Shown here: piece by piece, positions 1 to 38,732 of the stretch
Position numbering within the stretch: position 1 is the first letter of the stretch
Layout: each line of letters begins with the position of its first letter
IMG/VR virus record: IMGVR_UViG_3300025108_000146
Span: 1-38,732 of that record
Length of the DNA stretch: 38,732 nt
Direction: 5' to 3' (one strand)
Origin: a virus
Position numbers and translations under genes: made by a program
Notes under the pieces: model-generated
The model's database searches: none
Told to the model about the DNA's origin: nothing
Seen by the model: only the letters and a program-made list of their open reading frames with translations

Positions 1-104
1 TTGTTTACAAATGTAAGCGTGAGCTCACTGGTTTCGTAGTTGTACTCTGCAAGTTTAATTGCTGCAGAGTTTACATTGATTCGTTCTTTAATTAGTTTTG
101 TCAT
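1..104 (-). CDS. KTSC-domain protein, partial (C-terminus off the left edge)
   Basis: The reading frame opens with ATG at 104 and runs off the window without a stop; 34 residues are visible. After a short basic start (MTKLIKERINVNS) it reads AAIKLAEYNYETSELTLTFVN. This matches the opening of the KTSC family: a Ser/Asn-Ser start, a Tyr in the first strand, and then a T/E-L-x-V/L-x-F strand before the Gly-x-x-Tyr part, which is missing here. KTSC domains are small beta domains common in phage and bacterial proteins; their role is unclear. The start lies 18 nt downstream of one 33-nt promoter-like element and overlaps the end of the preceding gene by 17 nt. The family call rests on pattern memory only. 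Confidence 0.6.
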   Translation of the reverse strand, partial: MTKLIKERINVNSAAIKLAEYNYETSELTLTFVN

Positions 105-312
105 ATTTACTTTGTTTTATTATATTATCAAGTGTGTTGCGTGTTAATTCTGTAGACGGTATTCCATCCACAATATCTGTTGTTACATCTTTGGGGTAAT
201 GTTTTAATATGTTTTGAATTACCCCGTCAAGTACATGATCATCCAGCTCGTTGTTGAGTGTGTAGTGATCAGTTTTATTTTTATACGTTACAGATAGCTT
301 ACTCAGTCCCAT
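88..312 (-). CDS. Small hypothetical protein with a possible C-terminal extension
   Basis: This gene encodes 74 residues with no recognised family. Its start overlaps the end of the 299-628 gene by 14 nt, so the two are probably translated from one message. The last 19 or so codons are the promoter-like element at 123-155 read as protein. In other copies the corresponding codons read GAA TAA (Glu-stop), but here they read GAA TTA, so translation continues as LTRNTLDNIIKQ to a later stop. The simplest inference is that the protein once ended at ...PSTE and lost its stop codon. The N-terminal part (residues 1-55) is mixed charged sequence without membrane segments. Confidence 0.6.
   Translation of the reverse strand: MGLSKLSVTYKNKTDHYTLNNELDDHVLDGVIQNILKHYPKDVTTDIVDGIPSTELTRNTLDNIIKQSKYDKTN
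123..155 (-). promoter_or_regulatory. 33-nt bipartite promoter-like element, copy A
   Basis: Read on the minus strand, box 1 (CTACAGAATTAACACG) is followed by exactly 8 nt and then box 2 (TTGATAATA) and TAATAA. It ends 18 nt before the KTSC gene start at 104. Box 1 is slightly diverged from the consensus TTACAGAAATAATACG or TTACAGAATAAATACG. It lies inside the coding end of the 88-312 gene. Confidence 0.6.
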
Positions 313-628
313 CGTCGTCTATATTTTCGCTTAGCCATCTTTCAATCTCAGACTCGTCCATGTATTCATCTACATCATCCATAAGGATTCTAGCCTCAGG
401 AATATCTTCAGCTACCTGCACAATGCGTTCCATGATAGTATCAAAGTCAGGTTGATAGTAGTATACATCATTTTCCCAGTTGAGGCAGCCAGGGTCTTCG
501 GTTAAAATATAAACGTTGTATCCGTCTGCTGTCATGTACTCAGTTAATTGTAAATCATTATCACAATAGTCGTCAAAGTTTGTAATGGTTATATTTAGAT
601 GTTGTTCTAGTCTTTCTAATGGTGTCAT
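299..628 (-). CDS. Acidic hypothetical protein, 109 aa
   Basis: This acidic, soluble protein has no recognised family. It is rich in Asp, Glu and Tyr (for example DDYCDNDLQLTEYMTADG near residues 19-36), and its C-terminus is strongly acidic (DDVDEYMDESEIERWL, then ENIDDDGTE). It has no membrane segment or signal peptide. Acidic proteins of this size are common among early phage proteins that bind host enzymes or mimic nucleic acid, but nothing here proves that role. Upstream lies an unusual 130-nt leader without the bipartite element found before the other genes. It overlaps the following gene at 88-312 by 14 nt. Confidence 0.65.
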   Translation of the reverse strand: MTPLERLEQHLNITITNFDDYCDNDLQLTEYMTADGYNVYILTEDPGCLNWENDVYYYQPDFDTIMERIVQVAEDIPEARILMDDVDEYMDESEIERWLSENIDDDGTE

Positions 629-758
629 AATTTTTGGTTTTAAGGTTTATAATATTGTACGGAGGAGGAGGAACATTACCCTCGCTTTATCTCGAGATTT
701 TATTTGCCCGTCGGCAATCCCCCGTAGTTGATTACACATATATGTATGTGTATAGCAT
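629..758 (-). other. Structured, relatively GC-rich untranslated leader or small-RNA candidate
   Basis: This 130-nt gap separates the 759-974 stop from the 299-628 start. On the minus strand it holds, in order, an inverted repeat (733-752), a short hairpin TTGCC-GACG-GGCAA, the perfect 10-nt palindrome ATCTCGAGAT, a GCGAG segment and a run CCTCCTCCTCC. It is visibly richer in G+C than its surroundings and lacks the bipartite element. The CCTCC run is the same core as the 16S anti-Shine-Dalgarno sequence. It may be a regulated 5' leader or a small RNA gene; no known riboswitch class is recognised. Confidence 0.4.
733..752. terminator. Inverted repeat after the 759-974 gene, weak terminator candidate
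   Basis: TACACATA and TATGTGTA form an 8-bp perfect stem around a 4-nt TATG loop, six nt past the stop codon of the 759-974 gene. The position suits a transcript end. However, the stem is AT-rich and no clear T-run follows on the minus strand, so it could equally be a processing or protein-binding site. Confidence 0.35.
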
Positions 759-974
759 TTAGTCTTCGACCTGTTCAGGTGCTTTGTATTTGTTATCAAT
801 GTAGTCAATCAATCTTACCGTGAAGTATTCGATTAAGTCATTGCCTTCAAAGCCATCATCAAGTAATGGTTTAAGCTTTTCAATGTTGTAGTCAAACGCC
901 CAGTCGTCAACTAAACCTCTCATGCGTTCGTGCTTTCTTTTAAGTTCTAAATAGTTTTCTAGTTTGTTACTCAT
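759..974 (-). CDS. Small hypothetical protein, 71 aa
   Basis: This charged, mostly helical protein begins MSNKLENYLELKRKHERMRG and ends in an acidic tail (PEQVED). No family is recognised. Residues 1-35 look like an amphipathic helix, and residues 36-60 include IEYFTVRLIDYI, another helix with hydrophobic spacing. There is no transmembrane stretch. The ATG at 974 is 25 nt downstream of a promoter-like element, which supports this start. It probably forms a single-gene transcript ending near the inverted repeat at 733-752. Confidence 0.65.
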   Translation of the reverse strand: MSNKLENYLELKRKHERMRGLVDDWAFDYNIEKLKPLLDDGFEGNDLIEYFTVRLIDYIDNKYKAPEQVED

Positions 975-999
975 AATTATTATTTTTTAGATTCATATA

Positions 1000-1032
1000 T
1001 ATTATCAATAGCCTTGCGTATTTATTCTGTAA
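1000..1032 (-). promoter_or_regulatory. 33-nt bipartite promoter-like element, copy B
   Basis: On the minus strand the element reads TTACAGAATAAATACG, 8 nt of spacer, then TTGATAATA. It lies 25 nt before the start of the 759-974 gene. The stop codon of the 1022-1174 gene (TAA within GAATAA) is part of box 1. Confidence 0.7.
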
Positions 1033-1174
1033 GAGCGTGAGCTATCTTAAGTAATTCAACTGTGCTTTCGTGTTCGGCTTCAACACGCCATGAGTTCTTT
1101 TCCTTTACTTCTAATCTCCAACTATTCATATTGAACCCACCTCGGATCTGCCAGTCTTGTATGTTTCTTTTCAT
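1022..1174 (-). CDS. Small hypothetical protein, 50 aa
   Basis: This 50-residue protein begins MKRNIQDWQIRGGFNMNSWR and ends HALTE. No family is recognised. Alternating charged and hydrophobic residues in its middle (WRLEVKEKNSWRVEAEHEST) suggest a small two-strand beta hairpin followed by a helix. Its ATG overlaps the TGA of the preceding gene (ATGA), so it is translationally coupled. It is the last gene of the five-gene minus-strand run that starts at 1904. Its stop codon lies inside promoter-like copy B. Confidence 0.6.
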   Translation of the reverse strand: MKRNIQDWQIRGGFNMNSWRLEVKEKNSWRVEAEHESTVELLKIAHALTE

Positions 1175-1341
1175 TTTGTTACGCGTTTAATTAATGTAAA
1201 TAATATTTGTTGCTTTACTTTTAGTTCGAGTTCATTAACATCTGGGTAGTTAGTTCCATCCAATGTCCAGTGGACTGTCTTGTTAATATAATTTTCAATA
1301 TCATCTGTGCACTCTTGTGCAAATCTTTCAACTGCTTTCAT
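1171..1341 (-). CDS. Small hypothetical protein, 56 aa
   Basis: The frame encodes 56 residues, starting MKAVERFAQECTDDIENYIN and ending FTLIKRVTK. No family is recognised. It looks soluble and mixed-charge, with a probable N-terminal amphipathic helix and a second helix near the C-terminus (NELELKVKQQILFTLIKR). ATGA overlaps at both ends couple it to its neighbours, which is the best evidence that it is a real gene. Confidence 0.6.
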   Translation of the reverse strand: MKAVERFAQECTDDIENYINKTVHWTLDGTNYPDVNELELKVKQQILFTLIKRVTK

Positions 1342-1484
1342 CCTATATATTCTAATAAGTTTTTAATCTTCTTTAAATTCTTGTGTGCAATTTGTGCATT
1401 CATAAAGTGTGCATAGTCTGGGCCAAGTTCAACCAGATCATCGATCGTTTGGCGTAGCTCATAGAGTTTGTCTTTTGTTTTCAT
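1338..1484 (-). CDS. Small helical hypothetical protein, 48 aa
   Basis: This gene encodes 48 residues, starting MKTKDKLYELRQTIDDLVEL and ending KKIKNLLEYIG. Heptad-like spacing of Leu and Ile suggests a short coiled-coil hairpin. No family is recognised. It overlaps the next gene by ATGA and begins one nt after the stop of the 1486-1632 gene, placing it in the same operon. Confidence 0.6.
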   Translation of the reverse strand: MKTKDKLYELRQTIDDLVELGPDYAHFMNAQIAHKNLKKIKNLLEYIG

Positions 1485-1485
1485 A

Positions 1486-1632
1486 TTATTTGTTCTTTAA
1501 ATATATATTATAATCTTCTTTTACTTTATCTAATACCCTGCTTAAATCTTGTGGGTCATAATCAAAGGTTGAAACTTTCATCCAGTGTGCAACGGATTCT
1601 AAGGATTCAATTGCTTGTTCTTTATTTGTCAT
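1486..1632 (-). CDS. Small hypothetical protein, 48 aa
   Basis: The protein has 48 residues, starting MTNKEQAIESLESVAHWMKV and ending YNIYLKNK. No family is recognised and no membrane segment is present. It sits 11 nt after the 1644-1904 gene and one nt before the next start, so it is the second gene of the run driven by promoter-like copy C. A helix-turn-helix-sized helical fold is possible but not supported by specific residues. Confidence 0.6.
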   Translation of the reverse strand: MTNKEQAIESLESVAHWMKVSTFDYDPQDLSRVLDKVKEDYNIYLKNK

Positions 1633-1643
1633 AGTGTATAATA

Positions 1644-1904
1644 TTATGTTCCGCTATAGCCCCAGGCCCCAGCTTCACTGTTTAAATATTCATCTTGCAT
1701 TTTATCAAGCTCAACCTTAGTATCATACTTAGATACATGTTCTCTAATAGTATCAACAGCCTCAGAAATATCATCGAAGTTGATGTGTGTATGTGCTGAC
1801 GGTCTTTTAAGTATTACCGTGGCACCCAGTGAACTGATCTTATTTCCCATATAATCATATGTACCAGTCTTAAAGTCATACTTTTCATTTGATAAATTTT
1901 TCAT
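1644..1904 (-). CDS. Hypothetical protein, 86 aa
   Basis: This 86-residue protein has no recognised family. It has a short N-terminal part with Tyr-rich turns (YDFKTGTYDYMGN), a central strand-like ATVILKRPSAH, and a helical C-terminal half with a regular pattern of hydrophobic residues (ISEAVDTIREHVSKY). It ends EAGAWGYSGT. It is the first gene of a tight five-gene run (1904 down to 1022). Its promoter-like element lies 87 nt upstream, farther than for any other gene in the island, so its message has an unusually long leader. Confidence 0.65.
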   Translation of the reverse strand: MKNLSNEKYDFKTGTYDYMGNKISSLGATVILKRPSAHTHINFDDISEAVDTIREHVSKYDTKVELDKMQDEYLNSEAGAWGYSGT

Positions 1905-1991
1905 TTGTAAAGGTGTTAAGTTATTTGTATATATTTTTTTTAGGTTAGTTATAATGCATAATCAGTATGCACATATATAATTATTTATAAT
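1905..1991 (-). other. AT-rich leader of the 1904-1022 operon
   Basis: This gap of 87 nt separates promoter-like copy C from the start at 1904. It contains the inverted repeat TGCATA-ATCAG-TATGCA (about 1954-1970) and runs of T/A, but no ORF of note. It may form a short leader hairpin in the transcript. No known riboswitch is recognised. Confidence 0.35.
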
Positions 1992-2024
1992 TATTATCGG
2001 GTTGATTACGTATTTATTCTGTAA
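1992..2024 (-). promoter_or_regulatory. 33-nt bipartite promoter-like element, copy C
   Basis: On the minus strand box 1 is TTACAGAATAAATACG, followed by 8 nt and then a diverged box 2 (CCGATAATA). It is the only copy that does not sit close to a start codon. It is preceded on the minus strand by the stem-loop at 2034-2082. Confidence 0.6.
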
Positions 2025-2033
2025 GCTTCCTGA

Positions 2034-2082
2034 GTGCGACATTAGGTACTTAATATAGATTAATAACAGGCTATTGTCACAC
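2034..2082 (-). repeat. Stem-loop element, copy 1 of 2
   Basis: Arms GTGCGACATTAG (2034-2045) and CTATTGTCACAC (2071-2082) pair over most of 12 positions. On the minus strand one T-G wobble and one mismatch remain. The loop is 25 nt. The same arms and loop edges (TTAGGTA and AGGCTA) recur at 3513-3562. Both copies lie just beside an ACGTATTT segment of a box-1 sequence. It could be a transcript end for the 2086-2232 gene, a protein-binding palindrome or part of a replication signal. Confidence 0.55.
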
Positions 2083-2085
2083 ACT

Positions 2086-2232
2086 TTAATCGTGTTGGAA
2101 TTTTGGATTCGATGTTATGAAATCTAATTCACTTTTCCACTGTTCAGGTGTTATTTGTTTTTGCATTGCTTTAAGGTATAGACTGGTGACGTCTACATTA
2201 TATCCATCTTTACTTTTAATTGTTACCATCAT
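2086..2232 (-). CDS. Small hypothetical protein, 48 aa
   Basis: This protein starts MMVTIKSKDGYNVDVTSLYL and ends FITSNPKFQHD. The second Met at 2229 is an equally possible start. No family is recognised. The middle (KAMQKQITPEQWKSELDF) is probably helical. The start is 16 nt downstream of promoter-like copy D, and the stop is three nt before the stem-loop at 2034-2082. It therefore looks like a single-gene unit with its own promoter and transcript end. Confidence 0.6.
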   Translation of the reverse strand: MMVTIKSKDGYNVDVTSLYLKAMQKQITPEQWKSELDFITSNPKFQHD

Positions 2233-2248
2233 AGTTTTATATTTATTA

Positions 2249-2281
2249 TATTATCAGATCATTAACGTATTATTTTTGTAA
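2249..2281 (-). promoter_or_regulatory. 33-nt bipartite promoter-like element, copy D
   Basis: On the minus strand it reads TTACAAAAATAATACG, 8 nt, then CTGATAATA and TAATAA. It starts 16 nt before the 2086-2232 gene. The stop codon of the 2270-2464 gene lies within box 1. Confidence 0.65.
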
Positions 2282-2464
2282 AGTCTCTTTTATATCTTCA
2301 AGTTCTACTAGGTCTTGGTTGATTAAGAATGATAATTCTCTGTTATCATTTTTCATTATATATTCTATTAGATCTAATCTATCTGTGATATCATAGTGAC
2401 TTTCATCGTTATAAATTTGGATTAAAGAATTGTAAACTTCATCTCTGTCAATAGTGTGTGTCAT
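2270..2464 (-). CDS. Acidic hypothetical protein, 64 aa
   Basis: This 64-residue protein begins MTHTIDRDEVYNSLIQIYND and ends LEDIKETLQK. It is acidic and probably all-helical, with three short helices separated by charged turns. No family is recognised and no membrane segment is present. Its start is 23 nt from promoter-like copy E, and its last codons (Leu-Gln-Lys-stop) are encoded by box 1 of copy D. The same C-terminal tripeptide ends the 2509-2685 gene for the same reason. Confidence 0.65.
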   Translation of the reverse strand: MTHTIDRDEVYNSLIQIYNDESHYDITDRLDLIEYIMKNDNRELSFLINQDLVELEDIKETLQK

Positions 2465-2487
2465 AATTTTATATTTTAAGTTTATTA

Positions 2488-2520
2488 TATTATCAAGTCA
2501 AGGACGTATTATTTCTGTAA
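2488..2520 (-). promoter_or_regulatory. 33-nt bipartite promoter-like element, copy E
   Basis: This is a consensus-like copy on the minus strand: TTACAGAAATAATACG, 8 nt, TTGATAATA, then TAATAAA. It is 23 nt before the 2270-2464 start and contains the stop of the 2509-2685 gene. Confidence 0.7.
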
Positions 2521-2685
2521 GGACTCACTTTGGTCGACGACGGAGGTGAGGTTCAGATCGATCTTCTCGATGACTTCGTTTACGTGTTCTTCAAATTTTG
2601 GTGGCACATCGTCTTTGTGTCGATTTATTAATAGGTCTTCAACTGCGTACCTCATCAGGTTCAATTCGTTCTTTGTAAATTTCAT
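2509..2685 (-). CDS. Small hypothetical protein, 58 aa
   Basis: The protein starts MKFTKNELNLMRYAVEDLLI and ends SESLQK. No family is recognised. It appears helical in the first 20 residues, followed by a charged HKDDVPPKFEEH turn and another helix (VNEVIEKIDLNL). The start lies one nt after the stop of the 2687-2809 gene, so the two are coupled and share promoter-like copy F. The last three codons and the stop are box 1 of copy E. Confidence 0.6.
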   Translation of the reverse strand: MKFTKNELNLMRYAVEDLLINRHKDDVPPKFEEHVNEVIEKIDLNLTSVVDQSESLQK

Positions 2686-2686
2686 A

Positions 2687-2809
2687 TTATATATTTTTAT
2701 TATAGTTATAATTCATTAGTGCCATGTGTGCATCCCAGAGCTCGTCGGCTTCTTCTTGTCGTTCGGGATCGTGTTCGATTAGTCGGTATTTTTCTAGGTA
2801 TTCACTCAT
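2687..2809 (-). CDS. Very small hypothetical protein, 40 aa
   Basis: This 40-residue protein begins MSEYLEKYRLIEHDPERQEE and continues as a charged helix with a Trp, ending in an Asn/Tyr-rich tail (MNYNYNKNI). No family is recognised. Support comes from the promoter-like element ending 12 nt before its ATG and from close coupling (one nt) to the following gene. Confidence 0.55.
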   Translation of the reverse strand: MSEYLEKYRLIEHDPERQEEADELWDAHMALMNYNYNKNI

Positions 2810-2821
2810 ATTATTTTATAT

Positions 2822-2854
2822 TATTATCAATTGTATTACGTATTTATTCTGTAA
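2822..2854 (-). promoter_or_regulatory. 33-nt bipartite promoter-like element, copy F
   Basis: On the minus strand it reads TTACAGAATAAATACG, 8 nt, then TTGATAATA. It is only 12 nt before the 2687-2809 start, the shortest distance in the set. Box 1 contains the stop codon of the 2844-3005 gene. Confidence 0.7.
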
Positions 2855-3005
2855 CCTCTATCACTTCTTTTATTTCGTCTAAGCCCCATTTTGCAGCTGC
2901 ATATTTAGTTGCTTCCATTATACTATTAGCTCTTACATAACTATAGAAGTTTCTTAAATTTCTTTTTGAATCTATCCAATGTGATTCTTTAATTACTTTG
3001 TACAT
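2844..3005 (-). CDS. Small hypothetical protein, 53 aa
   Basis: The protein starts MYKVIKESHWIDSKRNLRNF and ends EVIEVTE. Residues 21-45 (YSYVRANSIMEATKYAAAKWG) form a probable helix with small residues. It is slightly basic at the N-terminus and acidic at the C-terminus, and no family is recognised. The start is 16 nt downstream of promoter-like copy G, and the stop is embedded in copy F, so this is a one-gene unit bracketed by two elements. Confidence 0.6.
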   Translation of the reverse strand: MYKVIKESHWIDSKRNLRNFYSYVRANSIMEATKYAAAKWGLDEIKEVIEVTE

Positions 3006-3021
3006 ATCTTTTATTTTATAT

Positions 3022-3054
3022 TATTATCAAATTAGTTGCGTATTATTTCTGTAA
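3022..3054 (-). promoter_or_regulatory. 33-nt bipartite promoter-like element, copy G
   Basis: On the minus strand it reads TTACAGAAATAATACG, 8 nt, TTGATAATA, then ATATAAA. It lies 16 nt before the 2844-3005 start. Here the stop of the preceding gene is four nt outside box 1. Confidence 0.7.
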
Positions 3055-3058
3055 GGTT

Positions 3059-3259
3059 TTAGATTAGATCTGGATTTGCATTAGGTTGTAAGTGATATAC
3101 TCTATAGTAGTATTCTTCTATACTTTCATTATATTTCATTTCTATTGTACTTTCAACATAAATTAAATTTTCATTTTTAATTTGTTCTTCACTTCCATAG
3201 TAATTTGGTAAATGAATCTTTTCCATTTCGTTTAGTATTAAACTTGTTAGATCTAGCAT
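3059..3259 (-). CDS. Small hypothetical protein, 66 aa
   Basis: This 66-residue protein begins MLDLTSLILNEMEKIHLPNY and ends LQPNANPDLI. It contains a Tyr-rich segment (SIEEYYYRVYHLQ) near residues 45-57. No family is recognised. It is the first complete gene of the minus-strand island, with its start 27 nt from promoter-like copy H and further half-copies of the element upstream. A second Met at residue 12 is possible, but the spacing to the element favours the upstream start. Confidence 0.6.
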   Translation of the reverse strand: MLDLTSLILNEMEKIHLPNYYGSEEQIKNENLIYVESTIEMKYNESIEEYYYRVYHLQPNANPDLI

Positions 3260-3286
3260 AGTATTTATATTTATTAGTTACATTTA

Positions 3287-3319
3287 TATTATCAAATGGA
3301 TAACGTATTATTTCTGCAA
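3287..3319 (-). promoter_or_regulatory. 33-nt bipartite promoter-like element, copy H
   Basis: On the minus strand it reads TTGCAGAAATAATACG, 8 nt, TTGATAATA. It lies 27 nt before the 3059-3259 start. It overlaps the stop codon of the relic at 3308-3349. Confidence 0.7.
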
Positions 3320-3349
3320 ACTTTCAAAATAGTTTTCAAATGAAAAAGA
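3308..3349 (-). pseudogene. Relic C-terminus of a deleted minigene
   Basis: In the minus-strand frame that makes other genes end Leu-Gln-Lys-stop across box 1, this segment reads SFSFENYFESLQK-stop. It is preceded directly by an in-frame TGA and has no ATG. The sequence looks like a normal minigene C-terminus. It sits just downstream of a degenerate element (box 1 at 3360-3375), as if most of the gene had been deleted. This is an inference from one frame only. Confidence 0.35.
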
Positions 3350-3359
3350 TCAAAAAGTA

Positions 3360-3445
3360 CGTGATTTTTCTGTAAAACCTAAAACCTTCCGTGTTTTTTC
3401 TGTAAAAAAGGGGGAACCCGGTAAAACTAAAACAACTTTCTGTAA
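3360..3445 (-). repeat. Three extra box-1 sequences in tandem
   Basis: On the minus strand TTACAGAAAAATCACG (3360-3375) and TTACAGAAAAAACACG (3390-3405) are 30 nt apart, and a shorter match TTACAGAAAGT ends at 3445, 40 nt from the last. The first has a partial box 2 at the correct 8-nt distance (ATCAA conserved on the plus strand); the others do not. They could be operator-like half-sites or remnants of deleted minigene promoters. Confidence 0.55.
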
Positions 3446-3512
3446 AGTACTGGTACTCAAATATATACATACAACACAAAATCTATACATATCTAACGTA
3501 TTTTTTAACCCA

Positions 3513-3562
3513 GTGTGACGTTAGGTAGTTATAAATACTTTAGTAGTAGGCTAATGTCGCAT
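3513..3562. repeat. Stem-loop element, copy 2 of 2
   Basis: Arms GTGTGACGTTAG (3513-3524) and CTAATGTCGCAT (3551-3562) pair over all 12 positions on the plus strand, using three G-T wobbles. The loop is 26 nt. The arms and adjacent loop edges match the element at 2034-2082, and a diverged box-1 core (ACGTATTT, from about 3496) lies just upstream in both. Wobble pairing suggests selection at the RNA level, but a protein-binding palindrome cannot be excluded. Confidence 0.55.
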
Positions 3563-3577
3563 ACGATGTAAAATTTG

Positions 3578-3595
3578 TAAGTTGTGTGTAACTTA
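3578..3595. other. Perfect 6-bp inverted repeat in the leader of the first plus-strand gene
   Basis: TAAGTT and AACTTA flank a GTGTGT loop, 33 nt before the ATG at 3629. If transcribed it would form a weak leader hairpin, or it may be a small operator. Confidence 0.3.
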
Positions 3596-3628
3596 TGCGA
3601 TTATAAAAGAATAGAATTATATTTAATT

Positions 3629-3832
3629 ATGAAAAAGAATGAGGTTCTAGTTAAGTCCAATGGGCTGAGGAATGAATTAAAGGAAATACGTAAGAGTATT
3701 GACAAACTAACGAACGCAATGATAGAAATACACATTGCACAAACAAACCAACATGAAAGTATTAATAACAAGCTTTGCACTTGCAACACTAATGATGAGC
3801 TGCGGGACAATAAGAGAAGCACGAATAAATGA
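3629..3832 (+). CDS. Small coiled-coil protein, 67 aa
   Basis: I chose ATG at 3629 (MKKNEVLVKSNGLRNELKEI) because the upstream GTG lies in a hairpin. The protein is helical and charged through residue 45, with Leu/Ile spacing typical of a short coiled coil. It then has a Cys-x-Cys (KLCTC) and an Asn/Asp-rich tail. No membrane segment is present and no family is recognised. It is the first plus-strand gene. Its last 80 nt overlap the lipoprotein gene at 3753 in another frame, an arrangement like nested Rz/Rz1 spanin genes, but the missing membrane anchor argues against a classical i-spanin. Confidence 0.55.
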   Translation: MKKNEVLVKSNGLRNELKEIRKSIDKLTNAMIEIHIAQTNQHESINNKLCTCNTNDELRDNKRSTNK

Positions 3833-3938
3833 ATTTAAGGAACTAACTAAGGATATGCGTATAAAAACGCAAGATGAAGCTAGGATAGCTCAAGTTTTAT
3901 ATTTAAAAATAGTAAATAAACGCAATTATGAAAAATAA
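3753..3938 (+). CDS. Small predicted lipoprotein (possible outer-membrane spanin subunit)
   Basis: From ATG at 3753 the protein is MKVLITSFALATLMMSCGTI followed by a charged helical tail; it is 61 residues in all. The basic start, hydrophobic run and Ser-Cys at residues 16-17 form a lipoprotein signal peptide, so the mature form would be a lipid-anchored peptide of about 45 residues. Small phage lipoproteins nested out of frame in another gene are often outer-membrane spanins that help disrupt the envelope at lysis. Here the partner gene lacks a membrane helix, so the role is uncertain. The gene overlaps its neighbours on both sides. Confidence 0.6.
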   Translation: MKVLITSFALATLMMSCGTIREARINEFKELTKDMRIKTQDEARIAQVLYLKIVNKRNYEK

Positions 3939-4140
3939 AATGGATTCTCCTGTAGAAGGTAATGCTTTTGGAGGGCTAATGGCCAAAAATTTAGATGCAG
4001 GTATGTCAAAAAGCGAGGCGGCTGCTAATGCTGCAGCAACTCTTAAGCAAAGAAACGACAGTGTAGCTAGTTATAAAAACTTTGGAGTATCAGCTAGCCC
4101 CAGTATGATGAATTTAATGGGCAAAAGCTATAAAAAATAA
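3928..4140 (+). CDS. Small hypothetical protein, 70 aa
   Basis: This protein starts MKNKMDSPVEGNAFGGLMAK and continues with Ala-rich sequence (GMSKSEAAANAAATLKQRND) and a Ser-rich basic tail. The second Met (3940) is another possible start. No family is recognised, although short Ala/Gly-rich proteins of this kind are common in phage structural regions and may be virion-associated. It overlaps the lipoprotein gene by 11 nt and ends two nt before the next start. Confidence 0.55.
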   Translation: MKNKMDSPVEGNAFGGLMAKNLDAGMSKSEAAANAAATLKQRNDSVASYKNFGVSASPSMMNLMGKSYKK

Positions 4141-4142
4141 TA

Positions 4143-4379
4143 ATGCCCCAAAATTTAACCCCTGGTGCTCGTAAAAGAAAAGCAATACGGGACAAAGAAT
4201 ATGCTATGACGCCTAGAAGACGGCGTATGAAAGCAGAAAATCAACGCCTTCGGCGTAAAGCTATTAAAAGGGGCTTCAATCTGGCCGGTCTAGATTACGA
4301 TCACGAAGATAAAAAATTTGAATCAATAAAAAGGAATAGAGGTAACGACGGAAACGGCACCAAAACAGAAACAGCATAA
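4143..4379 (+). CDS. Small basic protein of a type common in marine phages, 78 aa
   Basis: The protein starts MPQNLTPGARKRKAIRDKEY and is very rich in Arg and Lys through residue 45 (TPRRRRMKAENQRLRRKAIK). It then has GLDYDHEDKKFESIKRNRGN and a Gly/Thr tail. I recall similar proteins in many marine phages, with the same LTPGA start and DYDH motif, but their function is unknown to me. The charge suggests nucleic-acid binding, perhaps packaged with DNA. It is followed after ten nt by the first fibre gene. Confidence 0.6.
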   Translation: MPQNLTPGARKRKAIRDKEYAMTPRRRRMKAENQRLRRKAIKRGFNLAGLDYDHEDKKFESIKRNRGNDGNGTKTETA

Positions 4380-4389
4380 AAATTAGCAC

Positions 4390-5418
4390 ATGGCAATAAT
4401 TTATTCATACCCTCAAGCAACACCAACTGCTTCAGACTTACTAATCGGTACACTACTATCGGATGATAGTGGAGAAAATCCAACAAAATCATTTACTATA
4501 GCGGATATTATTGGTTTGGTACCCGCAGCCGGAACAGGAGGGACAGTTACATCAATAGGCCTAACTAATACAGATGGTTTTTTAACAATTCAAAACACTC
4601 CTATAACTACAGCTGGTAATATAGGGGTTAATCTTTTTACATCGGGAGGTACCCCCGGGGCTACTACATTCTATAGAGGAGATGGCCAATGGGCCGAGCC
4701 GACTGGAACAGGTACACAGGTAACTTACACTATACAATCACAAACTAACGGTCCTAACATTGACATAGAGCTTTTAGATGATCCATCAACAAACCCAACA
4801 ACTGTAACTTTAATACCGGGGAATGATATAGCTTTAGTCAATGCATCAAATGAAATAACAATTGCATCTGAGGCTGTTTCAACGGTGGTTGGTGGTACTT
4901 TTATAAATGTTGATTCTACTAATACACTAAGCCCTATAGTAAATTTATCCGCAACCGGCACCCCTGATGCTACCAGCTTTTTAAGAGGAGACAATACCTG
5001 GGCTGTTCCTAGTGGCGGAGGCGGTGGAGGAAGCATGAGCTCCTGGGATTTATTAGCAGACACCGGAACCACTCAAAATATTACTGATGGTGAAGATGTA
5101 AAACTTATTGGTGGCTCTGGTATTAGCACAGCTGTAGCGGATAATGCAGGTGTTGCTGAAGTAACAATAAATTTATCAGGCACAGCGGTAGGTAGCTTAA
5201 CCACGGCAGCTACAACATATGACAATTCAGCGGATGCTTTAAATGTTTCCGCATCTGGTAATGACTATACCATTAATGCTAAAAATGTTATTACCCCCGG
5301 AGTTAATCCAGTGGGAACTCCGACAATATCTCAAATAAGAAACATAGTTTCTCTTACATCCGCTCAATATACAGCAATCACAACAAAAGATCCAAACACA
5401 CTTTATATAGTAGTATAA
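4390..5418 (+). CDS. Tail fibre protein, short paralogue, 342 aa
   Basis: This is a probable trimeric fibre shaft. The N-terminus (MAIIYSYPQATPTASDLLIG) matches that of the long fibre at 6842, so both probably dock on the same site. The body has Gly/Thr/Ser-rich beta repeats, including two copies of a common fibre motif (ATTFYRGDGQWAEP and ATSFLRGDNTWAVP) and a Gly-rich hinge (GGGGGGS). The C-terminus (LTSAQYTAITTKDPNTLYIV) matches the end of the long fibre. It is followed one nt later by a protein that probably forms its tip. No enzymatic domain is seen. Confidence 0.7.
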   Translation: MAIIYSYPQATPTASDLLIGTLLSDDSGENPTKSFTIADIIGLVPAAGTGGTVTSIGLTNTDGFLTIQNTPITTAGNIGVNLFTSGGTPGATTFYRGDGQWAEPTGTGTQVTYTIQSQTNGPNIDIELLDDPSTNPTTVTLIPGNDIALVNASNEITIASEAVSTVVGGTFINVDSTNTLSPIVNLSATGTPDATSFLRGDNTWAVPSGGGGGGSMSSWDLLADTGTTQNITDGEDVKLIGGSGISTAVADNAGVAEVTINLSGTAVGSLTTAATTYDNSADALNVSASGNDYTINAKNVITPGVNPVGTPTISQIRNIVSLTSAQYTAITTKDPNTLYIVV

Positions 5419-5419
5419 T

Positions 5420-6814
5420 ATGGCCATATATTTAGGTACCCAAGCAATTTCAAACTTATATCTGGGAAACCAAGAAATATGTGAATCTTTTTTAGAATCT
5501 ACACAAATTTATGATGGATGTGCATTTACACCTGTAGTAGTAACACTGCAAGTAAATAATAATATATCGGGTCCATCTGCAGGATATACTATTGGTGGTG
5601 ATCAAAATGGCGCACAGCAGTCAGGAGAAGGCGGGGTTGGCTCATATGCTTTTAATACTACAGTTTCGGTAAATAGTGGCTATCAATTTTCTTCAGGCCC
5701 TACTGTGAATAATGCGAGCGGAACTTTACCATTATCAGATCAGACCGTAACAACTACGTTATCAGGAACAGTAGCATTAATTCCTACAAATAGAACAGTG
5801 ACGTTAAATATAGTTGATAATGTTAATGACCCCGGTGTCAGTCATACTTTTTCAGGTGATCCGGACGGGGACACCGTAACAGGACTACCAGGATCTTCAT
5901 ACAGCTTTACTTCTACATTAAATATAGCGTCAGAGTGGGAGGGGTCTATAACGCCAAATACAACTCAAACCGTAAGTGGATCAATACCCAGCTCAAATAC
6001 TACTGTTAATATGACATTTAATGGTACATTGACTCAAAAAACATATACAGTAAATCATTCTTACGATACCTCTGGTGTTACTGGCACCCAATATAGTGCG
6101 CCTTCATCATCGGTAACTGGGGCAAATTCTGATGTTGTTTCACAAACAGGAAGTTCTGTTACAGGGCGAGCAGGAGCAGCTTGGAATTTTGTAACATCTG
6201 GATTACAAGCAAATTCTACGTACGAATGGACTAGTGGTCCAACTCTATCTCCAACATCACCAAGAGCAGTAACTATAACAGGAGGACAAACAACACCGTC
6301 TACTCTTACAACCTTTGTTACAGGAACCGTTTCACAAATTGTAAACCAAGTTACTTTAGGTGGTGTACCTAGACCTTGTGCAAATTATTCATGTATAATT
6401 CCAGGGTCAGGGAGTCAACAAAGTAATGTTTGGTATTATTCAGGAACTTTAAGTGTAGGCACTGTTCTTTGGTCAAATAATGATTTAACAGGAAGTAATC
6501 CTGCGGCTGGTTTTTACGGAAAACTTAGTGGAGGTACAGGAAGTGTACAATATGGTTCTAGTGCTGTTATAGCATTACCTTCTTGTGTAAGTTCTCTTAA
6601 TGCTGTAACTCTTAAGTTTGATAGCACACCGGCTTTCGCGTGCGCAGCAGCTACTGATGAAGCTGGCTATATGGATGGCTTCGCATTAACAACTTCTAGC
6701 AATTTTTATACTGATAGTACAGGTTGTTCCTTTGGTTCAAACGGTTATTATTCAGATGGAACGTATGTCCGTGAATTAAGTAATGGAGCATTTATATCTT
6801 TTGCATCTTGTTAA
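5420..6814 (+). CDS. Fibre-associated adhesin with beta repeats, 464 aa
   Basis: The N-terminal 33 residues (MAIYLGTQAISNLYLGNQEI and on) repeat a Y-L/x-G-T/N-x-x-I pattern also found at the start of the 11101 protein, suggesting a shared mount to the preceding fibre. Three Ig-like or bacterial-adhesin-like beta repeats of roughly 75-100 residues follow (about 40-120, 125-205 and 207-305). A Cys-containing C-terminal region (about 315-464) ends YYSDGTYVRELSNGAFISFA plus SC. That ending resembles lectin-like modules seen in Bacteroidetes phage and host proteins. It probably binds host surface glycans. The binding target cannot be read from sequence. Confidence 0.6.
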   Translation: MAIYLGTQAISNLYLGNQEICESFLESTQIYDGCAFTPVVVTLQVNNNISGPSAGYTIGGDQNGAQQSGEGGVGSYAFNTTVSVNSGYQFSSGPTVNNASGTLPLSDQTVTTTLSGTVALIPTNRTVTLNIVDNVNDPGVSHTFSGDPDGDTVTGLPGSSYSFTSTLNIASEWEGSITPNTTQTVSGSIPSSNTTVNMTFNGTLTQKTYTVNHSYDTSGVTGTQYSAPSSSVTGANSDVVSQTGSSVTGRAGAAWNFVTSGLQANSTYEWTSGPTLSPTSPRAVTITGGQTTPSTLTTFVTGTVSQIVNQVTLGGVPRPCANYSCIIPGSGSQQSNVWYYSGTLSVGTVLWSNNDLTGSNPAAGFYGKLSGGTGSVQYGSSAVIALPSCVSSLNAVTLKFDSTPAFACAAATDEAGYMDGFALTTSSNFYTDSTGCSFGSNGYYSDGTYVRELSNGAFISFASC

Positions 6815-6841
6815 AAATAAAAAAAATAAAAAACATATAAA

Positions 6842-9800
6842 ATGGCAATAATATATACTTACCCGGTAGTTGCACCCGCACTATCAGATCTGGTTATAGG
6901 TACAGATTTAGGCGGTAAAAACCCAACTAAAAATTTTACAATACAAAGTATTGCAGATTTGGTTGGAGGGGTAAAGCAAATAGTTGCCGGAACAGATATA
7001 TCAGTAGACCCAACAGATGGAACAGGCATTGTAACAGTAAATTCAACGCTTGATCCTGGGGTTACTTCTTTAATAGCTGGGGACAATATTAATTTATCAC
7101 CTGCTGATGGGACAGGGGATGTTACTATTGGTGTAAGCAATGTTGTGTTATCTGTATCTACCGGTGATGCTGATACAATATTAATAGGCGGCACAAACGT
7201 AAGTCCTACAGTTTCTGCTAATGTTACATCAACAATAGCTTCTGGAGGAGCTAATTTGGTAGCGGCAGGCACAATATATGATTTTGTAGATACAAATTAT
7301 ATTCCTTATGCGGAAACCTCAACTTCACAAATACAGTTTGTTGATAATAACTCTGCTTTAGGAACATCAGATACTGTGGTACCTACTCAATTAGCTGTTA
7401 AAACTTATGTAGATAATGCTGTTACAGGCCAGTTAATATATCAAGGTGGTTATAATGCCGCAACTAATACTCCAGATCTTACAACTTCTCCTAATAGTAT
7501 TTTACAAGGGTGGACATATACAGTTACGACTGCGGGAACATTTTTTACCGAAACGGTTGAGGTTGGCGATTTATTAATAGCCGAAAGTGATAATCCAACT
7601 TCGTTAAGCAATTGGACAACAGTACAAAATAATATTGGTATTGCGACCGATACGATACAAGGTATTGCTAATTTTCCAATTTCAGGTGGTTTATCAATAA
7701 ACGCAGGAGCGGTTTCATTGCCTGATTCAGGTGTAACTGCAGGGTCTTATACACTTTCTGATATAACGGTAGATGCTAAAGGAAGGATAACTTCAGCGTC
7801 AAGTGGAACAGTAAATATAGGAGTATCTGACTTATCTTCTGCTTCAGGTACCTTTATAACAATTGCTAATTTATCTTCAGCAACAGGGGCTATTGATTTA
7901 GGTACTGTTGATTTATCAGCTACTGGAACCCCTAGCAGTACTACTTTTTTAAGAGGGGATAATACTTGGGCTACTGTTATTTCTGAAAATGACTATGTTG
8001 ATGGCATACAATTTGATACAGGAACTGGTGTACTAACTTTAGAAAGAACTGGAGCTTTAGCGGATTTAACTCAAGATTTAGATGGTAGATATGCATTAGC
8101 ATCTGATGTACCATCCAATATAGTACAAACAGTTGACACAACTAGTGGTGCGTTCATAGATCTTACACCGGCATCACCAACATCTGGTGCTGTAACGGTT
8201 ACTGCGGCACTTTCTGCAACCGGCACTCCTAGTGCATCAACATTTTTAAGGGGGGATAATGCTTGGAGTACTGCACTTACAAGTGTGGGCATAACAAGCA
8301 CGCTTTCAACTATAGCAATAAGTAATTCCCCATTAACAGCTAATGGGAATATAAACATAGATTTATCAACATCAGGAGTTAGCCCTGGTTCTTACACAAA
8401 TTCTAATATAACCGTAGATCAATATGGTAGGATAACGGTTGCTAATAGTGGGGCCGCAGGAGGGGTTTCTGATTTTACAAATTCTAATGGTACTTTTATT
8501 AGTTATACTACAGAAAATGCAGCGGCTACAGGAAGTGTTACTACGGGACAAGTAGATTTATCAGCCCTTGGCACTCCTTCTGCTACTACATTCTTAAGAG
8601 GAGACAATGCTTGGGCAGAACAATCTGATATTGTAGCGGGAGCATCGACTCTTGTGGAAATAGAGGTTAAAAATTTAGAGGGTGCAGCTTTAACTCAAGG
8701 AACCCCTGTATATTTACTAGGCACGGTTGGTGCTTCAATTATAGTTGAAGTAGGCAAGGCAGACGCAAGTAATGCTAATAAAATGCCTAGCGTTGGTATA
8801 TTAAAGCAAGACTTAGCAATTAATGGACAGGGGTATGCAATTGTATCAGGTACTTTAAAAAATGTGTCTACCAGTCCTATAGATTCAGTAACACCATCTA
8901 CAGGTGATACGCTATATGTTAAATCTGGAGGCGGATTAACAACTACAAAGCCAACTGGTTCAACAAACTTTATACAAAATATTGGACAAATAGGTAGGGT
9001 TAACAGCGTTGGTGGATCTATTTTAGCATCTTGTATTATGAGATCTAATGATATACCTAATTTACCTACAGGTAAAATATGGGTAGGTAATAATAATACC
9101 ACAGTTTCTGATGTAGTTTATTTAGATGAAACTAATTTAAGATTAGGGTTAAATACAATAACACCATCACAAAGTCTGCATGTAGATGGTAATACTAGAA
9201 TAACAGGGGCAATATACGATTCGAATAATGTACCAGGAACCTCTGGAGAAATATTAAGTTCTACTGCAACCGGAACAGCTTGGGTTTCTGCTGGGGGTAG
9301 TGGTACAGTAACATCAGTAGCAACAAGCTCCCCTATTACTGGGGGTGTTATTACATCTAGTGGAACTATAGGTATTACACAATCTAGTACTGCTACCGAT
9401 GGATACTTATCGTCTGCCGATTGGAATACATTTAATAATAAAACATCAAATGCTGGTACAGTCACATCGGTGGCTATTACAGAAACAGGTACAGCATTAA
9501 CTATAACAGGCTCACCAATAACAAGTAGTGGCGTAATTGACATAGCTGGAGCAGGAACATCCTCACAGGTTATACTAGGCGATCTTACTTTAGGCACTTA
9601 CACTACAGGAACAGTTACTAGTGTAGGCATATCCGCTGGATCTGGAATAGGTGTAACAGGAAGTCCTATAACAACGAGTGGAATTATAACTGTAACTAAT
9701 ACAGATACAGGTTCATCTCAAAATATATTTAAAACAATAGCTGTTTCCGGTCAATCAGATATTGTAGCTGGCAGCAATAGCGATACTTTAACTGTTGCAG

Positions 9801-11101
9801 CAGGGTCAGGAATAACTGTTACTACAAATTCTGGAACAAATGAATTAACAATAGCTACTAGTGGTGGCGGAGGAACCGTAACAAGTGTGGGACTTTCGAT
9901 GCCTTCTGCATTTACTGTTGCTAATTCACCTATTACTTCAAGCGGAACTCTTACAGTAACCGGAAGCGGATCAATTTCTCAATATATAAGAGGAGATGGT
10001 ACTTTAGCAACATATGACGAAGGTACAGTAACATCAATAGGAACAACGGGACCAATTACCGGTGGTACAATAACAAATACAGGTACTATTGGTATTACAC
10101 AGTCAAGTACCTCTGCCGATGGTTATTTATCTTCAACTGACTGGAACACCTTCAATAATAAAGGCAGTGGCACGGTTACAAGCGTAGGAGCAATTACAGG
10201 TACAACGGGTACGGATTTTAATATACAAAATTCTCCTATAACTAGCTCCGGTAATCTAGAATTTAATTTGCCAGTTGCAAGTGCAACAAATACAGGTAAA
10301 TTGTCATCAACAGATTGGAATACATTTAATAATAAAGGCAGTGGTACATTAACGGGAAGCGGTTCATCCACTCAAGTTGCTTTTTGGTCCTCATCATCAG
10401 GATTAACTGGAAGTAATAGTTTATACTGGGATTCAGTCAATAATAGACTAGGAATAGGAACATCTAGCCCACAAGAAGCGTTGGATGTCAGTGGGTTTAT
10501 ACAATCAGGCTCTATTGTAGTTGATCAAACCAGCTTATTTATAAATTCTAATCAGAGTCCTAATGTAGGAATGGGTACAAATTCCCCTAGCGAAAGATTA
10601 GACGTGTCAGGAGTAGTGAAATCAACAGGTCTTAAGGTTAATAACAATATTATTTATGTTGCTAACTCTGGCACAAATGTAGGAATAGGAACATCTAGCC
10701 CACAAGAAGCATTGGACGTTAGTGGGTTTATACAGTCAGATTCTATTATAGTTGACCAAGGCAGTTTATTTATAAATTCCAATCAAAGCCCCAATGTAGG
10801 AATGGGAACGACTAGTCCTAGTGAAAGATTAGACGTATCAGGTGTGGTAAAATCAACAGGGCTTAAAGTTAACGGCGATGTTCGAGTAGATGCTCGTTAT
10901 TATGATGCGGGTAATTCATCTGGAACAAGTGGCCAGCTATTAAGCTCAACAGGAAGTGCTACTGATTGGATTGATGTACCTACCGCTCCTAGTACAGACA
11001 ATCAAAACGGCGGGTCAGCATTACAATATTGGTCAGGAACACAAGCCCAATACGATTCTATATCAACTCCCGATGCTAATACAATTTATTTTATTACATA
11101 A
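6842..11101 (+). CDS. Long tail fibre protein, 1419 aa
   Basis: This is a very long repeat fibre. It has the MAIIYTYP anchor (residues 1-40), then many beta repeats. These include three TP-S-x-T-F-L-R-G-D-N-x-W motifs, several copies of a D-G-Y-L-S-S-x-D-W-N-T-F-N-N-K motif, and many G-T-V-T-S-V segments. A distinct central domain (about 600-760) starts VEIEVKNLEGAALTQGTPVY. Near the C-terminus LGIGTSSPQEALDVSG and related repeats appear twice. Such repeats often precede an S74 self-cleaving chaperone, but none is present. The end (QYDSISTPDANTIYFIT) matches the short fibre. Its stop overlaps the next start (TAATG). Confidence 0.7.
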   Translation: MAIIYTYPVVAPALSDLVIGTDLGGKNPTKNFTIQSIADLVGGVKQIVAGTDISVDPTDGTGIVTVNSTLDPGVTSLIAGDNINLSPADGTGDVTIGVSNVVLSVSTGDADTILIGGTNVSPTVSANVTSTIASGGANLVAAGTIYDFVDTNYIPYAETSTSQIQFVDNNSALGTSDTVVPTQLAVKTYVDNAVTGQLIYQGGYNAATNTPDLTTSPNSILQGWTYTVTTAGTFFTETVEVGDLLIAESDNPTSLSNWTTVQNNIGIATDTIQGIANFPISGGLSINAGAVSLPDSGVTAGSYTLSDITVDAKGRITSASSGTVNIGVSDLSSASGTFITIANLSSATGAIDLGTVDLSATGTPSSTTFLRGDNTWATVISENDYVDGIQFDTGTGVLTLERTGALADLTQDLDGRYALASDVPSNIVQTVDTTSGAFIDLTPASPTSGAVTVTAALSATGTPSASTFLRGDNAWSTALTSVGITSTLSTIAISNSPLTANGNINIDLSTSGVSPGSYTNSNITVDQYGRITVANSGAAGGVSDFTNSNGTFISYTTENAAATGSVTTGQVDLSALGTPSATTFLRGDNAWAEQSDIVAGASTLVEIEVKNLEGAALTQGTPVYLLGTVGASIIVEVGKADASNANKMPSVGILKQDLAINGQGYAIVSGTLKNVSTSPIDSVTPSTGDTLYVKSGGGLTTTKPTGSTNFIQNIGQIGRVNSVGGSILASCIMRSNDIPNLPTGKIWVGNNNTTVSDVVYLDETNLRLGLNTITPSQSLHVDGNTRITGAIYDSNNVPGTSGEILSSTATGTAWVSAGGSGTVTSVATSSPITGGVITSSGTIGITQSSTATDGYLSSADWNTFNNKTSNAGTVTSVAITETGTALTITGSPITSSGVIDIAGAGTSSQVILGDLTLGTYTTGTVTSVGISAGSGIGVTGSPITTSGIITVTNTDTGSSQNIFKTIAVSGQSDIVAGSNSDTLTVAAGSGITVTTNSGTNELTIATSGGGGTVTSVGLSMPSAFTVANSPITSSGTLTVTGSGSISQYIRGDGTLATYDEGTVTSIGTTGPITGGTITNTGTIGITQSSTSADGYLSSTDWNTFNNKGSGTVTSVGAITGTTGTDFNIQNSPITSSGNLEFNLPVASATNTGKLSSTDWNTFNNKGSGTLTGSGSSTQVAFWSSSSGLTGSNSLYWDSVNNRLGIGTSSPQEALDVSGFIQSGSIVVDQTSLFINSNQSPNVGMGTNSPSERLDVSGVVKSTGLKVNNNIIYVANSGTNVGIGTSSPQEALDVSGFIQSDSIIVDQGSLFINSNQSPNVGMGTTSPSERLDVSGVVKSTGLKVNGDVRVDARYYDAGNSSGTSGQLLSSTGSATDWIDVPTAPSTDNQNGGSALQYWSGTQAQYDSISTPDANTIYFIT
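10451..10872 (+). repeat. Near-identical 191-nt direct repeat inside the long fibre gene
   Basis: Copies at 10451-10641 and 10682-10872 are offset by 231 nt (77 codons). Each encodes GIGTSSPQEALDVSGFIQS followed by the DQ-x-SLFINSNQSPNVGMGT segment and a LDVSGVVKSTGLKVN segment. Differences are few and mostly synonymous, which points to a recent in-frame duplication or ongoing exchange between the copies. Confidence 0.8.
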
Positions 11102-12060
11102 TGTCAATATACAGAGGCACATCAGAACTTTTAGCCGTATACAAAGGTGGTACTCAATTATCAAAAATATACGCTGGAACAACACAAATTTTTCCGCAAC
11201 CATTTACTGCTTATAATTTAGAGTGGTTAGTTGTAGCCGGAGGTGCCCCTGGTGGGTATTCGAGAACTAATGATGATGCTGGAGGTGGTGGAGCAGGCGA
11301 ATTTAGGGATTCAGCTACTCAAGGACCTGAATCTATATCATTTGCTGGAATTACAATCCAGGTTGCCGTAGGAGCAGGGTCTGCATCTGTAACTAACCAT
11401 CAGAACATTCAAAACAACGGAAATGATAGTTATTTTACTTATAGTAGTACAGTAATAAGTTGCTACGGCGGAGGTGGTGGTGGAAATAGAAATGGATCTG
11501 GATCATCTTCCTACGGCCAAGACGGTGGATCAGGTGGTGGTGGTGGTGGTTCTGGTAGATCTGGGGGATCAGCTATTGCTCAATATTACGGTAATGCTGG
11601 AGGTAATGGAGATAGTGGTGATGGCGGCGGCGGCGGCGGTGGCGCAGATTTTCCTGGTAATGACGGTAGGCAAGGAGGAAGTAATAACGGAGGCGACGGA
11701 GGTGATGGTCGTGGTAATTCAATTACAGGCAATACAGTTGTTTATGCTGGTGGTGGCGGTGGTTCTGGCGATAGTGGCGGAACTGGTGGTGCTGGAGGCG
11801 ATGGTGGCGGCGGAAATGGCGGAAACGGTACAGATGGTGGTATTATGCCAGACGCTGGAACATCTAATACAGGCGGCGGCGGTGGCGGCGGCGGTTGGGA
11901 TAATAACTCTATTTATGGAGGTTCAGGTGGATCGGGAATTGTTATTTTAAAATTACCAACTGCATCATATTCTGGAACCACAACTGGATCACCAATAGTA
12001 ACTACTGTTGGAACAGACACTATTTTACAATTTACAGGTTCTGGTACTTATACAACATAA
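11101..12060 (+). CDS. Glycine-rich adhesin (fibre tip), 319 aa
   Basis: The N-terminus (MSIYRGTSELLAVYKGGTQL, then SKIYAGTTQIF) repeats the Y-x-G-T mount of the 5420 protein. After a short domain (LEWLVVAGGAPGG), the middle is dominated by Gly runs broken by Asp, Asn and Ser (about residues 120-275). Gly-rich blocks like these form packed polyglycine-II helices in the receptor-binding tips of T-even-like phages (gp38 type), and the loops between blocks set specificity. The end is a small beta domain (GIVILKLPTASYSG). It overlaps the long fibre stop by one nt. It is probably the host-recognition tip. Confidence 0.65.
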   Translation: MSIYRGTSELLAVYKGGTQLSKIYAGTTQIFPQPFTAYNLEWLVVAGGAPGGYSRTNDDAGGGGAGEFRDSATQGPESISFAGITIQVAVGAGSASVTNHQNIQNNGNDSYFTYSSTVISCYGGGGGGNRNGSGSSSYGQDGGSGGGGGGSGRSGGSAIAQYYGNAGGNGDSGDGGGGGGGADFPGNDGRQGGSNNGGDGGDGRGNSITGNTVVYAGGGGGSGDSGGTGGAGGDGGGGNGGNGTDGGIMPDAGTSNTGGGGGGGGWDNNSIYGGSGGSGIVILKLPTASYSGTTTGSPIVTTVGTDTILQFTGSGTYTT

Positions 12061-12062
12061 TT

Positions 12063-12428
12063 ATGGCACATTTTGCAGAATTAAATCAAGATAATATAGT
12101 ACAAAGAGTTATTGTTGTTAATAATGAAGTAATAACAAATAATAATAATGAAGAACAGGAATCATTAGGCGTAAGCTTTTGTCAGTCATTATTTGGAAAT
12201 GATACAAATTGGGTGCAAACATCATATAATAATTCGTTTAGGGTAAGATTTGCAGCAAAAGGTTATACTTTTGATACTGCAAAAAATGCTTTTATTGCCC
12301 CAAAACCTTTTGAAAGCTGGATATTAAATGAAAGCACATGCTCTTGGGAAGCTCCTGTAACTTATCCAACAGATGGCAATCAATATGAATGGAACGAAGA
12401 ATCTAGAACTTGGCATTTAACAACATAA
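12063..12428 (+). CDS. Fibre-region conserved protein, 121 aa
   Basis: The protein starts MAHFAELNQDNIVQRVIVVN. It has the conserved segments GVSFCQSLFG, WVQTSYNN, FAAKGYTFDTAKNAFIAPKP and SWILNESTCSWEAP. I recall this family in many cyanophages and marine phages, usually beside fibre genes or fused to them, without a known function. It is soluble, with Trp/Tyr-rich strands suggesting a beta fold. It follows the adhesin with a two-nt gap. It is probably a virion or adhesin accessory protein; the family call is from memory. Confidence 0.6.
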   Translation: MAHFAELNQDNIVQRVIVVNNEVITNNNNEEQESLGVSFCQSLFGNDTNWVQTSYNNSFRVRFAAKGYTFDTAKNAFIAPKPFESWILNESTCSWEAPVTYPTDGNQYEWNEESRTWHLTT

Positions 12429-12437
12429 TTATAAAAA

Positions 12438-12761
12438 ATGATTTACACTTGGAATAATAAAACAGTGGACACTTATCCTGCATTAGAAGGAAACAATGAT
12501 GTAATCTTTAAGGTACATTGGGGGCTGATAGGAATGGATGACAATGAAAATGTAGGTAGTGTTTACGGAACGCAATTACTAGATACTTCTAATTTATCAG
12601 GCTTTATTTCTTTTGCAGATATAACAGAAGAGCAGATAAATGAATGGGTAGAAGCAGCAATGGGTGGGGAAGAAGTGCAAGCTAAAAAAAATGCTATTAA
12701 CGCACAAATAGCAGAGAAAGCAAATCCATCAGTAATAACTAAACAGATTGGCGAAGAATAA
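12438..12761 (+). CDS. Small conserved phage protein (DUF7936-like), 107 aa
   Basis: The protein starts MIYTWNNKTVDTYPALEGNN. A strand-rich first half (DVIFKVHWGLIGMDDNENVG) is followed by a helical, Ala/Lys/Glu-rich C-terminal half (QAKKNAINAQIAEKANPSV). This layout matches a small family frequent near tail fibres in cyanophages and other marine phages. Its role is unknown and it is probably virion-associated. It lies nine nt after the previous gene and looks like part of the same transcription unit. Confidence 0.55.
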   Translation: MIYTWNNKTVDTYPALEGNNDVIFKVHWGLIGMDDNENVGSVYGTQLLDTSNLSGFISFADITEEQINEWVEAAMGGEEVQAKKNAINAQIAEKANPSVITKQIGEE

Positions 12762-12803
12762 TTATTAACTAAGCTTTGTATTTAAAAAAATTTAAAATAA
12801 GAT

Positions 12804-13265
12804 ATGAAATTACCAAAAAATGGAGTAGCTAGAGAAATACGCCATTATATAGGCAGCTTATTTATATTCCTTTTAATTATATCTATCGTATTTATATTAA
12901 TGCGATTTCCAGTATTAGAAACAAATAAAGAAGTTGTTATGATGCTCATAGGTACTCTTGCTGCATCTATAGGGCTTGTCGTTAGCACAATAACAGGTGC
13001 AAAACCTGACGATGTAAACGCATTAAAAGGTGATGTAGAAAAAAAACAATTACAAATAGATTATTTAACTAAAGCAAAAGATGATTTAGAATCCATGGTA
13101 ATTAATCTCCAAAAAGAAATGCTAAAAAACCAAGACGACGTAATGGATAAAATTATATTAAAAGCTGCATTAGATTATGATGATAGGGCCGGAGCGCATA
13201 AACAGCTAGTGTCACAAAAAAAATGTACATGTGGCGAAGAAAGCTGTTTTTGTAAAGGTGAGTAA
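12804..13265 (+). CDS. Two-helix membrane protein with coiled coil and Cys-rich tail, 153 aa
   Basis: After a basic N-terminus, two membrane segments are visible (about residues 17-36, IGSLFIFLLIISIVFILMRF, and about 44-64). A charged coiled coil follows (about 70-115), then a C-terminal CTCGEESCFC motif with four Cys that could bind metal or form disulfides. Two membrane helices plus a soluble coiled coil fit a holin-like or inner-membrane spanin-like protein, but no family is recognised. It follows the fibre region and precedes the groEL operon. Its leader at 12762-12803 is AT-rich. Confidence 0.6.
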   Translation: MKLPKNGVAREIRHYIGSLFIFLLIISIVFILMRFPVLETNKEVVMMLIGTLAASIGLVVSTITGAKPDDVNALKGDVEKKQLQIDYLTKAKDDLESMVINLQKEMLKNQDDVMDKIILKAALDYDDRAGAHKQLVSQKKCTCGEESCFCKGE

Positions 13266-13314
13266 TTACAAGTAATAATAAACTATAAACCTAACTAATT
13301 TTAAACCAATACCA

Positions 13315-13596
13315 ATGACACTATTTTACCAGACTCAATCGTGGTCTAGTCAACCACAAGTATCCGAAGAAACCAAAAAAATTTGGAAGCGTTATTCAAA
13401 GAAAAAAAATTGGAGAATAACACAACTTCCGAACGGCTATTACCAAGCTGAATGGATTGACTTCAACGATAACTGGAACGGAATTACAAGGCGTGAAACA
13501 ATTGAAGGGGCTGAAAAAGCAATTGAATCTTCAATTGAACATTACATTAAAAAATTAAAACTTTCCGAAGGTCCAGTTGTTGTAAAAACCTTTTAA
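13315..13596 (+). CDS. Small basic hypothetical protein, 93 aa
   Basis: The protein starts MTLFYQTQSWSSQPQVSEET. It has a Lys-rich helix (IWKRYSKKKNWRIT), then strands with Trp/Tyr (GYYQAEWIDFNDNWNG) and a helix rich in Glu, and ends GPVVVKTF. It resembles small single-domain DNA- or RNA-binding folds, such as AP2-like or integrase-DNA-binding strands, only in outline. No family is recognised. Its codon use is less AT-biased than groEL just downstream. A separate leader (13266-13314) and a 31-nt gap before groEL leave its transcription unit unclear. Confidence 0.5.
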   Translation: MTLFYQTQSWSSQPQVSEETKKIWKRYSKKKNWRITQLPNGYYQAEWIDFNDNWNGITRRETIEGAEKAIESSIEHYIKKLKLSEGPVVVKTF

Positions 13597-13627
13597 ATAA
13601 AATACTTAAATTAAATTTAATTAAATC

Positions 13628-15181
13628 ATGTCAGACGCAATTGTCAAAAATCTAAGCTTTGGTAAAGAAGCTAAGGATAAACTATTTGAAGGTATAAACA
13701 AACTCACAAAAGCCGTTAGTTCTACACTTGGAGCTAGCGGTAAACGTGTGATATTAGAAGATGGTGCAGGAAAACCTGTTATTACTAAAGATGGAGTAAC
13801 TGTAGCTGATTCAATTATATTATTAGACCCTATTGAAAATATGGGTGCTACGCTTTTAAAGGAAGCTGCTAGGAAAACTGTTAAAGAAGCTGGCGACGGA
13901 ACGACAACGGCTACAGTGCTAGCGCACTCAATTTTAAATGAAGCATATCCTAAATTAAAAGAATTAGGGGCTAGAAGCTTAAAAGAGGGTATTGATAGTG
14001 CTGTGCAAAAAGTTGTACAATATTTAGAAAAAAATTCAGTAAAAGTTACTGGTAAAATGATTGATCAAGTAGCTATTATATCCACTAATAATGATGAAAA
14101 GTTAGGAAAAATTATAGCTGAAGCTTTTAGATCAGTAGATGAAACAGGTATTGTTATGATGGAGCAGACTGAATTATCTGAAACTACTGCGGAATTAATA
14201 GATGGTATTCAATATAATCAGGGACTAACTAATCCTAATTTCATTACTAAAAAAGATAATAATACTGCGGAATTAGAAAAAGCGCATGTACTGCTTATAG
14301 AATCTCCCGTAGAAAACATAAGAAAAATACAAAGTATTTTAGAATACGTTATTAAAAATAATAAGCCATTATTAATAGTTGCTGATATGGATCCAACAGT
14401 GATTTCTGCTTTAGCAATGAATAAAATTAAAGGAAATATAAAAGTAAATGTAGTTAATGCTCCTACGTATGGAGTTAATAGAAAAGATATGTTTTCTGAT
14501 TTAGCTATGTTAACTGGCTCTACGGTAATAAACGAAGATTTAGGGGATGATATGGATTTAATTCAACCCGAACATTTAGGGTTTTGTGAAAAATCAATTA
14601 CTGATAATAATGAAACTATTATTAAAGTTTCTAATATTCCTGATGAAGTAAAAAATATAATAAAAAAACTTCAAGAAGAATTAAAAAGCACTACTGTTCC
14701 TCCTGAAATTCAAAGAATAGAAAAAAGAATAGCAAGATTATCCGCTAAAATTGCTAGTGTTAAAATAGGAGCGGATTCAAGTATTGAATTAAAAGAAAAA
14801 TCAGATAGAGTGGAAGATGCTATTTGTGCCACTAAAGCTGCCATTAAAGAGGGTATTGTTGCCGGCGGTGGAGTTGCCTTATTAAACGCATCAACATTAA
14901 TTAAAAGTAAAAGTAAAGCTGAAGACATATTATTAAAAGCTATTCAAGCCCCTTATACAACAATATTAGAAAATGCAAATCTTAATATTTTAGAATCTAA
15001 TAAAAAAGGATGGGGTGTGGATGCTATTTCTGGTAAAGAAAAAAATATGATTAAATCAGGAATAATTGATCCTTTACTGGTAACCAAAACAGCATTAAAA
15101 AATGCAGCTTCAGTTGCAACTACAATATTGTCTACAGATTGTATAATTAATAATTTAAGAATTAATGAAAGCAATAGGTAG
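13628..15181 (+). CDS. groEL: Phage GroEL-type chaperonin (Cpn60), 517 aa
   Basis: This is a complete group I chaperonin subunit that would assemble into a double ring and fold proteins with GroES and ATP. Landmarks are KDGVTVAD (about 54-61), GDGTTTAT (about 89-96), DRVEDAICATKAA (about 393-405) and IVAGGGVALL (about 410-419). It ends RINESNR and lacks the Gly-Gly-Met tail of bacterial GroEL. By eye against remembered E. coli GroEL, the apical substrate groove is altered: GYLSPYF is GLTNPNF (Tyr199 to Leu, Tyr203 to Asn) and Leu234 aligns with Gln. This suggests specialised clients such as the capsid protein or long fibres. groES follows, overlapping by 17 nt, the reverse of the usual bacterial order. 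Confidence 0.95.
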   Translation: MSDAIVKNLSFGKEAKDKLFEGINKLTKAVSSTLGASGKRVILEDGAGKPVITKDGVTVADSIILLDPIENMGATLLKEAARKTVKEAGDGTTTATVLAHSILNEAYPKLKELGARSLKEGIDSAVQKVVQYLEKNSVKVTGKMIDQVAIISTNNDEKLGKIIAEAFRSVDETGIVMMEQTELSETTAELIDGIQYNQGLTNPNFITKKDNNTAELEKAHVLLIESPVENIRKIQSILEYVIKNNKPLLIVADMDPTVISALAMNKIKGNIKVNVVNAPTYGVNRKDMFSDLAMLTGSTVINEDLGDDMDLIQPEHLGFCEKSITDNNETIIKVSNIPDEVKNIIKKLQEELKSTTVPPEIQRIEKRIARLSAKIASVKIGADSSIELKEKSDRVEDAICATKAAIKEGIVAGGGVALLNASTLIKSKSKAEDILLKAIQAPYTTILENANLNILESNKKGWGVDAISGKEKNMIKSGIIDPLLVTKTALKNAASVATTILSTDCIINNLRINESNR

Positions 15182-15425
15182 AAATTTAATAATAGAAAAA
15201 GAAAAGCAGGGATCTTCTAAAACAAAAGGCGGTTTAATATTATCTGAAACACAAAGAGAAGATTTAAGATATAATAAAGCTAAAGTTATATCAATAGGAA
15301 ATCATATAGAAGGTATTAAAGAAAATGACTCTATATATTATGATAGGCATGCTGGCCATAATATTGAAATAAATAAAACAATATATCAAGTTATAAAAGA
15401 ACAAGATGTAGTTATTGTTTTATGA
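15165..15425 (+). CDS. groES: Phage GroES-type co-chaperonin (Cpn10), 86 aa
   Basis: This is the partner cap of the chaperonin. It starts MKAIGRNLIIEKEKQGSSKT, and the mobile loop ends KGGLILSE (about 21-28), where LIL replaces the IVL of E. coli GroES. The body is the usual beta barrel with VISIGN (about 41-46), KENDSIYYDRHAG and a C-terminal IKEQDVVIVL strand. At 86 residues it is shorter than E. coli GroES (97). Its start overlaps the groEL end by 17 nt and its stop overlaps the next gene (ATGA), so all three are coupled. Confidence 0.85.
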   Translation: MKAIGRNLIIEKEKQGSSKTKGGLILSETQREDLRYNKAKVISIGNHIEGIKENDSIYYDRHAGHNIEINKTIYQVIKEQDVVIVL

Positions 15426-15868
15426 AAAGATTTGAAGCTAAAGATCTTAAAGAGCATAATTTACTAAAGCATTATAGAATTATACGTAAATGGGCCGCAA
15501 GAAATAATGATTTAACAGAGTCTGATTTAGAGCTTTTAATATATTTAGATTGTATAGATTTATTTAGTAAAATAGATTTTAAAATGGGTGCATACTCATA
15601 TAGCTGGGACAATAGAAGATGGAATAGATTATTAAAAAGCGGTTGGATAGTTGTTTGGCGCAAGAGAAATCATACTACGCAAAAATACAATTTATATAAA
15701 ATTTCTTTTAAAGGCAAACATCTTATAAATAAAATTTACAAAATAATGCTCGGCGAAGAAGATGTTCCTACTAGCGATAGAAGAAACAAAATAATGAAAG
15801 GTGAAACTTATACAGATAAAGTTTTAAAAGTTTCAATTAATAATATTAATAAAGATAAACATAGATAA
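15422..15868 (+). CDS. Possible winged-helix DNA-binding protein, 148 aa
   Basis: The protein is basic, starting MKRFEAKDLKEHNLLKHYRI. Helices in the order RIIRKWAARNNDLTESDLEL, DCIDLFSKIDF and DNRRWNRLLKSGWIVVWRKR suit a MarR-like winged-helix fold, in which WNRLLKSGWIVVWR would be the recognition helix and first wing strand. The wing would be NHTTQKYNLYKISFKG. The C-terminal 40 residues are Lys-rich. It may be a transcriptional regulator, but assignment rests on pattern only. It overlaps groES by ATGA and ends two nt before the next gene, so it is expressed with the chaperonin. Confidence 0.45.
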   Translation: MKRFEAKDLKEHNLLKHYRIIRKWAARNNDLTESDLELLIYLDCIDLFSKIDFKMGAYSYSWDNRRWNRLLKSGWIVVWRKRNHTTQKYNLYKISFKGKHLINKIYKIMLGEEDVPTSDRRNKIMKGETYTDKVLKVSINNINKDKHR

Positions 15869-15870
15869 TT

Positions 15871-16074
15871 ATGAAAATCAAAGATCCAAAAATTCAAACT
15901 ATTGAAAAAGCTGGTGTGGTCGGCGCAAATGCTGTATGGGATGGCCCTTTAGACACAGATGGCTTTCCTATGGGTAATGGTTCTAGTTCTGGTATTAATG
16001 GAATGGAAGTAAAAAAATTTCCAACTAATTATTCCGCAGGTCCTATTACTCAAAGAGCTAAAGGCATTAGGTAA
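15871..16074 (+). CDS. Small hypothetical protein, 67 aa
   Basis: The protein starts MKIKDPKIQTIEKAGVVGAN and is rich in Gly, Ser and Asn (GPLDTDGFPMGNGSSSGING), ending GPITQRAKGIR. It has no membrane segment and probably no compact fold. No family is recognised. It is tightly packed between the winged-helix candidate and the small membrane protein. Short Gly-rich proteins in this part of phage genomes may be minor virion components. Confidence 0.5.
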   Translation: MKIKDPKIQTIEKAGVVGANAVWDGPLDTDGFPMGNGSSSGINGMEVKKFPTNYSAGPITQRAKGIR

Positions 16075-16075
16075 A

Positions 16076-16222
16076 ATGGAATTTTCTGATTTTAAAATGT
16101 ATGGCATAAATACACTTGCATTAGGTGTAACTATGCTTGATATTGAAATTCCGTTAAAAATAATTCTTTTAACCGTTACTATTGGCTATACTATTGATAA
16201 ATGGATGAAATTAAAAAAATAA
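16076..16222 (+). CDS. Small membrane protein, 48 aa
   Basis: ATG at 16076 gives MEFSDFKMYGINTLALGVTM, then LDIEIPLKIILLTVTIGYTI and a basic end DKWMKLKK. The second half is one clear transmembrane helix (about residues 24-41) with a Lys-rich inside end; the first half is weakly hydrophobic. The size and layout suit a phage pinholin or other small lysis or membrane-signalling protein, but a GTA-type holin is already present at 18035. It starts one nt after the previous stop and ends one nt before the next start. Confidence 0.55.
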   Translation: MEFSDFKMYGINTLALGVTMLDIEIPLKIILLTVTIGYTIDKWMKLKK

Positions 16223-16223
16223 T

Positions 16224-16541
16224 ATGGCATATACTCAGTTAAACTCTCCGCTGTTAAAAAAAGGTGATGCACCTTCTCGTAAAAAATCCAAAGGTTATTA
16301 TGCTAAAGTAAAATCTGGGAGCGGCACAGGTTCTAAGGCTGGTGGAGGAATGACGGCAAAAGGTGTAGCTAAATATAGAAAAGATAATCCTGGTTCTAAA
16401 CTAAAAACAGCGGTAACCACGCCGCCTTCAAAACTTAAGAGGGGAAGTAAAGCTTGGAAACGTAGAAAAGCTTTTTGCGCTAGATCAAAAAGTTGGAAGT
16501 CAGAGCGTGGCAAAGCAGCGCGCCGCAAATGGAACTGTTAA
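16224..16541 (+). CDS. Basic Gly/Lys-rich conserved phage protein (DUF6321-like), 105 aa
   Basis: The protein is very basic. Its central part GSKAGGGMTAKGVAKYRKDN and PGSKLKTAVT, followed by KRRKAFCARSKSW and a final RRKWNC, matches a small family widespread in marine phages (DUF6321, recalled). Members share the GGGxTAKGxxKYRxxNPGS core and the FCARS segment. The function is unknown; its charge suggests nucleic-acid binding or packaging with the genome. It is not a membrane protein. Confidence 0.65.
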   Translation: MAYTQLNSPLLKKGDAPSRKKSKGYYAKVKSGSGTGSKAGGGMTAKGVAKYRKDNPGSKLKTAVTTPPSKLKRGSKAWKRRKAFCARSKSWKSERGKAARRKWNC

Positions 16542-16566
16542 GCAAATAATAATTAAAAATAATAAA

Positions 16567-16929
16567 ATGGGAAAAGCTGAAAAGTATAATTTAAAAGAGG
16601 CATATAATAAAAATCTTAATGATAAAGCAAGATTACATTATTTAGAAAATTACGAGCACGATTCTCACAGTAGAAAAGGTGGTTCAGGATCTTATACTGG
16701 AAATCACCCTAAATTTACTTCTCCTGTAGGTATGGCTGGGCAATTAACAGGGCAAATGCCTACACAAACAGGAGTTGCTCAACCACAAACTATTGTTGAT
16801 CCTACGCAAATAGGAACAATTCCGGCTCAAAACATTATAAATGCTAACGCTGCAAATACTCAACCGCAATATTCTGCACAAGAACAAATTGCTATGGCTA
16901 ATACAAGAGGATTAGTAAATGGAATCTAA
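16567..16929 (+). CDS. Small hypothetical protein, 120 aa
   Basis: I chose ATG at 16567 (MGKAEKYNLKEAYNKNLNDK), which follows an AT-rich gap; an upstream start at 16507 would overlap the previous gene by 35 nt. The N-terminal 30 residues are charged and helical with a His-rich turn (ENYEHDSHSR). The rest is Gly/Ser/Pro/Gln/Asn-rich and probably disordered (GQLTGQMPTQTGVAQPQTIV). No family is recognised. Its stop overlaps the start of the next gene. Confidence 0.5.
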   Translation: MGKAEKYNLKEAYNKNLNDKARLHYLENYEHDSHSRKGGSGSYTGNHPKFTSPVGMAGQLTGQMPTQTGVAQPQTIVDPTQIGTIPAQNIINANAANTQPQYSAQEQIAMANTRGLVNGI

Positions 16930-17071
16930 AGGATTAGGCGATACTATAGAAAAAATTACTAAAGTTACAAGAATTAAATCTGTGGTAGATAGAGTAGCAG
17001 AAGGTTTAAATATTCCGTGTGGTTGTAATAAGCGAAAAGAAAAATTAAACAAAATATTTCCTTATAAATAA
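16919..17071 (+). CDS. Small Cys-containing conserved protein, 50 aa
   Basis: ATG at 16919 gives MESKGLGDTIEKITKVTRIK, then SVVDRVAEGLNI and PCGCNKRKEKLNKIFPYK. I recall similar short proteins near holin genes in many phages, with the same GLGDTIEKITK start and a C-G-C-x-x-R/K-K-x-x-L-N-x-x-F-P-Y end. The Cys pair might bind metal, but only two Cys are present. The function is unknown. It overlaps the previous gene by 11 nt and the next by one nt (TAATG). Confidence 0.55.
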   Translation: MESKGLGDTIEKITKVTRIKSVVDRVAEGLNIPCGCNKRKEKLNKIFPYK

Positions 17072-17382
17072 TGGCTTTTAAAATAAACCCACCTTATTCT
17101 TTAGACAATACACCAATTTATACGGTAGATTTAGATAATAATGTGTTAGGTAAGGCCAATAACAATGGAACTATTATTGTAAATAAAAATTTAGATCCTA
17201 ATGATTTAAAAAAAGTAATAGATCACGAAATGGTGCATGTAGACCAATTTAAAAGAGGTGATTTAGATTATGATGATAAAAATGTATATTGGAAAGGTAA
17301 AACTTATTCAAGATCTAAAATGAATGAAGGATCCCCAACCTTAGCCTGGGAAAAAGAAGCTTATAACAAAACCAATAAATAA
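17071..17382 (+). CDS. HExxH metallopeptidase-like protein, 103 aa
   Basis: The central HEMVHVDQ (about residues 52-59) is a zinc-binding HExxH motif followed by Asp-Gln, and the C-terminal WEKEAY (about 93-98) supplies a plausible third ligand Glu. This spacing is typical of small metallopeptidase-like domains. The N-terminal half (PPYSLDNTPIYTVDLDNNVL) forms short strands. Many such small phage proteins may cleave peptides or simply bind metal; no substrate can be named. It overlaps the preceding gene by one nt. The fold is short enough that catalytic activity is uncertain. Confidence 0.55.
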   Translation: MAFKINPPYSLDNTPIYTVDLDNNVLGKANNNGTIIVNKNLDPNDLKKVIDHEMVHVDQFKRGDLDYDDKNVYWKGKTYSRSKMNEGSPTLAWEKEAYNKTNK

Positions 17383-17397
17383 CTTAAAATTAATATT

Positions 17398-18033
17398 ATG
17401 CCTAAAGGATTTGGATATGGCGGTGAGTCCGCTAATCAAGAAAAGAAAAATTTAAATAAAGACATGCCGGTGGTTAGCCGCGCTTCAGGTAATTCTTGGA
17501 TGAATAAACATTCAGTTGCTGCTGGGTCACCTGTAGGAATGGGTGGATCTTACAAAGGCTCTGCTATAAAATTGCATGAACCTGGACATAAGCCCGACCC
17601 AAAGAGTGGCCAGTTTAAAACAGGTCCTTCTGGAAGACCAGTAGCCGTTAGGGAAACTAGTCTAAGCGGTGGGTTTATACAACCATCTGCTAAAGTCATA
17701 CAATCTGCACAAAGTGGCACTGGTATTTTTGATCCAAAGACAACCAATATTGCCGACTATAAAGGGTATTATTTAGAATCCGGAAGTGGAAAACAAACTC
17801 AAGATCCTAGTAAGGCTTATGGGTTTGTATCGCATTCAGGTAAATTTACTAGATTTGGAAGCACGGACAATTCAAGTCGTAGAGAAGCAATTAAAGAAGC
17901 TGAAAGAAAAAAGAAATTATATATGCAAGAGCAGTCTAGATTAAGAACAATGCGACAGGACCGCATTGATTATGCAGAAGCAGGTGGCGTAATTAAGCCG
18001 GCTAAGAAAAAAGACCCCAAATCAGGAGCATAA
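17398..18033 (+). CDS. Low-complexity protein, possibly virion-associated, 211 aa
   Basis: The protein starts MPKGFGYGGESANQEKKNLN and is rich in Gly, Ser, Lys and Pro, with repeated short motifs such as SPVGMGGSYKG, HKPDPKSGQF and KKKDPKSGA. A basic helix lies near residues 160-190 (SSRREAIKEAERKKKLYMQE). No family is recognised and no membrane segment is seen. It is probably extended or disordered in part. It ends one nt before the holin gene, so it could be a late virion or lysis-linked protein. Confidence 0.5.
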   Translation: MPKGFGYGGESANQEKKNLNKDMPVVSRASGNSWMNKHSVAAGSPVGMGGSYKGSAIKLHEPGHKPDPKSGQFKTGPSGRPVAVRETSLSGGFIQPSAKVIQSAQSGTGIFDPKTTNIADYKGYYLESGSGKQTQDPSKAYGFVSHSGKFTRFGSTDNSSRREAIKEAERKKKLYMQEQSRLRTMRQDRIDYAEAGGVIKPAKKKDPKSGA

Positions 18034-18034
18034 A

Positions 18035-18415
18035 ATGTGGAAATTGCTTGTTGGATTACTAAAAGGCGGTGATAATAGAAAATCCGTTGCTGGTAATTTA
18101 GCCTGGGAAATACGAGAAGCCATAAAAGGCAAAGAGTTAGATCCTAATGAATTAATTTCTATACAAACAAAAATAAATGAAATAGAAGCTGGCCATCGAA
18201 CTGTATTTGTTGCTGGCTGGCGCCCATTTATTGGCTGGGTTTGTGGTGTAGCTTTAGCATATAATTTTGTAATAAGAGATTTGTTTATATGGGCATTACA
18301 ACCGCAAGATGTACCTCCAGCATTACAGATGGAACATTTAATGACCGTTTTGTTAGGTATGTTAGGATTAGGTGGCTTGCGAACATATGAAAAGATAAAA
18401 GATAAAGTAAAGTAA
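18035..18415 (+). CDS. GTA-type three-helix holin, 126 aa
   Basis: This protein matches the 3TM holin family of gene-transfer-agent release (PF11351-like). A soluble helical N-terminus (about 1-55, including NELISIQTKINEIEAGHRTV) is followed by WRPFIGWVCGVALAYNFVIR, a second hydrophobic segment around DLFIWALQ, and a third (MTVLLGMLGLGGLRTYEKIK). Holins form holes in the cytoplasmic membrane at lysis and let an endolysin reach the wall. No endolysin is seen in the window. It follows the low-complexity protein by one nt. Confidence 0.75.
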   Translation: MWKLLVGLLKGGDNRKSVAGNLAWEIREAIKGKELDPNELISIQTKINEIEAGHRTVFVAGWRPFIGWVCGVALAYNFVIRDLFIWALQPQDVPPALQMEHLMTVLLGMLGLGGLRTYEKIKDKVK

Positions 18416-18440
18416 TAATAATCAATTTAAATTTAATCAA

Positions 18441-18689
18441 ATGGAAAAAGTAGAAAAAAAAGTAACTGAAGAGCAATTAGCTAAAATTAAAGAGAATCAA
18501 ACTGCAATGAATAACAAGCTTAGGGATTTAGGTTTTTTAGAAAATCAAAAGCATATCTTATTGCATGAATTTGCCGGATTAACGCAAGATAGTGATGATC
18601 ATAAAAAAGAGCTTGAAAAAGAATATGGAGCGGTTAGCATCGATTTAGAAACGGGGATTTATACTGAAATAGAAGAATCTAATAAATAA
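18441..18689 (+). CDS. Small helical conserved phage protein, 82 aa
   Basis: The protein starts MEKVEKKVTEEQLAKIKENQ and is charged and helical, with a central GFLENQKHILLHEFAGLTQD and a C-terminal EYGAVSIDLETGIYTEIEES. I recall the same layout (two helices then a short strand ending in a G-x-Y motif) in small proteins upstream of phage terminases. No function is known to me. It has an AT-rich leader of 25 nt and may start a new transcription unit that includes the terminase genes. Confidence 0.55.
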   Translation: MEKVEKKVTEEQLAKIKENQTAMNNKLRDLGFLENQKHILLHEFAGLTQDSDDHKKELEKEYGAVSIDLETGIYTEIEESNK

Positions 18690-18694
18690 TATAA

Positions 18695-18925
18695 ATGTCA
18701 CGTGTTATAAGAAAAATCAGCATTGGATCTGATTATAAAAATGATGCTATGCATTATTCCCTTGAACAAGAAGTTTACGGAGGTCACAAAATAGCTTATA
18801 TCATATTTGAAGATACTGATAATTCTTATAATATACATATAAAAAAGAATAATGAGGTGGTGCCATGGAAAAAATTTAATTCTAATATGGCAATTTCAGT
18901 AGAGTATGATTTAAAATATGAATAG
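18695..18925 (+). CDS. Conserved terminase-upstream protein, 76 aa
   Basis: The protein starts MSRVIRKISIGSDYKNDAMH, contains YSLEQEVYGGHKIAYIIFED and ends VEYDLKYE, with a strand-rich pattern and the W-K-K-F-N-S-N-M motif near residue 58. The start pattern (M-S-R-x-I-R-K-I-S-I-G-x-D-Y-K) is one I recall in many marine phages upstream of the terminase large subunit, without a known role. It overlaps the next gene by eight nt. Confidence 0.6.
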   Translation: MSRVIRKISIGSDYKNDAMHYSLEQEVYGGHKIAYIIFEDTDNSYNIHIKKNNEVVPWKKFNSNMAISVEYDLKYE

Positions 18926-19523
18926 TCTTTATAATTTTATAGTAGAGCCTATAGGTGAAAGATATAATAATTCAATTAATATAGGTGAAAATAAATTAGT
19001 ATTAAATTCTAGCATAGAATCTTTTAAGTTTATAAATAAACTAGCAAAAGTAATTAGTACACCTTTAGCTTTCAAAACTGTTATAAAACCGGGTGATGAA
19101 ATAATAATACATCATAATGTTTTTAGAAGGTATTATGATATAAGAGGTAAAGAAAAAAATAGTAGTAAATACTTTAAAAACAATCTTTACTTTTGCCAAC
19201 CGGATCAAGTGTATCTTTATAAAAAAAGTAATAAATGGCATTCGTTTATGGATAGATGCTTTGTAAAACCGGTTATTAATAAAGATTATTTAAAGCAAGA
19301 AAAAACTAAAAGCCTTGTTGGTATACTAAAATACGGAAATAGCTCGTTAGAAGCTCTTGAAATAAGCCCAGGAGACACCGTTGGGTTTACGCCAAATGGC
19401 GAATGGGAGTTTATAGTAGATAATGAGCTTTTATATTGTATGAAATCAAATGATATTGTTATTAAATATGGACATCAAAAAAACGAAACTGAATATAATC
19501 CAAGCTGGGCAAAGAGCAGTTGA
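18918..19523 (+). CDS. Protein with two GroES-like (Cpn10-like) halves, 201 aa
   Basis: The sequence reads as two co-chaperonin-like barrels. The first spans about residues 5-105 (FIVEPIGERYNNSINIG, then AKVIST, KPGDEIIIHHNVFR and DQVYLYKK). The second spans about 114-190 (RCFVKPV, then VGILKYG, SPGDTVGFTPNGEWEFIVDN and DIVIKYG). In each half the order is a start strand, a loop, a V/I-x-S/K-x-G-like turn, and then P/S-G-D-x-I/V, as in GroES. The first half's loop is GroES-like in position only. It could be a second cap or scaffold-like assembly factor. The match is by pattern and is uncertain. It ends in a 56-nt overlap with the terminase small subunit candidate. Confidence 0.5.
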   Translation: MNSLYNFIVEPIGERYNNSINIGENKLVLNSSIESFKFINKLAKVISTPLAFKTVIKPGDEIIIHHNVFRRYYDIRGKEKNSSKYFKNNLYFCQPDQVYLYKKSNKWHSFMDRCFVKPVINKDYLKQEKTKSLVGILKYGNSSLEALEISPGDTVGFTPNGEWEFIVDNELLYCMKSNDIVIKYGHQKNETEYNPSWAKSS

Positions 19524-19734
19524 AGAATTAATTAAAGTAGCAAAAGAAGATATTGTAGATTCTGATGATGACATATCTGCTGATAGATTAAAAAACGCTG
19601 CTGCAACTAAAAAATTAGCAATATTTGACGCTTTTGAAATATTAAACAGAATAGATCAAGAAGAAAAATTATTGCAAGAAATTCCAGAATCTAAAAAACA
19701 ATTTGGTGGATTTGCGGAAAAAAGATCTAAATAA
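19468..19734 (+). CDS. Terminase small subunit candidate, 88 aa
   Basis: I chose ATG at 19468 (MDIKKTKLNIIQAGQRAVEE); the ATG at 19450 would lengthen the overlap with the previous gene. The protein is a charged, all-helical chain (ISADRLKNAAATKKLAIFDA and FEILNRIDQEEKLLQEIP) with an Arg/Lys end (EKRSK). It sits immediately before the large terminase, overlapping by one nt (TAATG), the usual place for a small subunit that selects DNA and stimulates packaging. No DNA-binding motif can be proved, so the call depends on position and size. Confidence 0.5.
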   Translation: MDIKKTKLNIIQAGQRAVEELIKVAKEDIVDSDDDISADRLKNAAATKKLAIFDAFEILNRIDQEEKLLQEIPESKKQFGGFAEKRSK

Positions 19735-21953
19735 TGTACCAACAGAATCTATATTTTATAGCTAAAGACTATATAAAACCTAAAATTATAAATAGAAATA
19801 ATAGGTATAAAAAATGGGAATATGGCTATAATAAAGAATATGATATTATAATAATAAGTAAAACAGGTAAAATAGGTGAAATATATAATATACAAGGTTT
19901 ATATATTGCTTTACCATTAATTGAACAATGTTATAAAAAATCAAATAAAAAAGAAGATCAATACTGGCAAAAATTTGAATATCCTAAAGTATTAAAAAAA
20001 ATAAAATCAGTTTTTGATTGGGAACAATACCCTGATAATTTTAAAGAAAACTGGTACGATTTTATAGATAATGAATTTAAATATAGAGAAGAAGGTTTTT
20101 CGTTCTATAATAATGGTATCAAAACTTATATTACTGGGACTCATTACATGTACTTGCAGTGGACTAAAATTGACGTTGGGGCCGCTGAGTTTAGGGAATC
20201 AAACAGATTATTCTATATTTTTTGGGAAGCGTGCAAAGCAGATACCAGATGTTATGGAATATGCTATCTTAAAAACAGACGGTCTGGGTTTAGCTTCATG
20301 GCATCGAACGAAACTGTTAACCAAGCAACCATGTCAAGCGACTCGAGATTTGGAATTTTATCGAAAACTGGGGCTGATGCCAAAAAAATGTTTACAGATA
20401 AAGTCGTTCCAATATCAACCAATTATCCTTTCTTCTTTAAACCAGTTCAAGATGGAATGGATAGACCAAAAACAGAACTTGCTTATAGAGTACCCGCTTC
20501 CAAATTAACTAGACGTAAAATAGAAGTAGGAGAGCAATTAAAAGATATTGACGGTCTTGATACTACAATTGATTGGAAAAATACAGGTGACAATAGTTAT
20601 GACGGTGAAAAATTAAAACTTTTAGTTCATGATGAATCCGGGAAATGGGAAAGGCCTGATAATATAATAAACAACTGGCGAGTAACAAAAACAACTTTAA
20701 GATTAGGAAGTCGTATTGTGGGAAAATGCATGATGGGATCAACATCAAATGCATTAGATAAAGGCGGAGAAAATTTTAAAAAAGTATATGAAGGATCAGA
20801 TGTTACAAAAAGAAATAATAATGGTCAGACTAGTTCAGGACTATATTCTTTGTTCATACCTATGGAATGGAACTACGAAGGCTTCATTAATATGTATGGA
20901 ATACCTGTATTCGACACTCCAAAAACCCCAGTTAAAAGTATTGATGGAACCGAAATAGAAATAGGTGTAATAGATTATTGGAATAATGAGGTAGAGGGTT
21001 TGAAGCAAGATCAAGATGCTTTAAATGAATTTTATAGACAATTTCCTCGTACAATTCAACATGCTTTTAGAGATGAAACTAAACAATCTTTATTTAATCT
21101 AACTAAAATTTATGAACAAATAGATTATGTTGATGATATTAAATATAGTAGTTTAGTTACTCAAGGAAATTTTCAGTGGGAAAATGGCGTAAAAGATACA
21201 AGAGTAATTTTTATGCCAAATAATCAAGGAAGATTTTTTGTTTCTTGGGTACCACCTTATCATTTGCAAAATAAAATAATAATAAAAAATAATATAAAGC
21301 ATCCTGGTAATGAAGATTTAGGAGCATTTGGATGCGATAGTTACGATATTTCAGGCACAGTAGATGGCCGAGGTTCTAAAGGTTCTTTACATGGGCTAAC
21401 AAAGTTTACTATGGAAGACGCTCCCCCTAATCAATTTTTTTTAGAATACATATCTAGACCCGATAATGCAGAAATATTTTTTGAAGATGTATTAATGGCA
21501 TTAATATTTTATGGAATGCCAATACTAGCGGAAAATAACAAACCTAGACTTTTATATTATATAAAGCGTAGGGGATATAGAGGATATTCAATGAATAGAC
21601 CTGATAAAATTTACAATAAGCTTTCAGTAACAGAAAGAGAAATAGGAGGAGTACCAAATTCCAGTGAAGATATGAAGCAAGCTCATGCAGCAGCTATTGA
21701 AACATATATAGATACTCATATAGGCTTTAATGGAACAGATTACGGTAATATGTACTTTATAAGAACTTTAAATGATTGGTCTAAATTTAATTTAAATAAT
21801 AGAACAAAACACGATGCTTCTATTAGTTCAGGATTAGCTATTATGGCTTGTAATAAAAATAAATATGCACCTGTATCTAAAAAAGTATTTATGCCTTTGA
21901 ATTTAAAAATGAGAAAATACAACAACGATGGAATTACGTCAAAAATAATTTAA
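19734..21953 (+). CDS. terL: Terminase large subunit, 739 aa
   Basis: This is the packaging motor ATPase-nuclease. A Walker-A-like segment is KNRRSGFSF (about 180-188), lacking the usual GKS/T, which I recall as a feature of crAss-like and related terminases. Walker B is LLVHDE (about 296-301), and a coupling motif MMGSTSNA follows (about 333-340). The C-terminal nuclease region includes a likely metal-binding Asp in FGCDSYDISG (about 541-550). It starts with TAATG overlap and is followed four nt later by the portal gene. The size of about 740 residues is typical of this terminase type. Confidence 0.85.
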   Translation: MYQQNLYFIAKDYIKPKIINRNNRYKKWEYGYNKEYDIIIISKTGKIGEIYNIQGLYIALPLIEQCYKKSNKKEDQYWQKFEYPKVLKKIKSVFDWEQYPDNFKENWYDFIDNEFKYREEGFSFYNNGIKTYITGTHYMYLQWTKIDVGAAEFRESNRLFYIFWEACKADTRCYGICYLKNRRSGFSFMASNETVNQATMSSDSRFGILSKTGADAKKMFTDKVVPISTNYPFFFKPVQDGMDRPKTELAYRVPASKLTRRKIEVGEQLKDIDGLDTTIDWKNTGDNSYDGEKLKLLVHDESGKWERPDNIINNWRVTKTTLRLGSRIVGKCMMGSTSNALDKGGENFKKVYEGSDVTKRNNNGQTSSGLYSLFIPMEWNYEGFINMYGIPVFDTPKTPVKSIDGTEIEIGVIDYWNNEVEGLKQDQDALNEFYRQFPRTIQHAFRDETKQSLFNLTKIYEQIDYVDDIKYSSLVTQGNFQWENGVKDTRVIFMPNNQGRFFVSWVPPYHLQNKIIIKNNIKHPGNEDLGAFGCDSYDISGTVDGRGSKGSLHGLTKFTMEDAPPNQFFLEYISRPDNAEIFFEDVLMALIFYGMPILAENNKPRLLYYIKRRGYRGYSMNRPDKIYNKLSVTEREIGGVPNSSEDMKQAHAAAIETYIDTHIGFNGTDYGNMYFIRTLNDWSKFNLNNRTKHDASISSGLAIMACNKNKYAPVSKKVFMPLNLKMRKYNNDGITSKII

Positions 21954-21957
21954 ATAG

Positions 21958-24372
21958 ATGGTTTATACAAATTACAATAGTTCATTTCCAGACCAAGTAG
22001 TATCTGATGAAATAAAAAACAGCTACGATTATGGCGTACAAGTTGGACAAGCTATTGAAAATGAATGGTTTAGACAAGACACCGGAGGAGATAGGTATTT
22101 ACAAAATTTTCAAAATTATCATAATTTAAGATTATATGCTAGAGGTGAGCAATCAGTTCAAAAATATAAAGATGAATTATCTATAAATGGGGATTTATCC
22201 TATTTAAATTTAGATTGGAAAATTGTACCAATTATTCCTAAGTTTGTTGATATTATAGTAAATGGCATGACAGATAAAGGCTACGAGATACAAGCTTACG
22301 CCTCTGATCCTTTTGCTTTAGAAGAAAGAACACAGTTTGCATTTAATGCTTTAAGGGATATTCAAAATAAAGAATATATAGAAGAATTAAATAAAGCTAC
22401 AGGGCAAAACTTTTTTTCTAGTTCTCAACCTGAAAAACTACCAGCTTCAAGAGAAGAATTAGATGTTATGTTGCAATTAGACTATAAACAAAGCATTGAA
22501 ATTGCAGAAGAAGAAGCTATAACAAATGTTTTTGATTATAATAAGTATAATGAAATAAAAAGAAGAATTGCATATGATTTAGCGGTTTTAGGGATTGGAG
22601 CTTCAAAAACAAATTTTAATTTATCAGAGGGAGTTAAAGTAGAGTATGTTGATCCCGCTTCTCTTGTGTACTCATATACAGAAGATCCTAACTTTGATGA
22701 CATATATTATGTAGGTGAAGTTAAAAATTTAAGCTTATCAGAAGTTAAAAGACAATTTCCTTATTTAACAGATGCTGATTTAGAAGAAATACAAAAATAT
22801 AAGGGGCCTAGTAATTATAGCAATTATGTTAGAAATTACAATGGAAACACAGATGATAATTTAGTTTCTATTTTATTTTTTGAGTATAAAACTTATAATA
22901 ATCAAGTTTTTAAATTAAAGTATACAGACCAAGGATTAGAAAAAATATTAGAAAAGCCTGATACATTTAATCCACCAGAAAGTGATAACTTTGAAAGAAT
23001 AAGTAGAAGTATTGAAGTATTATACACCGGAGCAAAAGTTTTAGGAATGCCTAAAGTATTAGAATGGAAAATGTCAGAAAATATGACACGACCATACGGA
23101 GATATTACTAAAGTAAATATGAATTATTCTCTTTGTGCTCCTAGAATGTACAAAGGAAGAATTAGTTCGGTTGTTGAAAAAATTACAACATTTGCTGATA
23201 TGATACAACTTACTCATTTAAAATTACAACAGGTTTTATCTAGAGTAGTTCCAGATGGGGTTTATCTTGATATGGATGGATTATCTGAAGTAGATTTAGG
23301 AAATGGTACTAATTATAATCCAGCAGAAGCACTAAATATGTATTTCCAAACAGGAAGTATAGTTGGTAGATCTTTAACCCAGGAGGGTGATTTAAATCGT
23401 GGTAAAGTGCCTATTCAAGAATTGCAGACATCCAACGGTATGGCTAAAATACAATCCTTAATAACTACATACCAATATTATTTACAAATGATCCGCGATG
23501 CTACAGGACTAAATGAAGCTGTTGATGCTAGCACTCCTGATAAAAATGCATTGGTTGGATTACAAAAAATTGCAGCTGCTAATTCTAATACTGCTACAAG
23601 ACATATATTAAAAGCTTTAATGTATATTACTATAAAAACTGCAGAAAAAGTAGGATTAAGAATTAATGACGCATTACAATTTCCTTTAACTAAAAAAGCA
23701 TTGCTGAGTAGCATTAATACATTTAACGTTAGCACTTTAGAAGAAATACAAAAATTAGATATACATAATTTTGGAATATTTTTAGAATTAGAGCCAGACG
23801 CCGAAGAGAAAGCGCTATTAGAACAAAATATACAAGTTTCTTTACAGCAAAATGCTTTGAATCTTGAAGATGCTATTGATATTCGTGAAATACGAAATAT
23901 GAAATTAGCTAATCAAGTATTAAAATTAAGAAGAATACAAAGACAAGAGCAACAACAAGCTGCTCAATTAGCTAATATACAAGCACAAGCTCAAGCAAAT
24001 GCTAAAACAGCTGAATCTGCAGCATTGTCAGAAGTACAGAAGCAACAAGCTTTAGCTGATACCAAAGTACAAATTGAAAAAGCTAAATCTGATTTTGAAA
24101 TAAATAAAATGGAACAAGAAGCCTTCATTAAAAAACAGTTAATGGCAGAAGAGTTTCAATATAAAATGAAATTAGCTCAAATACAAGCAGATGCTTTAGC
24201 TAATAAAGAAAAGCAAATAGAAGATAGAAAAGACGAAAGAGTAAGAATACAGGGAACACAACAATCTGAACTTATTGATCAAAGAAAAAACGACTTATTA
24301 CCTAAAGATTTTGAGTCAGCAGGTAATGATAGCTTAGGCGGCTTTGGATTAGAGCAATTTGAGCCTAGGTAA
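21958..24372 (+). CDS. Portal protein, 804 aa
   Basis: The portal forms the dodecameric ring through which DNA enters and leaves the head. The length (about 800), the position directly after the large terminase and the layout support the call. A mixed helical/strand body (to about 630) is followed by a long Gln/Ala/Lys-rich coiled coil (about 655-760, beginning RRIQRQEQQQAAQLANIQAQ) and a short acidic end. Within the body are Asn/Tyr-rich segments such as SNYSNYVRNYNG. It has no signal peptide. crAss-like portals have similar length and C-terminal coil. The AT-rich leader of the next gene follows its stop. Confidence 0.75.
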   Translation: MVYTNYNSSFPDQVVSDEIKNSYDYGVQVGQAIENEWFRQDTGGDRYLQNFQNYHNLRLYARGEQSVQKYKDELSINGDLSYLNLDWKIVPIIPKFVDIIVNGMTDKGYEIQAYASDPFALEERTQFAFNALRDIQNKEYIEELNKATGQNFFSSSQPEKLPASREELDVMLQLDYKQSIEIAEEEAITNVFDYNKYNEIKRRIAYDLAVLGIGASKTNFNLSEGVKVEYVDPASLVYSYTEDPNFDDIYYVGEVKNLSLSEVKRQFPYLTDADLEEIQKYKGPSNYSNYVRNYNGNTDDNLVSILFFEYKTYNNQVFKLKYTDQGLEKILEKPDTFNPPESDNFERISRSIEVLYTGAKVLGMPKVLEWKMSENMTRPYGDITKVNMNYSLCAPRMYKGRISSVVEKITTFADMIQLTHLKLQQVLSRVVPDGVYLDMDGLSEVDLGNGTNYNPAEALNMYFQTGSIVGRSLTQEGDLNRGKVPIQELQTSNGMAKIQSLITTYQYYLQMIRDATGLNEAVDASTPDKNALVGLQKIAAANSNTATRHILKALMYITIKTAEKVGLRINDALQFPLTKKALLSSINTFNVSTLEEIQKLDIHNFGIFLELEPDAEEKALLEQNIQVSLQQNALNLEDAIDIREIRNMKLANQVLKLRRIQRQEQQQAAQLANIQAQAQANAKTAESAALSEVQKQQALADTKVQIEKAKSDFEINKMEQEAFIKKQLMAEEFQYKMKLAQIQADALANKEKQIEDRKDERVRIQGTQQSELIDQRKNDLLPKDFESAGNDSLGGFGLEQFEPR

Positions 24373-24385
24373 TTTTTATTAATTA
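24372..24385 (+). repeat. 14-nt AT-rich leader repeat before the scaffold-like gene
   Basis: ATTTTTATTAATTA occurs here, ending 18 nt before the ATG at 24404, and again at 27147-27160, ending 17 nt before the ATG at 27178. The conserved distance to the start suggests a late promoter or leader element, though AT-rich identity by chance is possible. Confidence 0.35.
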
Positions 24386-24403
24386 ATTTTATATTATTAT
24401 ATT

Positions 24404-25636
24404 ATGTCAACAGAAGTAAGACAAGAAGGAGAGTTTAAAATGAAAAAGCCCTCTAAGCCAAAAAAACTGGTAGATGAAAACAAAATTACAAAAGTTGAAT
24501 TAAAAGATTCAAAACCAGTTGAACAAATTCCAGATGAAGTTACCAAAGTGGTAATACCTAACGAACCAGAAAATAAAACTAATGCCGTTCAAACACAAGA
24601 GACAGATGATAGCAATGCTGTTGTCAAAGAACCCGAAGACGGTAAAGACAGCGAAGGAGTGGCTGAAGAAGTACGGGACACCGAAAAAGAAGTAGAGTCC
24701 CCTATTAAGCTAGTAACTGAAGATAAAGAAAATAATTCTGAAGATGCTCAAATAGTTAAAAGCAATGAAACTTCTAATGCTACACAGCAAAAAGAAATAT
24801 TACCGCAAGAAAAACCACAAGAATTACCTGAAGGTGTAAATAAACTTCTAAAATTCATGGAAGAAACCGGGGGTACTGTAGAAGATTATGCTAGGTTGAA
24901 TGCGGATTATTCTAATGTAGATAATAATACATTATTAAGAGAATATTATAAAACAAGTAGACCTCATTTAGATTCAGAAGATGTGTCTTTAATATTAGAA
25001 GACTTTACATGGGATGAAGAAATTGATGAGGAAAGAGACATACGCAAGAAAAAAATTGCGTTTAAAGAAGAGGTTGCGAAAGCTAAAAACTTTTTGGAAG
25101 AAACTAAAAGTAAATATTACGAGGAAATAAAATTACGTCCTGGTGTTACTCAAGAACAACAAAAAGCAGTAGATTTTTTCAATCGCTATAATAAAGAACA
25201 GCAAAATAAAGAAGTTTATGTAAAACAGTTTCATGAAACTACTGATAATTATTTTTCTAAAAATTTCGAAGGTTTCGATTTTAATGTAGGAGATAAAAAA
25301 TTCAGATATGCTATAAAAGATCCTGTTTCTACGGCTAATAACCAGAAAGATTTAACCCAATTCGTTGAGACGTTCTTAAACGATAAAGGTGAATTACAAG
25401 ATCCTGGAAATTACCATAAAGCTCTTTATACCGCTAGGAATACTGACCAAGTTGCAAATCATTTTTATGAGCAAGGCCGTGCCGATGCTATTAAAGAACA
25501 AATTGCTAAATCAAAAAACATAACAACGGAACCTAGGCAAACTGCCGCTGGAGAAGTTTTTATCAATGGTTTAAAAGTTAGGGCTATTAGTGGAGCTGAT
25601 TCAAGTAAATTAAAAATAAAAAGTAAAAAATTCTAA
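24404..25636 (+). CDS. Scaffold-like head protein, 410 aa
   Basis: The first 150 residues are highly acidic and low in complexity (repeats of E/D/K/V such as EDGKDSEGVAEEVRDTEKEV), followed by a helical core with the recalled motif YARLNADYSNVDNNTLLREY and DEERDIRKKKIAFKEEVAKA (about 165-235). A Lys-rich end (SKLKIKSKKF) closes the protein. An acidic or helical protein directly before the major capsid gene is the usual place for a scaffold, which guides capsid assembly and is usually lost or cleaved later. The capsid gene follows after 21 nt. Confidence 0.65.
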   Translation: MSTEVRQEGEFKMKKPSKPKKLVDENKITKVELKDSKPVEQIPDEVTKVVIPNEPENKTNAVQTQETDDSNAVVKEPEDGKDSEGVAEEVRDTEKEVESPIKLVTEDKENNSEDAQIVKSNETSNATQQKEILPQEKPQELPEGVNKLLKFMEETGGTVEDYARLNADYSNVDNNTLLREYYKTSRPHLDSEDVSLILEDFTWDEEIDEERDIRKKKIAFKEEVAKAKNFLEETKSKYYEEIKLRPGVTQEQQKAVDFFNRYNKEQQNKEVYVKQFHETTDNYFSKNFEGFDFNVGDKKFRYAIKDPVSTANNQKDLTQFVETFLNDKGELQDPGNYHKALYTARNTDQVANHFYEQGRADAIKEQIAKSKNITTEPRQTAAGEVFINGLKVRAISGADSSKLKIKSKKF

Positions 25637-25657
25637 CTAATTTAAAAAAATTAAAAA

Positions 25658-27097
25658 ATGGCAAATGTTGCACCCGCTTTTGGCTCGATTAAACCAAGCC
25701 AGAAGCAACAAGTACTTATTGACAATTACCTAAGTTTTACGGATGGTACTAATGACTTCGCTCAACAGTATCTACCTGAAATTTACGAACAAGAAGTAGA
25801 AAGATATGGAAATAGAACTCTTTCTGGTTTCTTGAGAATGGTTGGCGCTGAAATGCCAATGACTTCCGACCAAGTTGTATGGTCTGAACAAAATAGACTA
25901 CATGTAGCTTATGACAATGTAACTGTTGCAACAGGTACTACTTTAACATTCGTATTGGATGCTACTGCTGGAGCCGGTTTTGTTGCAAACGTTATTTCTG
26001 CAAATGACACTATTGTCCTTATGGATCCTGCTACAGGAAAAGAACTAAAGTGTTTTGTAGAAACTAGTGTTGATACTTCGGCTACTTTGGCTACCCTAAC
26101 TGTTAAGCCTTATACTCAAGGAGATCTAGTTGCTACTGGTGGTGGTTCTGAAGTTGATTTTACAGGATTAACAACTGGTAAGATTTTCGTTTATGGTTCT
26201 GAATTTAAAAAAGGAACCGCTGACGGTCGTGAGCGTTCTATCACACCTTCTTTTACTCAATACAACAATTCACCTATCATCATTAAAGACAAATTTGCTG
26301 TTAACGGTTCTGACGCTGCTCAAATTGGGTGGGTTGAAGTTGCAACTGAAGATGGTACTTCTGGATATTTATGGTATTTAAAAGCTGAGTCTGAAACAAG
26401 ACTACGTTTTGAAGACTACTTAGAAATGGCTGTTGTTGAAGGTGAATTAGTAAGCGGAACTTCTACGTTGACTGTAAAAGGTACTGAAGGACTTTTTGCT
26501 TCTATTCAATCAAGAGGTAATGTTCTTAACAACTTTAGTGGCGGCACTGGTGGACTTACTGAATTTGATAGTGTTCTAAAAAATCTAGATACTCAAGGCG
26601 CTATTGAAGAAAATATGCTTTTTGTAAATAGAAGCCTAGCACTTGATATTGACGGAATGCTAGCTACTGTTTCTGACGGCGCTCAAGGTGGTACTGCTTA
26701 TGGATTGTTTGAAAATTCTGAAGAGATGGCTTTGAATCTTGGATTCAGTGGTTTCCGCAGAGGATCTTACGATTTTTATAAGACAGATTGGAAATATCTA
26801 AATGATGCTTCCACAAGAGGTGCAGTAGCAGTTTCTGGTATTGAAGGAGTTTTGATTCCTGCAGGTACTTCAACTGTTTATGACCAAATTTTGGGAACTA
26901 ACATCCGTAGACCTTTCTTGCACGTAAGGTATAGAGCTTCTCAGGCTGATGATCGAAGAATGAAATCTTGGATTACTGGTTCTGTTGGAGGTGCTTATAC
27001 TTCAGCGCTTGATGCTATGGAGGTACACTTCCTATCTGAAAGATGTCTTGTTACTCAAGGTGCTAACAATTTCGTATTGTTTACAGCTTCTGCATAG
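25658..27097 (+). CDS. Major capsid protein, 479 aa
   Basis: The likely major capsid protein starts MANVAPAFGSIKPSQKQQVL. It has the YGNRTLSGFLRMVGAEMPMT segment (about 50-69) and then DQVVWSEQNRLHVAYDN, which I recall from capsid proteins of marine Bacteroidetes podoviruses and crAss-like phages. The remainder is beta-rich with many Gly/Asp turns, as expected for an HK97-fold shell protein. Its codon use is visibly less AT-biased than its neighbours, in keeping with high expression. A strong hairpin terminator follows the stop (27114-27140), so capsid message can be made in excess. Confidence 0.75.
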   Translation: MANVAPAFGSIKPSQKQQVLIDNYLSFTDGTNDFAQQYLPEIYEQEVERYGNRTLSGFLRMVGAEMPMTSDQVVWSEQNRLHVAYDNVTVATGTTLTFVLDATAGAGFVANVISANDTIVLMDPATGKELKCFVETSVDTSATLATLTVKPYTQGDLVATGGGSEVDFTGLTTGKIFVYGSEFKKGTADGRERSITPSFTQYNNSPIIIKDKFAVNGSDAAQIGWVEVATEDGTSGYLWYLKAESETRLRFEDYLEMAVVEGELVSGTSTLTVKGTEGLFASIQSRGNVLNNFSGGTGGLTEFDSVLKNLDTQGAIEENMLFVNRSLALDIDGMLATVSDGAQGGTAYGLFENSEEMALNLGFSGFRRGSYDFYKTDWKYLNDASTRGAVAVSGIEGVLIPAGTSTVYDQILGTNIRRPFLHVRYRASQADDRRMKSWITGSVGGAYTSALDAMEVHFLSERCLVTQGANNFVLFTASA

Positions 27098-27113
27098 ACT
27101 ATTATTGTAAGGA

Positions 27114-27140
27114 TAAGGGGTATCATAGTGGTGCCCCTTA
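27114..27140 (+). terminator. Strong terminator after the major capsid gene
   Basis: A 12-bp stem (TAAGGGGTATCA with TGGTGCCCCTTA, two G-T wobbles) closes around a 3-nt TAG loop, 16 nt after the capsid stop codon. A T-rich tail (CTTTACATTTTTATT) follows. This is a Rho-independent terminator by structure. Some read-through must serve the downstream connector genes unless the leader at 27147 carries a promoter. Confidence 0.85.
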
Positions 27141-27146
27141 CTTTAC

Positions 27147-27160
27147 ATTTTTATTAATTA
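27147..27160 (+). repeat. Second copy of the 14-nt AT-rich leader repeat
   Basis: ATTTTTATTAATTA recurs just after the capsid terminator, ending 17 nt before the ATG at 27178. It matches the copy at 24372-24385 in sequence and distance to its start. It is a candidate promoter or leader that restarts transcription after the terminator. Confidence 0.35.
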
Positions 27161-27177
27161 TTTAATTATATTATATC

Positions 27178-28014
27178 ATGGCTAAAAAAGCTAACTCCGC
27201 AGTAGAAAATATTGAGGTTGCACCTCAAGTAGTAAAAGAAAAAGCTGTTGCTAAAGCACCAGTAAAGCCTTCAAAACCAAAGTGGGAAATTAAAGATAAA
27301 ACCTATTTGTTAAAAGGGGCCCACCAACCTATAACATTTACAATTCAATCCCGTCACTCACAAAGATGGCCATTGTTATGGTTTAATGAAAGTACAGGAG
27401 AGCAACAAGAACTTAGATATGCTACTAATCAAAATTCACCTTTAGTATCAGAACAAAAGGGTGAAGCAACACTAGGGCACATAATGTTTGAAAATGGTGT
27501 ATTGTTTGTTCCTAAGGAAAAACAAAATTTACAAAAATTACTTTCTTTATACCATCCTAAAAAAGGTGTGTTATATTATGAATATGATCAAGTAGAAGTA
27601 GCTTCTGATGATCTTGAAGAATTAGAATTAGAAATAGATGCGTTAAATCTAGCAAGAAATATGGATATTGATCATATGGAGGCTATTTTGCGCGTTGAAG
27701 CTGGATCTAAAGTGTCTGACATGGCTTCTAAAGAAATTAAAAGAGATTTACTAATATTTGCTAAAAACAATCCTAGTTTGTTCTTAAACTTGGCTAATGA
27801 CGAAAATGTAGAATTAAGAAATTTTGCAATAAAAGCTTCCGAAGCTGGAATTATTAATTTATCACCTGATCAACAAAGTATTCATTGGTCATCGAATAAT
27901 AAAAAATTAATGGTTGTTCCTTTTGAAGAAAATCCATTTTCTGCATTTGCGTCTTATTTAAAAACAGACGAAGGCGTTGAAGTATATAAATCTATAGAGA
28001 AAAAACTATATTAA
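27178..28014 (+). CDS. Structural protein downstream of the capsid gene, 278 aa
   Basis: After a Lys/Ala/Pro-rich N-terminal tail (about 1-40), a beta-rich core includes KDKTYLLKGAHQPITFTIQS and RHSQRWPLLWFNESTGEQQE. A helical C-terminal half follows (DDLEELELEIDALNLARNMD, then a segment IINLSPDQQSIHW). No family is named, but I recall similar proteins after the capsid gene in marine Bacteroidetes phages. It is probably a head or head-tail joining component. The gene lies between two hairpins and has its own AT-rich leader. Confidence 0.5.
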   Translation: MAKKANSAVENIEVAPQVVKEKAVAKAPVKPSKPKWEIKDKTYLLKGAHQPITFTIQSRHSQRWPLLWFNESTGEQQELRYATNQNSPLVSEQKGEATLGHIMFENGVLFVPKEKQNLQKLLSLYHPKKGVLYYEYDQVEVASDDLEELELEIDALNLARNMDIDHMEAILRVEAGSKVSDMASKEIKRDLLIFAKNNPSLFLNLANDENVELRNFAIKASEAGIINLSPDQQSIHWSSNNKKLMVVPFEENPFSAFASYLKTDEGVEVYKSIEKKLY

Positions 28015-28035
28015 CGCGTAATATTAATATTAAGA

Positions 28036-28059
28036 ACGCTGGGTGTAAAAGCTCAGCGT
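28036..28059 (+). terminator. Hairpin between the 27178 gene and the connector genes
   Basis: ACGCTGGG and CTCAGCGT pair over eight positions (one G-T) around an 8-nt loop, 22 nt after the stop of the 27178 gene. It is followed by AT-rich sequence but no clean T-run, so it may be a weak terminator, a processing site or a message stabiliser. Confidence 0.5.
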
Positions 28060-28085
28060 ATCTTATATTATAAAAAAAACAACAA

Positions 28086-28817
28086 ATGGCAGTAAACGTA
28101 AACACTGTATATCAAACAGTTTTATATATATTAAACAAAGAGCAGCGCGGATATATTCCACCAGCTGAGTTTAATAGTTTAGGAACACAGGTACAACTTG
28201 AGATATTTGAAAAGTATTTTGATGATTTAAATCAGCAAATACGCGTTCCTCAAACTGATGACACGTATGCTAGCCGAGTAGAGAATATAGATGAAAAAAT
28301 ATCTATATTTAAAACTTTTGGAGATGCAGTTTATGATGATCAGTCTGTTCCTGGTTTACCATTTTTTAAGTTACCCGCTTCTGATATTTATGGAAATTCT
28401 GTTAATTTTTATAGATTAGGTGAGGTAATATATAATGATACCGTACAAGTTCAAAGATTGCAAAGAAGTGATTTTTACAATATTCAAAAATCAAAACTAA
28501 CAAAAGCTTCCAAAACGTTTCCTGTTTATCTTTACGAAAATAATTTTTTATTAATTGAACCAGCCACTATAACGAACAACGTAGTGGTTGATTACGTTAA
28601 AAAGCCTAATGATATTAGTTGGGCATTTACGACAGGCACCTTAGGGCAATATATATATGATCCTGAAAATTCTATTCAGTTTGAGTTGCATGAATCAGAG
28701 CAAACCGAAATTATTTTAAAAATATTGCAGTATTCTGGAATAATAATAAGAGATCCTCAAATAGTGCAGGCAGCTTCTCAACAAATACAAAAAGAAGAAA
28801 TAAACCAAAAAAGCTAA
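28086..28817 (+). CDS. Head-tail connector or ring protein candidate, 243 aa
   Basis: The protein starts MAVNVNTVYQTVLYILNKEQ and RGYIPPAEFNSLGTQVQLEI. This helical N-terminus is followed by a mixed region (FYRLGEVIYNDTVQVQRLQR) and a helical C-terminus rich in Gln/Glu. The position after the head genes and before the long stabilisation gene suits an adaptor or ring protein of the neck, as in crAss-like phages. No catalytic motif is present. The next gene starts six nt later, so the two are coupled. Confidence 0.5.
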   Translation: MAVNVNTVYQTVLYILNKEQRGYIPPAEFNSLGTQVQLEIFEKYFDDLNQQIRVPQTDDTYASRVENIDEKISIFKTFGDAVYDDQSVPGLPFFKLPASDIYGNSVNFYRLGEVIYNDTVQVQRLQRSDFYNIQKSKLTKASKTFPVYLYENNFLLIEPATITNNVVVDYVKKPNDISWAFTTGTLGQYIYDPENSIQFELHESEQTEIILKILQYSGIIIRDPQIVQAASQQIQKEEINQKS

Positions 28818-28823
28818 TAAATT

Positions 28824-30041
28824 ATGGCATCACCTAATGGAGGTTTAATACAAGAAACAAATAGACAGTACTACGCTGGAGCTCAAGGTTTTATAACGGC
28901 TAATAATCAAAAAACATTTACTACAACGTTTAATACAGATTTAGTATTCGGATCTGCCAATACATTATCTCCTGATTATGCATTAAACAATTTTAAAATA
29001 TACACAAGTACTACAGGAGAAGGTAGTACCTATATAGAATACACTTCTGATTTTACGGTTTCTGAAAATACTATAACACTTCCTGTATCTTTAGCTAATG
29101 GAACTTTTGTTGTAGTACAATTAAAAAGACTCAACGGTGGACATTATGGTAATGAAGATGCGTATGGTAATATTGTTGAAAATAATTATGGAAGCTATGC
29201 TTATACGAAAGTTTCTGACTTAGTAAATAATTTTCAAGTTGCTTATGTAGGAGCGGGAAAACTTATTCCTAGTGTTAAACGAACAGATATTATTTTTCAT
29301 ACAAAAAGAGCATTACAAGAATTAAGCTATGATACTTTAAATGCAATAAAATCACAAGAAGTCCAAATACCTCCAAACCTTTCAATTCCCCTTCCTCAAG
29401 ATTACGTAAATTACGTAAGTATTTCCTGGGTAGATCAATTAGGCGTTAAACACCCTATATATCCTACAAGGTTGACTTCAAATCCAACAGAAATATTACC
29501 ACAAGATTATACTGGCCAACCTTTGCAAGATAATTTTGATGAGAACATTACGGCTACTTCTATTATTGAACAAAGATGGGATAAGGCTAATGATCGATTA
29601 ATTAGTGGAGCGTTTGAAGGAACAGAAAGAGATGAGTCTATTTATTATGATTATCAATTTCCAGATGCTTTATTAGGCAGGCGCTATGGTTTAGATCCTG
29701 AAATTTCTCAATCAAATGGATGGTTTACTATTAATCAAAGAGAAAATAGTATTTCTTTTTCAAGCAATTTGAATGCTGCATTGATAATATTCGAATATAT
29801 TTCAGATGGAGTTGCTTATGAGCAAGATATGAAAGTACCTAAAATGGCAGAGCAGGCCATCTATTCATATTTAAATCACGCAATACTTGCTTCAAAAATA
29901 AATACACCTGAATATATTGTAAATAGATATAAAAAAGAAAAATTTGCTGCAATAAGAAATGCTAAGATAAGATTATCTAATATAAAACCAGAAGAGTTTG
30001 TGCAAGTGATGCGAAACAAATCTAAATGGCTTAAAAATTAA
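28824..30041 (+). CDS. Head-tail connector or tail protein candidate, 405 aa
   Basis: The protein starts MASPNGGLIQETNRQYYAGA, then has a strand-rich segment (TFTTTFNTDLVFGSANTLSP) and a central region with helices (SVKRTDIIFHTKRALQELSY). A short basic helical C-terminus follows (NRYKKEKFAAIRNAKIRLSN). This matches, in outline, neck or tail-tubular proteins that sit between portal and tail hub. It begins six nt after the previous gene and ends four nt before the stabilisation gene. Confidence 0.5.
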   Translation: MASPNGGLIQETNRQYYAGAQGFITANNQKTFTTTFNTDLVFGSANTLSPDYALNNFKIYTSTTGEGSTYIEYTSDFTVSENTITLPVSLANGTFVVVQLKRLNGGHYGNEDAYGNIVENNYGSYAYTKVSDLVNNFQVAYVGAGKLIPSVKRTDIIFHTKRALQELSYDTLNAIKSQEVQIPPNLSIPLPQDYVNYVSISWVDQLGVKHPIYPTRLTSNPTEILPQDYTGQPLQDNFDENITATSIIEQRWDKANDRLISGAFEGTERDESIYYDYQFPDALLGRRYGLDPEISQSNGWFTINQRENSISFSSNLNAALIIFEYISDGVAYEQDMKVPKMAEQAIYSYLNHAILASKINTPEYIVNRYKKEKFAAIRNAKIRLSNIKPEEFVQVMRNKSKWLKN

Positions 30042-30045
30042 ATAA

Positions 30046-33000
30046 ATGGCAGAAGTTAAAAATGCTTTTATAAAGTCTAAAATGAATCAAGACCTTGATG
30101 ATAGATTAATACCATCAGGTGAATATCGGGAAGGCTTTAATATACAAGTAAGTAAATCTCAAGGTGAAGATGTAGGTGCTTTAGAAAACGTTTTAGGTAA
30201 TCAAGATTTAATTGATTTTGAAGCTTTAACGACTACAGGCATACAAGTTATTGGGCAATTTACAAATCCATCAAAAAATACAATATACTTTTTTTTAACT
30301 AATTATACAGATTTAAATTACATAACAAATCCTACCTACGATCCTACTAAATTTAATTATATTTACGAATATAATGTATTAAATGGGGATAGTGTAAGGT
30401 TAGCGGAAGGAGCATTTTTAAATTTTTCAACAACAAATCCTATTTATGGTGTTAATATGGTTGAAAATATATTATTTTTTACAGATAATAGAAACCAACC
30501 AAGAAGAATTGATATAACGCGAAGAAATGCAAGTGGCGGAGTATTTTATACAAATGAAGATTCTGTAAGCGTAGCCCAATATAATCCCTTTGATCCTATT
30601 TTAGTTTATAAAGATAGTACTACTCAAGGAGCTGCGGCTGCTCCAGAAACCACTATGTACGATGTTGTTAGTGAATTTCTACCTGACAATTCTACTGAAA
30701 ACCCTTATTATAACGCAAGCTACGCTGGAGATCCTGATTATTTAGAAAATAAATTTGTAAGATTTAGTTATAGGTTTAGGTTTAATAGCGGAGAATATTC
30801 TTTACTTGCCCCATTTACACAAGCTTTATTTATACCTCAACAAGATGGATACTTTCTTGAAGGAGATGAGGAAAGTGCTTATCGAAGTACAATTGTAAAG
30901 TTTATGCAAAATAAAGTAAATAGGATATTATTACAAATTCCAATACCATCTGCCGACGGGGCTACATTTGTAGAAAATTTTAATATTGATGAAATAGATG
31001 TAGTATTTAAAGAATCTGATGGTCAGGCTTTATATGTTGTAGACACTATTCCCGGATCAACAATATCAATGACAACTGGTAATTATGTAGAATATGATTA
31101 CCAAGCAAAAAAACCATTTAAAACTTTACCAGATTCTACATTAATTAGAGTATATGACAAAGTTCCAGTAAAAGCTTTATCACAAGAAATAATAGGCAAT
31201 AGAGTTGTGTATGGTAATTATCAAGATAAACATACACCTCCTAAGTCTTTGGTTTATGATGTGGGTATTTCAAGTAAATCTAATTTTAATGATGATGATG
31301 ATCCTAATATAGGTAGAGTAGAAAATACAACAAGCATTGTAGAATACCCTAATCATAATTTAAAACAAAATAGAAATTATCAAGTTGGTGTTGTATTATC
31401 AGATAGATATGGTAGAACATCAACAGTTATATTGTCTACTACAACAGAAGGACAAGATGTTAATGCAGTATTATTTGGCGCTTCAACCGTGTATAATCCT
31501 TATAGATTAGGTTTATTAGGTGAAACTACTGTTTACGCTGCGTCTGTAAAAGATTGGCCGGGTGATTCTTTAAAAATAAGATTTGATCAAGCAATTCAAT
31601 CAACAAAAAGTATTGTAACTGGTGCTCCTGGATTATATAACGGTGATCCTTCTAGTGCTAACTATAATCCTTTAGGGTGGTATTCTTATAAAATAGTTGT
31701 AAAGCAATTAGAACAAGAATATTATAATGTTTATTTAGGAGGAATACTAAATGGGTATCCTTCGGCTCCAGCTTCTCCTCCGGATCCTCAAAACAGTACT
31801 GCATTTATAACTTTAATAAATGACAATATAAACAAAGTGCCAAGAGATTTAAATGAAGTTGGCCCAGACCAAAAACAATATAGAAGCAGTGTGCAATTAT
31901 TTGGTAGAGTAACACCGGATAGAAGCACTTCTCCAACTTATAATCAACAATTTTACCCGGGACAAATAGATAGTGTAACTACGCCTGCTGTTGAATCTAT
32001 AACAATTTTACCTTCTTCGGATACTGTAAACACAATAGCTGAAGAAGAAAATATAGTCACAAGTGGCGCTACTATTGTTGATCTTTATCAAACAGATTCT
32101 AATCCATATATAGCCAGAATAACTCAAGGTAATGAGCAAAATCCAATTGGTTCTTTACCGGTAGCTTCAGGAAGTTATAATTTTTTATTAGGAGTTTATG
32201 AAACTGAACCTGTTACTTCAAGATTAGAAATATTTTGGGAAACATCTACAACTGGTTTAATATCAGATTTAAATGAAGCAATACGCACCGGTACAAACGA
32301 AACAGTAGGTTTAGTATACTTTGAATGGGATTTAGATGAAGCAACCGAAATAGGTACTTCAATTGCAGGTAGATTTGCACCAATTGACGAAGAAGGTAAT
32401 AATCAACTTCCTAAAGAACCCCTAGAAGAAAGTGATTTGTCTATGAGCGTTACTGATATAGATGGAAATGATATTACCAAATTTTCTTTAAGAAAAATAC
32501 CAAAAACTGCTCAATCAGTTTATGATCCGCTAGACAAGGATACATTTGATACATATGAAATTGATACTACAGAAGAATTTTATTATGGACCTGATGCAGC
32601 TGTAAATCAAGTATTTTATTTTACTTTTACTGACGATACAACAGGAGAAAATGTTGCCGATGTAGTAGAAAGTTTATCTAATGTAGCTCCTACTATAACT
32701 AATGGAACCACAGTTTCTTTTGATGCAGATGATACAGGAGTAATATTTACTTATGAAGCAATTAACGGAACAGTTGACACTACGCGGAATGCTTTAAATT
32801 TAACATGGAGCATGGAAGGAAACCCTCCTGAACTTACTTTAGATGCAAATACAGGCGAATTAAGTGTTAGCGATTCACTTGCAGGAAAAATTACATTAAC
32901 AATAACTGTTCAAGATGCTGGGGGTTTAACTGATACTATAACAAGTGAATTAGTAGCGGGAGAAATACCTGTTAATGAAGGATTTGGTTCAGGTAGCGCA

Positions 33001-34368
33001 CTTATGTCAGGGGGAAGCGGATGGTCTGGAGCCCATTACTGGTCATCTGGAGATAATAACTCTACAGCATCAACTCCATTGCCAGGCGAATCTACGGGTA
33101 CGGTTGATATACGAACACCTTATTCGGGGCTTTCATTAACATCTACAAAAGAAAATAGCGGATTTGTAACGGCACCTGATTGTGATGGATATACTTTTTA
33201 TAATGAAAATCATAAATCATTAGGAACTGACAATCCATCATCTGGTTTAAGTGGAGGCTTAACACAAGGGACAGGTTTTATAGCTCTTGATGTTTTAGGA
33301 GAGCAATATGATTTTAGCGTTAATAATTCATTAACAACATATCCCTTTATTTTATATCCTACATATTTACAATATAGAAATCCAACTGGAGCAGGGTATC
33401 CAAATAATTGGGAAATAGCAAAAGATATAGAGGGCAAAGAAATTAAATTTGGAGGAACTCAAAACAATTGGGATTCTATATCTGTTGATCCTTATGGTGC
33501 TATTCAGGCTACTGGTGTTATAACCAATGACGATTCCGCAAGAGACTATGATAATAGAGAAATAAATGAATTTCCTATAACTGATACTAATATTGATTCA
33601 GAAGATTGTATGCAGGCATCATTACAACCTCCTGTAACTGGGACATCAAATAGGTTTAGAGTAGCAGCAAGAAGAGTTTTTGTAATTGGCAAAAGCCAGC
33701 AGGAAGCATATACTAATGCGCCTGAGTACTATGGGGACTATAGATTGGTAGTACGCTACCCATGGGGACTTTCTGTTGCTGATGGGCCTAGTGGATATGG
33801 AGAAGATATTGTAGTAGGTTATGGAACAGACTCATGCCCAGTAGATGCCCAATATAAAAATGCACAAATGAATTGGCGATCAGTATTAAGATATGGCGAT
33901 TTATACTACCCACCTTATAGCCGCTCTACACCTAGGTCTTATAGCTATCAAGTTTCTACTTCAACTGGAGCCGATGGTATAATTGCAACAGGCTTAGCTA
34001 CTAGTAAAAATTTATTTGCTAGAGAATGGGCAATGAGATATGTAAGTAGATTTTATGAAGATGCTGAACTTACAATACCATGGGAATCTGGTTCATCAGG
34101 TTTTCAAGGTGCAGGATGGTATGGATTTAGATCTGTAGGGGCAAATTTTGATGTTAATGTTAAATATGGAACAGATAATTCATTTCCTAAATTTGGAACA
34201 ACATCTGCTACGGGTAGTCAAAGCATTGATTTTAGACAAACTGACCAAGACAGAAAATGGGCCGTGTATTTAGATAATAATGGTATAAAAGTTTTAACAG
34301 ACGTTGAAAGCCAAACAACTGTTCAGCCTGGTGTTGCTCCAAACTCCCCTCAATTCCCTCCGGGTTAA
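30046..34368 (+). CDS. Giant tail-stabilisation protein with an Ig-like insertion, 1440 aa
   Basis: The N-terminus (MNQDLDDRLIPSGEYREGFN at about 13-32, then SQGEDVGALENVLGN) is the signature I recall for crAss-like and marine podovirus stabilisation proteins, which form a beta-propeller-rich ring at the portal-tail junction. An Ig/cadherin-like insertion lies at about residues 875-985 (SLSNVAPTITNGTTVSFDAD and ELTLDANTGELSVSDSLAGK). A Gly/Ser-rich C-terminal region follows, including CDGYTFYNENHKS and SRFYEDAELTIPW. No enzymatic motif is seen. A short inverted repeat over its stop codon is weak. The next gene appears to continue the propeller. Confidence 0.65.
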   Translation: MAEVKNAFIKSKMNQDLDDRLIPSGEYREGFNIQVSKSQGEDVGALENVLGNQDLIDFEALTTTGIQVIGQFTNPSKNTIYFFLTNYTDLNYITNPTYDPTKFNYIYEYNVLNGDSVRLAEGAFLNFSTTNPIYGVNMVENILFFTDNRNQPRRIDITRRNASGGVFYTNEDSVSVAQYNPFDPILVYKDSTTQGAAAAPETTMYDVVSEFLPDNSTENPYYNASYAGDPDYLENKFVRFSYRFRFNSGEYSLLAPFTQALFIPQQDGYFLEGDEESAYRSTIVKFMQNKVNRILLQIPIPSADGATFVENFNIDEIDVVFKESDGQALYVVDTIPGSTISMTTGNYVEYDYQAKKPFKTLPDSTLIRVYDKVPVKALSQEIIGNRVVYGNYQDKHTPPKSLVYDVGISSKSNFNDDDDPNIGRVENTTSIVEYPNHNLKQNRNYQVGVVLSDRYGRTSTVILSTTTEGQDVNAVLFGASTVYNPYRLGLLGETTVYAASVKDWPGDSLKIRFDQAIQSTKSIVTGAPGLYNGDPSSANYNPLGWYSYKIVVKQLEQEYYNVYLGGILNGYPSAPASPPDPQNSTAFITLINDNINKVPRDLNEVGPDQKQYRSSVQLFGRVTPDRSTSPTYNQQFYPGQIDSVTTPAVESITILPSSDTVNTIAEEENIVTSGATIVDLYQTDSNPYIARITQGNEQNPIGSLPVASGSYNFLLGVYETEPVTSRLEIFWETSTTGLISDLNEAIRTGTNETVGLVYFEWDLDEATEIGTSIAGRFAPIDEEGNNQLPKEPLEESDLSMSVTDIDGNDITKFSLRKIPKTAQSVYDPLDKDTFDTYEIDTTEEFYYGPDAAVNQVFYFTFTDDTTGENVADVVESLSNVAPTITNGTTVSFDADDTGVIFTYEAINGTVDTTRNALNLTWSMEGNPPELTLDANTGELSVSDSLAGKITLTITVQDAGGLTDTITSELVAGEIPVNEGFGSGSALMSGGSGWSGAHYWSSGDNNSTASTPLPGESTGTVDIRTPYSGLSLTSTKENSGFVTAPDCDGYTFYNENHKSLGTDNPSSGLSGGLTQGTGFIALDVLGEQYDFSVNNSLTTYPFILYPTYLQYRNPTGAGYPNNWEIAKDIEGKEIKFGGTQNNWDSISVDPYGAIQATGVITNDDSARDYDNREINEFPITDTNIDSEDCMQASLQPPVTGTSNRFRVAARRVFVIGKSQQEAYTNAPEYYGDYRLVVRYPWGLSVADGPSGYGEDIVVGYGTDSCPVDAQYKNAQMNWRSVLRYGDLYYPPYSRSTPRSYSYQVSTSTGADGIIATGLATSKNLFAREWAMRYVSRFYEDAELTIPWESGSSGFQGAGWYGFRSVGANFDVNVKYGTDNSFPKFGTTSATGSQSIDFRQTDQDRKWAVYLDNNGIKVLTDVESQTTVQPGVAPNSPQFPPG

Positions 34369-34405
34369 GTGTAACTTAAATAAGAAATAAGTAATAATAA
34401 AAGAT

Positions 34406-35881
34406 ATGCCAGCAATAATAGAAGTTAAATATTTTAATAGTTTTATCTTAAGAAAAACTCTAAATAATAGCGATGAACCGGTATGGAATGGCTCCAGAGG
34501 TATTCCTCAAGCTATTGGCGGATTTGATCAAGGTAATGTATCTTCTAATTCTGCTCAAATTACAAAAAATTGGGTTATAGAAGAAGCGCGTATTAGAGGT
34601 GGTTATAATAATACTTCTGCCGGGTATGGGGCTAAAGCTTATTTAGTAGAAGACGAACCTAATTCTTCCTTAAGATTTAATTCATTAATATATTCAGGTA
34701 TATTTAATTCAACAACAGGAACAAATAATACAAATGTTTTTTCTATTGGAGCAGATATAACTAGAAGTTTAGATCCTGCACAAGGGTCAATTCAAAAGTT
34801 ATATGCAGAAGACACTAATTTAATAATATTTCAAGAAAATAAAGTTAGTAATGCTTTAATTGACAAAGACGCTATATATACTGCAGAAGGAACAGGCTTA
34901 ACTACAACGGGTAAAGTTGTTATTGGCCCTGTAAGAGCATACGGAGGTAATTTTGGAATAAGTAGAAATCCTGAAAGCTTTGCTGTTTATGGTTATAGAA
35001 AATATTTTACAGATAAAGATAGAAATGCTGTATTAAGATTATCAGCTGATGGAATAACGGAAATTTCTAATTACGGTATGATTGATTTTTTTAGAGATCA
35101 ATTCGCATCTTTAGATAGTTATCAAGTCGGGCCTGGTAAAGCTGTTGGTATGTGGGATATATATACAAAACAATATGTTGTATCATTGCAGCCTGCTAAC
35201 TCTAATGATTATAAAACGCTTTCTTTTGATGAAACCATAAATGGATGGACTAGTTTTTATAATTATAAACCAGCTGCAGGAACAAGTTTAAAAAATCAAT
35301 TTTATACAATAGACAACGGAAATTCTACAGATAAAAATGCTGCTTTATATAGACATTATAGTCAAAATGTTAATAGAGCACAATTTTATGGAACTACTTA
35401 TAATTCATCTATAAAATTTGTATTAAATCCTTCGGTTAGCATGTCTAAAGTATTTAAAACAATTAATTATGAAGGAAGCAATGGTTGGCAAGTAGATTCA
35501 TATGCTTCAGATTTTACAGGTGTTAGCTCAGTCAACACAGGAGGCGAATTTACAGAATTTAGCAATACTAATACACAAGATGAAACTTCTTTAATATACA
35601 GCTACAATCAAGGGGCATATGATAACTTTGGTAATCAATACCCATCAACATTAACGCCTCCTATAAATAGAGCTGGCTTTGACAGAAAAGAAAATAAATA
35701 TTTTGCAAATTTAATTAATAACTCAGGGCCTGCTCCAGGTGAAATTATTTTTGGCAATCAAATAAGTGGTATAAAAGGACACTTTGTGACTGTTTCTATG
35801 TCAACTGATACTGTAACTAATTTTGGAAAAGCAAAAGAGTTGTTTGCTGTATCATCAGAATATGTAGAGTCCAGTTACTAA
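34406..35881 (+). CDS. Companion tail protein, possible continuation of the stabilisation protein, 491 aa
   Basis: The protein starts MPAIIEVKYFNSFILRKTLN. The segment GYRKYFTDKDRNAVLRLSAD and GITEISNYGMIDFFRDQ (about residues 192-229) resembles repeat blades in long stabilisation proteins of crAss-like and marine phages. It has Asn/Tyr/Ser-rich beta sequence throughout and no membrane segment. The close neighbour and shared motifs suggest that a single long protein in relatives is split into two genes here, or that both proteins build one ring. It follows after a 37-nt AT-rich gap. Confidence 0.5.
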   Translation: MPAIIEVKYFNSFILRKTLNNSDEPVWNGSRGIPQAIGGFDQGNVSSNSAQITKNWVIEEARIRGGYNNTSAGYGAKAYLVEDEPNSSLRFNSLIYSGIFNSTTGTNNTNVFSIGADITRSLDPAQGSIQKLYAEDTNLIIFQENKVSNALIDKDAIYTAEGTGLTTTGKVVIGPVRAYGGNFGISRNPESFAVYGYRKYFTDKDRNAVLRLSADGITEISNYGMIDFFRDQFASLDSYQVGPGKAVGMWDIYTKQYVVSLQPANSNDYKTLSFDETINGWTSFYNYKPAAGTSLKNQFYTIDNGNSTDKNAALYRHYSQNVNRAQFYGTTYNSSIKFVLNPSVSMSKVFKTINYEGSNGWQVDSYASDFTGVSSVNTGGEFTEFSNTNTQDETSLIYSYNQGAYDNFGNQYPSTLTPPINRAGFDRKENKYFANLINNSGPAPGEIIFGNQISGIKGHFVTVSMSTDTVTNFGKAKELFAVSSEYVESSY

Positions 35882-35917
35882 AAATTTTAGTATCTTTATA
35901 TAATTAAATTTTATTTT

Positions 35918-36337
35918 ATGAATGAGTTAAAAGTTAGAGTTTTAACTGAAAATGATTGGGAAACACTATGCAGTTGGTGGTTAGAATGGCCGGATTGGAA
36001 AGTGCATCCTACTAAGGAAATGTTACCCTTAAATGGTATAGGTGGGTTTATGGTGGAAAATGATAATAAACCAATTGTAGCAGGCTTTTTATATCTTACA
36101 AATTCTAACATAGCATGGCTAGAATGGATAATTTCAGATCCTAATTACAAAGAAATAAACAAAAGGCAAGCAATTGAACTTTTAATAACATCTGCAGAAA
36201 GTGCGGCTAGAAATCAAGGTAAAGAAGTAATTTTTAGCGTTAGCAGAAATAAAGCTTTATTAAAAATGCATAAAAAATTAGGATATACGGTAGATAAAGA
36301 TCCTTCTTATGAAATAACTAAAAATATAAAAAATTAA
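35918..36337 (+). CDS. GNAT-family acetyltransferase, 139 aa
   Basis: This is a small N-acetyltransferase fold. An N-terminal strand/helix (KVRVLTENDWETLCSWWLEW) is followed by central strands (NDNKPIVAGFLYLTNSNIAW and LEWIISDPNY). A helix follows (NKRQAIELLITSAESAARNQ), and then the C-terminal VIFSVSRNKALLKMHKKLGY turn typical of GNAT domains. Acetyl-CoA would be the donor; the substrate is unknown. The gene sits among tail and internal virion genes. The acetyl-CoA loop (Q/R-x-x-G-x-G/A) is degenerate, so activity is uncertain. Confidence 0.7.
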   Translation: MNELKVRVLTENDWETLCSWWLEWPDWKVHPTKEMLPLNGIGGFMVENDNKPIVAGFLYLTNSNIAWLEWIISDPNYKEINKRQAIELLITSAESAARNQGKEVIFSVSRNKALLKMHKKLGYTVDKDPSYEITKNIKN

Positions 36338-36343
36338 TATAAT

Positions 36344-37084
36344 ATGGCAGCAGCAACACTAATAGCCGCGGGTATTGGAGCAGCAGGTTCAATAGCTGGA
36401 TCAGCAATAGGAGCAAGCTCAGCAAGAAAAGCTAGAAAAAGTGCCGCTAAAAAAGAAGGTGCTTTAAAAAAAGAAATGGACGCAGCGGAAAGAAATAGAA
36501 CCCCTGTAATAAATCCATATGAGGGTGTTAAAGATCTTTCATCTCAAATAGAAGATTTAAGTGGTAATTTAAGTAATCCTTATGATAATTTAGGTGTTGC
36601 AACTAAAGCTGCTGAAATACAGATGGAACAGAGCGATATTGCTCTTGCTAATACTTTAGATACATTAGCTGCTACAGGGGCTAGTGCTGGCGGAGCGACT
36701 GCTTTAGCTCAAGCTGCTTTGGCTAGTAAAAAAGGGGTTGCTGCTACAATAGAATCTCAAGAAGCTAACAATGAAAAGCTAAGAGCTCAAGGAGAGGCTA
36801 GCTTACAAAGCGCTAAAATGGCAGAGGCTCAAAGAGTTCAAACCGCTCAATACGCTGAAGCTGGAAGATTACAACAAGCTGATGTTGCAGGAAGACAATA
36901 TGAATTTGAACAACAAGATAGACGCGAAGAGCAACAGTTAAATAGACTACAAGCGCAAATAACTGGTCAACAACAACAGCAAGCAGCAGCAAGGCAACAA
37001 AGTGCTAATGCAATTGCAGGAGGAGTTTCAGGAATAACTGGAATAGCTGCAAGCGCAGCGGGAAATTCTGAATTTGGGGTATGA
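36344..37084 (+). CDS. Internal virion or DNA-ejection protein candidate, 246 aa
   Basis: The N-terminus is an Ala/Gly-rich hydrophobic stretch (MAAATLIAAGIGAAGSIAGS, about residues 1-30) with glycine-zipper spacing. It is followed by Lys/Arg-rich sequence, a Gln/Ala/Arg-rich coiled coil (about 150-220, including QQDRREEQQLNRLQAQITGQ) and a second Ala/Gly segment near the end (IAGGVSGITGIAASAAGNSE). This is the usual plan of podovirus internal ejection proteins that enter the envelope with the genome. It lies six nt after the acetyltransferase gene. Confidence 0.6.
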   Translation: MAAATLIAAGIGAAGSIAGSAIGASSARKARKSAAKKEGALKKEMDAAERNRTPVINPYEGVKDLSSQIEDLSGNLSNPYDNLGVATKAAEIQMEQSDIALANTLDTLAATGASAGGATALAQAALASKKGVAATIESQEANNEKLRAQGEASLQSAKMAEAQRVQTAQYAEAGRLQQADVAGRQYEFEQQDRREEQQLNRLQAQITGQQQQQAAARQQSANAIAGGVSGITGIAASAAGNSEFGV

Positions 37085-37113
37085 TAATAATATTATTAAA
37101 ATAAACAAAAAAA

Positions 37114-38526
37114 ATGGGTGCATACGAAAATCCGCAAACAGTCATAGTTGATACTTCTTCTGCTTGGACAAATATGTCTAAGTCGATTGCTAATACTACT
37201 GTAAAATTTTTAGAAAAACAAACAGAGGTACAAAATGAAAAGTTAAAAAAGCAGCAAAAAGAAGATTTAGCGTACAGCCAAAGACTTGTAAAAAATTTAA
37301 ATACTCAACAATCAAAATTATATGGTTTAGATATTGAAAAGCAAACTAATGATTTGTTTAATCAAACCATATCTGATAAGACTACATTAGAGTTAAATCT
37401 TGAAAAAGCTACTACTCCAGAAGAAAGAAGTATGTATGCTGCTCAATTAGGGGACTACAATAATAGACTTAATCAAATATTAGATTTTGCTAAAAATAAA
37501 GATACGTTTAAAGAAAATTTTTTAGATAAAAATGACCCTACTTCAAGAAATGGAGAAGGGCAATGGTCTATACAAGGTGTTGAAGATTATTCTGATTGGA
37601 TTAATTATGGGCAAAACTACGCTGCTTCTACCACTAATAGTTTCTTAAGTTTTGATGAATTAGGTGAATTAAAAATAAATATAGCTAATCCTGAAAATCA
37701 AGAAGAATTTAAGTCTTGGGGCACAACTGATTTCTTTTCTAAACAACCTCCTATAACGCCTATGGTTTCTAAAGGTTTGAGTGAAAGACTTTTAGATAGA
37801 GGTATATTAAATTCTAAAACACCTGGTAAATTAGCAGATGAATATAACACAATGAAAAGAAATGTTATGGATGCGATGGTTATTTCAGATGTTATTGAAC
37901 CTTACGCAGAAAGTATTTTAACAGATCCCGATGCTGCTCAATCAGTTTGGATTAATGTTTTAAAACAACCTGGTTTACTTGAAATGGCTACTGAAGAAGA
38001 GGGCAGATTTCCTATAGAAGGAAGCCCTTTTTCAAAAGAAAGCGCTGAAAAATTTATTGAGGCATTTAATAATTTTGCTAAAAGCAAACTACCTAAAAAT
38101 CACCCCGTAGCTGTAAAAGCTGTAAAAGATAGAATAGAAACAGCAGAAGAAATTGTTGAAGAAAAATTTAATAATTATATAAAAGAATTAGATACTTCTT
38201 GGACTGATGTTACAGGAGAAACAGCATCATTTGATCCTAAAACAAATATGCTTACCGTAACAGTAGAAATGGAAAATGAAGATGGCGATATAATTACAGA
38301 ACCAGAATTATATGATTTAAGCCAACCGGGTCAATTTACTAATTATATTAGGTTATTATTAGATAAATCACCTGACTTGGGTAATGATATTAAAAGCAGG
38401 GAAATAAAAAGAAGTATATTAGAAAAAGCTAAAGTTAAAGAAAAAGAATACCTTGCTAAATCAAATGGAGCTGATGATTACAAGGGGTTTGAAGATTATC
38501 TAACTGGTCAAATTAAAAAAGACTAA
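37114..38526 (+). CDS. Large helical structural protein, possibly an internal virion protein, 470 aa
   Basis: The protein starts MGAYENPQTVIVDTSSAWTN and is largely helical and charged (IANTTVKFLEKQTEVQNEKL, then many Lys/Glu/Asn segments). No membrane segment, signal peptide or known domain is recognised. Its position after the ejection candidate and its length suggest another internal virion (cargo) protein. It starts 29 nt after the previous stop and ends three nt before the next gene. Confidence 0.5.
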   Translation: MGAYENPQTVIVDTSSAWTNMSKSIANTTVKFLEKQTEVQNEKLKKQQKEDLAYSQRLVKNLNTQQSKLYGLDIEKQTNDLFNQTISDKTTLELNLEKATTPEERSMYAAQLGDYNNRLNQILDFAKNKDTFKENFLDKNDPTSRNGEGQWSIQGVEDYSDWINYGQNYAASTTNSFLSFDELGELKINIANPENQEEFKSWGTTDFFSKQPPITPMVSKGLSERLLDRGILNSKTPGKLADEYNTMKRNVMDAMVISDVIEPYAESILTDPDAAQSVWINVLKQPGLLEMATEEEGRFPIEGSPFSKESAEKFIEAFNNFAKSKLPKNHPVAVKAVKDRIETAEEIVEEKFNNYIKELDTSWTDVTGETASFDPKTNMLTVTVEMENEDGDIITEPELYDLSQPGQFTNYIRLLLDKSPDLGNDIKSREIKRSILEKAKVKEKEYLAKSNGADDYKGFEDYLTGQIKKD

Positions 38527-38529
38527 AAC

Positions 38530-38732
38530 ATGTTTAAAACATTAAATCATAATGGCAATAGTTTTGAATTTCCTGATAATGAAAAAGGAAAAAATGATTA
38601 TGAAGCTTTTATTGCTAAATTTCCTGATGCTACAGAGGTAGCAATTACCCCCGATCCCGACGAAGAGGGAAAGGAAACCCCTTCACAGGAGACAGTGGAT
38701 GCAACTGTGGAGGTAAGCGATACGGCATCCAA
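38530..38732 (+). CDS. Partial protein, start of a large virion gene, runs off the window
   Basis: ATG at 38530 opens MFKTLNHNGNSFEFPDNEKG, followed by KNDYEAFIAKFPDATEV and a Pro/Glu/Asp/Thr-rich linker (TPDPDEEGKETPSQETVDAT). The first 35 residues look like a small folded head domain, and the linker is probably disordered. Within the linker the DNA becomes much richer in G+C than the preceding gene. Following an internal virion protein, it is plausibly the start of a very large internal or tail-tip protein; the rest is needed to identify it. Confidence 0.6.
   Translation, partial: MFKTLNHNGNSFEFPDNEKGKNDYEAFIAKFPDATEVAITPDPDEEGKETPSQETVDATVEVSDTAS

Follow-up and report, generated by a model that had tools for sequence, protein, structure and literature searches.

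The MotA-dependent middle promoters of phage T4, to which MotA recruits the host RNA polymerase with the host sigma factor, combine a TATAAT -10 element with an upstream box around -30. Phages phiEco32 and 7-11 encode sigma factors of their own, whose promoters consist of a -10-like element only (TGATGT core) and occur in few copies at middle and late genes (PMC4331800). Related crAss-like phages are described in PMC10136315 as packaging an RNA polymerase that transcribes their early genes. On the host side, the flavobacterial sigmaA promoter consensus is TAnnTTTG (PMC9723704, PMC6847099) and the sigma28 (FliA) consensus is TAAAGTTT-n11-GCCGATAA (PMC2859248); sigma28 is missing from the sigma set listed for F. 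psychrophilum (PMC9723704). Phages of Bacteroidota are abundant, yet no published promoter/sigma pair for them was found in the literature searched.

Here, we analyzed a stretch of viral DNA of 38,732 nt (IMGVR_UViG_3300025108_000146), hereafter called the window, which belongs to a Pervagoviridae/Elemovirus-like podovirus of ~59 kb. The remainder of the genome was read from a near-identical contig, G002. The virus is marine, and its relatives point to Bacteroidota-type bacteria as its hosts.

A bipartite element in the minigene island and in related phages

A re-scan of the window recovered, on the minus strand and at exactly the same positions, the eight elements described in the initial annotation. 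The gap of 8 nt between the ...ACG of the first box and the second box is constant in all eight, and a start codon lies 12-27 nt beyond seven of them, the exception being the sixth (core at 1992-2024). The 33-nt pattern originally claimed proved to be the core of a longer conserved element of 39 nt, WTACARANNTAAYACGA-N8-N-GATAATA-TAAATR. The features of the region are the following.

Box-1-only copy, 3390..3405, minus strand: TTACAGAAAAAACACG, without GATAATA, kept in contig G001
Box-1-only copy, 3360..3375, minus strand: TTACAGAAAAATCACG, without GATAATA, kept in contig G001
Element 1, 3281..3319, minus strand: box 1 TTGCAGAAATAATACG, N8, TTGATAATA; predicted +1 at 3281, 22 nt ahead of the 66-aa ORF 3059-3259
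Element 2, 3016..3054, minus strand: ahead of the 53-aa ORF 2844-3005
Element 3, 2816..2854, minus strand: ahead of the 40-aa ORF 2687-2809; box 1 contains the stop codon of ORF 2844-3005
Element 4, 2482..2520, minus strand: ahead of the 64-aa ORF 2270-2464; contains the stop codon of ORF 2509-2685
Element 5, 2243..2281, minus strand: boxes TTACAAAAATAATACG / CTGATAATA; ahead of the 48-aa ORF 2086-2232; contains the stop codon of ORF 2270-2464
Element 6, 1986..2024, minus strand: box 2 CCGATAATA; the next ORF of at least 30 aa (86 aa, 1644-1904) lies 82 nt on
Element 7, 994..1032, minus strand: ahead of the 71-aa ORF 759-974; contains the stop codon of ORF 1022-1174
Element 8, 117..155, minus strand: within the 3' end of ORF 88-312; the next ORF leaves the window (73 aa in G002)
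Minigene island, 1..3259, minus strand: ORFs of 40-109 aa, with the elements as proposed drivers

Both box-1-only copies are located just upstream of the first element, and element 6 stands at the head of five minigenes that each lack an element. A ninth element is found in G002 (30937-30975), just past the left end of the window. Box 1 deviates in three copies (CTACAGAATTAACACG at 123, TTACAAAAATAATACG at 2249, and TTGCAG at 3287) and box 2 in two (CCGATAATA at 1992 and CTGATAATA at 2249). The minimal pattern ACG-N10-GATAATA occurs eight times on the minus strand of the window and never on the plus strand; first-order shuffles of the window gave a mean of 0.09 matches (both strands summed), and the reversed pattern gave 0 matches in the window. 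No comparable element was detected in the remainder of the window by a window-wide scan. No confident family match was obtained for the eight ORFs of the island that were scanned. Rfam returned no match.

The scan of related phages that the initial annotation had called for showed that the motif recurs in many contigs of related viruses, on a single strand and mostly just ahead of ORFs. The sites are not strewn inside genes, the outcome that had been named as refuting a promoter. Across the window and seven contigs, a single 39-nt matrix found 82 sites, against 0 in shuffled sequence, and box-2-only sites were limited to one match across all eight sequences. The spacing between the two boxes is constant in 244 of 245 copies. 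The last nucleotide of the motif, six nt past the GATAAT hexamer, is a purine in 98% of 415 copies, and this is the place where the +1 is expected. A start codon follows within 0-40 nt of this predicted +1 at 64 of 85 sites, compared with 14.3 for random positions. The base at -13 varies between genomes, and all 11 copies in one genome (L130) read GATATTA; such concerted, genome-wide variants suggest a reader acting in trans.

In five contigs, one element each lies directly ahead of a conserved structured non-coding RNA, the GGG of which starts at the predicted +1 in all five copies. Restriction to one strand, the mostly pre-ORF location, and this placement ahead of a non-coding RNA argue that the motif is a promoter and not a signal for translation. 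Together with the +1 purine and the recurrence in divergent phages, these features support the view that the elements are promoters, as initially proposed.

Co-occurrence of the element with a phage sigma factor

A sigma70-family factor of 250 aa is encoded in G002 (28871-29623), directly behind the gene of a 204-aa helix-turn-helix (HTH) protein. It matches the PHROG sigma E family (5.5e-24), its best PDB match is FliA, and the top matches of a fold search are exclusively sigma factors. The HTH gene is directly upstream of the sigma gene in 33 of 33 loci; a fold search with the HTH protein gave no solved relative, and one viral protein matched. Covariation of the motif with residues of either protein did not map to DNA-contacting regions.

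In a set of 104 distinct sigmas, all 64 loci that have 3 kb or more of upstream sequence contain elements, and 388 of 415 copies lie upstream of the sigma gene, with 0 on the opposite strand. In the reverse search, the sigma factor was encoded in 28 of 35 long contigs chosen by the element alone, and in all of those of at least 53 kb. The sigma-less relatives phi38:1, elemo, and MW202828 do not carry the element; the window matrix found no sites in MW202828, which has an unrelated palindrome, GTGTCGTTAACGACAC, at the equivalent positions. IMG/VR holds 496 stretches with relatives of the sigma factor and at least 118 with the element. It is thus probable that the element and the phage sigma factor make up a private transcription system unreadable to the host, although their co-occurrence could reflect shared ancestry. 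As the sigma factor and the HTH protein are always found together, either could be the reader of the element.

Candidate readers of the element

Our preferred reading, to which we assign a probability of roughly 0.75, is that the elements are promoters for the host core RNA polymerase carrying the phage sigma factor. They would switch on the leftward cluster of early/middle minigenes in this Bacteroidota podovirus. Region 2 of the sigma factor would read GATAAT at -12 to -7, with RNA beginning at the purine six nt on. The upstream box of 16 nt (-38 to -23) would substitute for a -35 element, and its reader would be sigma region 4, the HTH protein whose gene directly precedes that of sigma, or both. 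Self-amplification of the circuit is expected, since the sigma gene itself belongs to this cluster and lies downstream. We infer the promoter activity, the direct recognition by sigma, the role of the HTH protein, and the timing, as well as the origin of the first sigma.

Some features of the system count against this reading: box 1 is longer than the usual -35 hexamer, sigma promoters usually tolerate much more variation in spacing, and a clear host-type promoter for making the first sigma was not seen. The search upstream of the HTH-sigma pair and of the array gave no host-type promoter above chance.

A more specific version, which we regard as tentative, splits the specificity between the two proteins: sigma would read GATAATA and the 204-aa HTH protein the 16-nt box at a fixed distance, and with a private -13 base per genome, hundreds of marine phages might possess mutually orthogonal holoenzymes.

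It is unlikely that the HTH protein, or a different phage factor, acts in the manner of T4 MotA, binding box 1 and bringing in the host polymerase with a host sigma factor, the phage sigma serving other genes. The invariable position of the HTH gene and the rigid spacing are compatible with such an activator, as are the two conserved box-1-only sites ahead of the first promoter, which give box 1 the look of a binding site in its own right. However, the mismatch to the Bacteroidetes promoter pointed out in the initial annotation was upheld, since GATAATA occupies -12 to -6, where the sigmaA motif TAnnTTTG (-12 to -5) would be expected (PMC9723704, PMC6847099). None of the 91 early upstream regions taken from phages with the sigma factor contained the host consensus TAHHTTTG, versus 5 of 54 in sigma-less relatives (Fisher p 0.006), a weak contrast with small numbers. 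Moreover, no second promoter class for the phage sigma was detected at late genes, where a de novo motif search yielded stop-codon/terminator patterns only.

Promoters for a phage RNA polymerase, such as the virion-packaged enzyme that transcribes early genes in the crAss-like phage phi14:2 (PMC10136315), are improbable. The motif is long and rigid, and a giant protein of 2230 aa is encoded at the end of the late cluster, but searches with this protein gave no match in Pfam or PHROG and no credible one in PDB. DFDxD, expected of a giant crAss-like virion polymerase, is absent from all stop-to-stop frames of at least 150 residues in the eight sequences; no single-subunit polymerase of the T7 type was found among the large ORFs scanned, none of which gave an RNA polymerase Pfam match. 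The occurrence of the element goes with that of sigma, not with that of a polymerase gene. Of the two options first offered, a phage polymerase or a redirected host polymerase, the latter has thus gained a candidate in the co-occurring sigma factor, while no gene was found for the former. TAATACGA, which resembles the start of a T7 promoter, was dropped, as no such polymerase gene was found and most copies have no following GGG.

Finally, it is most improbable that the elements are a non-promoter repeat, acting as a translation leader or in RNA processing, recombination, or replication and spreading minigene cassettes: 23 of 76 elements contain the stop codon of the ORF before them, a cassette-like layout that recombination at repeats would favor, but the element also precedes a non-coding RNA, its purine at a fixed place past GATAAT and its single-strand orientation suit transcription starts, and its presence is linked to the sigma gene.

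If the elements are read by the phage sigma factor, the pair would account for the switching on of dozens of uncharacterized minigenes, and the element would be a computable marker of the early regulon and of transcription starts in a large group of uncultured phages. The two would also be a candidate orthogonal pair of promoter and sigma for use in Bacteroidota, where the native promoters are unlike those of standard genetic tools.

Comparison with known promoter systems

The element is unlike any of the sigma classes that PMC9723704 describes for flavobacteria, and the GG / GC pair at -24 / -12 of sigma54 promoters, a motif class named there, is absent from the matrix. Like flavobacterial sigmaA promoters, it has its downstream box at -12 to about -5 and A/T-rich leaders without a Shine-Dalgarno sequence, but the -10/-7 sequence is different and only the phage element has a strongly conserved upstream box; a scan with the host sigmaA consensus gave no clear enrichment. 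Sigma28 promoters share the GATAA core of the -10, and among solved structures FliA scores best against the phage sigma. However, the -35 octamer and the GCC are absent, no TAAA -35 is present at the sigma28 distance, and the -13 base of the element is genome-variable, so it was not assigned to this class.

MotA promoters of T4 are alike in that an upstream box around -30 and a -10 element replace the -35; they differ in using the host sigma and TATAAT, whereas the present system has a phage sigma and a longer upstream box. Phage phi14:2 is also a Bacteroidota podovirus with separate early transcription (PMC10136315), but no such virion polymerase was detected here. With phiEco32 and 7-11, the system has in common a phage sigma, a motif of its own repeated ahead of phage genes, and a sigma gene within the functional-gene cluster, the structural cluster being divergent. 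Unlike in these phages, the elements lie almost all in the early-side cluster, with none seen at late genes; each is 39 nt long and bipartite with fixed spacing, they usually number several to a dozen copies, and the sigma factor has an adjoining conserved HTH partner.

Geometry and distribution of the element

All eight elements described in the initial annotation were recovered at the stated coordinates, every one on the minus strand, with 8 nt separating ACG from the second box in 8/8 and a start codon 12-27 nt downstream in seven; for the remaining element, the next sizeable ORF lies 82 nt away. The minimal form ACG-N10-GATAATA occurs eight times on the minus strand of the window and never on the plus strand (expected 0.09). 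A scan of viral contigs found the window pattern again in seven of them, with the additional copies on one strand per contig and 0 matches to the reversed pattern. A single 39-nt matrix, built from 74 distinct sequences, matched 82 sites and none in shuffled sequence; the rescan gave 85 sites including contig-edge copies, and adding sigma-bearing loci yielded a larger set of 415 copies.

The consensus reads WTACARANNTAAYACGA, 8 variable nt, one base, GATAATA and TAAATR, the final base being a purine in 98% of copies. This purine sits six nt past the GATAAT hexamer, the usual distance from a -10 hexamer to +1. In the larger set, the AAYACGA-to-GATAATA gap was 9 nt in 244/245 pairs (4-14 nt permitted) and the TACAR-to-AYACG gap 5 nt in 211/213 (1-10 nt permitted).

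Promoter reading and neighboring repeats

The proposal that the elements are promoters is supported, at the sequence level, by start-codon proximity, the purine at the predicted +1 and a non-coding RNA under the element. An ATG of an ORF of at least 30 aa lies within 40 nt downstream of 64/85 copies, versus 14.3 for random positions drawn from these arrays. As in Flavobacterium (PMC6847099), the leaders are rich in A/T and have no Shine-Dalgarno sequence. In five contigs, the element precedes a conserved non-coding stretch, GGGCCTGACTTTGAAATAGAGTCGGAAGAGTAGACTCCGTCCTAC, whose GGG starts at the predicted +1; in front of such a stretch a signal for translation would serve no purpose. The preceding ORF's stop codon falls inside the element in 23/76 cases (about a third), so minigene and promoter would form tightly packed cassettes.

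Features in the window and related viral contigs (G and L numbers)
G007:5385, G011:30450, G004:13944, G006:1055, G003:16149: conserved non-coding RNA, ~45 nt (GGGCCUGACUUUGAAAUAG...GUCCUAC), below an element
Window 3513-3560 and 2034-2080, minus strand: ~47-nt repeat
G007:5315, G011:30579, G004:13874, G006:985, G003:16238: ~47-nt repeat
Window 3577-3626, plus strand: block GTAAGTTGTGTGTAACTTATGCGATTATAAAAGAATAG, upstream of the first rightward gene
L009 (MW202828) 43733-49891: perfect palindrome GTGTCGTTAACGACAC, 11 copies, mostly between early genes
G002:29628-30242: 204-aa HTH protein, adjoining sigma
G002:11466-18158; L114:8383-17196, minus strand; L111:3039-10370: giant late protein
G066:55767-56520: broken sigma homologue

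The non-coding RNA has a compact predicted fold in its G003 form, and the predicted folds in other contigs differ; no Rfam match was found in four contigs scanned, and it was not found in the window, G001 and G002. The second dispersed repeat (~47 nt), GYGACRTTAGCCT-N-CCTAATGTCRCAC, is an inverted repeat near promoter elements; for the copy at 2034-2080, folding is slightly more favorable than for shuffled sequence (z -1.9). Block GTAAGTTGTGTGTAACTTATGCGATTATAAAAGAATAG, identical in G001 and including the dyad TAAGTT-N6-AACTTA, is a candidate late promoter/operator. In sigma-less MW202828, the palindrome occupies the places that the promoter element takes in the sigma clade.

A phage sigma factor as candidate reader

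The window, an IMG/VR contig, carries structural genes, GroEL, a GroES-like protein, terminase, portal and muzzle, which place it with Bacteroidota podoviruses akin to MW202828, Flavobacterium elemo phages and Cellulophaga phi38:1; a Bacteroidota host is deduced from these relatives. Contig G002 (59,032 bases; 99.8-99.99% identity) is the same species, circularly permuted, and thus supplies the part absent from the window.

The annotation had judged the element unlike Bacteroidetes promoters, which holds against the motifs described in F. psychrophilum for sigmaA (TAnnTTTG, -12 to -5), a close variant, sigma54 and an ECF-type sigma (PMC9723704). It had offered two readers. The first, a phage RNA polymerase, found no backing: no recognisable polymerase, crAss-type DFDxD motif or Pfam RNAP match occurs among the larger ORFs scanned, and no solved structure is credibly related to the giant 2230-aa late protein. 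In G002, L114 and L111 these giant late proteins measure 2.2-2.9 thousand aa and carry an HExxH-like motif, and none has a recognisable domain.

The second, a host polymerase redirected by a phage factor, has a candidate in a genome-encoded 250-aa sigma that co-occurs with the element. It matches PHROG 351 (E 5.5e-24), scores under the curated cut-offs for Pfam sigma regions 2 and 4, has FliA as best PDB match and a predicted fold matching sigmaA chains. Directly upstream, in 33/33 loci examined, lies the gene of the 204-aa HTH protein. A search of 50,697 phage records gave no relative of this protein, and comparison of its fold gave no solved structure and one match, the unnamed viral protein A0A516MIB4.

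Among 104 distinct sigmas, elements accompany each of the 64 whose upstream sequence spans 3 kb or more, and element-less loci all have <3 kb; 388/415 copies lie upstream of sigma, with 0 on the opposite strand. Conversely, sigma is encoded in 28/35 element-bearing contigs of ~47 kb or more, and in every contig of at least 53 kb picked by the element alone. No element occurs in MW202828, elemoA or phi38:1, relatives that lack the sigma. Because these phages share ancestry, this co-occurrence is an association, not proof. In G066, the sigma homologue is broken by several stop codons and the contig still bears elements.

Copies within one genome vary together: GATATTA in 11/11 copies of L130, AAAACG in most copies of L132, and AACACGA together with CGATAATA in L137/138/141/143. 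The base at -13 (A, C, G or T, depending on the genome) is uniform inside a genome, with a mean top frequency of 0.87 versus 0.54-0.65 at most spacer positions. Such concerted change is what a drifting trans-acting reader would leave. The covariation signal between motif variation and sigma/HTH residues is not concentrated in DNA-contacting regions.

Proposed mechanism and known systems

The best supported reading is that host core RNAP with the phage sigma would start transcription at the elements. Sigma region 2 would read GATAAT, and box 1 would be the target of sigma region 4, the HTH protein or both. That box 1 may have its own reader is hinted at by the rigid spacing and by two conserved sites, upstream of the first promoter, that consist of box 1 alone. 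The elements head the leftward cluster, with the structural cluster running rightward on the opposite side. Sigma lies further down the leftward cluster, a layout that would imply positive feedback. No host-type promoter stands out upstream of the HTH-sigma pair or of the array, so the first round may depend on a factor carried in the virion or on a weak promoter that supplies the first sigma.

The phages phiEco32 and 7-11 are known to encode sigmas that have promoters of their own (PMC4331800). In contrast to these, the present element is long and bipartite, with fixed spacing and high copy number, and is almost entirely confined to the early-side cluster, and the sigma has a conserved HTH partner. 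The GATAA core resembles that of sigma28 promoters (PMC2859248), whereas the sigma28 -35 is missing from the present element.
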